A stretch of DNA of 64,000 bases from Albimonas donghaensis (GTDB taxonomy: Bacteria > Pseudomonadota > Alphaproteobacteria > Rhodobacterales > Rhodobacteraceae): NCBI RefSeq assembly GCF_900106695.1, contig NZ_FNMZ01000001.1, positions 1,116,001-1,180,000 of the forward strand, in the 5' to 3' direction. The notes beneath the pieces are model-generated. The model ran no database searches. It worked only from the letters and a program-made list of their open reading frames with translations, and had not been told where the DNA came from. A program made the translations under genes and the position numbers. The first letter of the stretch is position 1. Each line of letters starts with the position of its first letter. Shown here piece after piece: positions 1-64,000 of the stretch.

Positions 1-628
1 CCTCGCGGCGCTGGCCGGCGTCGCGCGCCCGGTGATGATGCTGGCCGGCCCGCAGCTGCGCGTGGTCCCGGTGACCATCCACATCGCGCTCGCCGACGTG
101 CCCCGCGCCCTGACCGGCGCGCTGATCGAGGACACCGTGCGCGTCGCCGCCGCCGATCTCGCGCGGGATTTCGGCCTGGCCCGGCCGCGGATCGCGCTGG
201 CCGGTCTCAACCCCCATGCGGGCGAGGGCGGCGCCATGGGGCGCGAGGAGATCGAGATCATCGCCCCCGCCGTCGCCCGCCTGCGCGCCGAGGGGCTGGA
301 CGTGGCGGGGCCGCTCCCCGCCGACACCCTGTTCCACGCCGCCGCCCGGACGCGCTACGACCTGGCGGTGTGCATGTATCACGACCAGGCGCTGATCCCG
401 ATCAAGGCGCTGGATTTCGACCGCGGGGTGAACGTGACGCTGGGCCTGCCCTTCATCCGCACCTCCCCCGATCACGGCACCGCCTATGACATCGCGGGCA
501 AGGGGCTGGCCGAGCCGACCAGCCTGATCGAGGCCCTGCGCCTCGCCGCCTCCATGGCCGCCATGCGCGCCGGGGCGGGTGTTGGCGCGGGTGTCGGGGC
601 GGGCGTCGGGGCGGGCGCGGGGACATGA
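1..628 (+). CDS. pdxA: 4-hydroxythreonine-4-phosphate dehydrogenase PdxA, C-terminal part (gene runs off the left edge)
   Basis: PdxA oxidises 4-phosphohydroxy-L-threonine in the DXP-dependent pyridoxal phosphate pathway. The reading frame is open from base 2, so the N-terminal third lies outside the window. The visible part has the family blocks [22 protein letters not shown] and [12 protein letters not shown] (the HDQ histidine is a metal ligand) and ends with the usual [14 protein letters not shown] segment. After the conserved end there is an extra tail of about 20 residues made of repeated Gly-Ala-Gly-Val, encoded by a 12-bp repeat. Its stop overlaps the rsmA start as ATGA, so the two are probably translated in sequence, a common pdxA-rsmA pairing in proteobacteria. 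Confidence 0.93.
571..618 (+). repeat. 12-bp tandem repeat coding the GAGV tail of PdxA
   Basis: About four copies of a 12-bp G-rich unit (gcgggtgtcggg and variants) lie in frame at the 3' end of pdxA, giving a Gly/Ala/Val tail. The unit length is a multiple of three, so copy changes would not shift the frame or disturb the overlapping rsmA start. Confidence 0.7.
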
Positions 629-1461
629 GCGGCTCTCCCGACGGGTTGCCGCCGCTGCGCGAGGTGATCGCGGAACATGGGCTGGCGGCGAAGAAGGCGC
701 TGGGCCAGAATTTCCTGCTCGACCTCAACCTGACGCGCCGCATCGCCCGGGCGGCCGGCCCGCTGGAGGGCGTCGAGGTGCTGGAGGTCGGCCCCGGCCC
801 CGGCGGGTTGACGCGGGCGCTGCTGATCGAGGGCGCGGCGCGCGTGCTGGCGGTGGAACGCGACCCGCGCTGCCTGCCCGCCCTGGCCCAGATCACCGCG
901 GCCCATGACGGCCGGCTGGAGGTGATCGAGGGCGACGCGCTGGAGGCCGGGGCCGAGGCGCGGATGCGCGGCCCGTGGCGGATCGTGTCGAACCTGCCCT
1001 ATTACGTGGGCACCGAGCTGCTGGTCCGCTGGCTGGAGGCCGAGGCCTGGCCGCCGGGCTGGGACTCGCTGACGCTGATGTTCCAGCGCGAGGTGGCGGA
1101 CCGGATCGTGGCCGGGCCGGGCTCCAAGACCTGGGGGCGGCTGTCGGTGCTGGCGCAGTGGCGCTGCGACGCGCGGATCGCCTTCGAGGTGCCGGCGTCG
1201 GCCTTCACGCCGCCGCCCAAGGTGACCTCCGCCGTGGTGCTGCTGCGGCCGCTGGCCGAGCCGCGCTTTCCGGCGCCGGCGGCGGCCTTGCGGCGGGTGA
1301 CCGCGGCGGCTTTCGGGCAGCGCCGCAAGATGCTGCGCCAGAGCCTGAAGCAGGCGACGCCCGACGCGCTGGGTCTCTGCGCGCGCGCGGGGGTGGCGGA
1401 GACGCTGCGGGCCGACGACGTGGATCTGGCCGGCTTCTGCGCGCTGGCCCGCGCGCTCTGA
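625..1461 (+). CDS. rsmA: 16S rRNA (adenine(1518)-N(6)/adenine(1519)-N(6))-dimethyltransferase RsmA (KsgA)
   Basis: This SAM-dependent enzyme dimethylates two adjacent adenines in the loop of 16S rRNA helix 45 late in small-subunit assembly. The 278-residue product has the N-terminal LGQNFLLD block, SAM motif [15 protein letters not shown] near residue 52, and the [11 protein letters not shown] catalytic block (NLPY) near residue 122. The C-terminal domain ends with the family [12 protein letters not shown] segment. The ATG overlaps the pdxA stop (ATGA), which fixes the start. Length matches the family; nothing looks damaged. Confidence 0.96.
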
Positions 1462-1700
1462 TCCGGTTTTGCGGAGGGCTCCCCTCTCCGCCGCGCGCGG
1501 AGCGGATGCTTCGGGCGTCCCGCAGGCGCCGCCCCGGCGGTCTCGCCAGGCCGCGCCCGGCCGCCTGCGGCGCGCATCGCGGACGGCGCCGGGCGGCCAG
1601 GTTTCCTGGGACCGAGGCGGAGACAAGGGACCGGGAGGCCGGGGATAGGGCGGCGGGGAACAGGGGGCGGACCGGAGCCTGATCCGCAGAGCCGCGGGAC

Positions 1701-1735
1701 GGGAGACGGGAGACGGGAGACGGGAGACGGGAGAC
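1701..1735. repeat. 7-bp tandem repeat (GGGAGAC)5
   Basis: Five exact head-to-tail copies of gggagac, preceded by a partial copy (gggac). Seven is not a multiple of three and no gene covers it. Such runs are slippage-prone. Confidence 0.9.
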
Positions 1736-1937
1736 GGCCGGGACGATCCGATCACGGGGGGCCGGTCAATGGCGCCGTCTCTCACCCTTTCCCGTCGATC
1801 GCATTCCCCGGCCCCGCGTCGGGATGGGGGGATGCGACGCGGACGGCGGGAGACGGCCTGGGGTCAGCTATCCGTCGCCGGACATCGGGGCGTCGGGGCC
1901 GGGCGGCTGCGTCGCCGGCGCAGGCGTCCGTTCCCTT

Positions 1938-2102
1938 GGCCCATCACCGCGGCCCAACACCACGGTCTAGCACCACGGCCCGCACCCTTCGTCAGTATCC
2001 GTGGCCCGAACCCTTCGTGCCTATCGTTGGCCCCCACCCTTCGTCAGCACACACGGCCAGAACCCTTCGTCCCCATCCGCGGCCGGTCGCCCTGGCCCCA
2101 CC
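1938..2102. repeat. 26-bp intergenic tandem repeat, four good units plus degenerate flanks
   Basis: Units begin with GGCC at 1951, 1977, 2003, 2029, 2055 and 2081, exactly 26 bp apart. The four central units share ggcccgnacccttcgtc followed by a variable second half. The left flank (1938-1976) breaks into 13-bp half-units of the form ggcccatcaccgc / ggcccaacaccac, suggesting that the 26-mer arose by doubling of a 13-mer. The copies are directly adjoining with no spacers, so this is a minisatellite and not a CRISPR. Confidence 0.85.
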
Positions 2103-2266
2103 CTTGGCGCCCCTCCCCTTGCAGGGCGAAGCGCGCCGTCCCGCGCGACGCGGGCATCGGGCGACCGTCGCAGCCTGGCCGCCGGGCCGAGGCGCCGCGC
2201 GGGCGCGACGCGGGGGGCCTGGATCCGGTCGACGCGCGGCTCCGCCCTCCGCCACCGCGCCGCCCC

Positions 2267-2806
2267 TCAGTAGATGTAGCGGATATGCTCCATCCAGAAC
2301 CGCTCCATCCGCTGGAGCGTGGCGTTGGTCATGGGCAGCTGCTCGGGACCCGCCTGGGTGTCCTCCATCAGCGTCGCGGCGTGGCGGGTGAACAGCTCCG
2401 CCACCGTGTCATGGATGAACCTGCCCCGATCCGTCAGCCGGATGCGCACCGAGCGGCGGTCCACCTCGGACCGCTCATGGTGCAGATACCCCGCCTCCAC
2501 CAGCTTCTTGAGGTTGTAGGAGACGTTGGAGCCCTGGTAGTAGCCGCGGCTTTTCAGCTCACCGGCCGTGACCTCCGCGTCCCCGATGTTGAACAGCAGC
2601 AACGCCTGCACCGCGTTGATGTCGAGCAGGCCCAGCCGCTCGAACTCATCCTTCACCACGTCGAGCAGCAGGCGATGCAGCCGCTCCACCAGCGACAGGA
2701 GCTCCAGGTAGGTTTCGCCGAAATCCGGAGCCGGCTGAGGTCGGAGGCGCGCCGCGCTCCCGCTGGTTCCGCCGTCGCTCCGCGCTGTCTGGGCGCCCTT
2801 GGCCAT
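2267..2806 (-). CDS. MarR-family winged-helix transcriptional regulator (LdtR-like)
   Basis: A 179-residue DNA-binding protein. After a disordered tail of about 27 residues comes a helical dimerisation segment and a MarR winged helix: INAVQALLLFNIGD, then the recognition helix region GYYQGSNVSYNLKKLVEAGY near residues 87-106, then the wing RSEVDRRSVRIRLTDRGR. The recognition segment closely resembles LdtR of alphaproteobacteria, a MarR regulator tied to L,D-transpeptidase and osmotic tolerance genes; this comparison is from memory. GGAGAAG precedes the ATG. It stands alone, with sdhE about 130 bp upstream on the same strand. Confidence 0.88.
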   Translation of the reverse strand: MAKGAQTARSDGGTSGSAARLRPQPAPDFGETYLELLSLVERLHRLLLDVVKDEFERLGLLDINAVQALLLFNIGDAEVTAGELKSRGYYQGSNVSYNLKKLVEAGYLHHERSEVDRRSVRIRLTDRGRFIHDTVAELFTRHAATLMEDTQAGPEQLPMTNATLQRMERFWMEHIRYIY

Positions 2807-2940
2807 GCTCGCTTCTCCGCAATCCCGTTTCGCTTGAGCGAAAATTCGGCGGAAATGCCGAATATGACGTTAACGCGGCGGCCATCTTGATGCGGGGTGC
2901 GAAAACACCCGCCCCCGCCCCCCTCTCTCAGGCCCGGGTC

Positions 2941-3258
2941 TCAGGCCCGGGGCGCGATGTCGTGAAACGCCCGCAGGCGATCGATCATCGGCCCATGCGC
3001 GGCCGGCGTCGGAACCGCGCCGGAGACCCAGAGGTAGAGGTCCTGGTCGTTCTCCTCCATCAGCGCCTCCAGCGCGTCGAGATCGCAGGTCTCGCGCCGG
3101 TCGGCCAGCGCGTCGCACCAGGGACCGAGGATCATGTCCATCTCCTTGGTGCCGCGCCGCCAGCCGCGGATGCGCAACCGGCGCAGGCGGGCTTCCTCGG
3201 GACTGTGATCGGGGGTCGACGCGGGGCGCGCCAGGGGGTCGGCCATGCGGTCGGTCAT
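2941..3258 (-). CDS. sdhE: FAD assembly factor SdhE (succinate dehydrogenase assembly factor 2 family)
   Basis: SdhE promotes covalent attachment of FAD to the succinate dehydrogenase flavoprotein. The 105-residue product has the signature RIRGWRRGTKEMDMILGPW (RGxxE-type motif) near residues 28-46 and the acidic downstream helix ALEALMEENDQDLYLWV, with the usual small-protein length. The ATG at 3258 overlaps the stop of the upstream sugar kinase gene (ATGA) and follows a strong AGGAGG site, so this start is preferred over an internal Met at 3246. Pairing with a ROK kinase looks like simple operon sharing rather than a functional link. Confidence 0.9.
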   Translation of the reverse strand: MTDRMADPLARPASTPDHSPEEARLRRLRIRGWRRGTKEMDMILGPWCDALADRRETCDLDALEALMEENDQDLYLWVSGAVPTPAAHGPMIDRLRAFHDIAPRA

Positions 3259-4178
3259 GCGGTTTCCTCCTCGTCCCATAGCCAGGCGGCGCCGCGCACG
3301 CCGGAGCTGTCGCCGTGCAGGGCGCGGCGGATCTCGGTCTCCATCACGTCGGAGAACACATGCGGGCGCATGGCGCGGGAGATGCGTTCGGGGGCGACGG
3401 AGAGGTTGGAGAGCCCCCCGCCCAGCACCACCACGTCGGGGTCGACGACGTTGACGATCACCGACAGCGCCCGTCCCCAGCGGTCGTAGAGACGGTCCAT
3501 GGCCGCCTCGGCGTCCGGGTCGCCGTCGGCGGCCATTTCGGCGATGTCGCGGGCCGCGGGGCCCTGCCCCTCGCCGGCGCCGACCGCGCGGGCGAAGTCG
3601 CCCTCCAGCCCGGTGCCCGAGATCCACACCTCCAGGCAACCGCGCCGGCCGCAGAAGCAATGGGGTCCGGGCCGCTCGGCGTCGGTGGGCAGGGGGAGCG
3701 CGTTGTGCCCCCATTCGCCGCCGATGCCGTTGCGGCCCTCGACGATGCGGCCGTCCACGATCAGGCCGCCGCCCACGCCGGTGCCGTTGATGGTGCCGAA
3801 GACCACGCCCGCGCCCGCGCCCGCGCCGTCGGCGGCCTCCGACAGCGCGAAGCAGTTGGCGTCGTTGGCCATGCGCACCGGGCGGGACAGCGCCTCGGCC
3901 AGGTCGGTGTCGAAGGGCTTGCCGATCAGCCAGACCGCGTTGCCGTTGCGCACGGTCCGGGTGGCGGGCGAGAGCGATCCGGGGATGCCGACGCCGAGCG
4001 CGGGGGCGCGCGCGCCGGCCTCCGCCTCCAGCGCCAGGACCAGGTCGCGGATGGCGCGGACCGAGCCGTCATAGTCGCCGCGGGGCGTCTCGACGCGCTG
4101 GCGGGCGCGGATGGTTCCGTCGGGGGCGAGGGCCACGCCCTCGATCTTGGTGCCGCCGAAATCGACGCCGATGCGCAT
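3255..4178 (-). CDS. ROK-family sugar kinase (fructokinase or N-acetylglucosamine kinase type)
   Basis: A 307-residue cytoplasmic hexose kinase. The start carries the phosphate-binding loop VDFGGTKIEG; NDANCFALSEA is the catalytic-Asp region; GIGGEWGHN is the sugar-binding ROK motif; and CFCGRRGCLEVWISGTG holds the zinc-binding cysteines. The GEWGHN...ISGTG blocks are closer to E. coli Mak (fructokinase) than to NagK, but the substrate cannot be decided from sequence alone. AGGGAGGT lies 7 nt before the chosen ATG; longer readings run into the 14-bp repeat. Its stop overlaps the sdhE start. Confidence 0.88.
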   Translation of the reverse strand: MRIGVDFGGTKIEGVALAPDGTIRARQRVETPRGDYDGSVRAIRDLVLALEAEAGARAPALGVGIPGSLSPATRTVRNGNAVWLIGKPFDTDLAEALSRPVRMANDANCFALSEAADGAGAGAGVVFGTINGTGVGGGLIVDGRIVEGRNGIGGEWGHNALPLPTDAERPGPHCFCGRRGCLEVWISGTGLEGDFARAVGAGEGQGPAARDIAEMAADGDPDAEAAMDRLYDRWGRALSVIVNVVDPDVVVLGGGLSNLSVAPERISRAMRPHVFSDVMETEIRRALHGDSSGVRGAAWLWDEEETA

Positions 4179-4602
4179 GAGCCGGACCTCCCTGCCAGAG
4201 CCGATCCGGGGTAGCCGAGGGGGCGGAGGCTGGCAAGGCCGCGGGGCCGGCGGAGGCGTTCTGGCGGAGGCGTCCCGGCGGAGGCGTTCTGGCGGGGGCG
4301 TCCCGGCGGAGGCGTCCCGGCGGAGGCGTCCGGTGATCCGACGGAGAGCGCCTGCGGCGCTCGCGCCCTTGATCTCGGCCCGCGGGGCGCGGCCCTCGGG
4401 TCTGGCGACGGGATCGGGGTCCGTCCTATTGATGACGTCGCCCGCCGCCCACGCCCCCCCCGCCCACGCTCGTCGCAGCGCATGCCCGTCGCCGCCCGCG
4501 CGCCTGGCCGCCCGCGCCACGCCCGACACGCGCCGCGGGCGGAACCGGTCCGCAGGCGCGCGCCCCGACGCGGCGCCTCCGCGCCCCCTGCACGCCGCCG
4601 GA
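4179..4602. other. 424-bp non-coding stretch between the ROK kinase and XRE genes
   Basis: It contains the ROK gene's ribosome site next to 4178 and a 14-bp tandem repeat at 4249-4332. The remainder (4333-4602) is GC-rich with no recognisable gene or hairpin. Confidence 0.6.
4249..4332. repeat. 14-bp tandem repeat, six units
   Basis: Six adjoining units of ggcggaggcgt plus three bases, which read ttct or tccc across the unit ends. Units 1 and 3 carry the T-rich version and the rest the C-rich version. It lies about 70 bp upstream of the ROK kinase start, where a promoter would be expected. Confidence 0.85.
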
Positions 4603-4977
4603 TCAGGTCTCTCCGGCCTCGCGCAGCTTCTTCTCCAGCCGGCTGATCCGGTCCAACAGCCGCTGCTGCGCCACCCGGATCTCGCGCAGCTCGGCCAGCG
4701 TGGACAGGCGCGCCGCGTCCCCGGAAGTCTCCGGCTGCACGCCGCCCTCGCCCACCCCGGTCAGCAGCCAGATGATCGAGACATTGAGCAGCCCCGCGAT
4801 CATCTGAAGCTTGTTGGCCCGCGGCTCGGAGCGGTCGCTCTCCCAGTTCTGCAGGGTGGCGAGACGGACCCCCGCGCGGGAGGCGAGCTGGGACTGGGTG
4901 AAGCCGAGCGCCTCCCGCGCAGCGGCCAGCCGGTCGCCGAAGGTGGCGGCGTCGTCGCCGTAATAATCGTCGGTCAT
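4603..4977 (-). CDS. XRE-family helix-turn-helix transcriptional regulator with C-terminal coiled coil
   Basis: A 124-residue predicted DNA-binding protein. Residues 13-68 form a Cro/C1-type HTH (GFTQSQLASRAGVRLATLQN...NKLQMIAGLLNVSIIWLLTG), a pattern seen in single-domain phage-like and chromosomal regulators. Residues 93-124 are rich in Leu/Arg/Glu heptads and should form a coiled coil for dimerisation. AAAGGA precedes the ATG at 4977. It is divergent from the EamA transporter across 342 bp, so autoregulation and control of that transporter are possible but not shown. Confidence 0.85.
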   Translation of the reverse strand: MTDDYYGDDAATFGDRLAAAREALGFTQSQLASRAGVRLATLQNWESDRSEPRANKLQMIAGLLNVSIIWLLTGVGEGGVQPETSGDAARLSTLAELREIRVAQQRLLDRISRLEKKLREAGET

Positions 4978-5319
4978 GCGATCCTTTCCCCCGCGGGTCG
5001 CGGGGCGTGCTTGCCGAGGGCGTTCCGGGCGGAGGAGATTCGCCCCCGCGCGCCCCAAGATGCACCGGGCAGGTCGTCGCAGCGCCGCCAGCCCCGGCGC
5101 CCCGCGTGCCGGAGGCGACAAGCGCCCCCCGCAGCCCCGGCGCCGTCGCCGCGCAGGATTCGGGCCGACCCGCCCTCCGGCACGTGGCAGAAGGCCCCGC
5201 AAGCCGCCCCCGAAGCCGCCCCCTTGGCTCCCGCGCCGTCCGACGCCCGCCCCTCGCCGCCCCTTCCCCCGCTCTTCCCCCCCGCCCCTTTTCCTCGCCC
5301 CTTCCAGGAGACCCCCGAC
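4978..5319. other. 342-bp divergent intergenic region, XRE gene / EamA gene
   Basis: Very GC-rich with long C-runs in its right half. It must hold both promoters, but no clear -35/-10 pair or palindrome stood out. AGGAG at 5306-5310 is the ribosome site of the transporter gene. Confidence 0.5.
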
Positions 5320-7609
<2,290 letters not shown>

Positions 7610-7670
7610 CAGGCGGACCCGCTCCCGCCTCCCTCGCGAGGTGGGGGCGGGCGCAAATGGCCGGAGACAG

Positions 7671-7699
7671 GACGGGGCGCCCTTCCGGGGCGCCCCGTC
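7671..7699. terminator. Hairpin between convergent genes
   Basis: Perfect 12-bp stem (gacggggcgccc / gggcgccccgtc) with a 5-nt loop, 62 bp after the aminotransferase stop and about 210 bp beyond the end of the ABC ATPase gene. There is no strong T-run, so it could act in either direction with Rho or as an RNA stabiliser. Confidence 0.6.
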
Positions 7700-7907
7700 G
7701 TCGTTCCGGGCGCCGCGTCGAGCGCGCGCCGGCGTCGACCTTCCGCCCGCGGCGCGCGGCGACCGGGGCGCGGGACGGCGGGCGTCTCCCAGGCCAGGGG
7801 TCGGCGCCCGTGGCGGGCGGGGAGACGGCGCAGCCCGCGCCGGCCTCTCAACGCGCCGCGGGCGCCACGTCGGCCGCGCGCGGGACCGGGACGCGGCGCC
7901 CGGCCCG

Positions 7908-9623
7908 TCAGGCCGGCGTCGGCTCCAGCAGGTCCATCGACGGCATCAGGTCGATCAGGTGGCGGGTGTAGTCATGCCCGGGCGCCTCGAACAGCCGCTC
8001 GGCCGGGGCGATCTCGCAGATCGCGCCATGGCGCATGACCGCAACCCGGTCGCACATCTGCCGGATCACCGGCAGGTCGTGGCTGATGAACAGCATGGTC
8101 AGCCCCAGCTCCTCCTGCAGATCGCGCAGCAGGTTGAGGATCGTCGCCTGCACCGACACGTCCAGCGCAGAGGTCGGCTCGTCGCAGATCAGGATGCGCG
8201 GCCGGCTCGCCAGCGCCCGCGCGATGGAGATGCGCTGCCGCTGACCGCCCGAGAACTCGTGCGGATAGCGCCGCGCCGCCGCCGCGCCCAGCCCCACATG
8301 GTCCAGCAGATCGCCGACGATGCGGCGGACCTCGGCCTCGCTCTCGGCCAGGCGGAAGAAGCGGATCGGCTCGGCCACGATGTCCAGCACCCGCATCCGC
8401 GCATTCAGCGAGGAATAGGGGTCCTGGAAGATCATCTGCAACGACCGCCGCGCGGCCCTGGCCTTCGGATCGCGGGGCGCGGTGCTGACGTCCTGTCCCA
8501 TCAGCCGCACCACGCCGGCGTCCGGCTTGTAGAGCCCCGCGATGATCCGCGCGACGGTGGACTTGCCGGAGCCGCTCTCGCCCACGATCCCGAACGTCTC
8601 GCCCGGCGCGACGTCGAAGCTGACGTCGTTCACCGCCTTCAGCATCTTCCGGTTCTTCGGCAGCAGCGCCCGGCGCAGGGTGAAGCTCAGGTCCAGCCCC
8701 GCCACCGACAGCGCCGGCCCCTCCCCCTTCGCCTCGCGCACGGCGGCGCCGAGCCAGTGGGTCTTCACGTCGATCCGCCGGAAGGCCGAGGCCCCGCCCT
8801 CGATATAGTCCACCGAGGCGAAACGCGGCAGCCGGCGGTCCGCCCGCGGCACCGCGGCGATCAGCGAACGGGTGTATTCGTGCCGCGGCGCGCCGAGGAT
8901 CTGGGCCACGTCGCCCGTCTCCACCACCTCGCCTCGATACATCACGCAGACCCGGTCGGCGATGTTGGCGATCACCCCGATGTCATGGGTGACGATGATG
9001 ACGCCGACGTTCCGCTCCCGGCACAGGGCCTTGATCAGGTCGAGGATCTGCGCCTGGATCGACACGTCGAGCGCCGTCGTCGGCTCGTCCGCGATGATCA
9101 GGTCGGGCTCGCCCGCCAGCGCCAGCGCGATCACCACCCGCTGCCGCATCCCGCCCGAGAACTGGTGCGGATAGGCGCCCAGCCGGGTCTTCGCTTCGGT
9201 GATGCCCACGTCGACCAGAAGCTGCTCGGCGCGGGCCTTCGCCTTCGCCTCGTTCAGCCCGAGACATTTGCGGATGGTCTCCACCAGCTGCTCGCCGATG
9301 GTCTTGAGCGGGTCCAGCGAGGTCTGCGGGTCCTGGAAGATCATCCCGATGCGGTCGCCGCGGATGCGCCGCATCTCGGCCTCGCTCCGCCCGCGCAGGG
9401 ATTCGCCCTGGAAGTCGATGCGCCCGCCCGCGACCCGGCCCGGCGGTTCCAGCAGGTCGATGATGGCGGCGCCGATGGTGGACTTGCCGGCGCCGCTCTC
9501 GCCCACCAACCCCAGCACCTCGCCGCGCGCCACGCGCAGCCCCACGCCGCGGGCCGCCTTCACCGTGCCGCGGCGGGTGGGGAATTCGACGTCCAGGCCC
9601 TCGATTTCAAGCAGGTCAGTCAT
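7908..9623 (-). CDS. Peptide/nickel-type ABC transporter, fused double ATP-binding protein (DppD-DppF type)
   Basis: A 571-residue protein with two complete ABC domains in one chain, powering the permease pair encoded just upstream. Domain 1 has Walker [10 protein letters not shown] (residues 41-49), signature FSGGMRQR near 155-162 and Walker B LIIADEP near 175-181. Domain 2 has Walker [10 protein letters not shown] (348-356), [15 protein letters not shown] and [11 protein letters not shown]. Each ends with the oligopeptide C-terminal zone ([24 protein letters not shown]). It begins 4 bp after the second permease gene, completing the importer operon. Confidence 0.94.
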
Positions 9624-9627
9624 GGGA

Positions 9628-10629
9628 TCACCGCAGCTTGGGGTTCAGGGCGTCGCGCATCCAGTCGCCCAGCAGGTTGACCGCGAAGACCAGCGTGACC
9701 AGCGCGATGGCGGGGAACAGCGTGATCCACCACAGGCCGGAGAACAGGAACTCGTTGCCCACCCGGATCAGGGTGCCGAGCGACGGCGTGGTCGGCGGGA
9801 TCCCCTGCCCGAGGAAGCTCAGCGTCGCCTCGGCGATGATCGCCAGCGCCAGGCCGATGGTGGCCAGCACCATCACCGGGCGCAGCACGTTGGGCAGCAC
9901 ATGGCGCAGCATGATCAGCCAGGCCGGCAGGCCGATGACGCGGGCGGCCATGACGTATTCCTTCTGGGCCTCGACCAGCGTGGCCCCGCGCGCGACCCGG
10001 GCGAATTGCGGCCAGTCGGTCAGCCCGATGGCGAGGATCACCACATAGATCGCGAAGTCGTCGCGCAGCTCCTGCGGGATCACCGCGCGCCCGATGCCGT
10101 TGATCAGGATCGCCAGCAGGATGCCCGGAATGGTCAGCTGCACATCCGCGATGCGCATGACGAACGCATCCACCGCGCCGCCGAAATAGCCCGAGATCAC
10201 CCCCAGCGCCACGCCCAGCGTCATCCCCAGCGCCACCGCCGTCAGCCCCACCAGGATCGACAGCCGCCCCCCGTAGAGGATGGTGGAGAGCATGTCGCGC
10301 CCCTGATTGTCGGTGCCCAGCAGATACTGCGCCTGCCCGCCCTCGGCCCAGGCCGGCGGCAGCTTGCCGTCCCAGAGCGAGATCTGCGCCGGATCGAACG
10401 GATCGAAGGGCGCGATCAGCGGCGCCGCGAAACAGGCCAGGATCGCCAGCACGGTGATGGTCGCGGCGATGATGGCGGTGGGCGAGCGCGTGAAGGAATA
10501 CGCGACGTCGTTCTCCATCAGCCGGGCGAAGAACCCCATGCGGCCCTGATGCTCGGGATGGGCGCCGAGCTCGCGCTCGGGCGGAGAGGCGGACGGATCG
10601 GGGGCGGACGGACCGGGGGCGGAGGTCAT
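9628..10629 (-). CDS. Peptide/nickel-type ABC transporter permease (DppC type)
   Basis: A 333-residue inner-membrane permease. A cytoplasmic N-terminal tail of about 45 residues precedes the first helix ([21 protein letters not shown]), then the DppC family block [20 protein letters not shown]. The BPD_transp_1 domain carries the EAA coupling loop [18 protein letters not shown], which docks on the ATPase. It sits between the DppB-type permease (67 bp upstream) and the ATPase (4 bp downstream). Confidence 0.93.
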
Positions 10630-10696
10630 GCGCGGGCTCCTCGGGTCGGCATGGCGGGCGCGGAGGCGGCGGCGGCGGCGGCGGAAGGCGCGGCCA

Positions 10697-11668
10697 TCAC
10701 GCGGACCCGATGCGGATGCGGGGGTCGATGGCGACGTAGAGGATGTCGACCACCAGGTTGATGATCACGAACATCAGCGCCACGAAGACCAGATAGGCGG
10801 ACATGATCGGCACATCGACGAAATCCACCGATTGAATGAACATCAGCCCGGTGCCGGGCCACTGGAACACGGTCTCGGTGATGACCGAGAAGGCGATCAG
10901 GTTGCCGATGTTGAGCCCGATGATGGTGATCACCGGCACCAGCGTGTTCTTCAGCGCATGGCCGAAATTCACCGCCCGCTCCGACAGGCCGCGGGCCCGG
11001 GCGAACTTGATGAAATCGGTGCGCATGACCTCCATCATCTCGGCCCGCACCAGGCGCAGGATCATGGTGGCCTGGAACAGCGACAGCGTGATCGCGGGCA
11101 GCAGGATGGAGGCCCAGCCCTCCCGCGTCAGCAGCGAGGTCTTCCACCACCCCAGGTCCACCGTCCCCGACCGCCCCGAGGACGGCAGGATCCGCAGATG
11201 CACCGCGAAAAGATAGATCAGCCCGATGCCGATGATGAAGGTCGGCAGCGACACCCCCACCAGAGAGGTCGACAGCAGCACCCGCGACAGCCACGAGTTC
11301 CGCCGGATCCCCGTGTAGACCCCCGCGGCGATCCCGAACCCCATGGCGAGGATGGCGGAGACGAAGACCAGCTCCAGCGTCGCCGGCAGCCGCTCCATGA
11401 TCAGGTCCTCGACCGGGCGGCGGATGCGGTAGGACACGCCGAACTCGCCCTGGACCATGTTGCCGACGAAGCGCGAATACTGGACGAGGATCGGATCTTC
11501 GAGCCCCAGCTCCACGCGGATCTGCTGGCGTTGCTCGCGGGTGGCGTCCTGGCCGACCATGTTGTTGACCGGATCGCCGACGAAATTGAACAGCGAGAAG
11601 CTGACCGCCGACACCGCCAGCATGACCAGCAGCGATTGCATCAGGCGTCGCAGAATGAAGGCGACCAT
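10697..11668 (-). CDS. Peptide/nickel-type ABC transporter permease (DppB type)
   Basis: A 323-residue inner-membrane permease starting [20 protein letters not shown], the typical first helix of DppB/OppB proteins. The N-terminal periplasmic block ([19 protein letters not shown]) and the EAA loop [20 protein letters not shown] are both present, and the C-terminal helix ends [12 protein letters not shown], a family hallmark. It lies downstream of the binding-protein gene across a 319-bp gap with a strong hairpin, so its expression may be set lower than that of the binding protein. Confidence 0.93.
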
Positions 11669-11947
11669 GGGGGCTCCCCGGTTTCGGGTCGGAACGGCGC
11701 GGAACGGAACGGGCGGGTCGGCGCGATGCGCGACGGCGCGGCCGGGACGCCGCCCCGCAGCCGCCTCTCCCCCGCGCCTTTCCCTCGGGAAGGACGCCGC
11801 GGCGAGGCGGAGCGGAGCGCGTCAGGGCCAGGGTCAAGATCAAAGTCTGGGCCAGGGTCTGGGCCGGGGGCCTCGCGACATGACGCGCGCGGCGCCCCCC
11901 GCCCCGACGACGGCGCCGCCGGGCGCCGTCCGCTGGGCCTGCGCATC
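11669..11947. other. Intercistronic gap inside the ABC operon
   Basis: GC-rich DNA between the binding-protein hairpin (11948-11978) and the first permease. A short ccagggtc-type repeat lies near 11825-11870. No gene or clear promoter was seen; a second promoter for the permeases could sit here. Confidence 0.5.
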
Positions 11948-11978
11948 CCGGGCCCGCGCCGCAAGGGCGCGGGCCCGG
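11948..11978 (-). terminator. Strong intercistronic hairpin after the binding-protein gene
   Basis: Perfect 13-bp GC stem (ccgggcccgcgcc / ggcgcgggcccgg) with a 5-nt loop, starting 10 nt after the stop codon. There is no T-run, so it more likely protects the binding-protein mRNA from 3' decay and partly attenuates than fully terminates. This is the usual way such operons make excess binding protein. Confidence 0.75.
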
Positions 11979-11987
11979 AGACGGACC

Positions 11988-13553
11988 TTACTCTGCCATG
12001 ACCACGAAGCGCGGACGCAGGGCGTCGTCGGCCCCGATCGGCGCGTCGACCTTGTCGGACATGCCCCAGGCGATCACCTGATGGTGGATCGGGATATAGG
12101 GCATCTCGGACTTCACGATCTCCCAGGCCTCCATGATCTGGGCGGTGCGCTTGGCGATGTCGGTCTCGGTCTCGATCGCGGTGGTGATCTCGTTCACCCG
12201 GGCGTTGGAATAGCCGGTGGCGTTCCACGAGCCGTCGCCGGCGACCAGGTAGGAGAACACGTAGTGGCTGTCGAGCGTCGGCACGCCCCAGCCCAGCAAG
12301 TAGAAGTCGGTCTCACGCTTCTGGATCTTGGGGAAGTGCTGGGCCTTGGGAATGGCGTCGAGCTTCACGTCCACGCCGATCTTGGCCAGCATGCCGACCA
12401 CCGCCTGACAGATCTTCTCGTCGTTGTTGTAGCGGTTGTTGGGGCAGTCCAGCTGCACCGAGAAACCGTCCGGATAGCCGGCCTCCTCCATCAGCGCCTT
12501 GGCCTTGACCGCGTCGAAGGCGTAGGGCGCGTCGTTCTCGGGCGTGTTGCCGAGCACGCCGGGCGAGGTGATCATGCCGGTGGGGAAGCTCAGCCCCTCC
12601 ATCACCACGCGCTGGATGGCGGCCTTGTCGATGGCGATGTTCATCGCCTCGCGCACCCTCACGTCGGCGAAGGGGTTCTTGCCCTTCACGTCGGAGGAGG
12701 CCAGCTCCTCGGCCCCGAGATTCATGCCCAGGAAGATGGAGCGGATCTGCGACACGGTCTCGACCTTCAGGCCCGACGCGGCCTTGATCCGCTCCAGGTC
12801 CTGAAGCGGCGGGTCGAGCACGAAGTCCACTTCGCCCGACAGCAGCGCGGCCACGCGGGTCGCGGCGTTGGAGATCGGGCGGTATTCGATCTTCTGGATG
12901 TTGCCCGGGAATTCGCCCCAGCCCCACCAGTCGGCGTTGCGGGTCATCTCGGTCAGCTCGTCCGGCGCGCGGGAGGCGAGCACGAAGGGCCCGGTGCCGT
13001 TGGCGTTGCGGACGGCGTAGGTCTCCTCCTTGGCGGCGAAGTCCTGCGGGACCATCACGTCATGCTCTTCGGCCCAGCCGCTGTCCATGATGTAGACCGA
13101 GGTCAGCTGGTTGGGCAGGATCGGGTTCGGCCCGTCGGTTTTCAGGATGACGGTCATCGGGTCGACGATCTCGACCGAGGTCACGCCCTTCACCTGCTCC
13201 TTCCAGTCCGAGGACGGCGCCAGCGCGCGCTCGAAGGAGAACTTCACGTCCTCGGCGGTGAAATCCTGGCCGCCATGGAACTTCACGCCCTCTCGCAGGG
13301 TGAACTTCCAGCCGCCCTCGACGGGCTCCCAGGCGGTGGCGAGCTCGGGCTGAAGCTCCAGCTTGGCGTCGCGGGTGACGAGGCTTTCATAGATCTGGCC
13401 CGTCATCGCGATGGTCGGGCCTTCGTTCTGCGAATGCGGATCCATGGTCAGGGCGTCGCCCTGGCTGGTCCATCGGAAGGTCTGGGCCGAAGCCGGGGCC
13501 GCGACGAGCGCGAGTACGGCGAGCGATACCCCCCAGCGAGCGAACTTGGTCAT
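11988..13553 (-). CDS. Periplasmic peptide/nickel-type ABC transporter substrate-binding protein (SBP_bac_5)
   Basis: A 521-residue exported binding protein. The N terminus has a short basic region and hydrophobic core ending VAAPASAQT, a signal peptide cut after ASA. The mature part is family 5: MTGQIYESLV, LREGVKFHGGQDFTAEDVKFS, then a ligand lobe and IDKAAIQRVV. The start at 13553 is chosen because AGGAGAGG lies 4 nt upstream and it places the signal peptide at the terminus; a longer reading would bury it. The family covers di/oligopeptides, nickel and opines, so the ligand is open. First gene of the operon. Confidence 0.93.
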   Translation of the reverse strand: MTKFARWGVSLAVLALVAAPASAQTFRWTSQGDALTMDPHSQNEGPTIAMTGQIYESLVTRDAKLELQPELATAWEPVEGGWKFTLREGVKFHGGQDFTAEDVKFSFERALAPSSDWKEQVKGVTSVEIVDPMTVILKTDGPNPILPNQLTSVYIMDSGWAEEHDVMVPQDFAAKEETYAVRNANGTGPFVLASRAPDELTEMTRNADWWGWGEFPGNIQKIEYRPISNAATRVAALLSGEVDFVLDPPLQDLERIKAASGLKVETVSQIRSIFLGMNLGAEELASSDVKGKNPFADVRVREAMNIAIDKAAIQRVVMEGLSFPTGMITSPGVLGNTPENDAPYAFDAVKAKALMEEAGYPDGFSVQLDCPNNRYNNDEKICQAVVGMLAKIGVDVKLDAIPKAQHFPKIQKRETDFYLLGWGVPTLDSHYVFSYLVAGDGSWNATGYSNARVNEITTAIETETDIAKRTAQIMEAWEIVKSEMPYIPIHHQVIAWGMSDKVDAPIGADDALRPRFVVMAE

Positions 13554-13690
13554 GGAACCTCTCCTGTCGGTCATTTTCTGGCCGGTCGTATTTGGGGCCG
13601 CGCGTTCATGGGCGCGGACCGACAGACGGTAGACGCAAGAGTCGCACCCGGACAAGACGTGGAATCCGGCGCCGCAGCGGCAGGGCGGTT

Positions 13691-13770
13691 CTCACGCGAA
13701 CGTGAGCCACGGCGGGGCGATTTTATTCAGCACTAACATAGTCATGCGGCCTTACAAGCAAATCGCCCCG
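13691..13770. promoter_or_regulatory. Palindromic upstream region of the ABC operon
   Basis: Two symmetric elements lie in the intergenic region (13554-14016). One is ctcacg-cgaa-cgtgag at 13691-13706. The other is an 11-bp perfect inverted repeat, cggggcgattt at 13713-13723 and aaatcgccccg at 13760-13770, enclosing 36 bp of unusually AT-rich sequence with TAAAAT and TATGTT (minus strand) as candidate -10 boxes. This is the likely control region of the ABC operon. Confidence 0.5.
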
Positions 13771-14016
13771 TCGCCCGCCCCGCCTGCCCCCGCCCGCCCC
13801 GCGCAGGCCCCCGGCCGGCCGCAGGCGATGGCGGGGGCGACCACAGGCCGTGGCGCGGGTGGTGACGCGGACCATGACGCGGGCGGTGACGCAGGCGGGG
13901 CGGGCCCGCTTGGCAAGCGGACGCGGATCGGCGAAACAGCCGCCCTGCCCTTTCGTCCCGCCGCCTCCGCCCCCGCGCACCCGCCCCCGCGCCTTCCGAC
14001 CCGGAGACACCGCCCC

Positions 14017-14244
14017 GTGACCGCCCTCCTGACCGGCTTCGCCATCGGCTGCTTCTTCGCGGTCACTCACCGGACCTCGGAGCTGATCGGGCTGTCGCGA
14101 CTCAACCAGGGGCTGGTGACGTCCGCCGGGCTGGCGGCGCTGGTGGCGGCCTGCCTCTGGCTCGACGGCTGGATCCTCGCGGCGATCGCGGGCTTCGTGG
14201 TCGGGCTCTCGGCGATCCTCGCGGTCTCCTCGGCCCGGCGCTAG
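14017..14244 (+). CDS. Small hydrophobic membrane protein of unknown function
   Basis: A 75-residue protein read from a GTG at 14017, with GGAG about 10 nt upstream. Three hydrophobic stretches are visible: ALLTGFAIGCFFAV (2-17), TSAGLAALVAACLWL (35-49) and GWILAAIAGFVVGLSAILAV (51-70), so it should sit in the inner membrane. It ends 5 bp before the convergent end of the glycosyltransferase gene. No family recognised; composition is protein-like, unlike the Pro/Arg-rich sequence preceding it in the same frame. Confidence 0.6.
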   Translation: MTALLTGFAIGCFFAVTHRTSELIGLSRLNQGLVTSAGLAALVAACLWLDGWILAAIAGFVVGLSAILAVSSARR

Positions 14245-14249
14245 GCCGC

Positions 14250-15020
14250 TCAGGCGCCCCGCCGCTTCCGCGCCTTCGCGGCCTCGATCATCTTGGCGAT
14301 GCGCAGCCAGCGCGCGAAGGCGATGACGGTGGCGAAGATCAGCCCGTCCCATCCCCCCAGCACATGCCCCCGCGCGAAATAGCCCTTCAGGAACACGAAG
14401 GGGAACTCCACCAGCAACCGCGCGCGCAGCTTCCACATCGGCCGCGGTTTCGCCGCCTCCGCCTGGAAGGAGGAATAGGCGTTCTCCTTGGCCACCAGCC
14501 CGGCCCAGTCGAGAAACGGGACATGGTGGATCGGCGCGCGCAGCCGCTTGACCGGGCCGGTCGTCTCCACCCGGTCGAACAGCGGATGGTCGCGATAGCG
14601 CCCCGCGTCGCGATGGTAGAGCCGCACCACGTCGTAGTCGTTGGCCAGCGGCCGCGGCCGGTCCCGCCCCGGATAAAGGTTGAGGATCTTCGCGCGATAG
14701 GCCGCCGGCGCCGGGTCGGAGGCGAGCAGCGCCCGGATCTCCTCCGCCAGCGCCGGGGTCACGATCTCGTCGGCATCGACGTTCAGCCGCCAGGCGTGCC
14801 GGCACAGGTCCTCGGCGTGGCGCTTCTGGGCGCCGTAGCCGGTCCAGTCCCGGTGATGCGTCTCCGCCCCCGCCGCACGGGCGATCGCGAGCGTGTCGTC
14901 GGTCGAGCCCGAATCCACCACCACCACCTGGTCCGCCAGCCCCTTGAGCGCGGCGAGCGTGCGCGGCAGGCGGGCGGCTTCGTTCCGCGTGATCAGGAAG
15001 ACGGAGAGGGGGGCGGACAC
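14250..15020 (-). CDS. Family 2 glycosyltransferase (WaaE/KdtX-like, lipopolysaccharide core type)
   Basis: A 256-residue enzyme of the GT-A fold. It has SVFLITRNEAARLPRTL at the N terminus, the nucleotide-binding VVVDSGSTDDT near residue 35, the metal-binding LNVDADEIV near residue 87, and a C-terminal region (FLKGYFARGHVLGGWDGLIF) typical of WaaE-like beta-1,4-glucosyltransferases that modify the inner LPS core. The GTG at 15020 with GGAG 8 nt upstream is preferred, because the 46 extra residues of the longer frame are Pro/Arg-rich and unlike the family. Confidence 0.87.
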   Translation of the reverse strand: MSAPLSVFLITRNEAARLPRTLAALKGLADQVVVVDSGSTDDTLAIARAAGAETHHRDWTGYGAQKRHAEDLCRHAWRLNVDADEIVTPALAEEIRALLASDPAPAAYRAKILNLYPGRDRPRPLANDYDVVRLYHRDAGRYRDHPLFDRVETTGPVKRLRAPIHHVPFLDWAGLVAKENAYSSFQAEAAKPRPMWKLRARLLVEFPFVFLKGYFARGHVLGGWDGLIFATVIAFARWLRIAKMIEAAKARKRRGA

Positions 15021-15227
15021 GGCGGCGCTCCGGTCGGGGACGGGAGGGCGAGGATAGGGGCGGAGCCGGGGCGAGGAAAGCCGGCGGGATTCCGGGACGG
15101 AGGATTCCGGGGCCGCCCGCCGCGACAGCTCCGTTAGCGGCGGAAACAGAGGCCGCAAGAGAAACCTATAGGCGCCCCAAGGGAAACATGCATGGTTGCG
15201 CGTATAACAAGATGAATGAGGAAACGC

Positions 15228-15866
15228 ATGATGCTAACCCTTTTCGGAAACGGAACGCGACTGCTGCGCGGCGTCGCGCTCGCCGGCTGCGCGCTGGGCG
15301 CGGCCTCGACCGCCGCCAGCGCCCTGCCCGTGCAATGGGGCGTGGGGAGCGGCGGCAACGGCCACTGGTATGAGCTGGTCTCCGCCTCCCACACCTGGTC
15401 GAGCGCGCGGACCGCGGCCCTGTCCAGCAGCCATCTGGGGATGACGGGCTACCTGGCCACCGTGACCAGCGCGGCGGAATACGACTTCCTCACCACGTCG
15501 GTGAATCCCGGCCAGACCACCGCCTTTCTCGGCGGCTCGGATGAGGGGGTCGAAGGCGCCTGGCTGTGGATGGACGGTCCCGAAGCCGGCCAGCAGTTCT
15601 GGAGCGGCGGTTCCGGGGGAACCGAGCTGATCTACGCCAACTGGAACTCCGGCGAGCCCAATGATCTGACCGGCGAGGACTACCTCACCGGCTGGGCTTC
15701 GGGCGCGCTGTGGAACGACGTCCGCGCCTCGCATTCCACCGCCGCATATGTGGTGGAATACGGGCCGGCGTCGACCTCCGCCGTGCCGCTGCCGGGGGCG
15801 GCGCCGTTGCTGGTCGCCGCGCTGGGCGGGCTGGCGGTCCTGCGCCGGAAACGGCGCGCTGGCTGA
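15228..15866 (+). CDS. Exported C-type-lectin-like protein with VPLPA-CTERM sorting tail
   Basis: A 212-residue secreted or surface protein. A signal peptide (hydrophobic GVALAGCALGAASTAASA) is followed by a C-type-lectin-like domain: WYELVSASHTWSSARTAAL, GYLATVTSAAEYDFL, FLGGSDEGVEGAWLWMDGP, then NWNSGEPNDLTGEDYL and ALWNDVR, the classic lectin-fold WIG/EPN/WND order (EPN suggests mannose-type calcium-site geometry). The end is VPLPGAAPLLVAALGGLAVL plus RRKRR, a PEP-CTERM/VPLPA sorting signal processed by exosortase-type systems. GAGGA precedes two tandem ATGs (15228 and 15231). Confidence 0.85.
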   Translation: MMLTLFGNGTRLLRGVALAGCALGAASTAASALPVQWGVGSGGNGHWYELVSASHTWSSARTAALSSSHLGMTGYLATVTSAAEYDFLTTSVNPGQTTAFLGGSDEGVEGAWLWMDGPEAGQQFWSGGSGGTELIYANWNSGEPNDLTGEDYLTGWASGALWNDVRASHSTAAYVVEYGPASTSAVPLPGAAPLLVAALGGLAVLRRKRRAG

Positions 15867-16203
15867 GCGGAACCGGCGGGGGGGCGGCGTCCCCCCGCCC
15901 TCGGCCTCTCCCCGTCCCGCCCCCCCGTCCCGCCCCCCCCGTCCGGACCCCGCCCCGGCCCGCCCTCCGACCCGACATTCCGTCCGCTCGCCGCCCCGTC
16001 GCAGGCCCCTCGCCGGTCCCGAAACCCGTCGCCCGACGCTCCCGCCCCTGCGCCCGGCCTTTTGTCGCGGCGCAGCGAAACCGGCGCCGGAAGGTTGCCT
16101 TTCCCTTGGGACCGGGCCAGAAGGCCCTCGATGCCGGCCGCGCGCGCCCCTGTCCGGGGTCATCGCGCCGCACCCTGCCATGCGTGCCAAGCGAGATCCC
16201 GAG
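15867..16203. other. 337-bp GC-rich gap before the sulfate-activation gene
   Basis: C-rich left half (15880-15990) and no recognisable gene. The promoter of the downstream gene must lie here, but no clear boxes were found. An open frame continuing upstream from the sulfurylase is low-complexity and lacks a family counterpart. Confidence 0.5.
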
Positions 16204-17907
16204 ATGACCGCACCCAACACGACGCCGATCCCCGAGCTCTTCGTCTCCTACGACAGCGCCGCCAAGCTCAAGCTCGAGGCCGCCGAGCTCCCCTCGTGGG
16301 ACCTCACCGCGCGCCAGGTCTGCGACCTCGAACTGCTGATGAACGGCGGGTTCAACCCGCTCAAGGGCTTCCTGTCCGAGGCCGACTATGACGGCGTGGT
16401 GGAGAACATGCGCACCGCCGACGGCGCGCTGTGGCCGATCCCGATCACGCTGGACGTGTCCGAGAAGTTCGCCGAGGGCATCGCCCCCGGCCAGGACATC
16501 GCCCTGCGCGACGCCGAGGGCGTGATCCTCGCGATCCTGTCGATCACCGACAAGTGGGTCCCCAACAAGTCGCGCGAGGCCGAGAAGGTCTTCGGCGCCG
16601 ACGATCTCGCCCACCCGGCGGTCAACTACCTGCACAACGTGGCCGGCCCCGTCTATCTAGGCGGCCCGATCACCGGCATCCAGCAGCCGATCCACTACGA
16701 CTACCGCTCGCGCCGCGACACGCCCAACGAGATGCGGGCCTTCTTCCGCAAGATGGGCTGGCGCAAGATCGTCGCCTTCCAGACCCGGAACCCCCTGCAC
16801 CGCGCGCATCAGGAACTGACGTTCCGCGCCGCGAAGGAGGCCCAGGCCAACCTGCTGATCCACCCGGTGGTCGGCATGACCAAGCCCGGCGACGTGGACC
16901 ACTTCACCCGCGTGCGCTGCTACGAGGCGGTGCTGGACAAGTACCCGTCCTCGACCACTGCGCTGTCGCTGCTGCCGCTGGCCATGCGCATGGCCGGCCC
17001 GCGCGAGGCGGTGTGGCACGGCCTGATCCGCCGCAACCACGGCGTCACCCACTTCATCGTCGGCCGCGACCATGCCGGCCCGGGCAAGAACTCCGCCGGC
17101 GAGGATTTCTACGGCCCCTATGACGCGCAGGAGCTGTTCCGCGCCCATGAGGACGAGATCGGCGTGACCATGGTGGACTTCAAGCACATGGTCTATGTGC
17201 AGGAGCGCGCCCAGTACGAGCCCGCCGACGAGATCGAAGACGGCGTCACCGTGCTCAACATCTCGGGCACCGAGCTGCGCCGCCGCCTGGCCGAGGGGCT
17301 CGACATCCCCGAGTGGTTCTCCTTCCCCGAAGTGGTCAAGGAGCTGCGCCGCACCAAGCCGCCGCGGGCCCAGCAGGGCTTCACCGTGTTCCTGACCGGC
17401 CTGTCGGGCTCGGGCAAGTCGACCATCGCCAACGCGCTGATGGTCAAGCTGATGGAGCTCGGCGGCCGCCCGGTGACGCTGCTCGACGGCGACGTGGTGC
17501 GCAAGCACCTGTCCTCGGAGCTCGGCTTCTCCAAGGAGCATCGCGACATCAACATCAAGCGCATCGGCTATGTCGCGTCCGAGATCACCAAGAACGGCGG
17601 CATCGCGCTCTGCGCCCCGATCGCGCCCTACACGGCCACCCGCCGTGCGGTGCGTGAGATGATCGAGGCCTACGGCGCCTTCGTCGAAGTCCATGTCGCG
17701 ACCTCGCTCGAAGAGTGCGAGCGCCGGGACCGCAAGGGGCTCTACAAGCTGGCCCGCGAAGGCAAGATCAAGGAGTTCACCGGCATCTCGGACCCCTACG
17801 AGGCCCCCGAGACCCCGGAGCTTCGCGTCGATACCGAGGGCCAGGAAGTCGACAACTGCGCCCAGCAGGTGATCCTGAAGCTGGAGCAGCTCGGCCTGAT
17901 CAACTGA
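16204..17907 (+). CDS. sat: Bifunctional sulfate adenylyltransferase / adenylylsulfate kinase
   Basis: A 567-residue enzyme making APS from sulfate and ATP and then PAPS, in assimilatory sulfate reduction. The N-terminal PUA-like region holds LLMNGGFNPLKGFL; the ATP sulfurylase core has RNPLHRAHQEL near residue 195 (HxxH nucleotide motif) and VGRDHAGPG; the C-terminal APS kinase has P-loop GLSGSGKST near residue 399, LDGDVVRKHL and FTGISDPYEAPETPEL. This fusion order is common in Rhodobacterales. The ATG at 16204 starts exactly at the conserved N terminus; the ribosome site is weak. A terminator follows. Confidence 0.95.
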   Translation: MTAPNTTPIPELFVSYDSAAKLKLEAAELPSWDLTARQVCDLELLMNGGFNPLKGFLSEADYDGVVENMRTADGALWPIPITLDVSEKFAEGIAPGQDIALRDAEGVILAILSITDKWVPNKSREAEKVFGADDLAHPAVNYLHNVAGPVYLGGPITGIQQPIHYDYRSRRDTPNEMRAFFRKMGWRKIVAFQTRNPLHRAHQELTFRAAKEAQANLLIHPVVGMTKPGDVDHFTRVRCYEAVLDKYPSSTTALSLLPLAMRMAGPREAVWHGLIRRNHGVTHFIVGRDHAGPGKNSAGEDFYGPYDAQELFRAHEDEIGVTMVDFKHMVYVQERAQYEPADEIEDGVTVLNISGTELRRRLAEGLDIPEWFSFPEVVKELRRTKPPRAQQGFTVFLTGLSGSGKSTIANALMVKLMELGGRPVTLLDGDVVRKHLSSELGFSKEHRDINIKRIGYVASEITKNGGIALCAPIAPYTATRRAVREMIEAYGAFVEVHVATSLEECERRDRKGLYKLAREGKIKEFTGISDPYEAPETPELRVDTEGQEVDNCAQQVILKLEQLGLIN

Positions 17908-17966
17908 TCGCGACGGCCGGCGGGCGCGTCCCGCCGGCCGGCGATCCGGCCCCGTCGCCGCTTGCA

Positions 17967-18004
17967 CGCCCCGTCGCCTCGCCGCGACGGGGCGTTCGCG
18001 TTTT
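17967..18004 (+). terminator. Rho-independent terminator of the sat gene
   Basis: 11-bp perfect stem cgccccgtcgc / gcgacggggcg with a 6-nt loop, then ttcgcgtttt. It begins about 60 nt after the stop; a second GC hairpin (gccggcgggc / cccgccggc) sits between. Confidence 0.8.
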
Positions 18005-18010
18005 CAGTTT

Positions 18011-18058
18011 CGGTCGCGGTCGCTGTCCCGGTCACGGTCACGGTCACGGTCACGGTCG
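18011..18058. repeat. Hexamer tandem repeat (GGTCNC)n
   Basis: About eight hexamers, the last four being exact ggtcac copies and the first ones variants (ggtcgc, tgtccc). It lies just after the sat terminator and 55 bp before the diguanylate cyclase start. Confidence 0.8.
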
Positions 18059-18112
18059 AAAGACGCGTCCGGGTTAGGCATTTTCAAACGGTTTCCCACG
18101 CATGGTCCCCGC

Positions 18113-19213
18113 ATGCGGATCGCCAGGCTCGGCCGGGCGGTCGCGGAAGTTGACGGGGGGCCGGAAGCGTTGGAAAGCATCAAGGCAGAGGACACGCGTC
18201 GCGAAAGCTTCGATGACGTCACCGCGCTGGCTTACCGGGTGCTGGAGGAAACGTCCCGACGCGGCATCCCCCCCGATCCCCGCGTGTTCGAACTGTTCTA
18301 CGTCTATCTCGAAGGCACCGACGCGGAGCTGTCGGAAGCGGTGGACATGCTTCTTCCCGACGGGGAGGGCGCGAGCCTCAACGCCGTCGACCGGCTGTAT
18401 GAGGAACATCTCGCGCTTGGCGACAAGGCCGGCCGCTACATGGAGATCAGCGCACGCGCGGAGAAGGAGCTCGGAACCCTCTCCGCCTCGCTGGCGCGCA
18501 AGTCGGTGGACGACGACCGGTTCCGCGACACGCTGGCCAAGGCGCGGGACGGGATGTCGATCCTGATGCGCCCCTCCACCGCCCGCCAGGTGATCCGCGA
18601 CATGCTCGAGGTGACGGAGACCTACGCCACCCAGAACGAATTCTTCGCCGGAGAGCTCAGCGCCGCGCATGCCCAGATCGGCATGCTGCACGACGAATTG
18701 CGGGAGCTGCGGGAAAGCGCCTTCGCCGATCATCTCACCGGGCTGGCCAATCGCCGCCGCTTCGACCTGGTGCTGGAGCTGGAGATCGACGCCCGCGCGA
18801 CCAAGGGGCCGTTTTCGCTGGTGATGACGGATGTGGACCGGTTCAAGCGGGTCAACGACCAGTTCGGGCACGCGGTGGGCGATTCGGTGCTGAAGCAGTA
18901 CGCGCGGCTGATCCGCCAGAACGTGCAGGGCAAGGACACCGCGGCGCGCTATGGCGGCGAGGAATTCGCGCTGATCCTGCCGTCGACGGAGATCCTGGGC
19001 GCCCGCCATGTGGCGGAGCGGATCCGCCAGGGGCTGGCGGCGCGCAATTTCGTGGTGTCGGACACCAAGGAACGGCTGGGCGCGGTCACCGCCTCCTTCG
19101 GCGTGGCCGAGCATCGGGAGGGCGAGACCGCCGCCGAACTGATCGCACGTTGCGACAAGGCGCTCTACAAGGCGAAGGAAACCGGGCGCAACCGGGTCAC
19201 GACGGCGAGCTGA
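18113..19213 (+). CDS. Diguanylate cyclase (GGDEF domain), no canonical I-site
   Basis: A 366-residue predicted c-di-GMP synthase without transmembrane segments. Residues about 20-195 are a helical sensory or coiled region; the GGDEF domain follows with DHLTGLANRRRFD, FSLVMTDVDRFKRVND (metal-binding Asp) and the active half-site RYGGEEFALILP near residues 281-292. The inhibitory RxxD, expected five residues before GGEEF, reads QGKD, so product feedback by that site is probably absent. The ATG at 18113 lacks a good ribosome site; a TTG about 57 bp further in (near 18170), after ggaag, is an alternative. Confidence 0.9.
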   Translation: MRIARLGRAVAEVDGGPEALESIKAEDTRRESFDDVTALAYRVLEETSRRGIPPDPRVFELFYVYLEGTDAELSEAVDMLLPDGEGASLNAVDRLYEEHLALGDKAGRYMEISARAEKELGTLSASLARKSVDDDRFRDTLAKARDGMSILMRPSTARQVIRDMLEVTETYATQNEFFAGELSAAHAQIGMLHDELRELRESAFADHLTGLANRRRFDLVLELEIDARATKGPFSLVMTDVDRFKRVNDQFGHAVGDSVLKQYARLIRQNVQGKDTAARYGGEEFALILPSTEILGARHVAERIRQGLAARNFVVSDTKERLGAVTASFGVAEHREGETAAELIARCDKALYKAKETGRNRVTTAS

Positions 19214-19711
19214 GGCCGGAACGACGGAGCCGCGCGTCGACCGCCGCGCGTCCGGCGCCGTCCCGCCCGCGCGGCGCTGATCCGGGGGCGCGGGTTGACC
19301 CGGCCTCCAGCTTCACGCCTCGGCCGGCTCCGGCCAGGGGCGCCCTCGCGTCGCCGCGACGCGCAAGGCGCAGGTCGTCGGAAATCCAGACGCGAATCCC
19401 GGCGCGCATCCGGGTGAGCCGGAGAACGCCCAGGCTCAAGCGCGCGCGCCGGTCAGCGCAGGACGACCCACGCCGAGGCGACCGCGAACCCCTCGCCGCC
19501 GCGCCACCCGTGCCGACCGCAAACCCGGTCGAAGACCCGCGCCCCCCGAAACCGCACGCAAGACCGCATCGCCCCGGCCACTCACGCGCCGCACCGTCGC
19601 CACGTGGCCCCGCCAGACGCGCCGCCGCCCGCAACGCCGCGCGGGCGCCCCCGCGCCACCGGCGCAAGGGCTGACGCGCGGCGCCCGCAGGGCCCGGGGG
19701 CGCGCGCCGGC
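19214..19711. other. 498-bp non-coding stretch
   Basis: Lies between the converging diguanylate cyclase and D-amino-acid transaminase genes. Uniformly GC-rich, with only low-complexity Arg/Pro/Ala frames. No repeat, hairpin with T-run or RNA gene was recognised. Confidence 0.55.
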
Positions 19712-20566
19712 TCAGATGGCGGTGCGGCGGCTCTCTTCCACGTAGATCTCGCGCAGGCGCGTCGCCACCGGCCCGGGGCTGCCCGCCCCCAGCTTCACGC
19801 CGTCGATCTCCACCACCGGCATCACGAAGGCCGAGGCCGAGGTCACGAAAGCCTCCGCCGCGCCCTTGGCCTCCTCCACCGTGAAGGCCCGCTCCTCGAC
19901 CGAGATCTGGGCCTCCGCCGCATAGCGCATCAGCGACGCCCGGGTGATCCCCGCCAGCAGGTCGTTCGACAGCTGCCGCGTCACCAGAACCCCGTCCTTC
20001 GTCACGATCCAGGCGTTGTTCGACGTGCCCTCGGTGATCTTGCCGTCCTCGACCAGCCAGGCGTCGTCCGCCCCCGCCGCCTTGGCCTGCATCTTGGCCA
20101 TCGACGCATACAGAAGCTGCGTGGTCTTGATGTCCCGCCGATGCCAGCGCAGATCGTCGAGCGAGATCACCTTCGACCCCCGCTGCGCCATCGGGCTCGC
20201 CACGATCGCCTTGGCCTGGGTGAACAGCACCAGCGACGGCGTCATGTCCGCGGTCCAGGCGAAATCGCGATCCGCCGCGCCGCGCGTGACCTGCATGTAG
20301 ACCGCGCCCTCTTCGACCCCGTTGCGGGTCACCAGCTGGCGGTGGATCTCCAGGATCTCCTCCGGGCTCGCCGGCATCGGGATCTCCAGCTCGCCCAGCG
20401 AGCGCGCCAGCCGCGCCTCGTGCCCGGCATAGTCCAGCAGCTTGCCGTCAAGCACCGAGGCGACCTCGTAGACCGCGTCGGCCATCAGGAAGCCCCGGTC
20501 GAAGATCGAGATCTTCGCCTCTTCCTCGGGGAGATATTCGCCGTTCACGTAAACGATGCGGGACAT
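19712..20566 (-). CDS. dat: D-amino-acid transaminase (class IV, fold-type IV PLP enzyme)
   Basis: A 284-residue enzyme expected to exchange amino groups between D-amino acids and 2-oxo acids (D-Ala + 2-oxoglutarate giving pyruvate + D-Glu). Class IV features: VNGEYLPEEEAKISIFDRGF at the N terminus, DDLRWHRRDIKTTQLLYAS with the PLP lysine in DIKTT, and EGTSNNAWIV binding the cofactor phosphate. AGGAG lies 9 nt before the ATG at 20566. It is the last gene of a set with dgcA and dgcN (15 bp after dgcA), which makes D-glutamate its likely product or substrate rather than branched-chain amino acids. Confidence 0.9.
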   Translation of the reverse strand: MSRIVYVNGEYLPEEEAKISIFDRGFLMADAVYEVASVLDGKLLDYAGHEARLARSLGELEIPMPASPEEILEIHRQLVTRNGVEEGAVYMQVTRGAADRDFAWTADMTPSLVLFTQAKAIVASPMAQRGSKVISLDDLRWHRRDIKTTQLLYASMAKMQAKAAGADDAWLVEDGKITEGTSNNAWIVTKDGVLVTRQLSNDLLAGITRASLMRYAAEAQISVEERAFTVEEAKGAAEAFVTSASAFVMPVVEIDGVKLGAGSPGPVATRLREIYVEESRRTAI

Positions 20567-20580
20567 ATCGAAAGACTCCT

Positions 20581-21558
20581 TCAGCCCCACAGGGCCGGTT
20601 CGGACGGATGAACGCCGGCGGCGTCGAATTGCAGCGGCGCGTCGCGGTCCTCGGCCAGCAGCAACGGACCGTCGAGATCCGTCACCGCCCCGCCCTGGGC
20701 GACCAGCAGCGCCGGCGCCATGGCGAGGGACGTCCCCATCATGCAGCCGGTCATCACCTGGTAACCCTCGGCGAGCGCCTGGGCCTTGAGCGCCAGCGCC
20801 TCGGTGAGGCCGCCGGTCTTGTCGAGCTTGATGTTGATCATGTCGTAGCGGCCCTTCAGGGCCGGCAGCGAGGCGCGGTCATGGCAGCTCTCATCCGCGC
20901 AGACCGGCAGCGGACGCGCCACGTCGGCCAGCGCCTCATCCTTGCCCGCCGGCAGCGGCTGCTCGACCATCGCCACGCCCAGGCGCAGCAGGGCGGGGGC
21001 CAGTTCGGCGTATTCCTCCGCCGTCCAGCCCTCGTTCGCGTCGACCACGATGCGCGAGCGCGGCGCGCCCTCCCGCACCGCTTCCAGCCGGGCCATGTCG
21101 CCCTCGCCGCCCAGCTTGATCTTGAGCAGCGGCCGGAACGCGTTCTCCGCCGCCTTGGCGCGCATCGAGGCGGGCTCTCCCAGCGACAGGGTGAAGGCGG
21201 TGATCTCCGGCCCGGGCTTCGCCAGCCCCGCCAGTTCCCAGACCCGCTTGCCGGTGCGCTTGGCCTCCAGGTCCCACAGCGCGCAGTCGACGGCGTTGCG
21301 CGCCGCCCCCGCCGGCATCAGCGCCGACAGCGTCACCCGGTCGAGCCCCGCCATGGGCAGGGCCTCGATCTCCGCGATCACGCCTTCGACGGTCTCATCG
21401 TAACGGGCGTAGGGTGTGCATTCCCCCCAACCGCGATGGGTCCCGTCGGTGATCTCCACCGTCACCACGTTCTGCTCGGTGCGCGAGCCGCGCGAGATGG
21501 TGAACACCTCGCGCAGCCTGAACACGTCGCGTCGGGCCGTCAGGGACAGTCCGCTCAT
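20581..21558 (-). CDS. dgcA: N-acetyl-D-glutamate racemase DgcA (dipeptide-epimerase branch of the enolase superfamily)
   Basis: A 325-residue enolase-superfamily member. It has the 1,1-proton-transfer set of epimerases: KxK in LLKIKLGG near residue 152, metal ligands in DANEGW, VEQPLP and ADES, and the opposing Lys in NIKLDKTGG. By sequence alone it would be called L-Ala-D/L-Glu epimerase; the adjacent dgcN (DUF1611) gene points to the D-glutamate pathway, in which DgcA racemises N-acetyl-D-Glu. The ATG at 21558 is chosen; a GTG at 21567 overlapping the dgcN stop (GTGA) is equally possible. Confidence 0.88.
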   Translation of the reverse strand: MSGLSLTARRDVFRLREVFTISRGSRTEQNVVTVEITDGTHRGWGECTPYARYDETVEGVIAEIEALPMAGLDRVTLSALMPAGAARNAVDCALWDLEAKRTGKRVWELAGLAKPGPEITAFTLSLGEPASMRAKAAENAFRPLLKIKLGGEGDMARLEAVREGAPRSRIVVDANEGWTAEEYAELAPALLRLGVAMVEQPLPAGKDEALADVARPLPVCADESCHDRASLPALKGRYDMINIKLDKTGGLTEALALKAQALAEGYQVMTGCMMGTSLAMAPALLVAQGGAVTDLDGPLLLAEDRDAPLQFDAAGVHPSEPALWG

Positions 21559-21563
21559 GCCGC

Positions 21564-22562
21564 TCACGCCATCATGGCGTCGACGATGGGCCCGACCCCG
21601 GTGCGGAACGGGTCGCAGGTGGGCAGGCCGTATTCGGCCTCGACCGCCTTGAGATAATCGGCGGCCTCCTCGTCGGACATGGCGGCGGTGTTGATCGAGA
21701 TGCCGACCACCTTGGCGCCGGCGTTCACCATCTTCGCCATGGTCAGCGCAAGGTCGGACACCGCGCCGATCGAGGGCACCTGGTAGTCCGGAAGGCCGCG
21801 CATGTGCTCGCGGGTCGGCTCGTGGCAGACCACCAGCGCGTCGGGCTGGCCGCCATGGATCAGCGCCAGCGTCACGCCGGAATAGGAGGCGTGGAACAGG
21901 CTGCCCTGCCCCTCGATCAGGTCCCAGTGATCGTCGGCCGCGTCCGGCGTCAGCCATTCGATCGAGCCCGCCATGAAGTCGGCGATCACCGCGTCCAGCG
22001 GCACGCCGCCGCCGGTGATGAGAATCCCGGTCTGGCCGGTGGCGCGGAAAGTGCAGGGGATCGACCGCTTGGCCATCTCCTTCTCCATCGCGAGCGCCGT
22101 GTACATCTTGCCGACCGAGCAGTCGGTGCCCACGGCCAGGCAGCGCTTGCCCTTGCGCTTCACGCCCGAGGCGATGGGGTATTTCACCGTGGGGATGCGC
22201 ACGTCGTGCAGTTCCCGCCCATGGGCCTTGGCGGCGGCGACCAGCTCGGGCTCGTCGCGGAGCAGGTTGTGCAGGCCGGAGGCGATGTCCATGCCCTTCT
22301 CCAGCGCCTCCTTCAGCACCGCTTTCCAGGTGTCGGAGATCAGACCGCCGCGATTGGCGACGCCGATCACCAGGGTCTTCACCCCGGCGGCCACGGCCTC
22401 GTCGATGGTCATGTCGGTGAGCTTCATGTCCGCCTTGCAGCCCGGCAGGCGAAGCTGGCCCGCGGCCACGGCCGGGTTCCAGTCCTTGATGCCCTGCGCG
22501 ACCTTGGCGGCGAGCGGGTCGGGCGCGTCGCCCAGGAACAGCAGATAGGGTTGGGCGATCAT
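21564..22562 (-). CDS. dgcN: D-glutamate N-acetyltransferase DgcN (DUF1611 family)
   Basis: A 332-residue DUF1611 protein. The C-terminal half has a P-loop-like segment AVGTDCSVGKMYTALAME near residues 140-157, then RATGQTGILITGGGVPLDAV and EGQGSLFHASYSGVTLALIHG, all typical of the family. DgcN is reported to acetylate D-Glu in the D-glutamate catabolic pathway of marine proteobacteria; assignment here rests on family plus the adjoining dgcA. The start MIAQPYLLFLG at 22562 matches the conserved N terminus; a longer frame adds only Pro/Arg sequence. First gene of the trio. Confidence 0.88.
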   Translation of the reverse strand: MIAQPYLLFLGDAPDPLAAKVAQGIKDWNPAVAAGQLRLPGCKADMKLTDMTIDEAVAAGVKTLVIGVANRGGLISDTWKAVLKEALEKGMDIASGLHNLLRDEPELVAAAKAHGRELHDVRIPTVKYPIASGVKRKGKRCLAVGTDCSVGKMYTALAMEKEMAKRSIPCTFRATGQTGILITGGGVPLDAVIADFMAGSIEWLTPDAADDHWDLIEGQGSLFHASYSGVTLALIHGGQPDALVVCHEPTREHMRGLPDYQVPSIGAVSDLALTMAKMVNAGAKVVGISINTAAMSDEEAADYLKAVEAEYGLPTCDPFRTGVGPIVDAMMA

Positions 22563-22762
22563 GGTGCGGCGGCTCCGTCGTGGTCCCGGGACGTCCGGGG
22601 CGGGGTTGAGCAGGGTCCGGAGCGGCATGCGGGAGGCCGGATCCGGTTTCGTCGACAATCCATCACTTTGGACAGGGTGGCGTCAATCGCTGCGAGCGGG
22701 AGAAACCGTCCCGTCGCCCGCGACACGCTAGCACCGGCTCCGCTGGAATTCCAAGTGCGCGC

Positions 22763-22803
22763 AAAATCATTCCACAAGACCCTGGGTCATGCGGAATGAT
22801 TTT
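22763..22803. promoter_or_regulatory. 41-bp near-perfect palindrome between opgH and dgcN
   Basis: Arms aaaatcattcc (22763-22773) and ggaatgatttt (22793-22803) are perfect; the core gaccc-t-gggtc (22778-22788) is also perfect and centred on the same base. In all, 18 of 20 positions pair. It lies 27-67 nt past the opgH stop and about 200 bp upstream of dgcN. On the minus strand it ends in TTTT, so it could be the opgH terminator; its symmetry and AT-rich arms also suit a dimeric regulator. Confidence 0.6.
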
Positions 22804-22830
22804 CCTCGTTTGCCGAAAGCGCGCAAGGAC

Positions 22831-24729
22831 TCAGGCGGCGCGCACCGCTCCGGCGGCCAGCGCGGAGCGCGGGGCCTCGCCCTCGGGCGCGTCCCCCCGC
22901 CCCTCGCGCAGGGCCGCCAGCGAGGCGTCCAGCCGGCGCAGCGACTCAGGCGCGGGGGCGCGTTCCTCCGGCACGGCGCAGAGCCCGGCGCGGGTCATGA
23001 CCCGGCCCAGCCAGGGCGAGGCGGTGAACACCGCGAAGGGGATCGACAGCGCCAGCCCCGCCAGCACCGGCGCGGCCCAGGGGATCGCGCCGGGCGCGCC
23101 CCAGGCGATCAGCCCGCCGAGGCCGAGCCCCATCAGGCTCTGCGGCCACAATCCGCGGGCCGCGTCCCCCCAGCTCAGCGCATGGGCGTCGCGGCTCTGC
23201 CCGGTCCAGCCCACCGCGCGGCCGAAGGGCAGGCCGGCGAGGAAGATCGTCACCCGCAGCGCCACCGCGGGCGCGAGCAGCACCGAGAACACCGTCTCCG
23301 CCGCCGCCCCCGCCGCGAACCGCGCCCCGCCGCCATAGCGCGCCGCCCCGCCCGGCGTCAGCGCCGTGTCGATCCAGCCCGCGACCTTGGGCACGAGGCT
23401 CATGGCGAACATGGCGACGAACATCACCACCCCGAAAGCCAGATCCACATCCGCGCGCTCCCCGCCGAGGATCTTGGCGGCGCCGGCCAGCGTCATCAGC
23501 ATCCAGGCCGGCGCGCCGAAATACATGGCGATGGCGGCGAAGATCTGGAAACGCGACATCGGCCGCAGCCCGCGCAGGCCCAGCAGGCGCAGATACTGCA
23601 TGTTGCCCTGGCACCAGCGCAGGTCGCGGCGGGTGAATTCCATCAGGGTCGTCGGGTTGTCCTCCCAGGACGGGCCCTCGACCGGGATCACCCGCACCTC
23701 CAGCCCCGCGCGGCGCATCAGCGCCGCCTCCACCTGGTCGTGGGAGAGGATGTCCCCCCCCAGCGGCGGCCGCCCCGGCAGCCGCGGCAGTCCGCAGCGG
23801 GCGCGGAAGGGGGCCGTGCGCACCAGCGCGTTGTGCCCCCAATAGGGCCCGCAATCCCCGTGCCACCAGGCGGCGCCCATGGTGAAACTGCGCATCCCGT
23901 GGCGCATCCCGAACTGGAACAGCCGCGCGAAACCGGACGCCGAGGGCGCGCCGACCACCAGGCTCTGCAGGATCCCGATGCGCGGATGCGCCTGCATGAT
24001 CCGGGTCATGCGCAGGATCGCCTCGCCCGCCATCAGGCTGTCGGAATCGAGCGGCAGGAACAGCGCGTAGTCCCGCCCGCGCCGACGCACGAACTCGCGG
24101 ATATTGCCGGCCTTCCAGCCGCGGTTGTCGGTCCTGCGGCGATACTCCGCGCGCCCCAGCAGCGGCCGCCACCGCGCGAGCGCGGCTTCCTCCGCCGCCA
24201 CCGCCCCGGGGTCCTGGCTGTCCGACAGGATGTGCAGGTCATAGGCCGCGCCCTGCCCCGTGGCGTCCAGCGACCGCCGCACCTCCGCCAGCCGCGCCAG
24301 CGCCCGGTCGGCGTCCTCGTGGCGCAGGCACAGCAGCACGGCGGTGCGCGCGACGATGGGCGCGTCGCTGTCGCCCGCCGCCAGATGCGGGGCGGCGCGG
24401 CCCAGCCCGTCGCGGGTCCCGTGCAGCAGCCACAGGCCCAGGATCGCGTTCCACGCGCCCATGATCGTCCAGGGAGCGCCGATGGCGATGCAGGCCAGGA
24501 TCACCGCGTCCGAGGCCGAGATCCCCGCCGGCGACAGCATCCGCCACGCCCCCGCCAGCACCAGCGCCAGACCCGCCAGGTTCAGGCCCGCCGCCAGCCA
24601 TCGCCGCCGGCGCAGGACCGCGGCCGGTTGCAGGCCCGCGGGCGTGCGCCCGCCGGCGTCAGGGGCGCCGGGCGCGTCGTCGGCCGGGGTCAGGGTCGGG
24701 ATCGGGGAGGGGTCGACGGGAAGGCTCAT
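22831..24729 (-). CDS. opgH: Glucans biosynthesis glucosyltransferase OpgH (MdoH)
   Basis: A 632-residue inner-membrane enzyme that polymerises and exports the glucan backbone of osmoregulated periplasmic glucans from UDP-glucose. After a disordered Pro-rich N terminus come two membrane helices and a family 2 glucosyltransferase domain: DLHILSDSQDPGAV, RRTDNRGWKAGNIREF, FLPLDSDSLM (DxD), ILSHDQVEAALMRRAG and RRDLRWCQGNMQYL (Q/RxxRW, processive-type). Several C-terminal membrane segments follow. Shorter than the roughly 850 residues of E. coli MdoH, as usual in alphaproteobacteria. opgG is not adjacent; opgC lies 5.5 kb away. Confidence 0.92.
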   Translation of the reverse strand: MSLPVDPSPIPTLTPADDAPGAPDAGGRTPAGLQPAAVLRRRRWLAAGLNLAGLALVLAGAWRMLSPAGISASDAVILACIAIGAPWTIMGAWNAILGLWLLHGTRDGLGRAAPHLAAGDSDAPIVARTAVLLCLRHEDADRALARLAEVRRSLDATGQGAAYDLHILSDSQDPGAVAAEEAALARWRPLLGRAEYRRRTDNRGWKAGNIREFVRRRGRDYALFLPLDSDSLMAGEAILRMTRIMQAHPRIGILQSLVVGAPSASGFARLFQFGMRHGMRSFTMGAAWWHGDCGPYWGHNALVRTAPFRARCGLPRLPGRPPLGGDILSHDQVEAALMRRAGLEVRVIPVEGPSWEDNPTTLMEFTRRDLRWCQGNMQYLRLLGLRGLRPMSRFQIFAAIAMYFGAPAWMLMTLAGAAKILGGERADVDLAFGVVMFVAMFAMSLVPKVAGWIDTALTPGGAARYGGGARFAAGAAAETVFSVLLAPAVALRVTIFLAGLPFGRAVGWTGQSRDAHALSWGDAARGLWPQSLMGLGLGGLIAWGAPGAIPWAAPVLAGLALSIPFAVFTASPWLGRVMTRAGLCAVPEERAPAPESLRRLDASLAALREGRGDAPEGEAPRSALAAGAVRAA

Positions 24730-24946
24730 CGAGGGCTGCGACTCGCGCTGGGGACGGGAACGGGCGACACTGCGCAAAGCAGATACCCTTATGTGACCCA
24801 AAACCACCGCGCGGGTTCGGCGGTAAAGTCGAAGTGACCGAAGCGGAGCCCGGTCGCCGCGCCCCGCGCCTCCGCCCGGCCTTGCCTCGCGCCCTTCCGC
24901 GGGGCGAGATGGCCCGCATCCTGTCCCGCACCAGCCCAGGCCCCGC

Positions 24947-25975
24947 ATGACCCAGCCCGCCCGCGCGCTCCACTACATCGCCCCCGGCCGCGCCGAGATC
25001 CGCGAGACCGCGCTCGGCGAGGGCGAGTGCCTGCTGCGCATGACCCGCTCCGCCCTCAGCCGGGGCACCGAGCGGCTGGTCTTCGAAGGCCGCGTCCCGG
25101 TCTCCGAGCACGCCCGCATGCGCGCGCCCTTCCAGACCGGCGATTTCCCCTTCCCGGTCAAATACGGCTACTGCGCCGTGGCCGAGGTGATCGAGGGCCC
25201 GCCCGCCCTCCAGGGCCGCATGGTCTTCGCCCTGCACCCGCACCAGACGCGCTTCCGCCTGCCCGCCGCCGCGCTCACCCCCCTGCCCGAGGGGCTGTCG
25301 CCGCGGCTCGGCGCGCTCGCCGCCAACATGGAGACGGCGCTCAACGTGATCTGGGACGCCGCCGTCGCCCCCGGCGACCGGGTGGCGGTGATCGGGGCCG
25401 GGCTGGTCGGCTGCCTCGTGGCCTGGCTCGCGGGGCGCATTCCGGGAACCCAGGTGACGCTCAGCGACCCCATCCCCGCCCGCGCCGCGACCGCCGCCGC
25501 GCTGGGGGTGGGCTTCGCCCCGCCCGAGGCCTTGTCCATGGCGCCGGAGGCGGATTTCGCCCCGGAATCCTACGCGGACTTCGCCCCGGACTTCGATGTG
25601 GCGATCCACGCCTCCGCCTCCGAGGCCGGGCTGACCGCGGCGCTGAACCTGTTGGGCGTCGAGGGGCGGCTGGTCGAGGCGTCCTGGTTCGGCGACCTCG
25701 CCCCCGCGGTTCCGCTGGGCGGCGCGTTTCACGCCCGGCGGCTGACGCTGGTCTCGTCGCAGGTCGGGCGCATCCCCGCGGCGCGCGCCGCGCGCTGGGA
25801 CCATGCGCGCCGGATGCAGGCGGCCCTGCGGCTGCTGGCCGAGGATCCGGACCTGGAGGCGACGCTGATCGGCCCCCCCGAGGCCGACGCGCCCTTCGAA
25901 TCCCTGCCCGCCCGCCTTCCGGCCCTGCTGGCCCGCGACGCCCCCGGAATCGCCACGCTGGTCGCCTATGACTGA
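24947..25975 (+). CDS. Medium-chain dehydrogenase/reductase lacking zinc ligands
   Basis: A 342-residue MDR protein. The N-terminal GroES-like domain carries SALSRGTERLVFEGRVP, the SxGTE variant found in BchC-like and related MDR proteins, in place of the catalytic-zinc cysteine; no four-cysteine structural zinc loop is present. The Rossmann domain has VIGAGLVGCLVAWLAG near residues 148-163. A nucleotide-dependent oxidoreductase on an unknown substrate is the safest reading. It is divergent from opgH and upstream of the PTPS-like/GT4/methyltransferase operon on the same strand, but a terminator lies between. Confidence 0.8.
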   Translation: MTQPARALHYIAPGRAEIRETALGEGECLLRMTRSALSRGTERLVFEGRVPVSEHARMRAPFQTGDFPFPVKYGYCAVAEVIEGPPALQGRMVFALHPHQTRFRLPAAALTPLPEGLSPRLGALAANMETALNVIWDAAVAPGDRVAVIGAGLVGCLVAWLAGRIPGTQVTLSDPIPARAATAAALGVGFAPPEALSMAPEADFAPESYADFAPDFDVAIHASASEAGLTAALNLLGVEGRLVEASWFGDLAPAVPLGGAFHARRLTLVSSQVGRIPAARAARWDHARRMQAALRLLAEDPDLEATLIGPPEADAPFESLPARLPALLARDAPGIATLVAYD

Positions 25976-26090
25976 GCCGCGCCCCCGCATGGGCGACCCG
26001 GCCGACCCGGCCCGTCTTGCCGATGGATGAAACGAGAAACCATCAGGCAGAACAACATGTTCCACTTTGAACCGGCGCATTCCGCACCGC

Positions 26091-26115
26091 GATCCGCCCG
26101 AAGCGGATCATTTTT
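26091..26115 (+). terminator. Rho-independent terminator after the MDR dehydrogenase gene
   Basis: 7-bp perfect stem gatccgc / gcggatc, 5-nt loop, then attttt. It begins 116 bp after the dehydrogenase stop and about 110 bp before the next gene, implying that the downstream three-gene operon has its own promoter. Confidence 0.75.
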
Positions 26116-26227
26116 CCGTGACTCCGATGACGCTTCGGTCGCCTTGACCTGAGCCTCTCCCCGGACAAGCTGGTCAACGAACACGAGAATTTCCAGCGCG
26201 TGCGCGTGCCATCGGAGGGCGTCCCCT

Positions 26228-26620
26228 ATGTATGCGGTCGAAGTGCGGGACCATGTGATGCTGGCTCATTCCCTGCCCGGCGAGGTCTTCGGCCCGGCCC
26301 AGGGCCTGCACGGCGCGACCTATGTGGTCGACGTGGCGTTCTTCCGCGAGGAACTGGGGCCGGAGCGCATCGTGGCCGATATCGGCCGGGCCCATGACGT
26401 GCTGAAGGCGGCGCTGGCCCCGATCAACTACGCCAATCTCGACGCCGTGTTTCCCGGCGAGCTGACCACCACCGAATGGCTCGCCCGTCACATCTTCGAC
26501 CGCCTGGCCGAAGCGGCCCGCGGGGGCGAACTGGGAACCGGCTCGGAGGGGATCGAGCGCATCCGCGTCACCCTGAACGAGAGCCATATCGCGAAGGCCT
26601 GGTTCGAAGGCGCGGTGTGA
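26228..26620 (+). CDS. 6-pyruvoyl-tetrahydropterin synthase / QueD-fold protein lacking the catalytic residues
   Basis: A 130-residue T-fold protein. Aligned by eye with E. coli QueD, the usual Cys-x3-His-Gly-His segment reads APAQ-like sequence then LHGATY: the catalytic Cys is Ala (residue 24) and the last zinc His is Ala (residue 30), with H14 and H28 kept. The catalytic Asp-His pair in LDHxxLN reads INYANLD. The pterin-anchoring Glu near the C terminus (LNES) is kept. It should still bind a pterin-like ring but not do normal PTPS or QueD chemistry. GGAGGG precedes the ATG; the stop overlaps the next start (GTGA). Confidence 0.8.
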   Translation: MYAVEVRDHVMLAHSLPGEVFGPAQGLHGATYVVDVAFFREELGPERIVADIGRAHDVLKAALAPINYANLDAVFPGELTTTEWLARHIFDRLAEAARGGELGTGSEGIERIRVTLNESHIAKAWFEGAV

Positions 26621-27696
26621 CGATCGCCGCCGCCTTCGCCATCCCGGGCGCGCTCGACACGCCCACGGGCGGCTACGAATACGACCGGAAACTGTTGGAG
26701 GCCGCGCCCGCCGTCGGCCTCGCGCTCTCCCATCTGCCGTTGTCGGGCGGGTTCCCGCGCCCGACCCGGGCCGAGGCCGAAGCCGCGATCGCCGCCATGG
26801 CCGCCGCCCCCGGCCCGGTGCTGGTCGACGGGCTGGCGCTCGGCGCCCTGCCGGCCGAGGCGATCCCCGAAGCGCTCGGCGCGCGGCTGATCGCGCTCTG
26901 CCATCACCCGCTGGGGCTGGAGACGGGGCTGTCGGCGGAGGCGTCCGCACGGATGCTCGCCGCCGAAGCCGCGGCGCTGGCCCGTTGCGCCGGGGTCGTG
27001 ACCACCTCGCGCACCACGGCGGAAACCCTGCGGACCCGCCTCGGCGTCCCCGCCGCGCGGATCGCGGTGGCGCCGCCGGGGCTGACCCCCGCGCCGCGCG
27101 CGCCGCGGCGCCGCGACCCGGCGCCGATGATCCTCGGCGTCGGCACGATCTCGGCGCGCAAGGACTGGGGGACGCTGGTCGCCGCGCTCTCGCGCCTCGC
27201 GGACCGGGACTGGACCTGCGCCATCGCCGGCGACGACGCCCGCGACCCCGACGCCGCCCAGGCCCTGCGCGCCGCCATCGAGACCGCGGGCCTCGCCCCC
27301 CGCATCCGCCTGACCGGCGCGCTGGGGCGCGCCGCGCTCGACGCGCTCTATCTCGACGCCGACCTTTTCTGCCTGCCCTCCCGCTACGAGGGCTACGGGA
27401 TGGTGATCGTCGAGGCGATGATGCGCGGCCTGCCCGTGGTGGCCTGCAACGCGGGCGCGGTCCCCGAGGCCGCGGGCGGCGCCGCCCGGCTCGTCCCTCC
27501 CGGCGATCCGGAGGCCATGGCCAAGGCGCTGGCCGTCGTGCTCGACGACGCGGAGGAGGCCGACCGCATGGCCGCGGCGTCCCGCGCGCACGCCCTGTCC
27601 CTGCCGGGATGGGAGGACGCGGCGCGGATCGTGGCGGGTCAGCTCGCCGGACTTCGCGCGGAACCGCTCCGCGACATGCGGGAGCATTCGGCATGA
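26617..27696 (+). CDS. Family 4 glycosyltransferase
   Basis: A 359-residue GT-B enzyme starting at a GTG that overlaps the PTPS-like stop, indicating coupled translation. The acceptor domain is N-terminal (PTGGYEYDRKLLEAAP). The donor domain has ILGVGTISARKDWGTLVAAL, then PSRYEGYGMVIVEAMMRG, the E-x7-E retaining-GT4 motif, and NAGAVPEAAGGAARLV. There is no signal or membrane segment, so it acts on a soluble acceptor in the cytoplasm. Its place between a pterin-binding fold and a methyltransferase suggests a small-molecule acceptor. Confidence 0.88.
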   Translation: MTIAAAFAIPGALDTPTGGYEYDRKLLEAAPAVGLALSHLPLSGGFPRPTRAEAEAAIAAMAAAPGPVLVDGLALGALPAEAIPEALGARLIALCHHPLGLETGLSAEASARMLAAEAAALARCAGVVTTSRTTAETLRTRLGVPAARIAVAPPGLTPAPRAPRRRDPAPMILGVGTISARKDWGTLVAALSRLADRDWTCAIAGDDARDPDAAQALRAAIETAGLAPRIRLTGALGRAALDALYLDADLFCLPSRYEGYGMVIVEAMMRGLPVVACNAGAVPEAAGGAARLVPPGDPEAMAKALAVVLDDAEEADRMAAASRAHALSLPGWEDAARIVAGQLAGLRAEPLRDMREHSA

Positions 27697-28475
27697 GCTT
27701 TTCCAGCGACTGGCTCTCCTTGCGCGAATCCGCCGACGACGCCGCGCGCGACCGCGGCCTTCTGGCCGCTCTGGCCGACTGGGCGAGGGAAGTCCCCGGC
27801 CCGCTGGAGGCGCTGGACCTGGGCTGCGGAACCGGCGCGGGCTATCGCGCGGTCTCGCCGCATCTGCCCAACGCCCGCTGGACCCTGATCGACCGCGATC
27901 CCGGCCTGCTGGCCGAGGCCGCCCGGCGCACCGGAGAGCGCACGCTCGCCCTCGATCTCGCGCCCGCGCCGGGCGGCCCGGCCGGGCTGCTGACCGGCGA
28001 GGCGCGGGGGTTGATCTCCGCCTCCGCGCTGTTCGACCTGGTGTCCGGCGACTGGCTCGACGGCTTCGTCGCCGCCGCGCCCCCCGGCGTCGCGATCTAC
28101 GCCGCGCTCACCTATGACGGCCGCGAGCGCTGGTCCCCCACCTCCGCGCACGAGCCCCGGGCGCTCGCCGCCTTTCACGCCCACCAGCGGGGCGACAAGG
28201 GCTTCGGTCCGTCGCTGGGGCCGCGGGCGGGGGCGATGCTGGCCTCGCGGCTCTCGGCGCGGGGATGGCGGGTGAAGGTCGCGCCCTCGGACTGGCGGCT
28301 GGAGGCGCCGCGCGACGCGGCCCTGATCACCGCGCTGGCCGCCGGCGCGGCGGAGGCGGTGGCCGAAACCGCCGCCCTGCCCCCCGCCGCGCATTTCGCC
28401 TGGGCGAGCGCCCGGCGGAAGGCCCAGACGGTGGAGATCGGCCACATGGACCTGCTCGCCCTGCCCCCGGACTAG
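27693..28475 (+). CDS. Class I SAM-dependent methyltransferase
   Basis: A 260-residue enzyme whose ATG overlaps the glycosyltransferase stop (ATGA). SAM motif I is LDLGCGTGAGY near residues 41-51, with an acidic post-motif (WTLIDRDPGLLAEA) and a motif IV-like DLVSGDWLDGF. The C-terminal half (PTSAHEPRALAAFHAHQRGD onward) has no assigned function. Soluble and full length. The substrate is unknown; context suggests the glycosylated product of this three-gene operon. Confidence 0.85.
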   Translation: MSFSSDWLSLRESADDAARDRGLLAALADWAREVPGPLEALDLGCGTGAGYRAVSPHLPNARWTLIDRDPGLLAEAARRTGERTLALDLAPAPGGPAGLLTGEARGLISASALFDLVSGDWLDGFVAAAPPGVAIYAALTYDGRERWSPTSAHEPRALAAFHAHQRGDKGFGPSLGPRAGAMLASRLSARGWRVKVAPSDWRLEAPRDAALITALAAGAAEAVAETAALPPAAHFAWASARRKAQTVEIGHMDLLALPPD

Positions 28476-28530
28476 ACGGCGGTCCGGGCGGCGGCGCAGG
28501 CGCCGGTTCAGGCGTCGGGCCGGGCCGGGC

Positions 28531-29091
28531 TCAGAACATCCGGCCCAGCACCCCGTCCCGGTCCACCAGCCCGTGCTTGAGCGCCGCCGCGATATGGGCG
28601 ACGGCCAGGAACCCGATCAGCAGCCCCAGCGGCCCATGCACGCCGCCCAGCAGGAACTCCGAGACCGCGCGGTCGGGCGCCACCGGCAGCGCCGCGTCGA
28701 ACAGGCCCCAGACCGGGACCGGCGCCGGGTAGAGGCTGACCCCGATCCAGCCGACCACCGGCGTCGCGATCAGCAGCACGTAAAGCGCCGCATGCACGAG
28801 AGAGGAGACCAGCCTCTCCGCCGGGCTCAGCGGCCGCGCATAGGCGGGCGCCGCCCAGACCGCGCGCGCCGCCACCCGCAGAATCATCAGCGCCAGCACG
28901 GTGATCCCCAGCGACTTGTGCAGGTCGTAGATCAGGTTGAACCCGCCCTCGCCCAGCACCGCGTTCACCGCCTCGATCTTCCCGGCCTCGTAGCCCTCGA
29001 TCAGCAGGCCGATGGGGACCAGCAGCAGCACGCAGAGCGCGACGAGCCAGTGCAGCGCCTTGCGCGGAACGGGATAGCTGGCGGGCTTCAT
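28531..29091 (-). CDS. Cytochrome b561 (CybB family)
   Basis: A 186-residue inner-membrane di-heme b-type cytochrome with four hydrophobic helices. It starts with the family block YPVPRKALHWLVALCVLLL (heme-ligand His 14), has NLIYDLHKSLGITVLAL with a second ligand His, and LGGVHGPLGLLIGFLAVAHI with the later histidines. Such proteins pass electrons between the quinone pool and periplasmic acceptors such as superoxide. It is convergent with the methyltransferase, 55 bp apart. Confidence 0.9.
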   Translation of the reverse strand: MKPASYPVPRKALHWLVALCVLLLVPIGLLIEGYEAGKIEAVNAVLGEGGFNLIYDLHKSLGITVLALMILRVAARAVWAAPAYARPLSPAERLVSSLVHAALYVLLIATPVVGWIGVSLYPAPVPVWGLFDAALPVAPDRAVSEFLLGGVHGPLGLLIGFLAVAHIAAALKHGLVDRDGVLGRMF

Positions 29092-29281
29092 GGGCGAGGG
29101 TCCCTCTGCTGGCCGCGCGGCGCGGCGCGGGTCTGGCGCGGCCGCGAACCGGCGCGGCCGCCCCGACCATCGCGCCTTCCGCGCCGCGGGTCAAAAGCCG
29201 CGTGACGCGCGGCGGCATGGGGGTATGCGCCCGGCGCGGGCCGCGGGGTTCGCCGGTCCGCGGAAAACGCGCCAGCGCGCC

Positions 29282-29980
29282 TCAGTCCCGCTGCCAGGAC
29301 CTGCGCAGATCGCAGGTGAACAGCACGTCCCCGTCCTCGAACGCATGGACCCGCGTGACCGGGCGCAACGCCTCGTCGAGACTGTCGACGGGGGCGAGCC
29401 GGAACCCCTCCTTCCCCGATCCGAGGATCATCGGCGCGACCAGCACATGCAGCAGGTCCACCGCGCCGGCGTCCAGAAAACGCGCCAGCGTGTCGGCCCC
29501 GCCCTCCACCAGGATCCGCCGCAGGCCAAGCGCATGCAGCGCCGCCACGATGGCGTCGGGGGCGAAGCCGCCCGCCTCCGGCTCCAGCGGAACGGCGATG
29601 GCCGGGGGCGGCGGGGTCAGGTCGGGACGGGTGATCACATAGACCGGCGCGGCGCCGTCGCTCAGCCCGCCCCAGTCGGCGGGCAGCCGCCCGTTGGGGT
29701 CGATCACCACCCGGGCCGGATGCTTGCCGTCGACCCGGCGCACGGTCAGCCGCGGATCGTCCGCCACCACGGTCGACACCCCCACCAGCACCGCGTCCAC
29801 ATGCGCGCGCAGTCGATGCAGGTGGTCCAGCGCCTGGTAGCCGTTGATGTATTTGGAGGCCCCGGTGACGGTGGCGATCCGCCCGTCCAGCGTCTGGCCG
29901 AGCTGGGCCACGACGACGGAGCGGGTCTCGCCCGCTTCGGGCATCAGGGGAAGAAGAGCTTCGGCGGGGGCGTAGTTCAT
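29282..29980 (-). CDS. RibD C-terminal-domain / dihydrofolate-reductase-like reductase
   Basis: A 232-residue protein made only of the RibD reductase domain, without the deaminase half. Family features are VVAQLGQTLDGRIATVTGAS at the N terminus, VDAVLVGVSTVVADDPRLTV, and NADPH-site VEGGADTLARFLDAGAVDLL near residues 160-180. Stand-alone members reduce riboflavin or pterin precursors. Its location 0.8 kb from the PTPS-like operon, though on the other strand, is why it is considered with that group. Start at 29980 fits the family. Confidence 0.87.
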   Translation of the reverse strand: MNYAPAEALLPLMPEAGETRSVVVAQLGQTLDGRIATVTGASKYINGYQALDHLHRLRAHVDAVLVGVSTVVADDPRLTVRRVDGKHPARVVIDPNGRLPADWGGLSDGAAPVYVITRPDLTPPPPAIAVPLEPEAGGFAPDAIVAALHALGLRRILVEGGADTLARFLDAGAVDLLHVLVAPMILGSGKEGFRLAPVDSLDEALRPVTRVHAFEDGDVLFTCDLRRSWQRD

Positions 29981-30278
29981 CTCGGTCCGTTACCTCGGCG
30001 GAAAGGGCGGAAGGAAGACGGCGCGGGGCCGGCGAAGGCGGGGTCGGCGTGATCGGGGTCGGCGTGACGGGTTTCGGCGGCGTCGTCGCCGGCTGAGCAG
30101 GAAACTGGCGCGCGGCGCGGCGATGTCCATGAGCGCGCGCGATCCGCCCTGCGGATCACGGCCCCCGGCCCCGACTTTTCCGCACCGTGGACGCGGCGTG
30201 GGGCGCGGGGCAAGGCGCGGGGCGGGGCGCATCCCCCGCCACGGCCCCCGGATCGGGTCGCATTCGGCACGCCCGGCC

Positions 30279-31886
30279 TCACTCGGCCGGCTGCGGCGCG
30301 GAACGGCGCGCCGCCCCGCGCCGCGGCGCGGCCTCCGCCGGCGCTGGCGCCGGGGTCGGGGCGGGGGCCGGCGCCGGGCGCCGCCAGGGCTGCGACTTGA
30401 ACCAGCCCACCGCATAGGCCACCGCGATCAGCGCCGCGAACCCCGCGAGGTTGAACAGCCCCGTCGCCCACAGCCCCCGCCCGGTCAGGTCCAGACCCCA
30501 GCCGATGACCTGCGCGAGGAACATCGAGCTGAGGAACACCGCCAGCGACTGCGTGCCGACCTTGCGCACCACCGGCACGAAGCCGGCCCAGCCCGGCCCC
30601 GCGATCCAGGCCCGCGCCCCGGCCCCGATCGCCGTCCAGACCAGCGGCGCCAGCGCGCAGAGATGCAGGACCATCACCAGGCTCTGCCGCTCCCACGGGA
30701 CGAACAGGTCGACGCCGAGGACCGACCGCGCGCCCTCGCCCAGCACGCCGGTCAGCCAGGCGTCGAGCGCCGGGGCCAGGGCGCGGATCTCGTCCACCCA
30801 GGCCCAGGGCGCGGTGATCAGCGCGACGCCGGCGCAGATCGCCAGCGCGGCGCCCGAGGCGGCCGCCGGCAGGCGCAGCGGCTGCGTCAGCCGCGCCCCG
30901 CCCGGCCCCGCGAGCGACCAGAACACATAGGCCAGCGCCAGGAAATGCAGCCAGCGGAACAGCCCCAGCTCGGTCTTGCGCCACAGGACCTGCGTGGCCT
31001 CGCGCCCGGCCGCGATCGCGTCCTGAAGCCACCAGCCGTCGGGCAGCCACAGCCCGTCATGGATGCGGAACCACGCGAAGGGGACCGAGATCAGCAGCAC
31101 CGCCACCGCCGCCCGAAACAGCGCGCGCGAAACCGGCGGCGCCGGGACCCAGCCCATGCCGAAGGCGAAGCCGGTGAAGAACACCAGCTGCCAGCCGAAG
31201 GGGTTGAAGAACCACGGGATCTCCGTCGCCCAGGGGCGCGAGGGCAGGTCCAGCAGGTTGAACTGCGCCGCCAGCCAGATCGCCGCCACCAGCCCCAGCG
31301 CGCCGCCCCGGCCGGCCAGCCGATACGCCCCCATGACCAGCGGAACCATGGCCAGGATCACCAGATACATGGGCAGGATGTCGAAGAAATTCGGAACCCA
31401 GCGCAGGCTCAGCAACCCCAGCAGCGCCGGCCCGGTATCCTCGAACAGCGGGACCACCGGCACGCGCGCGATATAGAGCTTGTCCGGCGCCCCCCAGCCG
31501 CTCGCGTCGATGGCGTAAAGCAGGGCGCAGACCGCGAGCACCAGCCCCACATGCGCCCAGTAGACCTGCCAGACCCGATGCGCGATGCGCGCGGTTCCCA
31601 TCGGCCAGCCATGGTCCCGGAACGCCGCCCCGAAGGCCAGCGAGGACGCGAGGCCCGAGCAGAACACGAAGATCTCGGTGGCGTCGGAAAACCCGAAGCG
31701 CGCCGGGATCCAAAGCGCCCAGCTGTCCAGCGGCACATGCGCGAGCAGGATGATGAACATCGCCAGCCCGCGGAAGAAATCCAGCCGCATGTCGCGGGGC
31801 TTCTTCGCGGGGGGCGCGGGGGCCGCGGGCGAGGACCCAGACAAGGACGGGGGCGCCGCGGGCGCGTTTCGGGATGGGTGCGTCAT
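30279..31886 (-). CDS. opgC: OpgC-type acyltransferase (osmoregulated periplasmic glucan modification)
   Basis: A 535-residue inner-membrane protein of the OpgC/acyltransferase-3 group, which adds succinyl groups to periplasmic glucans. It begins with a Pro/Ala linker, then the signature RLDFFRGLAMFIILLAHVP, followed by about ten membrane segments, including LYAIDASGWGAPD and FNPFGWQLVFFTGFAFGMGW. The C-terminal 50 residues are a cytoplasmic Pro/Ala/Arg tail. The start MTHPS at 31886 is preferred over one 63 bp upstream, though both precede only linker sequence. The partner opgH is 5.5 kb away. Confidence 0.88.
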   Translation of the reverse strand: MTHPSRNAPAAPPSLSGSSPAAPAPPAKKPRDMRLDFFRGLAMFIILLAHVPLDSWALWIPARFGFSDATEIFVFCSGLASSLAFGAAFRDHGWPMGTARIAHRVWQVYWAHVGLVLAVCALLYAIDASGWGAPDKLYIARVPVVPLFEDTGPALLGLLSLRWVPNFFDILPMYLVILAMVPLVMGAYRLAGRGGALGLVAAIWLAAQFNLLDLPSRPWATEIPWFFNPFGWQLVFFTGFAFGMGWVPAPPVSRALFRAAVAVLLISVPFAWFRIHDGLWLPDGWWLQDAIAAGREATQVLWRKTELGLFRWLHFLALAYVFWSLAGPGGARLTQPLRLPAAASGAALAICAGVALITAPWAWVDEIRALAPALDAWLTGVLGEGARSVLGVDLFVPWERQSLVMVLHLCALAPLVWTAIGAGARAWIAGPGWAGFVPVVRKVGTQSLAVFLSSMFLAQVIGWGLDLTGRGLWATGLFNLAGFAALIAVAYAVGWFKSQPWRRPAPAPAPTPAPAPAEAAPRRGAARRSAPQPAE

Positions 31887-31996
31887 CGTCTCGGGCGGTC
31901 TCCCCTCGGTCGTCCCGTCGGACGACCCGCTTGTTCTCGGCGGCGCCATCCATGCGCCGAGCGCATGGATTCGGCGAAATCAATCCACTCAGCGCA

Positions 31997-33373
31997 TCAT
32001 TCGGCGGCCGTGGCCATGGCCCGCATCTCGGCCCGGCGCGTCTCCAGCGCCGCGCGGCGGCGGGCGCCGTAGCCGTCCTCTCCGCCCCGGCGCGCCGCGC
32101 GATCATCCAGCATCGCGCCGGCGCCGTCCACGTCTCCCGCGCGCAGGGCGGCCTCGATGGCGATACGCTCGATCACGTCGCGCTGGGCGTGGGAGCCGCC
32201 GATCCGCCAGAGCTGCGGCAGCCCGGCGCGCAGCGCCCGCGCGGCCTCCGCCCACCGCCCGGCCCGGAAGGCGTTGAGCCCCCGCGCGGCGGCGAGCCCG
32301 GCCAGCGCGCAGACCTCGTGCTGGTCGTGGTCGAGCCCCTGGGCGTCGCGGGCGATGCGCGCGGTGATCGCGGCGGCCTCCGCGGCGCGGCCCGAGCGGT
32401 TGAGCGCCATCAGGTAGTGCAGGTCGGCGAAGACCAGGCAGCCGTCCTCGACCCGCGCGGCGGCGAGCGCGCCGAGTTCCTCCCAGCGCCCGCCGACCGC
32501 GACGCCCTCCAGCTCCAGCCGCATCAGCAGCGAGGCGGCGTTGGCGATGTCGCGATAGTCGTCGGAGGGCGTGGCGCGGATGCGGGCGTCGTAGAGGCGC
32601 AGCGCCGCCATCGGCCGGCCGCCGTCGATATGGAACAGCGCCAGGTGCCACCACACGTGCAGGCCGAAATTGTTGCAATGCGCCCAGCGGGATGACTGGC
32701 CGGCGAGCAGCCGCACCCCGTCGCCCGCGCGCCCGGTCATGTCCATCACATGCGCCACCGCATGCAGCCCCCAGGCGTCATCGGGGGCGAGGTCGAGCCC
32801 GGCCCGCCCGGCGGTCTCGGCGGCGGCGTAGTCCCCGGTCTCCTCCCGCGCGAAGGCGGCCTGGCCGAGCACGAAGCCGTGCAGCGCATGATCGGGGCCG
32901 AGGCCGGAGGCGGGGGCGAGCGCGGCCTCCGCCTCGCGCCGCATGGCGGGCGCGTCGCCGAGGATGAAGAGGATCGCCTGCGCGAATTTCGCGGCCATGG
33001 CGTCGCCGGGATGGGCGCGGGCGGTCCGGGCCATGATCGCCGCGGCGGCGGAGGGGCGGCCGGCGAGGAACGCTTCCAGCGCCTCGACATAGCGCCGCTC
33101 GCGCATATTGGCCCCGCCCTGCGCGGCGGCGGCCCGGGCGGCGGCGAGATCGGCGGCGGCGGCGGGGATCAGCTCGGCGCGGGCAAGGAGCATCAGCATC
33201 AGCCCGCGGGCCGCGTGGCCCATGGCGAAGCCGGGGATACGGGCCAGCAGGTCGCCCAGCAGCTCCGGCGTGGCGGCGCCATGGGCGAGGAAGGCGCGGG
33301 TCGCCGCGTCCCAGGTCTCGGCGGACCGGGCGTCGGGGAGCGTCAGGGCGAGGCCGGCGGCGTCATGCGTCAT
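31997..33373 (-). CDS. TTC38-like tetratricopeptide repeat protein
   Basis: A 458-residue soluble protein almost entirely alpha-helical and Ala-rich. It follows the TTC38 pattern: early GFAMGHAARGLMLML, then RERRYVEALEAFLAGRP, DDAWGLHAVAHVMDMTGR near the middle, and the conserved NNFGLHVWWHLALFHIDGG. No signal peptide or membrane segment. TTC38-type proteins are found in eukaryotes and bacteria without a known biochemical role. It precedes opgC on the same strand with a 110-bp gap, so shared transcription is possible. Confidence 0.85.
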   Translation of the reverse strand: MTHDAAGLALTLPDARSAETWDAATRAFLAHGAATPELLGDLLARIPGFAMGHAARGLMLMLLARAELIPAAAADLAAARAAAAQGGANMRERRYVEALEAFLAGRPSAAAAIMARTARAHPGDAMAAKFAQAILFILGDAPAMRREAEAALAPASGLGPDHALHGFVLGQAAFAREETGDYAAAETAGRAGLDLAPDDAWGLHAVAHVMDMTGRAGDGVRLLAGQSSRWAHCNNFGLHVWWHLALFHIDGGRPMAALRLYDARIRATPSDDYRDIANAASLLMRLELEGVAVGGRWEELGALAAARVEDGCLVFADLHYLMALNRSGRAAEAAAITARIARDAQGLDHDQHEVCALAGLAAARGLNAFRAGRWAEAARALRAGLPQLWRIGGSHAQRDVIERIAIEAALRAGDVDGAGAMLDDRAARRGGEDGYGARRRAALETRRAEMRAMATAAE

Positions 33374-34502
33374 CGGAGGCTCCGGAGAGGGCGGCTGGCT
33401 TTGGGTCGGGGCGCCGAGGGGGCGCCTCGCTCCTACTGATGGATAGGCGGGATTTCGCCTCCGGGGACGGCTTGTTTCGCCGTTTCACCCAATGGTGAGA
33501 CTTCGGGAGGGAGAGGGGTGGCCGGCGCGAGCAGGACGTGAGGGCGCCGTGAGGTCGCTGTCAGGCCGCCGTCAGGCCGGGGCGCCGCGTCGACGGTCGC
33601 GCGGCTGGCCCGCGGGCGCCCGCGGCGCGCTGAGACGGAGTCGCGGGCGGCAAGGCAGCCTGGATCGGCGGCCGGGATCGCGGGGGGGCGGGCGAGTGCG
33701 ACGGGCGCGCGTCCCCGCGGGATGCCCCCCCCGCGAGGCGCCGGCCCCTGCGGCGAGGGCGCGGGAGGGAAACCCCGCGGGAATTTCGCATGACACCAGG
33801 GCTTCGCGGCCGCGCCGCCCGCGCATCTCCCGTCAGCCCCATCGCGACATCCGCCCGAGCGGGCCCGGCCCGCCGCCGCGCGCAGGGACGAGGCCGCGGG
33901 CGCCTGCGCAGGTCGGGCGCGCAGGCGCCACGGCCCTCGAAGGTCGCCGGGGTCGGCGCGGCGACGACGGGGGCGATGGCGGGACCGAACGCGGGCTGGA
34001 CCTCGCGTCGGACCTGCGCCGGACATTCGCGGTCCCCATCGTCGCCGACGACCGTCCCTGCAGAAAGGGCGGGAGCGCGATCGCGGGCGCATCCGGGCGA
34101 CCGCTATCGCGGGGTCCGAGCTTGCGACGTCAGCCCTTTCGGAGCCCGCCCTCGCCGAAGCGGCGGCGCCGCCCGCGGGCCTGCGCCACGCGCCGCGGGC
34201 GCGCCCGTGACGCTGGCGCGACCTGGACGCGGCGCCGCCCCCCGCGTGACGCGGGAGATGCGGGCGGGGCGGGCGGAGGCTGTGGGGCGGCGGACGCCTC
34301 CCCGCCCGTCACCAGCTGTTGAGCCGGCGTCAACGCGGGCGGGCTGGCGCGCGGCGCGATGGGGCCGCATGGTTTCAGGCGATCGCGCTTCGTTCCTTCC
34401 CAGGCTGTGAGCCAGACCGATGTTCCCGATGTCCCGCCTTTCCCTCCGCCTCGTTTCGCCCCGCCTCGTCTCCCTCCGCATCCTTCCGCGCCCGGCGCGT
34501 CG
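33374..34502. other. 1.1-kb stretch without a convincing gene
   Basis: The largest gap in the window. Near the TPR gene the composition is less extreme, and an inverted repeat gtttcacc-caat-ggtgagac (7 of 8 pairs, 33482-33501) may be an operator for it. From 33540 to 34320 only Arg/Pro/Ala-rich frames are seen on both strands, none with a ribosome site and family motif. The last 150 bp, in frame with the YeeE-type gene, allow a longer start (GTG 34407). Confidence 0.55.
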
Positions 34503-35759
34503 ATGACCCCCGGCGCAGCCGCGGAGCCCGCAGCCGACGGCGCGGCTGACGGCGCGGCCGCCTCCACCGGGCGGGCCGCCCAGCCCGGCGTGATCGTCGC
34601 GGCGCTGGTCCTGACCGCAGCGCTGCTGGGGACGGCGGTCCGGGCGGGGGGCCTCGGGATGACGGCGCCGGTCCTGCTGGGAGCCGCGGCGGGCTGGGCG
34701 CTGCATGGATCGGGGTTCGGCTTCGCCTCCGCCTGGCGGGCCCTGGCGCGGGACCGGCGGGGCGAGGGCGTGCGGGCCCAGATCCTGCTCATCGGCCTGA
34801 TCAGCGCCGTCGCCTTCCCCCTGATCGCCTGGGGCGAGGCGCTGGGGCTGCCGGCCCGCGGCGTGGTGCTGCCGATGGGGGTCGCCTCGGCCATCGGCGC
34901 GGCGATGTTCGGAGCCGGCATGCAGCTCGGCGGCGGCTGCGCGTCGGGGACGCTCTACACGGTGGGCGGGGGCTCGGCGAAGATGGGCGTGACGCTGGCG
35001 TTCTTCGTGGCGGGCTCGGTGCTCGCCACCGCGCATTGGGAGGTCTGGGCCGCCCTGCCCGCCACCCGCGCCGGCTGGTCGCTGGTCGGCGGCTTGGGGC
35101 CGTTGCCGGCGATCGCGGTCATGGGCGCGGCGCTGGCCGGGGCCTGGGCGCTGACCCGCGCGGTGGAGCGGGGCGGCGGCGCCCCCCGCCCGACGCCCCC
35201 CGAGACGCCGCCCGCCGCGCTCCCCGCCGCGCTCCCCGCCGCGCCCCCTTTCACCCGCCGCCTGCGATGGCGCCCCGTGACCGGCGCGCTGGCGCTGGCG
35301 GCGGTGGGGATCGGGTGTTTCGCGCTGCTCGGCCGCCCCTGGGGCGTGACCTGGGGCTTCGCCCTGTGGGGCGCGAAGGCGGCGCAGGGGCTGGGAATTC
35401 CGGCCGAGACATGGACCTACTGGCAGGGCTGGCGCGGCGCGGCGCTGGCGCGGCCGGCGCTGGCCGACGCGACCTCCGTGATGAATCTCGGCATCGTGGC
35501 GGGGGCGCTGTTCTCCGCCGGGCTGGCCGGGCGCTTCGCCCCGACCTGGCGCATCCCGCCCCGCGCGCTGGCCGGCGCCGCGGCGGGAGGGCTGCTGATG
35601 GGCTACGGCGCGCGGCTCGCCTACGGCTGCAATATCGGCGCGTTTCTCGGGGGACTGACCTCGGGTTCGCTGCACGGGCTGTGGTGGCTGGCCTGGGCCG
35701 TGGCGGGGACCTGGGCCGGGCTGCGCCTGCGCCGGGCGCTGAGGCTCGACCCCGCATGA
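34503..35759 (+). CDS. YeeE/YedE-family transporter (thiosulfate/sulfur-compound uptake type)
   Basis: A 418-residue inner-membrane protein with about ten hydrophobic helices in two repeats. Each repeat has the family cysteine motif: GGGCASGTLYTVGGGS (Cys about 146) and YGCNIGAFLGGLTSGS (Cys about 376). In TsuA-type members these cysteines relay thiosulfate through the pore. The substrate here is inferred to be a small sulfur compound. Residues 1-30 are a Pro/Ala leader; the start is uncertain (ATG 34503 or GTG 34407) because no strong ribosome site exists. A DUF302 gene follows by 28 bp. Confidence 0.85.
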   Translation: MTPGAAAEPAADGAADGAAASTGRAAQPGVIVAALVLTAALLGTAVRAGGLGMTAPVLLGAAAGWALHGSGFGFASAWRALARDRRGEGVRAQILLIGLISAVAFPLIAWGEALGLPARGVVLPMGVASAIGAAMFGAGMQLGGGCASGTLYTVGGGSAKMGVTLAFFVAGSVLATAHWEVWAALPATRAGWSLVGGLGPLPAIAVMGAALAGAWALTRAVERGGGAPRPTPPETPPAALPAALPAAPPFTRRLRWRPVTGALALAAVGIGCFALLGRPWGVTWGFALWGAKAAQGLGIPAETWTYWQGWRGAALARPALADATSVMNLGIVAGALFSAGLAGRFAPTWRIPPRALAGAAAGGLLMGYGARLAYGCNIGAFLGGLTSGSLHGLWWLAWAVAGTWAGLRLRRALRLDPA

Positions 35760-35787
35760 CGTCATCTCGACCGCAAGGAGCGATCCC

Positions 35788-36282
35788 ATGATCCATTTCG
35801 CACGACGCCTCGCCGGGTCCCTCGCCCTCCTGCTCATGATCGTCGCGGGCGGGGCCTCGGCGCAGGTTCCAGGCCCCCGCCCCGGCTGGCGGGTGATCGA
35901 GACCGCCCTGCCCTATGACGCGCTTCTGCCCCGCCTGCGCGAGGCGGTGCGCGCCGAGAACATGGGCCTGGTGACCGAAGCCGGCCCCACCGAGGCCGCC
36001 GCCGGCCGCGGCGTGACGATCCCGGGCAACCGGGTGGTCGGGGTGTTTCGCAACGACTACGCGGTGCGGGCGCTGGGGCTGTCGGTTGCGGCGATGATCG
36101 AGGCGCCGATCCGCTTCTACGTGACCGAGAACGGGACCGGGACCGGCGCGGCGCTGAGCTGGAAGACGCCGGGGGCCGTGTTCGCGCCCTATGCGGATGA
36201 GGGCGGGGCGGAGCTGGAGGCCTTGGCGGCGGAGCTCGACGCGGTGTTCGAGGCGATCGCGGCGCGCGCCACGGCGGAGTGA
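35788..36282 (+). CDS. Periplasmic DUF302 protein
   Basis: A 164-residue exported protein. The N terminus has a signal peptide (SLALLLMIVAGGASAQ, cut after ASA). The rest is a DUF302 fold: VIETALPYDALLPRLREAV, IPGNRVVGVFRNDYAVRAL and APIRFYVTENGTG. AAGGAG lies 8 nt before the ATG. DUF302 proteins occur next to sulfur-oxidation and YeeE/YedE genes; pairing with the transporter suggests a periplasmic helper, but no activity is known. Confidence 0.87.
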   Translation: MIHFARRLAGSLALLLMIVAGGASAQVPGPRPGWRVIETALPYDALLPRLREAVRAENMGLVTEAGPTEAAAGRGVTIPGNRVVGVFRNDYAVRALGLSVAAMIEAPIRFYVTENGTGTGAALSWKTPGAVFAPYADEGGAELEALAAELDAVFEAIAARATAE

Positions 36283-36340
36283 GACCGCGCCCGGCCCGCC
36301 TCGGCGCCCCGCCCCTGCGCCCCGCCTCTGAGCCCCGCGG

Positions 36341-37324
36341 TCAGGGAGCGGGGTCCGGGTGAGACGGGTGAGCGCGGCCGGCGAAGAGGCGTTCGGGGGA
36401 AAGGCCCGCGCCTTCGGCCGCGGCGCAGGCGGCGTCCCATGCGGCGGGCGGGACCAGCGCCGCGACGGACTGGCCGCGCGCCGCCCTTTGCGCGATCTCG
36501 GCGGCGGGCAGCGCCGAGACGGCCAGCCGCTCGGCGTCGCGGCGGGCCAGTTCCAGCGCCTCGGCCGGGGTCTCGGGCGGGTGGACCACGAGGTCGGCCT
36601 CCTGCATCCGGCGCACCGCGCGCAGGGGCAGCAGGTCCATGCCGGCCTCCGGCAAGGCGATCAGGGTCAGGCGGCCGTCTGCGGCCACCGCGGGGGCGGC
36701 GCCGGCGGCGATGGCGGCGCGCACTTCCGCCACCGCGCCCGCCAGGTCCCCGCCCGCGGCCCGCGCCCGCGGGCCGTCCATGATCCAGTTCCAGAAGCGC
36801 CGGGGATCGGGGGCGAGCGCGGTCTCGGCCATCACCGGGCGCAGCCGGGCCATCTCGGCGAGGAAGGCGCCGAGGCCGGGCTCCAGCCAGCCCTCCGCCA
36901 TGGTCTTCACGCGCTGGGCCATGACCGGGGCCACGCCCTCGGTCCCGATGGCGACCACCAGCGGGTCCCGGTCCACCAGCGCCGGCGTGATCGCCGAGCA
37001 CAGGCGCGGCTTGTCGACCACGTTGACCACCCCGCCCCGCGCCCGGATGCGGGCCGAGATCCACGCGTCCACCCCCACGCAGCCCGAGGCGCAGAAGGTC
37101 GCGACGGCGCGGTCCACCTCGGCCTCGTCGTAGACGCAGGCGACGTGGCGGATGCGGCCTTCGGCGGCCAGGGCGGCGAGTTCGTCGTCCAGCTCCGGCG
37201 CCATGACCGCGATGCGCGGGGCGACGCGCAGGATCAGCCGGACCTTCTGGGCCGCCTGCTCGCCGCCGCCGGCGATCAGGACGGGGCGGTCGCGCAGGTC
37301 CAGGAACATCGGGAAATAGCGCAT
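36341..37324 (-). CDS. cysG: Siroheme synthase CysG-like: precorrin-2 dehydrogenase/ferrochelatase domain with a short, degenerate C-terminal domain
   Basis: A 327-residue protein. Residues 1-210 form the NAD-dependent dehydrogenase/ferrochelatase unit: MRYFPMFLDLRDRPVLIAGGG, then VVNVVDKPRLCSAITPALVD (dimer loop) and the helical middle. From about residue 215 the sequence resembles only the first part of a uroporphyrinogen-III methyltransferase (RLTLIALPEAGMDLLPLRAV, RMQEADLVVHPP, ALELARRDAERLAVS), then ends. The methyltransferase active-site and SAM motifs are missing, so the methylation steps must come from another enzyme. GGAG precedes the ATG by 5 nt. Confidence 0.85.
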   Translation of the reverse strand: MRYFPMFLDLRDRPVLIAGGGEQAAQKVRLILRVAPRIAVMAPELDDELAALAAEGRIRHVACVYDEAEVDRAVATFCASGCVGVDAWISARIRARGGVVNVVDKPRLCSAITPALVDRDPLVVAIGTEGVAPVMAQRVKTMAEGWLEPGLGAFLAEMARLRPVMAETALAPDPRRFWNWIMDGPRARAAGGDLAGAVAEVRAAIAAGAAPAVAADGRLTLIALPEAGMDLLPLRAVRRMQEADLVVHPPETPAEALELARRDAERLAVSALPAAEIAQRAARGQSVAALVPPAAWDAACAAAEGAGLSPERLFAGRAHPSHPDPAP

Positions 37325-37534
37325 GGGGGCTCCGTGGCGGCTGGCTGCGTGAGATGCGGGGGCGGGGGCGGGGCGCAGGAGGTGGGGGGCGGAGAGGCGT
37401 CGCGCCTTCAATATGCGGCCCGGGGCGGCGCTGGCCAGCGGCGCGCCGACGCGGGCCCGGCCGCGAGGTCGCGTTGACCGGCTGTCGGACCGGCGGCTAG
37501 CCTGGTCCGAACCACGCTCAGCCCGGAACCCTGC

Positions 37535-38044
37535 ATGACCGCCGCACCCGAATCCGCACCCGCCCCCGAAGCCAGCTCCGTAGGCCGCCCGGCGCTGGAC
37601 ATCCGCCCCACCCATCCCGGCGCGCCCGAGGCGCTGGAGCTGATCGCGGGATCGGAGGCCGAGCTCGCCTCCATCTACCCGCCCGAAGTGCGCTTCGCCT
37701 TCTCCCCGCAGGAGCTGATCGACGCGGACGTGCATTTCGTGGTGGCCTGGGCGGAGGGGAAGCCGGTGGCCTGCGGCGGCTTCGCGCCGCTCGCCGGCTA
37801 TGGCGAGCTGAAGCGCATGTACACCCGCCCCGAGGCCCGCGGCCGCCGCGTCGCCGCCGCCATCATCGCGGCGCTGGAGGCGGAGGCCCGCGCCCGCGGC
37901 CTGGACCTGATGCGGCTGGAGACCGGCGAGGACAGCCCCGAGGCGATCCGCGCCTATGAACGGGTGGGCTACGCCCGCCGCGGCCCCTTCGGCGACTACG
38001 AGGAGAACGGGTCGAGCGTGTTCATGGAGCGCCGGCTGGACTGA
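37535..38044 (+). CDS. GNAT-family N-acetyltransferase
   Basis: A 169-residue acetyltransferase. After a Pro/Ala leader of 20 residues, the core shows FVVAWAEGKPVACGGF (beta strands), the acetyl-CoA-binding stretch RMYTRPEARGRRVAAAII near residues 95-112 (R/QxxGxA-type, here RGRRVA), and AIRAYERVGYARRGPFGDYE at the C terminus. Such short GNATs acetylate small molecules or amino termini; the substrate is unknown. Its last 23 bp overlap the end of the convergent VOC gene. Confidence 0.88.
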   Translation: MTAAPESAPAPEASSVGRPALDIRPTHPGAPEALELIAGSEAELASIYPPEVRFAFSPQELIDADVHFVVAWAEGKPVACGGFAPLAGYGELKRMYTRPEARGRRVAAAIIAALEAEARARGLDLMRLETGEDSPEAIRAYERVGYARRGPFGDYEENGSSVFMERRLD

Positions 38045-38471
38045 TCCGGTCCGCCTGCCGGGCGACCTCGACCATGTTGCCGTCGGGGTCGTAGACGTAG
38101 ACGCTCTCAAGCCGCCCCACCCGCCCGTCGCGCGGCGCGGGGCCGTCGGCGACATCCACCCCCAGCGCTGCGAAATGCGCCAGCCAGTCGGCCAGCGGCG
38201 CCGGCGTGAGCAGGCAGAAATGGCCCGAGCCGGTGACCGGGTTGGGCAGCGGAGGCATGCTCTGGCGGCCCTCGCGCAGCAGGCTGATCCGGGCGCCCGG
38301 CAGGTCGAGCTGGATGCGCGGCCCGTTGGGCGTGGGCATCGCCACGGCGACCGCGCCGAACACCCGCCCATACCAGTCCGCCGCCGCCTCGGGGTCGGCG
38401 ACCACCAGCAGCAGATGGTCGAGACCTTCAAGCGGAGGCGGGGTCGGGGACGCGGGCGGGAACGGGGTCAT
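38022..38471 (-). CDS. VOC-family (glyoxalase/bleomycin-resistance fold) protein
   Basis: A 149-residue protein with two beta-alpha-beta-beta-beta modules: LDHLLLVVADPEAAADWYGR near residues 17-36 and the second module ending LESVYVYDPDGNMVEVARQ. His 19 and the Glu of NMVEV are candidate metal ligands. Substrate unknown. GGAG lies upstream of the ATG at 38471. It runs in the same direction as the phn operon, 146 bp after phnM, but no phosphonate role is implied. Confidence 0.85.
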   Translation of the reverse strand: MTPFPPASPTPPPLEGLDHLLLVVADPEAAADWYGRVFGAVAVAMPTPNGPRIQLDLPGARISLLREGRQSMPPLPNPVTGSGHFCLLTPAPLADWLAHFAALGVDVADGPAPRDGRVGRLESVYVYDPDGNMVEVARQADRISPAGAP

Positions 38472-38617
38472 GGCGGGCTCCGGACTGCGAGGGGCCTGCC
38501 ATCCCTGCTCGCCCCGCAAGGCGATGGCAAGGGGTCAGGCGGCGCGCGAGGACAGGGCAAGGGGCGCGCGACGAGGCCCCCGCCCGCGCGCCCGGCCATT
38601 CGCCCTGTCGCGCCGGA

Positions 38618-39793
38618 TCAGAGCCGCGCGCCCGCCACCCACATGCCGCGGATCACCGGGGACGCGTAACCCAGCTTCACCCGCACGAGATCCGCGCGCA
38701 GGCCGGGCGCGATCTCTCCCCGGTCGTCGAGCCCGGTGGCGCGCGCCGGAGCGCGGGTGACGGTGGCGAAGCCGCGGGCCATGTCGCCGCCCTCCTCCCC
38801 CAGCCGCACCGCGGCCATCAGCAGCGAGGACGGCGCGTAATCCGACGACAGGATGTCCAGCAGCCCCTCGGCCGCCAGGTCATGCGCCGCGACATTGCCG
38901 GAATGCGAGCCGCCGCGCAGCAGGTTGGGCGCGCCCATCATCACCGCGATGCCGGCGTCCTTGCAGGCGCGCGCGGCCTCCGGCGTGGTCGGGAATTCCG
39001 CCACCCTCGCGCCGTGACGGGCCGAGGCCTCCACATGGGAAACGTCGGTGTCGTCATGGCTGGCCAGCACGGCGCCGAGCGCCCGGCCCCGCGCCGCGGC
39101 GGCGTCCTCATGCGTGGCGCTGACCCGCGCGGAGAGGGCGGCGAGGAACGCCAGATACTCGTCCATGTCGGCGGTGGAGCGGCCGTATTTGCCCTCATGG
39201 TAGCGGCGCAGCTGGGACACGTCGCGGAACTGGCGGAAGCCCGGCGTGTGGTCCATCAGCGAGAGAATGCGGATCTCGTCCTCGGGGCCGAATTCGTCCA
39301 GCTCCTCGACCAGGGTTTCGGAGCAGATCTCGGCCCGCAGGTGCAGGAAATGCGAAATCCGCAGCGCCCCCGCCCGCTTGAGCCCGAGGATCGCGTCCGC
39401 CGCCTCGCGGGCGTAGCGGCCGTAATTGGCCTTCTGGAAGGAGATGACCGAGCCCACGCGGATGGCGTCGAAGACGGTGGCGATGCCGACGGAGGCGAGC
39501 TCGGCGTCATGGGCGATCACCGCGGCCTCGCGCGGCCAGGAGGCGCCGGGGCGGGGCTCGCAATGACGCTCGAGGTTGTCGGTGTGCAGTTCGATCAGGC
39601 CGGGGACGAGCAGGTCTCCGTCCAGATCCTCGCCGAGCCGGGAGGGGCCGGTGGCGATGTCGGCGATCCTGCCGTCGACCAGCCGGACGGAGCCGGTCAC
39701 CACGTCGTCGGCCAGCACCAGGCGGGCGTTGGAAAGAACGGTTTCAGTCGCGGAAACAGGGGCCTGCGCGCGTTCGCTGAGATCGAGGGTCAT
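38618..39793 (-). CDS. phnM: Alpha-D-ribose 1-methylphosphonate 5-triphosphate diphosphatase PhnM
   Basis: A 391-residue amidohydrolase-superfamily enzyme that removes pyrophosphate to give ribose 1-methylphosphonate 5-phosphate, the C-P lyase substrate. The metal-binding start is GLIELHTDNLERHCEPRP near residues 66-83, typical of PhnM; later segments include HDDTDVSHVEASARHGARVA and SDYAPSSLLMAAVRL. The ATG overlaps the phnN stop (ATGA). Last gene of the operon. Confidence 0.95.
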   Translation of the reverse strand: MTLDLSERAQAPVSATETVLSNARLVLADDVVTGSVRLVDGRIADIATGPSRLGEDLDGDLLVPGLIELHTDNLERHCEPRPGASWPREAAVIAHDAELASVGIATVFDAIRVGSVISFQKANYGRYAREAADAILGLKRAGALRISHFLHLRAEICSETLVEELDEFGPEDEIRILSLMDHTPGFRQFRDVSQLRRYHEGKYGRSTADMDEYLAFLAALSARVSATHEDAAAARGRALGAVLASHDDTDVSHVEASARHGARVAEFPTTPEAARACKDAGIAVMMGAPNLLRGGSHSGNVAAHDLAAEGLLDILSSDYAPSSLLMAAVRLGEEGGDMARGFATVTRAPARATGLDDRGEIAPGLRADLVRVKLGYASPVIRGMWVAGARL

Positions 39794-40350
39794 GCGGGGC
39801 TCCGGTCGGGAAGGGCCAAGGGGGCGAGGGCGGCGAGGAAGACGGCGCGGGCGGAGTCGAGGTCGCCGCCATTGTCGATCGCGCGCACATCCGGGCCGGC
39901 GGGGGCGGCGAGGTCGGCGCGGGCGAGGCGCGCGGCGATCTGGGTCTCGGTCTCCCGGCCGCGGGCGGCGAGGCGGCGGGCCAGCGCCTCGGCCGGGGCG
40001 GTGATGGCGAGCACGCGGAGCGGCGCGTGGGCGGCGCGGGCGGCGGCGATCACGCCCCGCGAGACGTTGACCACCACCCCGCGGCCCGAGGCGAGGGCCG
40101 CGCCGGCCTCGGCCGGGATGCCGTAGGCGAGCCCGTGGGCGCGCCAGGACAGCAGGAACCCGCCCGCATCCTCCCTGCGCTCGAATTCCGCCAGGGGCAT
40201 GAAATCATGGGCTTCTCCGCCGGCGTCGGCGGGGCGCGTGATGATCCGGGTCGGGAAGGCGAGGTCGGGGCGCGCGGCGCGGGCCGCGTCGATCAGCGAG
40301 TCCTTGCCGACCCCCGAGGGCCCGACCACCAGGTGCAGCGTGCCGCGCAT
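39790..40350 (-). CDS. phnN: Ribose 1,5-bisphosphate phosphokinase PhnN
   Basis: A 186-residue guanylate-kinase-like enzyme converting ribose 1,5-bisphosphate, the sugar left by C-P lyase, into PRPP. P-loop GPSGVGKDSL near residues 10-19, then FPTRIITRPADAGGEAHDFM and an HGLAYGIPAE segment as in other PhnN. A GTG directly upstream (40353) overlaps the phnL stop and could also be the start; the ATG at 40350 is used here. phnN between phnL and phnM is a frequent order in alphaproteobacteria. Confidence 0.94.
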   Translation of the reverse strand: MRGTLHLVVGPSGVGKDSLIDAARAARPDLAFPTRIITRPADAGGEAHDFMPLAEFERREDAGGFLLSWRAHGLAYGIPAEAGAALASGRGVVVNVSRGVIAAARAAHAPLRVLAITAPAEALARRLAARGRETETQIAARLARADLAAPAGPDVRAIDNGGDLDSARAVFLAALAPLALPDRSPA

Positions 40351-41036
40351 CACGCGGCCTCCGACCGGGGGGAGAAGGCGCCGACATCGACGCTGCGGTC
40401 GCAGACCCGGGCCCGCGCCTCGGCGTCGTGGAAGATGCCGAGGATGGCGGCGCCGCGGGCCTTGGCCTCCGCGATCAGGTCGAGCACCACGCCCCGGTTC
40501 ACCGGGTCGAGCGAGGCGGTCGGCTCGTCCAGCAGCAGCGCGGGATATTCATGGGCGAAACCGCGGGCGATGTTCACCCGCTGCTGCTCCCCGCCCGAGA
40601 AGGTCATGGGAGAAAGGCTCCACAACGCCTTGGGAACATTGAGACGGGAGAGGAGGTCGGCGGCCCGCGCCTCGGCCGCCCCGCGGGCGACGCCCAGCGA
40701 CAGCAGCGGCTCCGCCACCACCTCCAGCGTCGGCACGCGCGGCACCACGCGCAGGAACTGGGAGACGTAGCCGAGCCGGTCGCGGCGCAGGGCCGAGATC
40801 TCACGCGGGGCGGCGCGGGTCAGCTCCAGCCCGGCGACGCGGATGCTGCCGGCCTGCGCGAGGTAATTGCCGTAAACCATCCGCATGACGGTGGATTTTC
40901 CCGAACCCGACGGCCCGGTGAGCGCCACGCACTCGCCCGGATCGACCCGGAAGCTCGCGCCCCGGATCACCGCCAGCACCTGGCCTCCCTGCTGATGCAG
41001 GGTGAAGGTCTTGGTCACATCGGCAAGTTCGATCAT
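40350..41036 (-). CDS. phnL: C-P lyase pathway ABC-type ATPase PhnL
   Basis: A 228-residue ABC-type ATPase of the PhnL group. Walker A GPSGSGKST near residue 39, signature FSGGEQQRVNIARGF, and Walker B LLLDEPTASLD. PhnL is required for making the 5-triphosphate intermediate with PhnGHI and associates with the C-P lyase core, not with a membrane permease. AGGAAAGGGGAG precedes the ATG at 41036, so it is preferred to a GTG 27 bp upstream that overlaps phnK. Confidence 0.94.
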   Translation of the reverse strand: MIELADVTKTFTLHQQGGQVLAVIRGASFRVDPGECVALTGPSGSGKSTVMRMVYGNYLAQAGSIRVAGLELTRAAPREISALRRDRLGYVSQFLRVVPRVPTLEVVAEPLLSLGVARGAAEARAADLLSRLNVPKALWSLSPMTFSGGEQQRVNIARGFAHEYPALLLDEPTASLDPVNRGVVLDLIAEAKARGAAILGIFHDAEARARVCDRSVDVGAFSPRSEAA

Positions 41037-41059
41037 GGACTTGCTCCCCTTTCCTGCAA

Positions 41060-41833
41060 TCACGCCTGAAGCACCGAGGACACCAGAAGCTGCGTATAGG
41101 GGTGCTGGGGATCGTCCAGCACCTGGTCCGTCAGCCCCGTCTCCACCCTGCGCCCGTCCTTCATCACCATCAGCCGGTCGGCCAGCAGCCGCACCACGGC
41201 GAGGTCATGGGTCACGATCACCGCCGACAGCCCCAGCTCGCGCACCAGCCCGCGGATCAGGTCCAGAAGCCGGGCCTGGACCGAGACGTCGAGCCCGCCG
41301 GTGGGCTCGTCCATGAACACCAGCCGCGGCCCGGTCACAAGGTTTCGGGCGATCTGCAACCGCTGCTGCATGCCCCCGGAAAACGCCGCGGGACGGTCGT
41401 CGACACGGCCTTCGTCAATCTCGACTTTCCCAAGCCAGTCAGTTGCTTGCGCGCGGATGTTCGCGTAGTTCCGCGCCCCCACCGCCATCAGCCGCTCGCC
41501 GACATTGGCCCCGGCGGAGACGGTCATGCGCAGCCCGTCCCGCGGGTTCTGGTGCACGAAGGCCCAGTCGGTGCGCATCAACATGCGGCGGCGGGGCTCC
41601 GACATCTCGCGGATGTCCACGGGGCCGAGATCGCGGGCGTCGTAGACCACCCGTCCCTCGTCCGGATCGCCCTGGCCGGAGATGCAGGAGAGCAGCGTGG
41701 ATTTCCCCGAGCCGCTCTCGCCCACGATCCCCATGACCTCGCCGGGCCAGAGCTCGAAGCTCACGTCCTGGCAGCCGATGCGGGGGCCGTAGCGGCGGGT
41801 GACATGCTCGACCGACAGCAGCGGGGCGGTCAT
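41060..41833 (-). CDS. phnK: C-P lyase pathway ABC-type ATPase PhnK
   Basis: A 257-residue ABC-type ATPase resembling oligopeptide ATPases but of the PhnK branch: Walker [17 protein letters not shown] near residues 39-54, MRTDWAFVHQNPRDGLRM (a PhnK hallmark), signature FSGGMQQRLQIARNLV and Walker B LVFMDEPTGGLD. PhnK docks on PhnJ in the lyase core complex. The ATG overlaps the phnJ stop (ATGA). Confidence 0.95.
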   Translation of the reverse strand: MTAPLLSVEHVTRRYGPRIGCQDVSFELWPGEVMGIVGESGSGKSTLLSCISGQGDPDEGRVVYDARDLGPVDIREMSEPRRRMLMRTDWAFVHQNPRDGLRMTVSAGANVGERLMAVGARNYANIRAQATDWLGKVEIDEGRVDDRPAAFSGGMQQRLQIARNLVTGPRLVFMDEPTGGLDVSVQARLLDLIRGLVRELGLSAVIVTHDLAVVRLLADRLMVMKDGRRVETGLTDQVLDDPQHPYTQLLVSSVLQA

Positions 41834-42714
41834 GCGGCTTCTCCTTCGGCGGGCGCGCCCATCGGGCCGCGATGGCCGGCCTCCAGACGCTCGCGGCAAT
41901 GGTCGGTGTCGGAGCACACGAACATGCGCCCGCCGGCGTCGTCCACGATCACCTCGTCGAGATAGACGCCCGAGGCCGCGCAGATGGCGCAGTCGGCGTC
42001 AGCCCCGCCACGCTCGAACGGGTGGTCCTCGAAGTCGAGGCTGACCACCCGGGTGAAGGGCGGAATGGCGTGGATGCGCTGTTCACGTCCCGCGCCGAAC
42101 AGTTGAAGCGCCGGGGAATTCGAGAGCTTGGGGTTGTCGAATTTGGGGATCGGGCTGGGGTCCATCACGAAGCGGCCCTCGACCAGCACCGGGTAGGCGT
42201 AGGCGGTGGCGATATGGCCGTGACGGGCGATGTCCTCGTAGAGCTTCACATGCATCAACCCGTATTCGGCGAGCGCGTGCATCTTGCGGGTCTCGGTCTC
42301 ACGCGGTTCGAGAAAGCGCAGGGGCTCGGGGATCGGCACCTGGTAGACGAGGATCTGGCCGGCCTCGAGATCCCGCTCGGGGATGCGGTGGCGGGTCTGG
42401 ATGACGGTCGCCTCGGCTGTCTTCTCGGTTACGGAAATCCCCGCAACCTTCTGGAAGAACTTGCGGATGGAGACCGCGTTGGTGGTGTCGTCCGCGCCCT
42501 GGTCGATGACTTTCAGGGTGTCTTCGGGGGTGAGCGTCGCCGCCGTCACCTGCACGCCGCCCGTCCCCCAGCCATAGGGCATGGGCATCTCGCGCGACGC
42601 GAAGGGGACCTGGTAGCCGGGGATCGCGACCGCCTTCAGCAGCGCGCGGCGGATCATGCGCTTGGTCTGCTCGTCGAGATAGGCGAAGTTGTATTCGGTG
42701 TCCTGCGGGGTCAT
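41830..42714 (-). CDS. phnJ: Alpha-D-ribose 1-methylphosphonate 5-phosphate C-P lyase PhnJ
   Basis: A 294-residue radical-SAM-type enzyme that breaks the carbon-phosphorus bond. The cysteine pattern near the C terminus is intact: CAIC, 21 residues, Cys, five residues, Cys (C-x2-C-x21-C-x5-C), supplying the 4Fe-4S ligands and the catalytic thiol. It starts NFAYLDEQTKRMIRRALLKA and contains PYGWGTGGVQVTAATL, both strongly conserved. The ATG at 42714 overlaps the phnI stop. Confidence 0.97.
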   Translation of the reverse strand: MTPQDTEYNFAYLDEQTKRMIRRALLKAVAIPGYQVPFASREMPMPYGWGTGGVQVTAATLTPEDTLKVIDQGADDTTNAVSIRKFFQKVAGISVTEKTAEATVIQTRHRIPERDLEAGQILVYQVPIPEPLRFLEPRETETRKMHALAEYGLMHVKLYEDIARHGHIATAYAYPVLVEGRFVMDPSPIPKFDNPKLSNSPALQLFGAGREQRIHAIPPFTRVVSLDFEDHPFERGGADADCAICAASGVYLDEVIVDDAGGRMFVCSDTDHCRERLEAGHRGPMGAPAEGEAA

Positions 42715-43817
42715 TCCGCGGCCTCCTTCACGGGGTCCGGGCCGGCCGCAGCCTCGCGGCGCAGGGTGCGGATCAGCTCCAGCTCGGCCTGGAAATCGAC
42801 GTAGTGGGGCAGCTTGATATGCTCCAGAAATCCGGTGGCCTGGATGTTGTCGCAATGGCTCAGGACGAATTCCTCATCCTGCGCCGGAGCGCCTGCGAAG
42901 TCCTCGCCCAGCTCCTGCCAGCGCATCGCGCGGTCGACCAGCGCCATGGAGATCGCCTTGCGCTCGCAATGGCCCAAGGTCAGGCCGTAGCCGCGGGTGA
43001 ACTGCGGGGGCTCGGTCTTCGAGCCGGCGAACTGGTTCACGGTCTCGCATTCGGTCAGTTCGATATCGCCGATTTCGACGGCGAAGCCGAGCTCGGGGAT
43101 CTCGGCCTCCACCGCCACCACGCCGACCCTCAACTCGCCCACGAAGGGGTGATTGCGGCCGTAGCCGCGCTGGGTGGAATAGGCGAGCGACAGCGTGAAG
43201 CCCTCGTCGGCGCGGGCCAGGGCCTGCAGGCGCAGGGCGCGTGTGGCCGGGAAGGCGAGCGGCTGGCGGGTGAGGTCGGGGGGCGCGCCGGCGCCCGCAT
43301 CCTCGCGCTCGGGCTGCAACAGGCCCTCGGCGTCGAGGAACTCCGCGATATGCGGCGTGCGGGGCGGCGGCGGCGCTTCGGCGGTTTCCGCTTGCGGGTT
43401 GGCCTGCGCCTCCGCGGCCAGCGAGAAATCGATCAGCCGATGAGTGTAGTCGAAGGTCGGCCCCAGCACCTGCCCGCCCGGCGCGTCCTTGAAGGTGGCC
43501 GAGACCCGGCGCGACACGGCCATGGCGCCGGTGTCCAGCGGCTCGGAGGCGCCGAAGCGCGGCAGGGTCGTGCGATAGGCGCGGATCAGGAAGATCGCCT
43601 CGATCAGGTCGCCGCGCGCCTGCTTGATGGCGAGCGCGGCGAGGTCGGGATCGTGCAGCGAGCCCTCGGCCATCACCCGGTTCACGGCGAGCGTCATCTG
43701 CTCGCGGATCTGGGGGACGGAGAGTTCGGGCACGGAGACGTCGCCGCGCCGCGCCTCGGCCAGCCAGGCATGGGCGTTGTCGATGGCGCGTTCGCCGCCC
43801 TTGACCGCGACATACAT
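42711..43817 (-). CDS. phnI: C-P lyase core subunit PhnI
   Basis: A 368-residue subunit which, with PhnG, PhnH and PhnL, swaps adenine of ATP for the phosphonate. It begins YVAVKGGERAIDNAHAWLAE, the family start, and contains LGPTFDYTHRLIDFSLAAEA and HCDNIQATGFLEHIKLPHYV near the end. Full length. It starts 3 bp after phnH and overlaps phnJ by 4 bp. Confidence 0.96.
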   Translation of the reverse strand: MYVAVKGGERAIDNAHAWLAEARRGDVSVPELSVPQIREQMTLAVNRVMAEGSLHDPDLAALAIKQARGDLIEAIFLIRAYRTTLPRFGASEPLDTGAMAVSRRVSATFKDAPGGQVLGPTFDYTHRLIDFSLAAEAQANPQAETAEAPPPPRTPHIAEFLDAEGLLQPEREDAGAGAPPDLTRQPLAFPATRALRLQALARADEGFTLSLAYSTQRGYGRNHPFVGELRVGVVAVEAEIPELGFAVEIGDIELTECETVNQFAGSKTEPPQFTRGYGLTLGHCERKAISMALVDRAMRWQELGEDFAGAPAQDEEFVLSHCDNIQATGFLEHIKLPHYVDFQAELELIRTLRREAAAGPDPVKEAAE

Positions 43818-43820
43818 GGC

Positions 43821-44453
43821 TCAGCCCTCCTTGCGCGTGATGCGGGTGGTGCGCGGCAGGCCCGCGACCCGGTCGCCGGCGACGAGGAACAGGTCGCGGC
43901 CCTGCGGGAACAGCGCCCGGTTGGGGGCGTGGAGGGCGGCGACGGCTTCGGGGAGCGTCAGTGTCGCGGCGCCGTCGATGCCGGGGCCGGCGAGGGTCAG
44001 GGGCGCGCCCTCGAAACCGGGGAGCAGGACCACGAGGGTCGCGGAGGCGTCGGGATATTCGGGGGAGCCGATGGAGAAGGCGTCGAGCGCCTCGGCCAGC
44101 GCCGCGGGGGCGCCGAAGGCGAAGGCCGCTTCGGCCGCGTCCTCGGTCAGCGCGGCGTTGCAGTGGAAGGTCAGCCAGGCGCGCAGGTCCGGGGCGCGCA
44201 GCTCGGGAGCGAGCCAGACCGGGGTTTCGCCGTCGCAGAGCGCGAGCGCGAGCGCGCCGGCGGCCTCGGGGAACGGCGCGGGCGGGGTCGCGCCGGGGAG
44301 GCGGTTGATGCGGCCGGGGCGGGACAGCGCGTCGAGCAGCGCGCGGAAGGCGCGGGCGGCGTCGAGCGGCGGTTGGGCGAAGCCGCCTTCCAGCGCGGAG
44401 CCGGGGGCGGGAACGGGGACGGGAACTGGGGCGGAGCCGGGAGCGGCGGTCAT
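43821..44453 (-). CDS. phnH: C-P lyase core subunit PhnH
   Basis: A 210-residue subunit of the PhnGHIJ complex. Family signs are FAQPPLDAARAFRALLDALS, RPGRINRLPG at the N-terminal side and IGSPEYPDASATLVVLLPGF in the middle, with LALCDGETPVWL between. The ATG overlaps the phnG stop (ATGA). Typical length. Confidence 0.95.
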   Translation of the reverse strand: MTAAPGSAPVPVPVPAPGSALEGGFAQPPLDAARAFRALLDALSRPGRINRLPGATPPAPFPEAAGALALALCDGETPVWLAPELRAPDLRAWLTFHCNAALTEDAAEAAFAFGAPAALAEALDAFSIGSPEYPDASATLVVLLPGFEGAPLTLAGPGIDGAATLTLPEAVAALHAPNRALFPQGRDLFLVAGDRVAGLPRTTRITRKEG

Positions 44454-44920
44454 GCGTTCTCTCCGCGAACCATGGTGAAGAACTCGACCCTTGTGGCCGC
44501 GGCGCGGGCGGCGCGGGCGGCGGCGCGGGCCTCGGCCTCCTGCGCCAGCGGGTCTAGGATGGCGGCGCGGACCGTCGGGGCGGCCTCGGTCCGCATGAGC
44601 GCGTCGCAGAGCGCGGCGATGCGCGCCTTCTCCTTGCCGCGCCCCTGGACCATGGCGTGACCGACGGTTCCGCAGGCGAGGCGAAGGGCGCAGCGGGTGG
44701 CGGTCATCTCGCCCAGGTTGAAGGGCGCGCCGACCGCGCCGGCCCGGCCGCGCAGCATCACCGCGCCGGCCTCGGGCGGGCGCAGCCAGGCGTGCTCGGG
44801 CGCGAGCCCCGCGGCGGACCAGAGCGCTTCGAGGCGCGCTTCGGGCGCCTTGGCCAGCAGCGACATCCAGGCCTTGCGGGCCTCGATCTCCGGCGAGGGG
44901 GGAGCGTCTGGATCATTCAT
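44450..44920 (-). CDS. phnG: C-P lyase core subunit PhnG
   Basis: A 156-residue subunit, first in the operon. It has ARKAWMSLLAKAPEARLEAL near the N terminus, RGRAGAVGAPFNLGEMTATR (conserved G-x-GxxFNLGEMTVTR block) in the middle and GHAMVQGRGKEKARIAALCD. The ATG lies 17 bp from the operator described at 44938-44957. Confidence 0.95.
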   Translation of the reverse strand: MNDPDAPPSPEIEARKAWMSLLAKAPEARLEALWSAAGLAPEHAWLRPPEAGAVMLRGRAGAVGAPFNLGEMTATRCALRLACGTVGHAMVQGRGKEKARIAALCDALMRTEAAPTVRAAILDPLAQEAEARAAARAARAAATRVEFFTMVRGENA

Positions 44921-44937
44921 GTCGACAGGTCGCTTTT

Positions 44938-44957
44938 TTGTCTAGCCAACTAGATAA
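44938..44957. promoter_or_regulatory. Probable PhnF operator between phnF and phnG
   Basis: Inverted repeat ttgtctag-ccaa-ctagataa, 7 of 8 pairs, in the 99-bp divergent region. GntR/UTRA PhnF-type repressors bind comparable TCTAGA-containing palindromes. A weak minus-strand promoter (TTGAAA, 17 bp, CATACC) lies 20-50 bp upstream of it, so a bound repressor would block the path of phnG transcription. Phosphate-starvation boxes (PhoB) were not clearly seen. Confidence 0.7.
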
Positions 44958-45019
44958 CTGCACAAATATGGTATGGACCTGACAGGACGAGGTTTCAATC
45001 TGAAAAGGGTGACGTTCAC

Positions 45020-45880
45020 ATGACAGTCGGCGCAGACGGGCCGCCCCGCGAGCTTCCGGGCGGGGGGGGAGCGCGAGAGGAGACGGGCGGCGAGGCGGGC
45101 GGCGAAACGGGCGGGGTCCCGGCGCCGGAGCCGGGGCTTGAGGCCGCCGACCCGAACCAGCCGCTCTGGGCGCGCATCCGCGACGTGCTGGCGGCCGAGA
45201 TCCAGGGCAAACGCTGGGCGACGGGGGAACGCATGCCCTCGGAGACGGCGCTGGCCACGCGTTTCGGGGTCAACCGCCACACCCTGCGCCGGGCCATGGC
45301 GGCGCTGTCGGAGGCGGGCATGGTGCATGTGCGCCGCGGCGCGGGGGCGGTGGTCACCCATGCCGCGACCGACTACCCGATTTCGCGCCGGCCGCGCTTC
45401 ACCGCCTCGCTGAAGGCGGCCGGGCGCAGCCCCGAGCGGCGGTTCCTGCGGCTGGAGACCGTCGCGCCGTCGAAGGCCGAGGCCGAGATGCTGGCCCTGC
45501 GCCGCGACGGGCGGGTGCATGTCACCGAGACGCTGAACACGCTGGACGGGGCGCCGGTGGCCTATTCGCGCTCGGTCTACCCGGCCGAGCCCCTGCCCCG
45601 CTTCCTCGACGCGCTGCGCGAGAGCGGGTCGGTGACCGAGGCGCTGGCCCGCGGCGGCGTGCCGGACTACACGCGGTTGTGGACCCGGATGACGGCGCAG
45701 CGGGCGGGGGCGCTGATCGCGCATCACCTGATGGCGCCCGAGGCGACGCCGCTGCTGCGCGCCGAGAGCCTGAGCGCGGACGGCGCGGGGCGGCCGGTGG
45801 AATACGGGCTGACCTGGTTTTTCACCGACCGCATGCCGATCCTGGTCTCCGAGCCGCCCGAGGGCGCCGACGAGCGCTGA
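45020..45880 (+). CDS. phnF: GntR/UTRA-family phosphonate utilisation regulator PhnF
   Basis: A 286-residue repressor-type protein. A flexible Gly/Glu/Pro-rich leader of about 48 residues is followed by a GntR winged helix (QPLWARIRDVLAAEIQGKRW, then ALATRFGVNRHTLRRAMAAL and MVHVRRGAGAVV) and a C-terminal UTRA ligand domain (RRDGRVHVTETLNTLDGAPV through GRPVEYGLTWFFTDRM). Divergent from phnG. The leader is longer than usual, so translation could start further in, but no better start with a ribosome site is evident. Confidence 0.92.
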   Translation: MTVGADGPPRELPGGGGAREETGGEAGGETGGVPAPEPGLEAADPNQPLWARIRDVLAAEIQGKRWATGERMPSETALATRFGVNRHTLRRAMAALSEAGMVHVRRGAGAVVTHAATDYPISRRPRFTASLKAAGRSPERRFLRLETVAPSKAEAEMLALRRDGRVHVTETLNTLDGAPVAYSRSVYPAEPLPRFLDALRESGSVTEALARGGVPDYTRLWTRMTAQRAGALIAHHLMAPEATPLLRAESLSADGAGRPVEYGLTWFFTDRMPILVSEPPEGADER

Positions 45881-46249
45881 GGCCCGCCCCTGACCCCGCG
45901 CCCGTCTCCACCCTCGGGCGCGGCGCCGGCGGAGAGGTCGGAGGCGCCGCGCATAGGTTCCGCGGGCGGAATGCGCGCGACCGCGGCGCGCGGAACCCGG
46001 GGCGAGGGTGGCGGAGGTCGCCGGGGCCGGAGGCACGAGCGAAACGGCTTGGGGCCGTCTGGCCTGCGGGGCGCGCTCGCGACCGGCGACCTTGAAGCCT
46101 GCGCACGGTCTCGGCGCGCCGCGGGCGGGCGGGCGCCGCAAGCGCGCGCTCGACGCGGCGCCTGCTGGCGTCCGGGGCGGCCGCGTGCTTTTTCTGTCGG
46201 GATCGCGCCTCACCCGCCCCGCCGCCCCCGAACGGAAGGATCCTCCCGC
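45881..46249. other. 369-bp gap between phnF and the GST gene
   Basis: GC-rich with only low-complexity frames. The right end carries the ribosome site GGAAGGA (46234-46240) of the next gene. No terminator with a T-run was recognised after phnF. Confidence 0.5.
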
Positions 46250-46906
46250 TTGAAACTGGTTCTCTACGGCGTCGCCGTCTCCGCCTTCGTGGCCAAGGTG
46301 CGCATCGCGCTCGACTTCAAGGGCCTGGACTTCGAGGAACGCACGCCGCCGGGCGGCTACGGCTCGGCGGACTACCGGGCGATCGTGCCGGCGGGCTCCG
46401 TGCCCGGACTGACTGCGGAGGGGGCGCCCCTGCACGAATCGAACGCCATCCTGGAGTTCCTGGAGGAGATCGCGCCCGCCCCCGCGCTGCTGCCCGAGGG
46501 CGCGCTGGCCCGCGCCCGCGTCCGCGCCCTGCTGGGTTTTCACGACCAGCGCGTCGAGGCCGCGACCCGCGCGCTGTTCCCGGTGGTCAAGCGCGACTGG
46601 CGGGCCGAACCCGAGACCGTCGAGACCGCCTGCGCCGCCATCGAGGCCGCGCTGATGCGGCTGGACGAGCTCGACGCCCCGGCGCAGCTGCTGTCCGGGG
46701 CCGCCCCGAGCTTCGCCGACATCGCCTATCCCTGCACGGTGCAGATGGCGCGGATGCTGGGGGCGGAGATGGCGCGCCCGGTGAGCGCGCCGCCCCGGGT
46801 GGAGGCCTGGGTGGAGGCCGCCTCCGCCCTGCCCGCCGTCGCCCGTTCGCTGGAGATCCACCGCGCGGCGATGGAGACGTGGATGGCGGGATTCCGCCCC
46901 CGCTGA
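46250..46906 (+). CDS. Glutathione S-transferase family protein
   Basis: A 218-residue soluble protein. The N-terminal thioredoxin-like domain has LVLYGVAVSAFVAKVRIALD, SVPGLTAEGAPLHESNAIL (cis-Pro plus ES glutathione site) and the helical C-terminal domain has PSFADIAYPCTVQMARM. A TTG start is inferred: it begins exactly at the conserved first strand and sits 9 nt after GGAAGGA, whereas no ATG or GTG fits. Substrate unknown. Confidence 0.85.
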   Translation: MKLVLYGVAVSAFVAKVRIALDFKGLDFEERTPPGGYGSADYRAIVPAGSVPGLTAEGAPLHESNAILEFLEEIAPAPALLPEGALARARVRALLGFHDQRVEAATRALFPVVKRDWRAEPETVETACAAIEAALMRLDELDAPAQLLSGAAPSFADIAYPCTVQMARMLGAEMARPVSAPPRVEAWVEAASALPAVARSLEIHRAAMETWMAGFRPR

Positions 46907-46988
46907 TCCGCGCCGGGCGGCCCGCCCCCGAGCCAACCCCTGAACCAACCCCCGCGACATGTTCGCGGTTTTCCCCCGCCGCGCCCCT

Positions 46989-47016
46989 TTTCATGGGCGG
47001 GTCGGGGGGCTATATA
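46989..47016 (+). promoter_or_regulatory. Promoter of the tmRNA gene
   Basis: TTTCAT at 46989-46994, 16 bp spacer, TATATA at 47011-47016, about 18 bp before the RNA's 5' end. The A/T-rich -10 box stands out in this GC-rich DNA. Confidence 0.6.
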
Positions 47017-47033
47017 AGCTCTGTCTCCCATCC

Positions 47034-47370
47034 GGGGGACTATGGCGATAAACGCGCACGTAATAAGCGGCTCGGACCCGGGGGCGGTACCCGGCGGCTC
47101 CACCAATATCCCTGCCATCGGTCATTGACGATGGGGTTCGGGGAAGCGAGGGGCCGAAACAGGATCGACGGACGTCTAAAGGTGTTAGCTTTCGCTCGGC
47201 AGGATGCCACCGTTACCGGCTCAAATTGTACAGTTGCCAATGACAACCGTGCTCCGGTGGCCGTCGCTGCGTAACGCAGCTTAAACCACCGAACTTCAAG
47301 TCCCTGGGCTTAGCCGTTCAGGGCGGGGCTCGCAGGCGCCTGGCAACAGAAGCCTGCACTAATCCCCCCC
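47034..47370 (+). ncRNA. ssrA: Transfer-messenger RNA, circularly permuted two-piece alphaproteobacterial form
   Basis: tmRNA rescues stalled ribosomes and adds a degradation tag. The acceptor part comes first and ends CGGCTCC-A-CCA (47095-47105); the coding part begins GGGGCCG (47150-47156). These pair as a 7-bp acceptor stem with a G-U at the third pair, the alanine identity mark. The tag frame at 47236-47274 reads ANDNRAPVAVAA then stop. The order acceptor piece, intervening loop, coding piece is the permuted form processed into two RNAs. The outer ends (gggggac and tccccccc) pair. Ends are approximate. Confidence 0.93.
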
Positions 47371-47700
47371 TTCCGATCTGTTCCGGCGACAAGCTCCGGC
47401 ATCCGGCCCCGCTGCGCCTTTTCGGGACGCGGCGCGCCGTTCCCGTCCCGGCCCGAGACGCCCGGCCCGGGCCCGCGACCCGCCTCAGCCTGCGGCGCAG
47501 GGGCGCGGCGCGGAGGGCATGGTTCTCGGCCGGACGGGTTTCGCTCGCGTCGCCCCGGCGTTAAGGCTTTGCAAACCCCTGTCGACCGAAGGTTCTCCGG
47601 CGTCTGGCGGGGGCGGGCCGCGCGACCCGCCGCTCCGCCTTCCACCTGCCGCCGAATCGGATAAGGTCGGCCCGTTCTCCTTCGCCGCCGGGATATACGC
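47371..47700. other. 330-bp gap between ssrA and sspB
   Basis: GC-rich sequence without a recognisable gene. The part just before sspB (47640-47700) is less GC-rich and is the likely sspB promoter zone; no clear boxes were identified. Confidence 0.5.
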
Positions 47701-48225
47701 ATGAGCTCCGACCCCCTCGACTACGGCCGCCTGATGCAGCACGCGCTTCGCGGCGTGGTGCGCGAAGCGCTGGGCGTCGCGGCCGAAACCGGCCTGCCGG
47801 GGGAGCACCACTTCTATGTCAGCTTCGACACCTCGCACCCCGGGGTGTCCATGCCCGACTGGCTCGCCGCCCAGTATCCGGAGGAGCTGACCATCGTGCT
47901 CCAGCACGAATACTGGGACCTCGCGGTGACGCAGGAGCGGTTCTCGGTCGGGCTCAGCTTTTCCGAGCGGCCGGCGATGCTGACCGTGCCCTTCGACGCC
48001 ATCCTGACCTTCGTCGACCCCCATGCCGAGTTCGGCCTGAAGTTCGACCCGCAGGAGGGCGACGAGGACGACGAGGACGGCGTGCTGCTGACCGCCCCCG
48101 GCGGCTTCGACGACGATGAGGACGACGACGGCGACGGCCCCGATGGCGGCCCCGGCGGCGGCGAAAAGCCCCGCCCCGCCGGCGGCGGCGAAGTGGTCAG
48201 CCTGGACCGGTTCCGCAAGTCCTGA
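47701..48225 (+). CDS. sspB: ClpXP adaptor SspB (alphaproteobacterial type)
   Basis: A 174-residue adaptor that delivers ssrA-tagged proteins to ClpXP. The tag-binding domain matches alpha-SspB: YGRLMQHALRGVVREALG, GLPGEHHFYVSFDTSHPGV, PEELTIVLQHEYWDL and FDAILTFVDPHAEFGL. A very acidic, Asp/Gly-rich linker (about residues 118-160) leads to the C-terminal ClpX-docking tail GEVVSLDRFRKS. The start at 47701 matches the family. It lies directly downstream of the tmRNA gene whose tag it reads. Confidence 0.95.
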   Translation: MSSDPLDYGRLMQHALRGVVREALGVAAETGLPGEHHFYVSFDTSHPGVSMPDWLAAQYPEELTIVLQHEYWDLAVTQERFSVGLSFSERPAMLTVPFDAILTFVDPHAEFGLKFDPQEGDEDDEDGVLLTAPGGFDDDEDDDGDGPDGGPGGGEKPRPAGGGEVVSLDRFRKS

Positions 48226-48411
48226 GCCTAGGTCGGGCCGGGTCGGCGCGGGCCGGGACTGGGCGACGCGGCGAGAATACGCCGACGCCGGCCCTTCCGG
48301 CCTCGACGCACCGGCGCCAGCCCTGTCGGCGCATCTCGCCCTGCCCCGACGACTCGCTGCGCGCGCCCGGCGCGCGACGCGATTGCGCTTGAGACCGGCC
48401 CCCGCGCCGTG

Positions 48412-48451
48412 AAATGCTCCGCCCCGCAGACGCGCGGGGGCGGCGCATTTT
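48412..48451 (+). terminator. Rho-independent terminator downstream of sspB
   Basis: Stem aaatgctccgcccc / ggggcggcgcattt, 13 of 14 pairs, with an 11-nt loop, then a final t. It lies 187 bp after the sspB stop and just before the fumC promoter. Confidence 0.7.
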
Positions 48452-48464
48452 ACGCGACGCCCCG

Positions 48465-48493
48465 TTGCCGCTGACTGCACACGACAGTATACG
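48465..48493 (+). promoter_or_regulatory. Probable sigma-70-type promoter of fumC
   Basis: TTGCCG at 48465-48470, a 17-bp spacer, TATACG at 48488-48493, 94 bp before the fumC start and immediately after the sspB terminator. It is the only A/T-containing box pair in the gap. Confidence 0.55.
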
Positions 48494-48586
48494 AAGCCGC
48501 GACGCCCGCGCGCCGCCCGCGAACGGGACCCAGGACCGCGACCCGCGCCCTCGTCGCCCGGAATTCCACGCCAGGAGGCTCCGCCC

Positions 48587-49978
48587 ATGACCGCCACCCG
48601 CACCGAGACCGACAGCTTCGGCCCGCTCGAGGTTCCCTCGGACAAGTACTGGGGCGCGCAGACCCAGCGCTCGATCATCAACTTCCCCATCGGATGGGAG
48701 AAGCAGCCGGTCCCGATCATCCGCGCGCTGGGCGTGGTCAAGAAGGCCTGCGCCATGGCCAACAAGGCCAATGGCGACATGGAGGCGGAGATCGCCGACG
48801 CCATCATCGCCGCCGCCTCGGAGGTGATCGAGGGCAGGTTCGACGACAACTTCCCGCTGGTGGTCTGGCAGACCGGCTCCGGCACCCAGTCCAACATGAA
48901 CGCCAACGAGGTGATCTCCAACCGCGCCATCGAGATGCTGGGCGGGACCATGGGCTCCAAGAAGCCGGTGCACCCCAACGACCACTGCAACATGGGCCAG
49001 TCGTCCAACGACACCTTCCCCACCGCGATGCATGTGGCCATCGCCATGCAGGCCCGCGACGGGCTGCTGCCCAACCTGCGCAAGCTGCACGCGGCGCTGG
49101 AGGCCAAGTCGGAGGCCTTCAAGGACATCATCAAGATCGGCCGCACCCATACCCAGGACGCGACCCCCCTGACGCTGGGCCAGGAGTTCTCCGGCTACGC
49201 CCACCAGGTCGCCAAGGGCATCGCGCGGATCGAGGCCTGCCTGCCCGACATCCACGAGCTGGCGCAGGGCGGCACCGCGGTCGGCACCGGGCTGAACACC
49301 CGGAAGGGCTGGGGCGAGGCCGTGGCCGCGAACATGGCCGAGATCACCGGCCTGCCCTTCGTCACCGCCCCCAACAAGTTCGAGGCGCTGGCCGCCCATG
49401 ACGCGATGGTCATGTTCTCGGGCGCGCTGAAGACGGTGGCGGCGAGCCTGTTCAAGATCGCCAACGACATCCGCCTGCTGGGCTCCGGCCCGCGCTCGGG
49501 TCTGGGCGAGCTGATCCTGCCGGAGAACGAGCCGGGCTCCTCGATCATGCCGGGCAAGGTCAACCCGACCCAGGCCGAGGCCCTGACCATGGTCTGCGCG
49601 CATGTCATGGGCAATGACGCGGCCATCGGCTTCGCGGGCTCGCAGGGGCATTTCGAGCTGAACGTCTACAACCCGATGATGTCCTACAACGTGCTGCAGT
49701 CGATGCAGCTTCTGGGCGACTCGGCCTCGGCCTTCACCGACAACATGGTGGTGGGCATCGAGGCCAACGAGGCCCGGATCGAGAAGCTGATGAAGGAGAG
49801 CCTGATGCTGGTCACCGCGCTCGCCCCCACCATCGGCTACGACAACGCCACCAAGGTCGCCAAGACCGCCCACAAGAACGGCACGACCCTGAAGGAAGAG
49901 GCGATCGCGCTGGGCTTCGTGGACGCGGAGACCTTCGACCGCGTGGTGCGTCCCGAGGACATGATCGGCCCGAAGTGA
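48587..49978 (+). CDS. fumC: Class II fumarate hydratase FumC
   Basis: A 463-residue oxygen-stable fumarase of the TCA cycle. Diagnostic blocks: [18 protein letters not shown] (A-site), [20 protein letters not shown] near residue 186, and [13 protein letters not shown], the fumarate-lyase signature, near residue 318. Length and content match active homotetrameric FumC. AGGAGG precedes the ATG. Confidence 0.97.
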
Positions 49979-49985
49979 GGGTCGC

Positions 49986-50552
49986 GTGACCGAGGCGCGG
50001 GATGCCGCCAACCGGGACTCGGCGAACCGGGATTGGGCGGACCAGGATTCGGGGGGCGGCGCTTCGGCGCCGCCCTTCGGCGTTGAGGCCTTCGTCATGC
50101 GTGCCGCGGTCGAGGCCGACGCCCCGGCGCTCGCCGCCATCGCGCGGGCGGCCTACGCGCCCTATGTTCCGCGGCTGGGGTTCGAGCCGCCGCCGATGCG
50201 CCAGGACTTCCCCGCCGACATCGCCGCTGGGCGGGTCTGGGCGGCGGAATGGGCCGATGGCGGCGGGAGGGACGGCTTGGGGCTTCTGGGCTATGCGGTC
50301 GCCCGTCCCGAGGGCCCTGACTGGATGATCGAGAACGTGGCCCGCGCGCCCGACGGCCCTCGGGGGCTGGGCCGGGCGCTGATCGCTTTCGCGGAGGCGG
50401 AGGGGCGGGCGCGCGGCTTCGCGCGGGTCGTGCTCTACACCAACGCCGCGATGACCGAGAACCAGGCGCTCTACCCCCGCCTCGGCTATCTCGAGACCGG
50501 ACGGCGGGAGGAGAACGGGCTGTCGCGGGTGTTCTACGCCAGGGACCTCTGA
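49986..50552 (+). CDS. GNAT-family N-acetyltransferase
   Basis: A 188-residue acetyltransferase starting at a GTG 7 bp after fumC, with GAGG upstream. The first 37 residues are an Asp/Asn/Gly-rich leader; the domain begins FVMRAAVEADAPALAAIARA (an internal ATG at 50098 is an alternative start). It has ENVARAPDGPRGLGRALIAF, with the acetyl-CoA loop PRGLGRA, and YTNAAMTENQALYPRLGYLE, typical of GNATs adjoining fumC in Rhodobacterales. Substrate unknown. Confidence 0.85.
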   Translation: MTEARDAANRDSANRDWADQDSGGGASAPPFGVEAFVMRAAVEADAPALAAIARAAYAPYVPRLGFEPPPMRQDFPADIAAGRVWAAEWADGGGRDGLGLLGYAVARPEGPDWMIENVARAPDGPRGLGRALIAFAEAEGRARGFARVVLYTNAAMTENQALYPRLGYLETGRREENGLSRVFYARDL

Positions 50553-50589
50553 CGGGCGCGGCCTGCGCGGGGCCCGCCCGCGGACCGGC

Positions 50590-50721
50590 TCAGCGTTGCG
50601 ACATGCTGGTGCCGTGGGTCGGGGGGCCGATCTCGATATCGCCCGAGCAGCCGGCGAGGACGAGGGCTGCGAGCAGCGCGGCGAGGCCGGCGGGGCGAGG
50701 GAGGCGTGCGGGGCGGGTCAT
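50590..50721 (-). CDS. Very small predicted lipoprotein
   Basis: A 43-residue product from an ATG at 50721. It has a basic N terminus, a hydrophobic run (GLAALLAALVLAGC) and a lipobox LAGC at residues 20-23, then a short polar end (SGDIEIGPPTHGTSMSQR). Lipidation at the Cys would leave a mature peptide of about 21 residues. The ribosome site is weak. No family assigned; it lies convergent to the GNAT gene and divergent from the DUF4169 gene. Confidence 0.5.
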   Translation of the reverse strand: MTRPARLPRPAGLAALLAALVLAGCSGDIEIGPPTHGTSMSQR

Positions 50722-50891
50722 GGGCGCGTCCAGTTCGGGTCGGGAGAGGCGCGCGGGCGCGCGCTTCGGGAAAAATCGGTTCGAACAGGGACGGTTGCAA
50801 GGGCGCGAAACGTCGGATCGCGCCCTTGTGCGCGGGGCGAAGCGGGCTCAGATTGGCGGCGAATGGCGGCAGGCGAGGACGGGAGAGCCCG

Positions 50892-51146
50892 ATGGCGGAC
50901 ATCCTCAATCTCAGGCAGGCGCGCAAGCGCAGGGCCCGCGACGCGGCGCGGCGCGAGGGCGACGCCAACGCGGTCAAGCATGGCCGCTCCAAGGCCGCGC
51001 GAAGGCTGGATGCGGCGGTGACGTCGCTGGAGACGCGGCGGCTCGACGGTCATCGCCGGGATCGCGAGGCGCCGGACCCCCAGACGGACCCCGATACGGG
51101 CGCCGACGACGCGCCGGGATCGGCGGGGCCGGACGAGCGTGACTGA
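50892..51146 (+). CDS. DUF4169-family small protein
   Basis: An 84-residue, strongly basic protein: ADILNLRQARKRRARDAARR at the N terminus, then HGRSKAARRLDAAVTSLETR and RRLDGHRRD, the DUF4169 pattern. The C terminus is Asp/Pro-rich. GGAG precedes the ATG. It overlaps the next gene by 8 bp. The pair downstream of fumC is a familiar arrangement in Rhodobacterales, role unknown. Confidence 0.85.
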   Translation: MADILNLRQARKRRARDAARREGDANAVKHGRSKAARRLDAAVTSLETRRLDGHRRDREAPDPQTDPDTGADDAPGSAGPDERD

Positions 51147-51459
51147 CCCGAGCGCGCCGGCGCCGGACGCGGCGCCTGAGGCCGATCCCCCGCCCGTGGC
51201 CGCCGCCGCCGCCGCCGGCGACCGGGCGCAGACCCATCCCGACTACGCCCCGCCCGAAAAGCGCTCGCTGACCCTGCGCGGGCATCGCAGTTCGGTGACG
51301 CTGGAGCCCGACTTCTGGATGGCGTTCCGGGGTCTGGCGGCGGCGCGGGGGCTGGCGATCAACGCGCTGGCCGTGGAGATCGACGAGGCGCGCCCGCCGG
51401 ATGTCGGTCTCGCCACCGCCATCCGCCTCTATGTGCTGGAGAATGTCCGGAGCGCCTGA
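51139..51459 (+). CDS. Ribbon-helix-helix domain protein
   Basis: A 106-residue protein starting at a GTG inside the DUF4169 gene end. Residues 1-40 are a disordered Pro/Ala leader; KRSLTLRGHRSSVTLEPDFW is the beta-strand and first helix of a ribbon-helix-helix fold, with GLAINALAVEIDEAR as the second helix, and it ends AIRLYVLENVRSA. Probably a DNA-binding dimer; no antitoxin partner is evident. Confidence 0.85.
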   Translation: MTDPSAPAPDAAPEADPPPVAAAAAAGDRAQTHPDYAPPEKRSLTLRGHRSSVTLEPDFWMAFRGLAAARGLAINALAVEIDEARPPDVGLATAIRLYVLENVRSA

Positions 51460-51707
51460 AGGCGGCCCGCCCAAGGCGCCGCGACCGACCGGACGCGGGT
51501 TTCACCCGGGCGCCCGCGGCGCGCGGAACCGCGGGCGCTTGCGGCGCCGTCTCCGTCCCCCCCGTCTCCCCCTCCGCCCCCGCGCGGCGCTTCGGGCATG
51601 GCAACGCCTGACAGGCGCGCCCCCCTCGCCGCGCGCCGCGGGCGGGGCCTCGACAGCGGCGCCGAGGTCGACGCGGCGCTCCCCCCGCGCGCGGCCAGGC
51701 GGCGTCT

Positions 51708-52457
51708 TCAGGCCACGGGCGCCTCGCCGGCGGCCTCGCGGACCATGCGCAGCAGCTCGGTCATCTCGGGGTCGTCGATGCCCAGCGCGTGCAGGCTGTC
51801 GAGCAGGTTCTCCAGGTACTCGCGGTTGGTGCCCAGCCGGCCCTCGGCCACCGCGATCCGCGACGCCCGCTCGCGCTGGGAGAGGTCGCCCACATAGCGC
51901 TCATGCCGCGCGTCGGCGAGGAAGGCGATGGCCTCCACCGGGCCCTGCGGCGTCTCCAGCGGCACGATCGCGGGGTGATAGGTGCCGGCGATCATCTCGC
52001 GCATCCACATGATCCGCGTCTCCTCGTCGGCGATGGCGGCGGGCAGCCGCATCGCCACGCCCTCGCAGGCATGGCCGGGATCCGCGTCCAGCGCCGCCAT
52101 CAGCCCCGGCGCGTCCGGGGAGCCGCGTCCGCCTTCGAGATGCAGGCAGAAGGCCCGCCGGAACCCGGCCAGCCGCGCGCGCCGGAATTCGGCGGCGTGG
52201 ATCGCCGGGTCCCAGATCAGCGAGCCGTAGCCGAAGACCCACAGATCCTCGCCCCCGCGCCCGTCCAGCAGCGCGTGGCGGGTGGCCTCGCGCATGTCGT
52301 CGGGGATGCGCCAGTCGGGGTCGCCGCCGTCGACCCGGATCTGCGCGTCGAGTTCGGCGATGCGGGCCTCCATGTCGCGGAAGCGCGAGGTCTCCGGGTC
52401 CTGGATGCGGCCTTCGAGGCCGGGGCAATGGCGGAAGACGTCGGGGGCGAAAGGCAT
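51708..52457 (-). CDS. ChaC-type gamma-glutamylcyclotransferase
   Basis: A 249-residue enzyme expected to split glutathione into 5-oxoproline and Cys-Gly. The N-terminal 70 residues are an extension; the cyclotransferase fold begins LWVFGYGSLIWDPAIH (YGSL substrate loop), followed by RRARLAGFRRAFCL and EGVAMRLPAA, with ISRE/ETRIMWMREMI helices. The catalytic Glu is likely within EAIAFL or the AGTYHP segment; its exact position is not certain. It follows the hydratase gene by 15 bp on the same strand. Confidence 0.88.
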   Translation of the reverse strand: MPFAPDVFRHCPGLEGRIQDPETSRFRDMEARIAELDAQIRVDGGDPDWRIPDDMREATRHALLDGRGGEDLWVFGYGSLIWDPAIHAAEFRRARLAGFRRAFCLHLEGGRGSPDAPGLMAALDADPGHACEGVAMRLPAAIADEETRIMWMREMIAGTYHPAIVPLETPQGPVEAIAFLADARHERYVGDLSQRERASRIAVAEGRLGTNREYLENLLDSLHALGIDDPEMTELLRMVREAAGEAPVA

Positions 52458-52472
52458 GCGGGCGGGAAGTCC

Positions 52473-53276
52473 TCAGGCGAGGGTGAAGGCGACGGCGCCG
52501 AGCGCGCCGGCCTCGAAGCGCAGCGAGGCGGGGGCGGCGATGGGCCGGGGCGGAAGGTGGGTTCCGAGCAGCAGCGTCTCGCCCGCCGCCAGCGTCTGGC
52601 CGAGCGCGTTGAAGCGGTTGGCGAGGAAGGCGACCGAGTCGAGCGGGTGCATCGGCCAGCCCGGCGTGACGTCGAGGATGGTCTCGCCGTCCTGGGTCAC
52701 GAGGCTGCGCAGGCCGGTCCAGAAACCGTCGTCCACCTCGTCCGGCGTCAGGCCGGGGCCGCCGAGCGCGAGCCCGCGGGAATTGATGTTCTGGGCGACG
52801 ATGGCGAAGGGGCGCGGCCCCTTGCCGGCGCGGGGGTCGAGGAATTCGAAGGCGGGGTGAAAGCGGCCGACGGCGGCGGCGGCGGAGGCGCGGTCATGGC
52901 CGCCCTCGCGTGGGGCGAGGGGGGATTTGAGGACCGCGGCGATCTCCGGCTCGATGGCGAAGCTGCGGTAGTCGGCGGCTTCGAGGGCGACGCCGCTCGG
53001 CACGATCATGTCGGCGAGCACGCAGGCGGCGGCGGGTTCGCCCAGCCCCTGGGAGGCGATCTGGTCGGGCCAGTTCCACGCGATCTTGCGCCCGCCGATC
53101 CCGCCATGGTCGGGGGCGAGGGCGGCGACGACGGCGGCCTGCACGGCATAGGCGGCGGCCTTGTCGGGGATCGCGACCTCGCCGGGATCGCGGAACGGGG
53201 CGCGGGCGCGGATGTCGGCGACGAGGGCCGCCACCAGCTCCGGATCGGGGGCGGGGGCGGGATTGGGATCGGTCAT
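52473..53276 (-). CDS. 2-keto-4-pentenoate hydratase-like protein (fumarylacetoacetase superfamily)
   Basis: A 267-residue enzyme-like protein. It has AAAYAVQAAVVAALAPDHGG, GRKIAWNWPDQIASQGLGEP, SFAIEPEIAAVLKSPLAP (metal-binding ExE-type region) and GWPMHPLDSVAFLANRFNAL. Members hydrate 2-oxopent-4-enoate in aromatic catabolism, but no aromatic-degradation genes are nearby, so the substrate is open. Probably co-transcribed with the ChaC gene. Confidence 0.85.
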   Translation of the reverse strand: MTDPNPAPAPDPELVAALVADIRARAPFRDPGEVAIPDKAAAYAVQAAVVAALAPDHGGIGGRKIAWNWPDQIASQGLGEPAAACVLADMIVPSGVALEAADYRSFAIEPEIAAVLKSPLAPREGGHDRASAAAAVGRFHPAFEFLDPRAGKGPRPFAIVAQNINSRGLALGGPGLTPDEVDDGFWTGLRSLVTQDGETILDVTPGWPMHPLDSVAFLANRFNALGQTLAAGETLLLGTHLPPRPIAAPASLRFEAGALGAVAFTLA

Positions 53277-53904
53277 CTTCGGCTCCGCTTCTGCGTCGGG
53301 TCAAGTCGGGTCGGGCTCCCTAACATGGGACTTCGCGGGCCTGGAGGCGAGAGGCATGGCGTCGCCGGGGGCGGGACGGGCCGTTTCCCGAAAGCACGGA
53401 GGGCCCGCCCCCCTGCGGGGACGGCGAGGGCGGAGACGAGGGGAGCGCCGCGCCCCCCGTCGCGAGCGCGTCGCCGGGGCGCCCGCGGCGCGCGCGACCG
53501 TGGGACCAGGCCGCGCCGCCGCCCTTCGCCCCCCTCCGGCGCGGAGGTCCGTCCGGGGCCCTGCGGGGGGCCGAACGCGCGGCCCGGCGCACGCCTCATT
53601 CCCCCCGTCATTCCCCCCGGCCGCGCCGCCGTCCCCCGGCTTGCCATAGGGAAGCCGTGCCGCAGGCGCCCCCGTCTCCGCGCGCCGCGGGCGCCTCCGC
53701 GCCACCGGGCGGGCGCGCCGACGCGGCGCTCCCCGGCCCCTCCGCCCAGCCCGCCGTCGCCCCCTCCGGTTCCGGTCCGTCCGGGGATTTCGGCGCCGCA
53801 GCACTTGACCCGTCCCCACCGAGGCGCGACCAATGCTCGACCGCGCCCCGCCGCGCCCCCTCCGCACGACCACCCCCCGCCGCCCGACCAACCCCGGAGC
53901 CCCC
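53277..53904. other. 628-bp divergent region without a convincing gene
   Basis: It separates the divergent hydratase and M20 hydrolase genes. The middle (53390-53800) is extremely GC-rich, with only Arg/Pro/Ala frames. GGAG at 53895-53898 serves the M20 gene. No clear promoter or operator recognised. Confidence 0.55.
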
Positions 53905-55065
53905 ATGCCCGTCATCCCCGAGATCGCCGAGCGCCTGCCCGAATTCGCCGCCATCCGCCGCGACTTTCACCGCCACCCCGAAATCGGCTTCGAGGAGGTC
54001 CGCACCTCCGGCATCGTCGCCGGCATGTTGGAGGGCTGGGGCATCGAGGTGCATCGCGGCATCGGCGGCACCGGGCTGGTCGGCGTCATCGAAGGGAACG
54101 CCCCCGGCCGCACCGTCGGCCTGCGCGCCGACATGGACGCCCTGCCGATCGAGGAGCGCACCAATCTCGAATGGCGCTCCACCGTGCCCGGCGTCTCCCA
54201 TGCCTGCGGCCATGACGGCCACACCACCATGCTGCTCGCCGCCGCCCAGCGGCTGGCCGAGACCCGCGACTTTCCCGGCCGGGTCATCGTGATCTTCCAG
54301 CCCGCCGAAGAAGGCCTCGGCGGCGCCCGGGCCATGATCAAGGACGGGCTCTTCGACCGCTTCCCCTGCGATGAGGTCTACGGGCTGCACAATTCCCCCT
54401 ATACCGACGAAGGCGTGGTCGGCATCAAGCCCGGCGTCGCCATGGCGGGCGCGGATTTCTTCGACATCCGCATCCAGGGCGTCGGCTCGCACGGGGCCTC
54501 GCCCCAGCATTCGAAAGACCCGATCATGGTCGCCACCGCGCTCGCCCAGGCGCTTCAGACCATCCGCTCGCGCAACGCCCCTCCGCATGAGGCGGCGGTG
54601 CTGTCGATCACCCAGATCCATTCCGGCGCCGCCTATAACGTGGTGCCCGACACCGCCACGCTCTCGGGCACCCTGCGCTTCTTCTCCGACGAGGCGCGCG
54701 ACCGGATGCGCGACCGGATGCGGGAGCTGTCCGCCGGCCTCGCCGTCGCCTTCGGGGTGGAGATCGAGGTCGATATCCGCGACGTCTTCACCGTGCTGGA
54801 GAACGACGTGAACCTCACCGACGTGGTCGCCGGCATCGCCGCCGAGATCACCGGGGCCGAGCGCGTGTCGCTGCAATCCGAGGCCGCCACCGGCTCCGAG
54901 GATTTCGCCGACATGCTGAAAGCCGCCCCCGGCGTCTATTTCACCGTGGGCCACAAGGGCGATGTGCCCCTGCACAATCCCGGCTTCGTCTTCGACGACG
55001 ACGTGATCCCGCTGGGCGCCTCTATGCTGGTGTCCGTCGCCGCCGCCCGCCTCGCCGCCGGCTGA
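53905..55065 (+). CDS. M20-family amidohydrolase (aminoacylase/hippurate hydrolase type)
   Basis: A 386-residue dinuclear-metal hydrolase. The start IRRDFHRHPEIGFEE is the M20D hallmark; metal site residues lie in GLRADMDALPIEE, SHACGHDGHTTMLL and FQPAEEGLGGARAMI, with HGASPQHSKDPI in the dimerisation domain and GSEDFADM near the end. It should release an acyl group from an N-acyl amino acid. ATG at 53905 has GGAG upstream; earlier sequence in frame is Pro/Arg filler. The argE-like gene follows by 86 bp. Confidence 0.9.
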   Translation: MPVIPEIAERLPEFAAIRRDFHRHPEIGFEEVRTSGIVAGMLEGWGIEVHRGIGGTGLVGVIEGNAPGRTVGLRADMDALPIEERTNLEWRSTVPGVSHACGHDGHTTMLLAAAQRLAETRDFPGRVIVIFQPAEEGLGGARAMIKDGLFDRFPCDEVYGLHNSPYTDEGVVGIKPGVAMAGADFFDIRIQGVGSHGASPQHSKDPIMVATALAQALQTIRSRNAPPHEAAVLSITQIHSGAAYNVVPDTATLSGTLRFFSDEARDRMRDRMRELSAGLAVAFGVEIEVDIRDVFTVLENDVNLTDVVAGIAAEITGAERVSLQSEAATGSEDFADMLKAAPGVYFTVGHKGDVPLHNPGFVFDDDVIPLGASMLVSVAAARLAAG

Positions 55066-55151
55066 GCCCCTGCGGGGCGGCGGAATGGCGTTGCCCGCCG
55101 TTCCGCCGTTCCGCCCAGGCCGTCCCCTGTCCCACCGCTTTCGGAGCCCCC

Positions 55152-56312
55152 ATGCCCCGCGCCTATACCCCCCGCGAGATGCTCGAGAAGCTGGTCGGCT
55201 TCGACACGACCTGCACCGGATCGAATCTTGCGCTCATCGATTTCGTGCGCGACTGGCTGGCCGAATGGGGGATCGAGGCGACCGTCATCCCCAACGAGAC
55301 CGGCGACAAGGCGGCGCTTTACGCCTCGGTCGGCCCGGCGGTGGAGGGGGGCGTGATCCTCTCGGGCCATACCGACGTGGTGCCGGTCACCGACCAGAAA
55401 TGGACGACCGATCCCTTCACGCTGACGGAGCGGGACGGCAGGCTTTTCGGCCGCGGCTCCTGCGACATGAAAGGGTTCGACGCGCTGGCGCTCTGCGCCC
55501 TGCCGATGGCGCTGAAGGCGGGGGTGAAGCGGCCGCTGCAGATCGCGCTGAGCTACGATGAGGAGGACGGGATGCACGGCGCCCCGCCGCTGATCGCGGC
55601 GATGGCGGCGGGGCTGCCGCGGGCCTCCGCGGTGATCGTGGGCGAGCCGACGGGGATGGCCTGCGTCACCGGCCACAAGGGGATCCTGGAACTGATCGTG
55701 CGGGTGCGGGGGCACGAGATGCATTCGTCCCTGCGCCACAAGTCCGTCTCGGCGGTGATGACCGCCGCGCGGCTGGTGGCCTGGATCGACGACCTGCAGG
55801 CGAAGACGCAGGCCGCGCCGCTGGCGGGGGCGGAGCTGTTCGACCCGCCCTTCACCACGCTGCATGTGGGGGAGTTCCGGGGCGGCACGGCGCATAACAT
55901 CACCGCGGCCAACGCCTGGTTCTCGGTCGACGTGCGCCCCTGCCCGCCCGACGACACCGCGACCTACCTCGCCGCCATCCGGGCCGAGGCCGCCCGCATG
56001 GAGGCCGAGCTGCGCAAGATCCGCCCCGAGGCCGCCATCGAGATCGAGGTCAAGGCCGACATCCCCGGCTGCGCGGTGGAGGAGGGCGGCGCGGCCGAGA
56101 CGCTGGTGCGCGCGCTGACCGGCGACAACGCCTCCCACGCGGTCAGCTACGCCACGGAGGCGGGGCTGTTCCAGGGGGCCGGCTATTCGACGGTGGTCTG
56201 CGGGCCGGGCGACATCGCCCAGGCGCACCAGCCCGACGAGTTCATCGAGATCGGCCAGCTCGACGCCGGGGAGGCCTTCATGCGCCGGCTGGTGGAGCGT
56301 CTGGCCGCCTGA
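55152..56312 (+). CDS. argE: Acetylornithine deacetylase (ArgE type, M20A)
   Basis: A 386-residue M20 deacetylase that removes acetate from N-acetyl-L-ornithine in arginine synthesis and often accepts other N-acetyl amino acids. Motifs: GVILSGHTDVVPVTDQKW, LFGRGSCDMKGFDA, SYDEEDGMHGAPPL (catalytic Glu pair), GHKGILELIVRVRGHEMHSS and AQAHQPDEFIEI (last metal His). The start matches the family. It could also deacetylate the N-acetyl-L-Glu expected from the DgcA pathway, but that is speculation. Confidence 0.9.
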   Translation: MPRAYTPREMLEKLVGFDTTCTGSNLALIDFVRDWLAEWGIEATVIPNETGDKAALYASVGPAVEGGVILSGHTDVVPVTDQKWTTDPFTLTERDGRLFGRGSCDMKGFDALALCALPMALKAGVKRPLQIALSYDEEDGMHGAPPLIAAMAAGLPRASAVIVGEPTGMACVTGHKGILELIVRVRGHEMHSSLRHKSVSAVMTAARLVAWIDDLQAKTQAAPLAGAELFDPPFTTLHVGEFRGGTAHNITAANAWFSVDVRPCPPDDTATYLAAIRAEAARMEAELRKIRPEAAIEIEVKADIPGCAVEEGGAAETLVRALTGDNASHAVSYATEAGLFQGAGYSTVVCGPGDIAQAHQPDEFIEIGQLDAGEAFMRRLVERLAA

Positions 56313-56466
56313 CCCTTTTCGCAACGGGTCCGGGCGCGGCCGGCGCGGCTGCGGCGCCTCGCCCGCGACGCGATCCCGGGCGGGACGCCGCCCGTGGCCC
56401 GGCTTGCAAGGGGCGGCGGGTCGGGCCATCGTCGCGCGGTCCTTCGCCCGTTCCGGAACCCGTGCC

Positions 56467-57708
56467 ATGCGTATCCTCCGCCCGCCGCTCCGCCGTCTCG
56501 CCGCCCCGGCGCTGGTGGCGCTGGTCCTGGCGGGGGCGGCCGCCCTGCCCGGCGCGGCGCGGGCCTGCGATGCGGGCGAGGTGCGCGCGCTTATCGGGCG
56601 CGGCTTCACCGATGCCGAAATCGACCGCCACTGCGCCGCCGCCGAGGCGAAGGCGATGGCGGAGGCGCTGGCCGAGGCGCTCGGCCCCGTCGCCGCAACG
56701 CCGTCCGGCCCGGAGGCGGATCCGTCGGCCCCGTCAGACGCGGCGGGGGCTGGAGGGGCTGGGAACGGGACTGAGAATGGGTCTGGGGCGGGGGCTCCGG
56801 CCGCCGCCGCCTGCCCGCCCACGGCGCTGCGCGGCGACTGGGTGGCCCAGCTTCTGCCCGAAACCGCCGGCGGCGCGGTCGCCGTGGCGCGGCTGTCGGC
56901 CCGGGACGCGCAGGCGCTGTGGCGGGTGGGTGCGACGGGCGGCCGCCCGTCCCTCGCGCTCGCCGAGCGGCGCTGGCCGATCCAGCCGGAGCCGTTTCCC
57001 GTGCGCCTCGTCCAGGGGCGATGCGAGGCCGGCGTGCTGACCCTGGTCTGGGAAGAGCGGAGCGAGGCCGGCGCCGGCCGCATGGTGGCGCGGGTGATGG
57101 CGCCCGAGCCCGGGGCGCTGGGCGGCGCCGTGGCGGAGGCGCTCGCCGCCGCCGAGGATGGGCAGGCGGCAGCCTCCGATATGACCCCCGATACTGGCCC
57201 CGATGCGGAAACCGTGGCGCCGGCGCAGACGGACAGGGTCTGGGGCGAATACATGCGGGAGCGTCCGGCCGGCGCGTCCTCGGCCGCCACGCGGGAATTC
57301 GGGCGGCTGCGGCTGACCCGCGCCGCGCCCGCCGCCGTCCCCGCCACGCCGCCCACCGCCGGGCGCGCGTCCGATCCCGATGCGCCCGCCCCCGCCGCAA
57401 GGGTGATCGCGCCGATCCCGCCATCCGGCGACGCGCAGGACCCGGGCGCGGCCACGCGGCCCGGCATCGCGCGGCTGCCCAGCATCGCGCCGCCCGACCC
57501 CGCCGGCGGCCTGGCGGGCCTGCCCGGCTTCGGCGCCGGTCAGGCGATGACCCCGGCCGCGGCGCGCGAACGGCTCGTGCAGTTGCGCGCGGCGCGCGAC
57601 ATGTGCCGAAGCTCCTTCGCCAAGGCCATGGGCGGCGCCGGCAAGGCCGACATGTGCGCGGCCTTCGACGCCACCATCGCGCAGCTGGAACGGATCGCCG
57701 GGCTCTGA
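56467..57708 (+). CDS. Secreted protein of unknown function
   Basis: A 413-residue product. Residues 1-33 are a signal peptide (PALVALVLAGAAALPGAARA, cut near ACD). The mature start CDAGEVRALIGRGFTDAEID, then HC, looks like a short helical motif with a Cys pair. The middle contains a compact region (GDWVAQLLPETAGGAVAVAR to TLVWEER) between Ala/Gly/Pro/Asp linkers, and the end (MCRSSFAKAM to LERIAGL) is helical with two more Cys. No domain recognised. It lies 154 bp after the argE-like gene and converges on the DUF2927 gene. Confidence 0.65.
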   Translation: MRILRPPLRRLAAPALVALVLAGAAALPGAARACDAGEVRALIGRGFTDAEIDRHCAAAEAKAMAEALAEALGPVAATPSGPEADPSAPSDAAGAGGAGNGTENGSGAGAPAAAACPPTALRGDWVAQLLPETAGGAVAVARLSARDAQALWRVGATGGRPSLALAERRWPIQPEPFPVRLVQGRCEAGVLTLVWEERSEAGAGRMVARVMAPEPGALGGAVAEALAAAEDGQAAASDMTPDTGPDAETVAPAQTDRVWGEYMRERPAGASSAATREFGRLRLTRAAPAAVPATPPTAGRASDPDAPAPAARVIAPIPPSGDAQDPGAATRPGIARLPSIAPPDPAGGLAGLPGFGAGQAMTPAAARERLVQLRAARDMCRSSFAKAMGGAGKADMCAAFDATIAQLERIAGL

Positions 57709-57738
57709 CGCCGCCGGGGCAGGCCTCAGCGGCGGGCC

Positions 57739-58674
57739 TCAGGGGCGGGAGACGTAGCCCTCGACGATGCGCGCGATGATCGGCGCGGCCTCCGCCTCGG
57801 TCATGCCGGTGACGAGGCGCGGGTCGTAGATCACCGCGAAGGCGAGCCAGTCATAGGCGGTCGGCGCGCCGACCCGGGCCGCGTCGTTGAACAGCGTCTC
57901 CCGCATCCGGCGGCTGTCGTTGATCGGGCCGAGCGCCTGCAGCATCTCCTCATAGACGCATTCCGAGAGGGCGGGCGAGGATTCCAGCGCCACCACCGAG
58001 AACGCCACTTCGGCCGAAAGCGCCGAGCGGAAGCGGACCTCGGCGAAGCAGACCGGCCGTCCGCGGCGCAGGAACGGTTCGGCCAGCGCGTCGAAGCGGG
58101 CCTCGGCGCGGGCCGGGTCGGTTCCCGAGATGCGGGCGAGGGTGGCCAGGCTTTCGCGCAGGTAGCCGCGGGTGCCGACGAAGACCATGACGCCCGGAGG
58201 CGCCTCCCACAGCTCCACCTGCGCGCGGGGCGCGAGGCGCAGGCCGGTGATGCCCGGCAGGCGCTGGGCGAGGATGCGGAAGGGCTCCCAGAACTTGGGA
58301 TTGCCGGCGATGGCGCCGTCGTCGGAATAGACCTCGACCGGGACCGGGCCGCGGGGGAAACGGCGCAGGCGGTGGTCGGAGAAGTGGCGGGCGTCGCCGG
58401 GAAGCCGGAAGTCCTCGCGCCCGAAGGCGATGTCGTGGACCAGCCGGATCAACGCCTCGGGGTCGAGGCAGGCGGGCTCTCCGGGCAGGCAGATGCGGGG
58501 GGAGCTTCCGGCGGAGGGGTCGGGGGACGGGTCGGGGGAGGGGGGCGAGGATTGCGCGGCGGCCGCCCCGGCGGCGAGCGACGCCCAGGCGAGCCCGGCG
58601 GCGAGGCCCATGGCCAGGGCCGGGAGACGGACGCCGAGCGCATGGCCGGCGCGAAGAGAGGTCGGCGATCGCAT
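57739..58674 (-). CDS. Exported DUF2927 protein
   Basis: A 311-residue protein. A long N-region precedes a hydrophobic signal (LAMGLAAGLAWASLAAGAAA), then a Ser/Pro/Asp linker. The DUF2927 domain runs from about residue 65: ALIRLVHDIAFGREDF, LRRFPRGPVPVEVYSDDG, CFAEVRFRSALSAEVAFSVV and CVYEEMLQALGPINDSR. DUF2927 proteins are common in Rhodobacterales, some plasmid- or transfer-linked, without a known activity. Start at 58674 gives the signal peptide a normal position. Confidence 0.85.
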   Translation of the reverse strand: MRSPTSLRAGHALGVRLPALAMGLAAGLAWASLAAGAAAAQSSPPSPDPSPDPSAGSSPRICLPGEPACLDPEALIRLVHDIAFGREDFRLPGDARHFSDHRLRRFPRGPVPVEVYSDDGAIAGNPKFWEPFRILAQRLPGITGLRLAPRAQVELWEAPPGVMVFVGTRGYLRESLATLARISGTDPARAEARFDALAEPFLRRGRPVCFAEVRFRSALSAEVAFSVVALESSPALSECVYEEMLQALGPINDSRRMRETLFNDAARVGAPTAYDWLAFAVIYDPRLVTGMTEAEAAPIIARIVEGYVSRP

Positions 58675-58721
58675 GGGGCGCAGCCTGGCCGGGTTTCGTG
58701 GCGGTTTGGGGGCGCCGGGGC

Positions 58722-59984
58722 TCACGCCCCGCGGCCCGCCCCGGTCCCGCTGGTCCCGTCCCCGGCCTCCCCTTCCCCGCCGTGCCCGTCCCCGCTCTCA
58801 TCGTCCCCGCTCTCATCGTCCCCGCTCTCGTCGTCCCCGATCTCGTCGTCAAAGCCCAGCGCGTCGAAATCCTCGACCGTCTCGTCGTAGTATTCGCCCG
58901 CCGACATCTCCGGTCCCGGCCCGCCGGCCAGCATCATCGCCGCGTGCGCCTCGGCGGCCTGCGCGGCGGGACCGGGGGCTGACACGCCGCGTTCCCGGTA
59001 GGGGGTGCGCTTGTAATGCGCCCGGTAGCACTTGGAGAAATGCGAGGGCGAGGTGAAGCCGCAGGCCAGCGCCACATAGATCACCGACATGTCGGTCTGA
59101 AGCAGCAGCCGGCGCGCCTTCTCCAGCCGCAGTTCGAGGTAGTAGCGCTTGGGCGAACGGTCGAGATAGCGGCGGAACAGGCGTTCGAGCTGGCGGGTCG
59201 ACATGCCGACTTCGGAGGCGAGCCGCGCGGCGGAGACGGGTTCCTCGATATGACCGTTCATCAGGTCGATGACGCGGGAGAGCTTGGGATGGCGCACGCC
59301 GATGCGGGCGGGGACCGAGAGGCGCTGGTGGTCCTCGTCGCCGCGCAGGTTGGTGTAGACCATCTGGTCGGCGACCATGCCGGCGATGTCGGGACCGTGG
59401 GCCATCGACACCAGCCGCAGCATCATGTCCCCGGCCGCGGCGCCGCCGGCGGCTGTCATCGCGTCGCCGTCGACCACGAAGATCTGGTCGGTCAGCTCCA
59501 CATCGGGGAAATCCTCGGCGAAGCCGTCCTGGTTCTCCCAGTGGATGGTGCAGCGGCGCCCGTCCAGCAGCCCGGCCTTGGCCAGCGCGAAGGCCCCGGT
59601 GCAGACCGCCGACATCGCCACGCCCCGCCGGCTTTCCCGGCGCAGCCAGTTGAGCACCCCGCGCGAGGTAGCCCGGGCGACGTCCAGCCCGCCGCACACG
59701 ATCAGGCGGCTGCCGCGGGGCAGCTCCTCCAGCGCGCCGTCGACCGCGGTGCGCATCCCGCAGGACGCCGCGACGGGGCCGCCGGTTTCGCTCAGCAGTT
59801 TCCAGGCGAAAAGCTCGCGGCCCGAGACGTGGTTGGCCAGGCGCAGCGGCTCGATCGCCGAGGCGAAGGCCAGCAACGAGAACCGGTCGAGCATGAGGAA
59901 GCTGAGGCGCGCCGGCGCTGCGTCCCGGCCCGCGGGAGCGGGGGAGGACGGCGTGGGCCGAGCGGAGCTTTGACGCGCGTTCAT
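58722..59984 (-). CDS. GlxA-family transcriptional regulator (DJ-1/PfpI domain plus AraC HTH)
   Basis: A 420-residue regulator. Residues about 27-200 are a class I amidotransferase-like domain (LSFLMLDRFSLLAFASAIEP, SAVCTGAFALAKAGLLDGRR, with the nucleophile-position Cys kept). Residues about 235-345 are an AraC double HTH (VSAARLASEVGMSTRQLERL, ALACGFTSPSHFSKCYRAHY). GbdR/CdhR-type regulators of betaine and carnitine use share this plan. The last 75 residues are an unusual acidic tail with DDESG repeats, coded by a 15-bp tandem repeat. Confidence 0.9.
   Translation of the reverse strand: MNARQSSARPTPSSPAPAGRDAAPARLSFLMLDRFSLLAFASAIEPLRLANHVSGRELFAWKLLSETGGPVAASCGMRTAVDGALEELPRGSRLIVCGGLDVARATSRGVLNWLRRESRRGVAMSAVCTGAFALAKAGLLDGRRCTIHWENQDGFAEDFPDVELTDQIFVVDGDAMTAAGGAAAGDMMLRLVSMAHGPDIAGMVADQMVYTNLRGDEDHQRLSVPARIGVRHPKLSRVIDLMNGHIEEPVSAARLASEVGMSTRQLERLFRRYLDRSPKRYYLELRLEKARRLLLQTDMSVIYVALACGFTSPSHFSKCYRAHYKRTPYRERGVSAPGPAAQAAEAHAAMMLAGGPGPEMSAGEYYDETVEDFDALGFDDEIGDDESGDDESGDDESGDGHGGEGEAGDGTSGTGAGRGA
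58787..58846. repeat. 15-bp tandem repeat coding the DDESG tail of the GlxA-type regulator
   Basis: Four adjoining 15-bp units (plus strand cgtccccgctctcat; the last one degenerate). In frame on the minus strand they encode repeated DDESG. The unit is a multiple of three, so copy changes keep the frame. Confidence 0.85.
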
Positions 59985-60342
59985 GCCGTCGCCGATTGCC
60001 CGCAGGCGGAGGCTGCGTCAAGCCGATTCCCGCGCGGCGTGAGCCGGTTTCACGCCCCCGCGCCCGCCGCGCCGCGCCGCCCCCGCGCCGGCGCCAGGCG
60101 GAACGGCCCGCGGGGGGGCGCCGCATCGCCGGCGCGAAGCGGCCGCGAAGGCCGGCCCGGCCCCGCGACGCCAGGCGCCGCCGCGGAGTGTTACCCTGGG
60201 TCAACACATGCCCTGCGGCCGCGCGCGGCGCGCAGATTCGCGCATGAACGCCTTTTCCTGCGGGGCGATCTGGTTAATGGTAGGTTTCACAATCCGCCTG
60301 AATCCGGGCGTCCCCCAGCGCGTATCGAGGTTCCAGCGTTAC
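59985..60342. other. 358-bp divergent region, GlxA-type gene / VPLPA gene
   Basis: The left part is GC-rich; 60255-60350 is clearly more A/T-rich (around ggttaatggtagg) and should contain the promoter of the exported protein. GAGG at 60326-60329 may be a ribosome site, though 13 nt from the ATG. No gene seen. Confidence 0.5.
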
Positions 60343-60960
60343 ATGAGACTGACCGCACACATTTTTCCCCTCGCCGTGGCGGCCGCGCTGCTGGCGACCT
60401 CGCAGGCCGGCGCCGTCCCGGTCTCGGCCGACTTCTACGAAGAACTCGACAACCCCTCCTATTCCACCGGGCCGATGGTTCTGCAGGCGCTCTCCGAGCC
60501 CTTCGGGATCGGGCCGGAGCTGTCGGTCGCCGACGAGATCTCCAACCCCGAGGATTTCGGCGGCGCCATCGAGGTGGATTTCGACACCGACGGGCTGGGC
60601 TTCACGCTCACCCATGAGGGCGGCGCGACGGATTTCGAGACGCTGCTCATCCAGATCACCGATATCGGCTTTTCCAAGAGCCAGAAGCTGATCTCGGTCG
60701 TGCAGGACGGAGGCGACCTGATCAACGACGCCGCCAGCGATCCCTATTCCGAGCTGCTGACCTTCGGTGACGACTGGATCGAGCTGTCCATCGACGTGAT
60801 CGTCTCCAGCGGAAGCGAGTTCTACAACTTCATCAACGAAGGCTCCGCGCATTACTCGCTGGAGACCGCGGACATCCCCCTGCCGGCCGCGGCGCCCCTG
60901 CTGGCCGCCGGTCTCGGGATCATGGGCGTCGCCGCCCGCCGCCGTCGCCGCGCGGCCTGA
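60343..60960 (+). CDS. Exported protein with VPLPA-type C-terminal sorting signal
   Basis: A 205-residue protein. The signal peptide (FPLAVAAALLATSQAGA) is followed by an acidic, beta-rich region (EVDFDTDGLGFTLTHEGGAT, LLIQITDIGFSKSQKLISVV, DWIELSIDVIVSSG) of no recognised family. The end is ADIPLPAAAPLLAAGLGIMG followed by Arg-rich RRRRRA: a VPLPA/PEP-CTERM sorting tail with hydrophobic helix and basic stop. It resembles, in its tail only, the lectin-like protein at 15.2 kb. A strong terminator follows. Confidence 0.82.
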   Translation: MRLTAHIFPLAVAAALLATSQAGAVPVSADFYEELDNPSYSTGPMVLQALSEPFGIGPELSVADEISNPEDFGGAIEVDFDTDGLGFTLTHEGGATDFETLLIQITDIGFSKSQKLISVVQDGGDLINDAASDPYSELLTFGDDWIELSIDVIVSSGSEFYNFINEGSAHYSLETADIPLPAAAPLLAAGLGIMGVAARRRRRAA

Positions 60961-61012
60961 ACCGCACGGCCCCGGCCCGACGCGGCCGGCGGCCGGACGG
61001 AGACGCCATCGG

Positions 61013-61039
61013 AACCCCGGCCCTCGCGGCCGGGGTTTT
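61013..61039 (+). terminator. Rho-independent terminator of the VPLPA gene
   Basis: 10-bp perfect stem aaccccggcc / ggccggggtt with a 5-nt loop and a TTTT run, 52 bp after the stop codon. Confidence 0.9.
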
Positions 61040-61241
61040 CCGTTCGCGGGGGGGCGCGGGGGAGGCGGAAGGCCGGCGCCCGTCGCGCGGCCCCGCGGGC
61101 ATGAGACGAGCGTCGGGACGCCGTCGCGCTTCCGCCCCCAACCCGCGCGCCGGAGCGCAACGGGGCCCGCGCGCCCGCACCCTGTTGCAGCGCGGCGAAA
61201 CGTCAGGCTTGACTACGACCCGCCAATCGGGCGCGCGACCC

Positions 61242-61270
61242 TTGGAAAACCCCGGCGTTCCGGCTATAGC
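61242..61270 (+). promoter_or_regulatory. Probable sigma-70-type promoter of aroG
   Basis: TTGGAA at 61242-61247, a 17-bp spacer, TATAGC at 61265-61270, 83 bp before the aroG start. The rest of the 61041-61353 gap is GC-rich and shows no gene. Confidence 0.55.
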
Positions 61271-61353
61271 GGCCCCCCGACACGACCCGTGAAACGCCCC
61301 CCGCGCGAGCCGCGCGCGGTCCGGCGACACGATCTGCGCAAGGAACCGATCCG

Positions 61354-62742
61354 ATGGCCGACGCCTGGACCAAAACCAGCTGGCGCAACCGCCCCGCCCT
61401 CCAGATGCCCGTCTATCGGGACAAGGAGGCGCTGGCCGCCACCGAGGCCCAGATCGCGTCCTATCCGCCGCTGGTCTTCGCCGGCGAAGCCCGCGCCCTG
61501 ACCGCGCGCCTGGCCGAGGTCGCCGAGGGGCGGGCCTTTCTGCTCCAGGGCGGCGACTGCGCCGAGAGCTTCGCGGAATTCCGCGCCGACAACATCCGCG
61601 ACACGTTCCGGGTGCTGCTGCAGATGGCGGTGGTGCTGACCTTCGGCGCCTCGATGCCGGTGGTGAAGGTGGGCCGCATGGCCGGCCAGTTCGCCAAGCC
61701 GCGCTCCGCCGACACCGAGACCGTGGGCGAGACTACGCTGCCCAGCTACCGCGGCGACATCATCAACGGCTTCGACTTCACCTCCGCGGCGCGGGAGCCC
61801 GACCCCGCCCGCATGTCGCAGGCCTACCTGCAGTCCGCGGCCACTCTGAACCTGCTGCGCGCCTTCTCCCAGGGCGGTTTCGCGGACATCCACCGGGTTC
61901 ACGCCTGGAACCTGGGCTTCGCCGCCGGCACGCCCGGATCGGAGCGTTATTATGCGCTGGCCGAGCGGATCTCTTCGGCGCTGGACTTCATGACCGCCGC
62001 CGGCATCGACCAGGCGACGGAGGAGAAGCTGCAGCGGGTGGACTTCTACACCTCCCACGAGGCGCTTCTGCTGCCCTATGAGGAGGCGCTGGCCCGCCAG
62101 GATTCGATCACCGGCCAGTGGGTCGCGGGCTCGGGCCACATGATCTGGATCGGCGACCGCACCCGTCAGCCCGACGGCGCGCATATCGAGTTCTGCCGCG
62201 GCGTGATCAACCCGATCGGCCTGAAATGCGGGCCGTCGCTGACGCCCGACGGGCTGCTGGAGCTGATCGACCGCCTGAACCCGGACAACATCCCGGGCCG
62301 GCTGACGCTGATCAACCGTTTCGGGGCCGGCAAGGTGGGCGATCACCTGCCCGACCTGATCCGGGCGGTGGAGCGTGAGGGCCGCAAGGTGATCTGGTCC
62401 TGCGACCCGATGCACGGCAACACCATCAAGGCCGCCACCGGCTACAAGACCCGACCCTTCGACCGGGTGCAGGGCGAGGTCGGGGAGTTCTTCGCGATCT
62501 GCAAGGCCGAGGGCGTTCATGCCGGCGGCGTGCATTTCGAGATGACCGGCCAGAACGTGACCGAGTGCACCGGCGGTCTGCATGACGTGACCGAGGCCGA
62601 TCTCGCCTCGCGCTATCACACGGCCTGCGATCCCCGCCTCAACGCCGCCCAGGCGCTGGAGCTGGCCTTCCTGCTGGCCGAGGAGCTGGAGAAGGACCGC
62701 CGCTCCGACGCCCCGCGCAGCCCGATCGCGGCGCTGGCCTGA
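61354..62742 (+). CDS. aroG: 3-deoxy-7-phosphoheptulonate synthase, class II
   Basis: A 462-residue DAHP synthase, first step of the shikimate pathway (PEP + erythrose 4-phosphate). The class II (plant-type, AroA-II) signature is clear: [15 protein letters not shown] near residue 65, [52 protein letters not shown] and [13 protein letters not shown]. Length fits. AAGGAA lies upstream of the ATG. Unlike class I enzymes it lacks the E. coli-type feedback sites. Confidence 0.96.
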
Positions 62743-62797
62743 GGCCGGCCGTCGCCTCGCCCCGCCCCCGGCGGGGCGCGAGCGCCTCGACGCAAAC

Positions 62798-62830
62798 GAC
62801 GCCCGACGGCTCCCCGCCGCCGGGCGTCTT
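62798..62830 (+). terminator. Hairpin terminator between aroG and serB
   Basis: Stem gacgcccgacggc / gccgccgggcgtc, 12 of 13 pairs, 5-nt loop, followed by tt. It ends 26 bp before the serB start, so serB either relies on read-through or has its promoter close to or within this element. Confidence 0.65.
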
Positions 62831-62855
62831 CATGACCTGACCGGACCGCCTGCGC

Positions 62856-63707
62856 ATGAGCTCCCATTTCCTCGTCCTGACCTCCGCCGCGCCGCTGGGC
62901 GACGATCTGCTCGCGGCCGCCTCCGACCTGGCCGGGGCGCCCGCCCGTAGGCTGGGGGCGGGCGCCGCCGACCTGCCTTGCGGGCCGGACGCGCTGGCCG
63001 CCGCCCGGACGCGGTTCACGGGCGTGGACGCGAACCTGGTTCCCGCCGCCAACCGCGAGAAGCCGCTTCTGATCGCGGACATGGACAGCACCATCATCCC
63101 GGTCGAATGCATCGATGAGATCGCGGATCTGGCCGGCGTCGGCCCCCAGGTCTCCGACATCACCGAGCGCGCCATGCAGGGCGAACTGGATTTCGAGGGC
63201 GCCCTGCGCGCCCGCGTGGCCCTGCTGCGCGATCTGCCGGTGGAGGCGCTGGACCGGGTCTGGGCGGAGCGCATCACGCTCAATCCCGGCGCCGAGACGC
63301 TGGTGCGGACCATGGCGGCGCGCGGCGCGATGACGGCGCTGGTCTCGGGCGGGTTCACCTTCTTCGCCGACCGGGTGGCCGAGGCCGCGGGCTTCGCCTT
63401 CGCCCGCGCCAACACGCTGATCGTCGCCGACGGCAAACTGACCGGGGAGGTGACCGACCCGATCCTCGGCCGTGAGGCCAAGCTGGAGGCGCTCAATGCC
63501 CTGACCGCCGAGCGCGGCCTGACGCCCGCCGACGCCATCGCGGTGGGCGACGGGGCCAACGACCTCGCCATGGTCGAGGCCGCGGGGCTGGGCGTCGCCT
63601 ATCGCGCCAAGCCGGCGCTGGCGGAGAAGGCGGACGCGCGGCTCGACCATTCGGACCTCACCGCGCTGCTGGCTCTTCAGGGGATCGCCGCGCCGGGATT
63701 CGGCTGA
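62856..63707 (+). CDS. serB: Phosphoserine phosphatase SerB
   Basis: A 283-residue HAD-family enzyme that releases serine from O-phospho-L-serine. The N-terminal 65 residues are a short regulatory-like region; the catalytic motif I is LIADMDSTIIPVECIDE near residues 70-86, motif II LVSGGFTFFADRVA, and motif III IAVGDGANDLAMVEAAGLGV. Family length. Nothing unusual. Confidence 0.95.
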   Translation: MSSHFLVLTSAAPLGDDLLAAASDLAGAPARRLGAGAADLPCGPDALAAARTRFTGVDANLVPAANREKPLLIADMDSTIIPVECIDEIADLAGVGPQVSDITERAMQGELDFEGALRARVALLRDLPVEALDRVWAERITLNPGAETLVRTMAARGAMTALVSGGFTFFADRVAEAAGFAFARANTLIVADGKLTGEVTDPILGREAKLEALNALTAERGLTPADAIAVGDGANDLAMVEAAGLGVAYRAKPALAEKADARLDHSDLTALLALQGIAAPGFG

Positions 63708-63804
63708 AACAATCGCTCCCGCGATCACGACGGGGCGTGATTGGACCGGCCCGCGCCCGGAGCCTATGTTCAGGCCGGGAGCAGACGCCAAGGGAGCCCG
63801 CGCC

Positions 63805-64000
63805 ATGATCTATCACCGCCGCCCAAGCTGGCGCCTGCCGGAAAGCGCCGCGACGCCGGAAAGCCTGTTCTGGAACCGTCGCCAGGCGCTGGCCGCGATG
63901 GGGTTCGGGGCGCTCTCCGCCGCCCTGCCCGCCCTGCCCGCCAACGCGCGCGAGGCCGGGACCGACTGGACCCCGAAACCGCCGCTCGATCCCGCCTACG
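63805..64000 (+). CDS. msrP: Protein-methionine-sulfoxide reductase catalytic subunit MsrP, N-terminal part (runs off the right edge)
   Basis: The first 65 codons of a molybdoenzyme that repairs oxidised methionines in periplasmic proteins. The opening IYHRRPSWRLPESAATPES and the twin-arginine signal (NRRQALAAMGFGALSAALPA) are typical of MsrP/YedY. AAGGGAG precedes the ATG at 63805. The catalytic domain lies outside the window, so integrity cannot be judged. Confidence 0.85.
   Translation, partial: MIYHRRPSWRLPESAATPESLFWNRRQALAAMGFGALSAALPALPANAREAGTDWTPKPPLDPAY

Follow-up and report, generated by a model that had tools for sequence, protein, structure and literature searches.

A conserved gene cassette around a degenerate PTPS-IV protein in Albimonas donghaensis may make a modified, envelope-directed pterin-like compound

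The window analysed here (64,000 nucleotides of Albimonas donghaensis) encodes a T-fold protein of the published PTPS-IV subgroup (FGPAQ motif; SCO6650, PDB 3d7j), and the cassette around it is found again in actinomycetes and in alpha-, beta- and gammaproteobacteria, where its neighbours often include a stand-alone RibD_C reductase, a cytochrome b561 and a GTP cyclohydrolase II (GCHII). Our main reading, to which we give a probability of about one half, is that the cassette is biosynthetic: a ring taken from GTP via GCHII would be reduced, processed by the T-fold protein, methylated, glycosylated and passed to the envelope. We infer this chemistry from what is directly in hand, namely co-localisation, operon structure, protein families, fold and residue conservation. 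The genes concerned are:

22831-24720, minus strand: MdoH/OpgH-like membrane GT2, divergent from the operon (Pfam Glyco_trans_2_3, 6.3e-11)
24947-25975, plus strand: zinc-less MDR dehydrogenase (ADH_zinc_N match below the Pfam cut-off; nearest NCBIfam model BchC)
26228-26620, plus strand: PTPS-IV T-fold protein, 130 aa (PF01242, PTPS, 8.9e-16; 3d7j, 1.1e-35)
26617-27696, plus strand: GT4 glycosyltransferase with a GTG start (PF00534, Glycos_transf_1, 1.1e-29)
27693-28475, plus strand: class I SAM methyltransferase (PF13649, Methyltransf_25, 3.9e-06)
28531-29091, minus strand: cytochrome b561 (PF01292, Ni_hydr_CYTB, 2e-23)
29282-29980, minus strand: stand-alone RibD_C reductase without a deaminase domain (PF01872, 2.4e-37)

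The first-pass annotation described a three-gene operon of PTPS-like, GT4 and methyltransferase genes. The overlaps behind it are real (GTGA at the PTPS stop, ATGA at the methyltransferase), but relatives carry a four-gene operon in the order MDR-PTPS-GT4-methyltransferase; the MDR is part of it there, with a median MDR-PTPS gap of 16 nt (≤40 nt in 60 of 74 loci). The 252-nt gap in the window is an outlier against these relatives, and it holds one terminator-like hairpin (26091-26109), which may be due to chance because the single hit of the scan does not exceed the 1.5 obtained on average from shuffled sequence. Of the genes said to adjoin the operon, the stand-alone RibD_C and cytochrome b561 are borne out as families by Pfam, and the zinc-less character of the MDR by Cys conservation: no Cys of the window protein is conserved among 81 MDR sequences (C28 in 4, C76 in 26 and C156 in 11), and each SRGTE residue and His99 are kept in 80/81 and His262 in 81/81. 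The best NCBIfam model for the MDR is BchC (TIGR01202), an assignment that we rejected at 30.7 bits (1.6e-07) against a cut-off of 291 bits. Over the whole window, Rfam matches were confined to tmRNA models, and the search of phage records gave no match.

Aligned to E. coli QueD and compared across 88 sequences (cut-off 100 bits, with a Microbacterium sequence at 90 bits excluded), the PTPS-like protein keeps two zinc-type histidines and the pterin-anchoring Glu, as had been claimed from the sequence, and His14, His28 and Glu118 are found in 88/88. The claimed losses also hold: Ala24 stands for the catalytic Cys and Tyr68 for the His of the Asp-His pair (87/88 each), Ala30 replaces the third zinc His (88/88), and Asn67 occupies the Asp position of that pair in the window protein, a position that is variable among the 88. 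In the FGPAQ signature, F21, G22 and Q25 are invariant, and P23 and A24 are kept in 87/88. Since the altered site is near-invariant in these sequences, conservation indicates that it is repurposed rather than decaying. In PTPS, the Glu holds the 2-amino-4-oxo ring. The predicted structure supports the T-fold (AlphaFold pLDDT 92.9; Foldseek TM 0.95 to 3d7j), and no intact catalytic residues came to light elsewhere, an outcome that the first-pass annotation had named as refuting its reading. SCO6650 of Streptomyces coelicolor, the protein of PDB 3d7j, shares the fold (51% identity), FGPAQ and the replaced residues, and it differs in context, the window protein lying in a proteobacterial cassette with an MdoH-like GT2 and b561. 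SCO6650 has been crystallised, and it reportedly has neither zinc nor PTPS activity.

These features distinguish the protein from the other subgroups. With QueD and PTPS it has in common the T-fold, the Glu anchor and two of the zinc His; the remaining zinc His, the catalytic Cys and the Asp-His pair are absent, and the exchanges at Ala24, Asn67, Tyr68 and Ala30 speak against QueD (PTPS-I) and PTPS-II. A role as QueD replacement was dropped because the search of the genome for QueC came up empty (PF06508, 0 matches in an assembly 98% complete; the control was positive in 12/14). PTPS-III, the folate type, carries ExxHGH according to a passage of PMC5041015, and the window protein reads AQGLHGAT instead. 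It does have FGPAQ in a PTPS fold, as PTPS-IV (COG0720) is defined (PF01242; Foldseek to 3d7j), and the PF00925 and PF01872 neighbourhood of that subgroup is seen as RibD_C in the window and RibD_C or GCHII at loci of relatives. The family and this neighbourhood have been in print since 2017 as a cluster of 561 sequences (PMC5445326). That paper's text on the cluster calls PF00925 GTP cyclohydrolase I/FolE2, whereas Pfam names it GTP_cyclohydro2, and its section on the PTPS-IV cluster makes no mention of an MDR, a GT4, a methyltransferase or a membrane module. PMC5041015 also links PTPS-IV to F420, on evidence that is unpublished; no hint of an F420 role appeared in the gene clusters examined here. 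Apart from that assignment, the open-licence PMC papers yielded no product or function for the cassette, nor did we find in them the full cassette with its exclusive membrane modules.

A conserved neighbourhood was posed as a test by the first-pass annotation, and the genome survey shows conservation far beyond the genus. The PTPS-IV family is large, with at least 580 matched stretches in several bacterial classes, a count from two patterns in which one gene may appear twice. The best 80 of these stretches served as the locus sample, which leans to close relatives because it was drawn from the top of the at least 580; gene presence was scored by phmmer (E 1e-5) with bit cut-offs of our own choosing, and the counts within 8 kb exclude the 22 of the 80 loci with less than 8 kb on one side. 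Among the remaining 58, the MDR was present in 56, the methyltransferase in 56, GT4 in 54, RibD_C in 37, cytochrome b561 in 28 and GCHII in 23, so that by these cut-offs GT4 is absent from 4/58 and the MDR and the methyltransferase from 2/58 each. RibD_C was not found within 8 kb in the other 21, and no match to it lay within 12 kb of the Streptomyces fungicidicus locus (L097) or within 10 kb of L102 and L112. Two membrane modules occur at the best 80 loci, an MdoH-like GT2 at 55 and a CDP-alcohol phosphatidyltransferase at 12, never together (0). In Paracoccus indicus (L096) and on a Palleronia plasmid, GCHII, MDR, PTPS, methyltransferase and RibD_C are consecutive on the same strand, and GCHII adjoins the cassette on Agrobacterium pAt and Allorhizobium plasmids. 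Mirror-tree correlations of 0.24 to 0.65 were computed without a control and are given no weight.

The best solved match of RibD_C is 6p8c, named 2,5-diamino-6-ribosylamino-4(3H)-pyrimidinone 5'-phosphate reductase, whose substrate is non-deaminated; 2azn, a putative reductase of the deaminated substrate, is second, and bacterial RibD follows. Its TIGR01508 score is 94 bits (cut-off 186), and ribD_Cterm scores higher at 117 bits. The window gene is additional to the genome's other RibD_C copy, a full-length bifunctional RibD. The solved structure nearest to GT4 is 7qsg, a D-inositol 3-phosphate glycosyltransferase, with PimA-type enzymes lower in the list. The methyltransferase model is confident (pLDDT 95.6; best Foldseek match 3mgg, 1.2e-13), and its 821 matches at E 0.001 or better gave no substrate hint. 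The start codon of the GT2 gene is uncertain, its frame being open to 24948; the protein matches NCBIfam MdoH at 6.8e-244, under that model's cut-off, and two other MdoH models over theirs, and it is 38% identical to the genome's other OpgH-like copy, which adjoins an OpgG gene. NCBIfam thus names it MdoH, but the OpgG partner expected beside an OPG glucosyltransferase OpgH/MdoH does not adjoin it, both OpgG genes lying elsewhere in the genome.

GCHII, the proposed entry enzyme, is not found in 49/80 best loci (35/58 with full flanks), the window included among these. The window's genome has two PF00925 proteins, both on other contigs, one of them a Tyr-type GCHII, and at least two PF00925 proteins occur in 26/28 cassette genomes, a count that includes the RibBA type; in some genomes, the one close to the cassette may be the GCHII of riboflavin synthesis. 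Of 32 GCHII compared from cassette loci, 30 have Tyr at the position of E. coli Tyr105, one (S. fungicidicus) has Met and one (L045) Leu, and three further plasmid GCHII carry Tyr. The S. fungicidicus locus has a creatininase-family gene adjacent to its Met-type GCHII. Such a gene matches in 4/32 GCHII loci, and since the other three (L042, L055 and L065) pair it with Tyr-type GCHII, the Met/creatininase pairing rests on one locus; as a general rule it was discarded, being a single actinomycete observation. In Sinorhizobium riboflavin synthesis, BrbF is a creatininase-family formamidase that deformylates a formylated pyrimidine intermediate, according to a passage of PMC9478397. By analogy, the same deformylation may be proposed for the S. 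fungicidicus protein, which differs in scoring best with MftE, below the cut-off.

On the main reading, GCHII would open GTP to 2,5-diamino-6-ribosylamino-pyrimidinone 5'-phosphate, supplied in the window organism by the Tyr-type copy elsewhere in the genome; in S. fungicidicus, the Met-for-Tyr enzyme would leave the formyl group on, to be removed by the adjoining creatininase-family protein. The stand-alone RibD_C would then reduce the ribosyl chain, and because it has no deaminase domain the 2-amino-4-oxo ring, half of a pterin, would be retained. The order and chemistry of what follows are guesswork: the zinc-less MDR may oxidise a side-chain alcohol, the PTPS-IV T-fold may hold the ring via Glu118 and, without zinc, bring about its closure or rearrangement, the methyltransferase and, at most loci, GT4 may decorate the ring, and the MdoH-like synthase/exporter, or in the alternative module a CDP-alcohol phosphatidyltransferase, alone or with a flippase, may attach the product or move it to the cell envelope, where cytochrome b561 may swap electrons with it. 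The likely destination of the product is the membrane or the envelope. The earlier proposal that the operon glycosylates and methylates a pterin-like molecule thus fits the conserved genes, but GCHII and a deaminase-less reductase are a likelier entry than a QueD/PTPS substrate. An unlikely extension is that the product is a pterin made free of GTP cyclohydrolase I, methylated, glycosylated, tied to an envelope lipid or glycan and served by b561 as a membrane redox cofactor. RibD_C would reduce the GCHII product at C1' and the MDR would oxidise C2', which together would equal the net Amadori step of GTP cyclohydrolase I; the zinc-less T-fold protein would close the ring, and one exclusive module, MdoH-like or phosphatidyltransferase plus flippase, would make the envelope link. 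No paper on a pterin lipid or envelope pterin was found in the open-licence PMC literature.

The ring could also come from GTP cyclohydrolase I (FolE1/FolE2), which would supply dihydroneopterin or monapterin for a cyanopterin-like glycoside and leave GCHII and RibD_C to riboflavin or another branch. FolE1 or FolE2 is present in 39/41 PTPS-IV genomes examined, and within the window's family FolE1 occurs in 8/13 genomes with PTPS-IV against 3/39 without it (the 39 examined being the lowest-numbered of 136 family genomes without a PTPS match), a difference that kinship may explain. Cyanopterin and the Chlorobium pterin glycosides start from GTP cyclohydrolase I pterins, and cyanopterin also bears a methyl group; to our knowledge, no known pterin glycoside is associated with GCHII, RibD_C or a membrane module. 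Passages of PMC13259868 and PMC5683033 report pterin glycosides in cyanobacteria and a pteridine glycosyltransferase in Chlorobium, sugar-bearing pterins like the one proposed here. We consider this route rather unlikely: neither FolE1 nor FolE2 was found in the window's genome (98% complete) or in that of L045, and the incomplete gene tables of the inspected plasmid loci list no GTP cyclohydrolase I, while GCHII and RibD recur there. The same lack in the window's genome is why a bypass, in which the cassette turns the GCHII product into the pterin of folate, was considered. In Chlamydia, RibA and TrpF are said to bypass FolE in this way. We dropped this highly improbable idea on the 80-genome comparison, where FolE1/FolE2 occur in those 39/41 cassette genomes and also in 37/39 without the cassette, the remaining two cassette-less genomes being without both types as well; folate synthesis, moreover, has no role for a glycosyltransferase or methyltransferase.

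A modified flavin or lumazine, built by the cassette from intermediates of the riboflavin pathway, seems quite improbable. GCHII and RibD-type reductases do belong to riboflavin synthesis, and the link of the 561-sequence cluster to PF00925 and PF01872 in the PTPS-IV section of PMC5445326 agrees with this, but RibD_C has no deaminase domain, none of RibB, RibH and RibE is annotated next to the cassettes on the plasmids inspected, and the ring-holding Glu is universal among the 88 sequences. We also strongly doubt a reading without a pterin product, in which an OPG-like envelope-glycan locus would use the T-fold protein as an allosteric subunit or as a sensor that binds pterin. The MdoH-like GT2 at 55 of the 80 best loci, an OpgC near the window GT2 and the lost catalytic residues would suit it; an OPG locus is not favoured, given OpgC at 2/80 best loci and the position of the two OpgG genes and the second OpgH-like gene elsewhere in the genome, and it leaves RibD_C, GCHII and the MdoH-less loci unexplained.

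The degenerate PTPS-IV protein, the SCO6650 crystal structure and the RibD_C/PF00925 neighbourhood were already known. The main reading adds a defined gene set of entry enzyme, reductase, dehydrogenase, T-fold and tailoring enzymes, which turns an orphan crystal structure into a testable pathway; should the product prove to be a pterin bound to the envelope, it would represent a novel kind of membrane cofactor, perhaps with a second route to the pterin ring. The cassette is also carried by plasmids: of 20 plasmid records, 12 were inspected, and ten of these have the MDR-PTPS pair with further cassette genes, whereas two, from Streptomyces, have a solitary PTPS-IV without the cassette. In Methylosinus trichosporium OB3b, the plasmid-borne order is MdoH-MDR-PTPS-GT4-methyltransferase-RibD. 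Among the gene-named plasmid matches, 14/15 are labelled 6-carboxytetrahydropterin synthase, a label that the PTPS-IV residues contradict.

A modified-pterin pathway, as proposed in the first-pass annotation, is the best reading of the cassette, at about even odds; entry through GTP cyclohydrolase II (GCHII) and an envelope destination are additions made here. The pathway has a putative product and step order, and the T-fold protein a putative role. The gene table and Pfam bear out the annotated coordinates and gene names.

Genes of the cassette and its surroundings
19712-22658, minus strand: three-gene run of class IV aminotransferase, enolase-superfamily (MR_MLE) enzyme and DUF1611 protein, presumably a D-amino-acid (DgcN/DgcA-like) set
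22831-24720, transcribed away from the operon: MdoH-like membrane GT2
24947-25975, plus strand: MDR dehydrogenase, core
26228-26620, plus strand: PTPS-like protein, core (Pfam PTPS, 8.9e-16)
26617-27696, plus strand: GT4 glycosyltransferase, core (GTG start, GTGA overlap)
27693-28475, plus strand: methyltransferase, core (ATGA overlap)
28531-29091, minus strand: cytochrome b561, beside the core
29282-29980, minus strand: stand-alone RibD_C reductase, beside the core
30279-31949, minus strand: OpgC-type protein, adjoining the cassette
34359-35759, plus strand: sulphur-transport (PF04143) protein
46984-47360, plus strand: permuted alphaproteobacterial tmRNA gene (RF01849, 287 bits)

The PTPS-like protein carries the FGPAQ signature and is thus a PTPS-IV member. 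Its sole solved relative by sequence at E ≤ 1 is 3d7j (SCO6650, Streptomyces coelicolor; 1.1e-35), and its confident AlphaFold model (pLDDT 92.9) matches 3d7j best in Foldseek (TM 0.95), followed by PTPS and QueD. SCO6650 reportedly has neither zinc nor PTPS activity. Residues were compared with E. coli QueD and counted across 88 family sequences. His14, His28 and Glu118 are found in 88/88 each, as are Gln25, Asp51, Asp72, Thr82 and Glu83; Ala30 occupies the third zinc His position in all 88, and Ala24 and Tyr68 stand at the catalytic Cys and His positions in 87/88 each, in agreement with the earlier observation that these three residues are replaced. Because near-invariant altered residues are not expected of a decaying enzyme, the active site appears to have been rebuilt for another task.

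Genome contigs were scanned for the cassette, and the best 80 loci of at least 580 matched stretches were considered. Among the 58 of these with 8 kb on both sides (the other 22 were excluded), the neighbours are MDR (56), methyltransferase (56), GT4 (54), MdoH-like protein (40), RibD_C (37), b561 (28), GCHII (23), CDP-alcohol phosphatidyltransferase (10) and creatininase-family protein (3). Across loci L017-L104 of relatives, adjacent frames (≤400 nt) are always on the same strand, both for MDR and PTPS (75 cases) and for PTPS and GT4 (79 cases). MDR-PTPS spacing is ≤40 nt in 60/74 loci; the gap in the window (25976-26227, 252 nt) is unusually long against the median of 16 nt (74 loci) and holds a terminator-like hairpin (26091-26109) that may be due to chance. 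Only 13 of 149 genomes of the window's own family have PTPS, so the distribution is patchy. Of 20 plasmid records with PTPS, 12 were examined, and 10 bear the cassette, whole or in part: those of Streptomyces fungicidicus, Microbacterium, Thiodictyon, Methylosinus, Neorhizobium, a Rhodobacteraceae strain, Arthrobacter (MDR, PTPS and GT4 alone), Agrobacterium, Palleronia and Allorhizobium. The other two, both from Streptomyces (L098 and L103, near 12001), have solitary PTPS-IV genes without the cassette, with cupin, MBL-fold and BTAD-regulator genes nearby.

GCHII probably belongs to the cassette. In Paracoccus indicus (L096), GCHII, MDR, PTPS, methyltransferase and RibD_C genes are consecutive on a single strand, the same five-gene set is found on the Palleronia plasmid, and CDP-alcohol transferase and MDR flank GCHII on Agrobacterium pAt and the Allorhizobium plasmid. 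Judging from the plasmid records, these plasmid-borne copies are unlikely to be those serving riboflavin. Its presence near the cassette in only 31 of the best 80 loci (of at least 580) counts against membership, and where present it may serve riboflavin too. In S. fungicidicus, Met occupies the GCHII position that corresponds to E. coli Tyr105, and with Met there GCHII stops at the formylated product; a creatininase-family gene adjoins, and a search extending 12 kb from this cassette gave no RibD_C. A creatininase-family protein is able to deformylate that product, according to PMC9478397. Among 32 GCHII examined in the loci this position is Tyr in 30, Met in 1 and Leu in 1, and three further plasmid GCHII have Tyr. 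In PMC5445326, a PTPS-IV cluster of 561 sequences neighbours PF00925 and PF01872, the former labelled GTP cyclohydrolase I/FolE2; since PF00925 is GTP_cyclohydro2 in Pfam, that published inference needs correction. An F420 link of PTPS-IV has also been stated, on unpublished grounds (PMC5041015). Some cassette GCHII (L025 13658-14797, L113 5729-6877 and similar) have EGRGIG replaced by EGRGNG or EGRGTG ahead of a conserved KxRAY, and perhaps form a separate subfamily.

The RibD_C reductase of the window has no deaminase domain, and a separate full-length RibD is encoded elsewhere in the genome. Among solved structures it matches 6p8c best, which bears the name of a reductase of the non-deaminated substrate; next comes 2azn, annotated as a putative reductase for the deaminated one, and then bacterial RibD. 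The enzyme of 2azn, from Methanocaldococcus, reportedly uses the non-deaminated form. NCBIfam scores do not settle the substrate. A deaminase-free reductase would keep the 2-amino-4-oxo ring, as in pterins.

A cassette pterin could also derive from FolE. Searches for FolE1 and FolE2 gave no match in the genome holding the window or in that of L045, where the gene may lie in unassembled sequence; FolE1 is commoner in own-family genomes with PTPS-IV (8/13) than in those examined without it (3/39), which makes a FolE-derived pterin possible. A folate bypass was rejected, as FolE1 or FolE2 occurs in 39/41 genomes with PTPS-IV and 37/39 without (80 genomes), and so was a queuosine role, QueC not being found in the window's genome. 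OPG synthesis was likewise set aside: the genome has OpgG and a second OpgH-like gene at other places, and only 2/80 loci have OpgC close to the cassette.

In most loci the putative modified-pterin cassette is accompanied by either of two membrane modules. Among the best 80 loci (of at least 580), 55 have the MdoH-like GT2, 12 the CDP-alcohol phosphatidyltransferase, none both and 13 neither (P = 8.6e-08, Fisher's exact test, kinship ignored). Of the 12 transferase loci, 6 contain a flippase-like protein and 9 a sulfatase-like protein; neither was found in the 55 MdoH-like loci. The transferase resembles PgsA with a score under the cut-off; the sulfatase-like protein has no Pfam match in L113 and one slightly below the cut-off in L064. 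These mutually exclusive modules suggest that either design delivers its product to the membrane or envelope.
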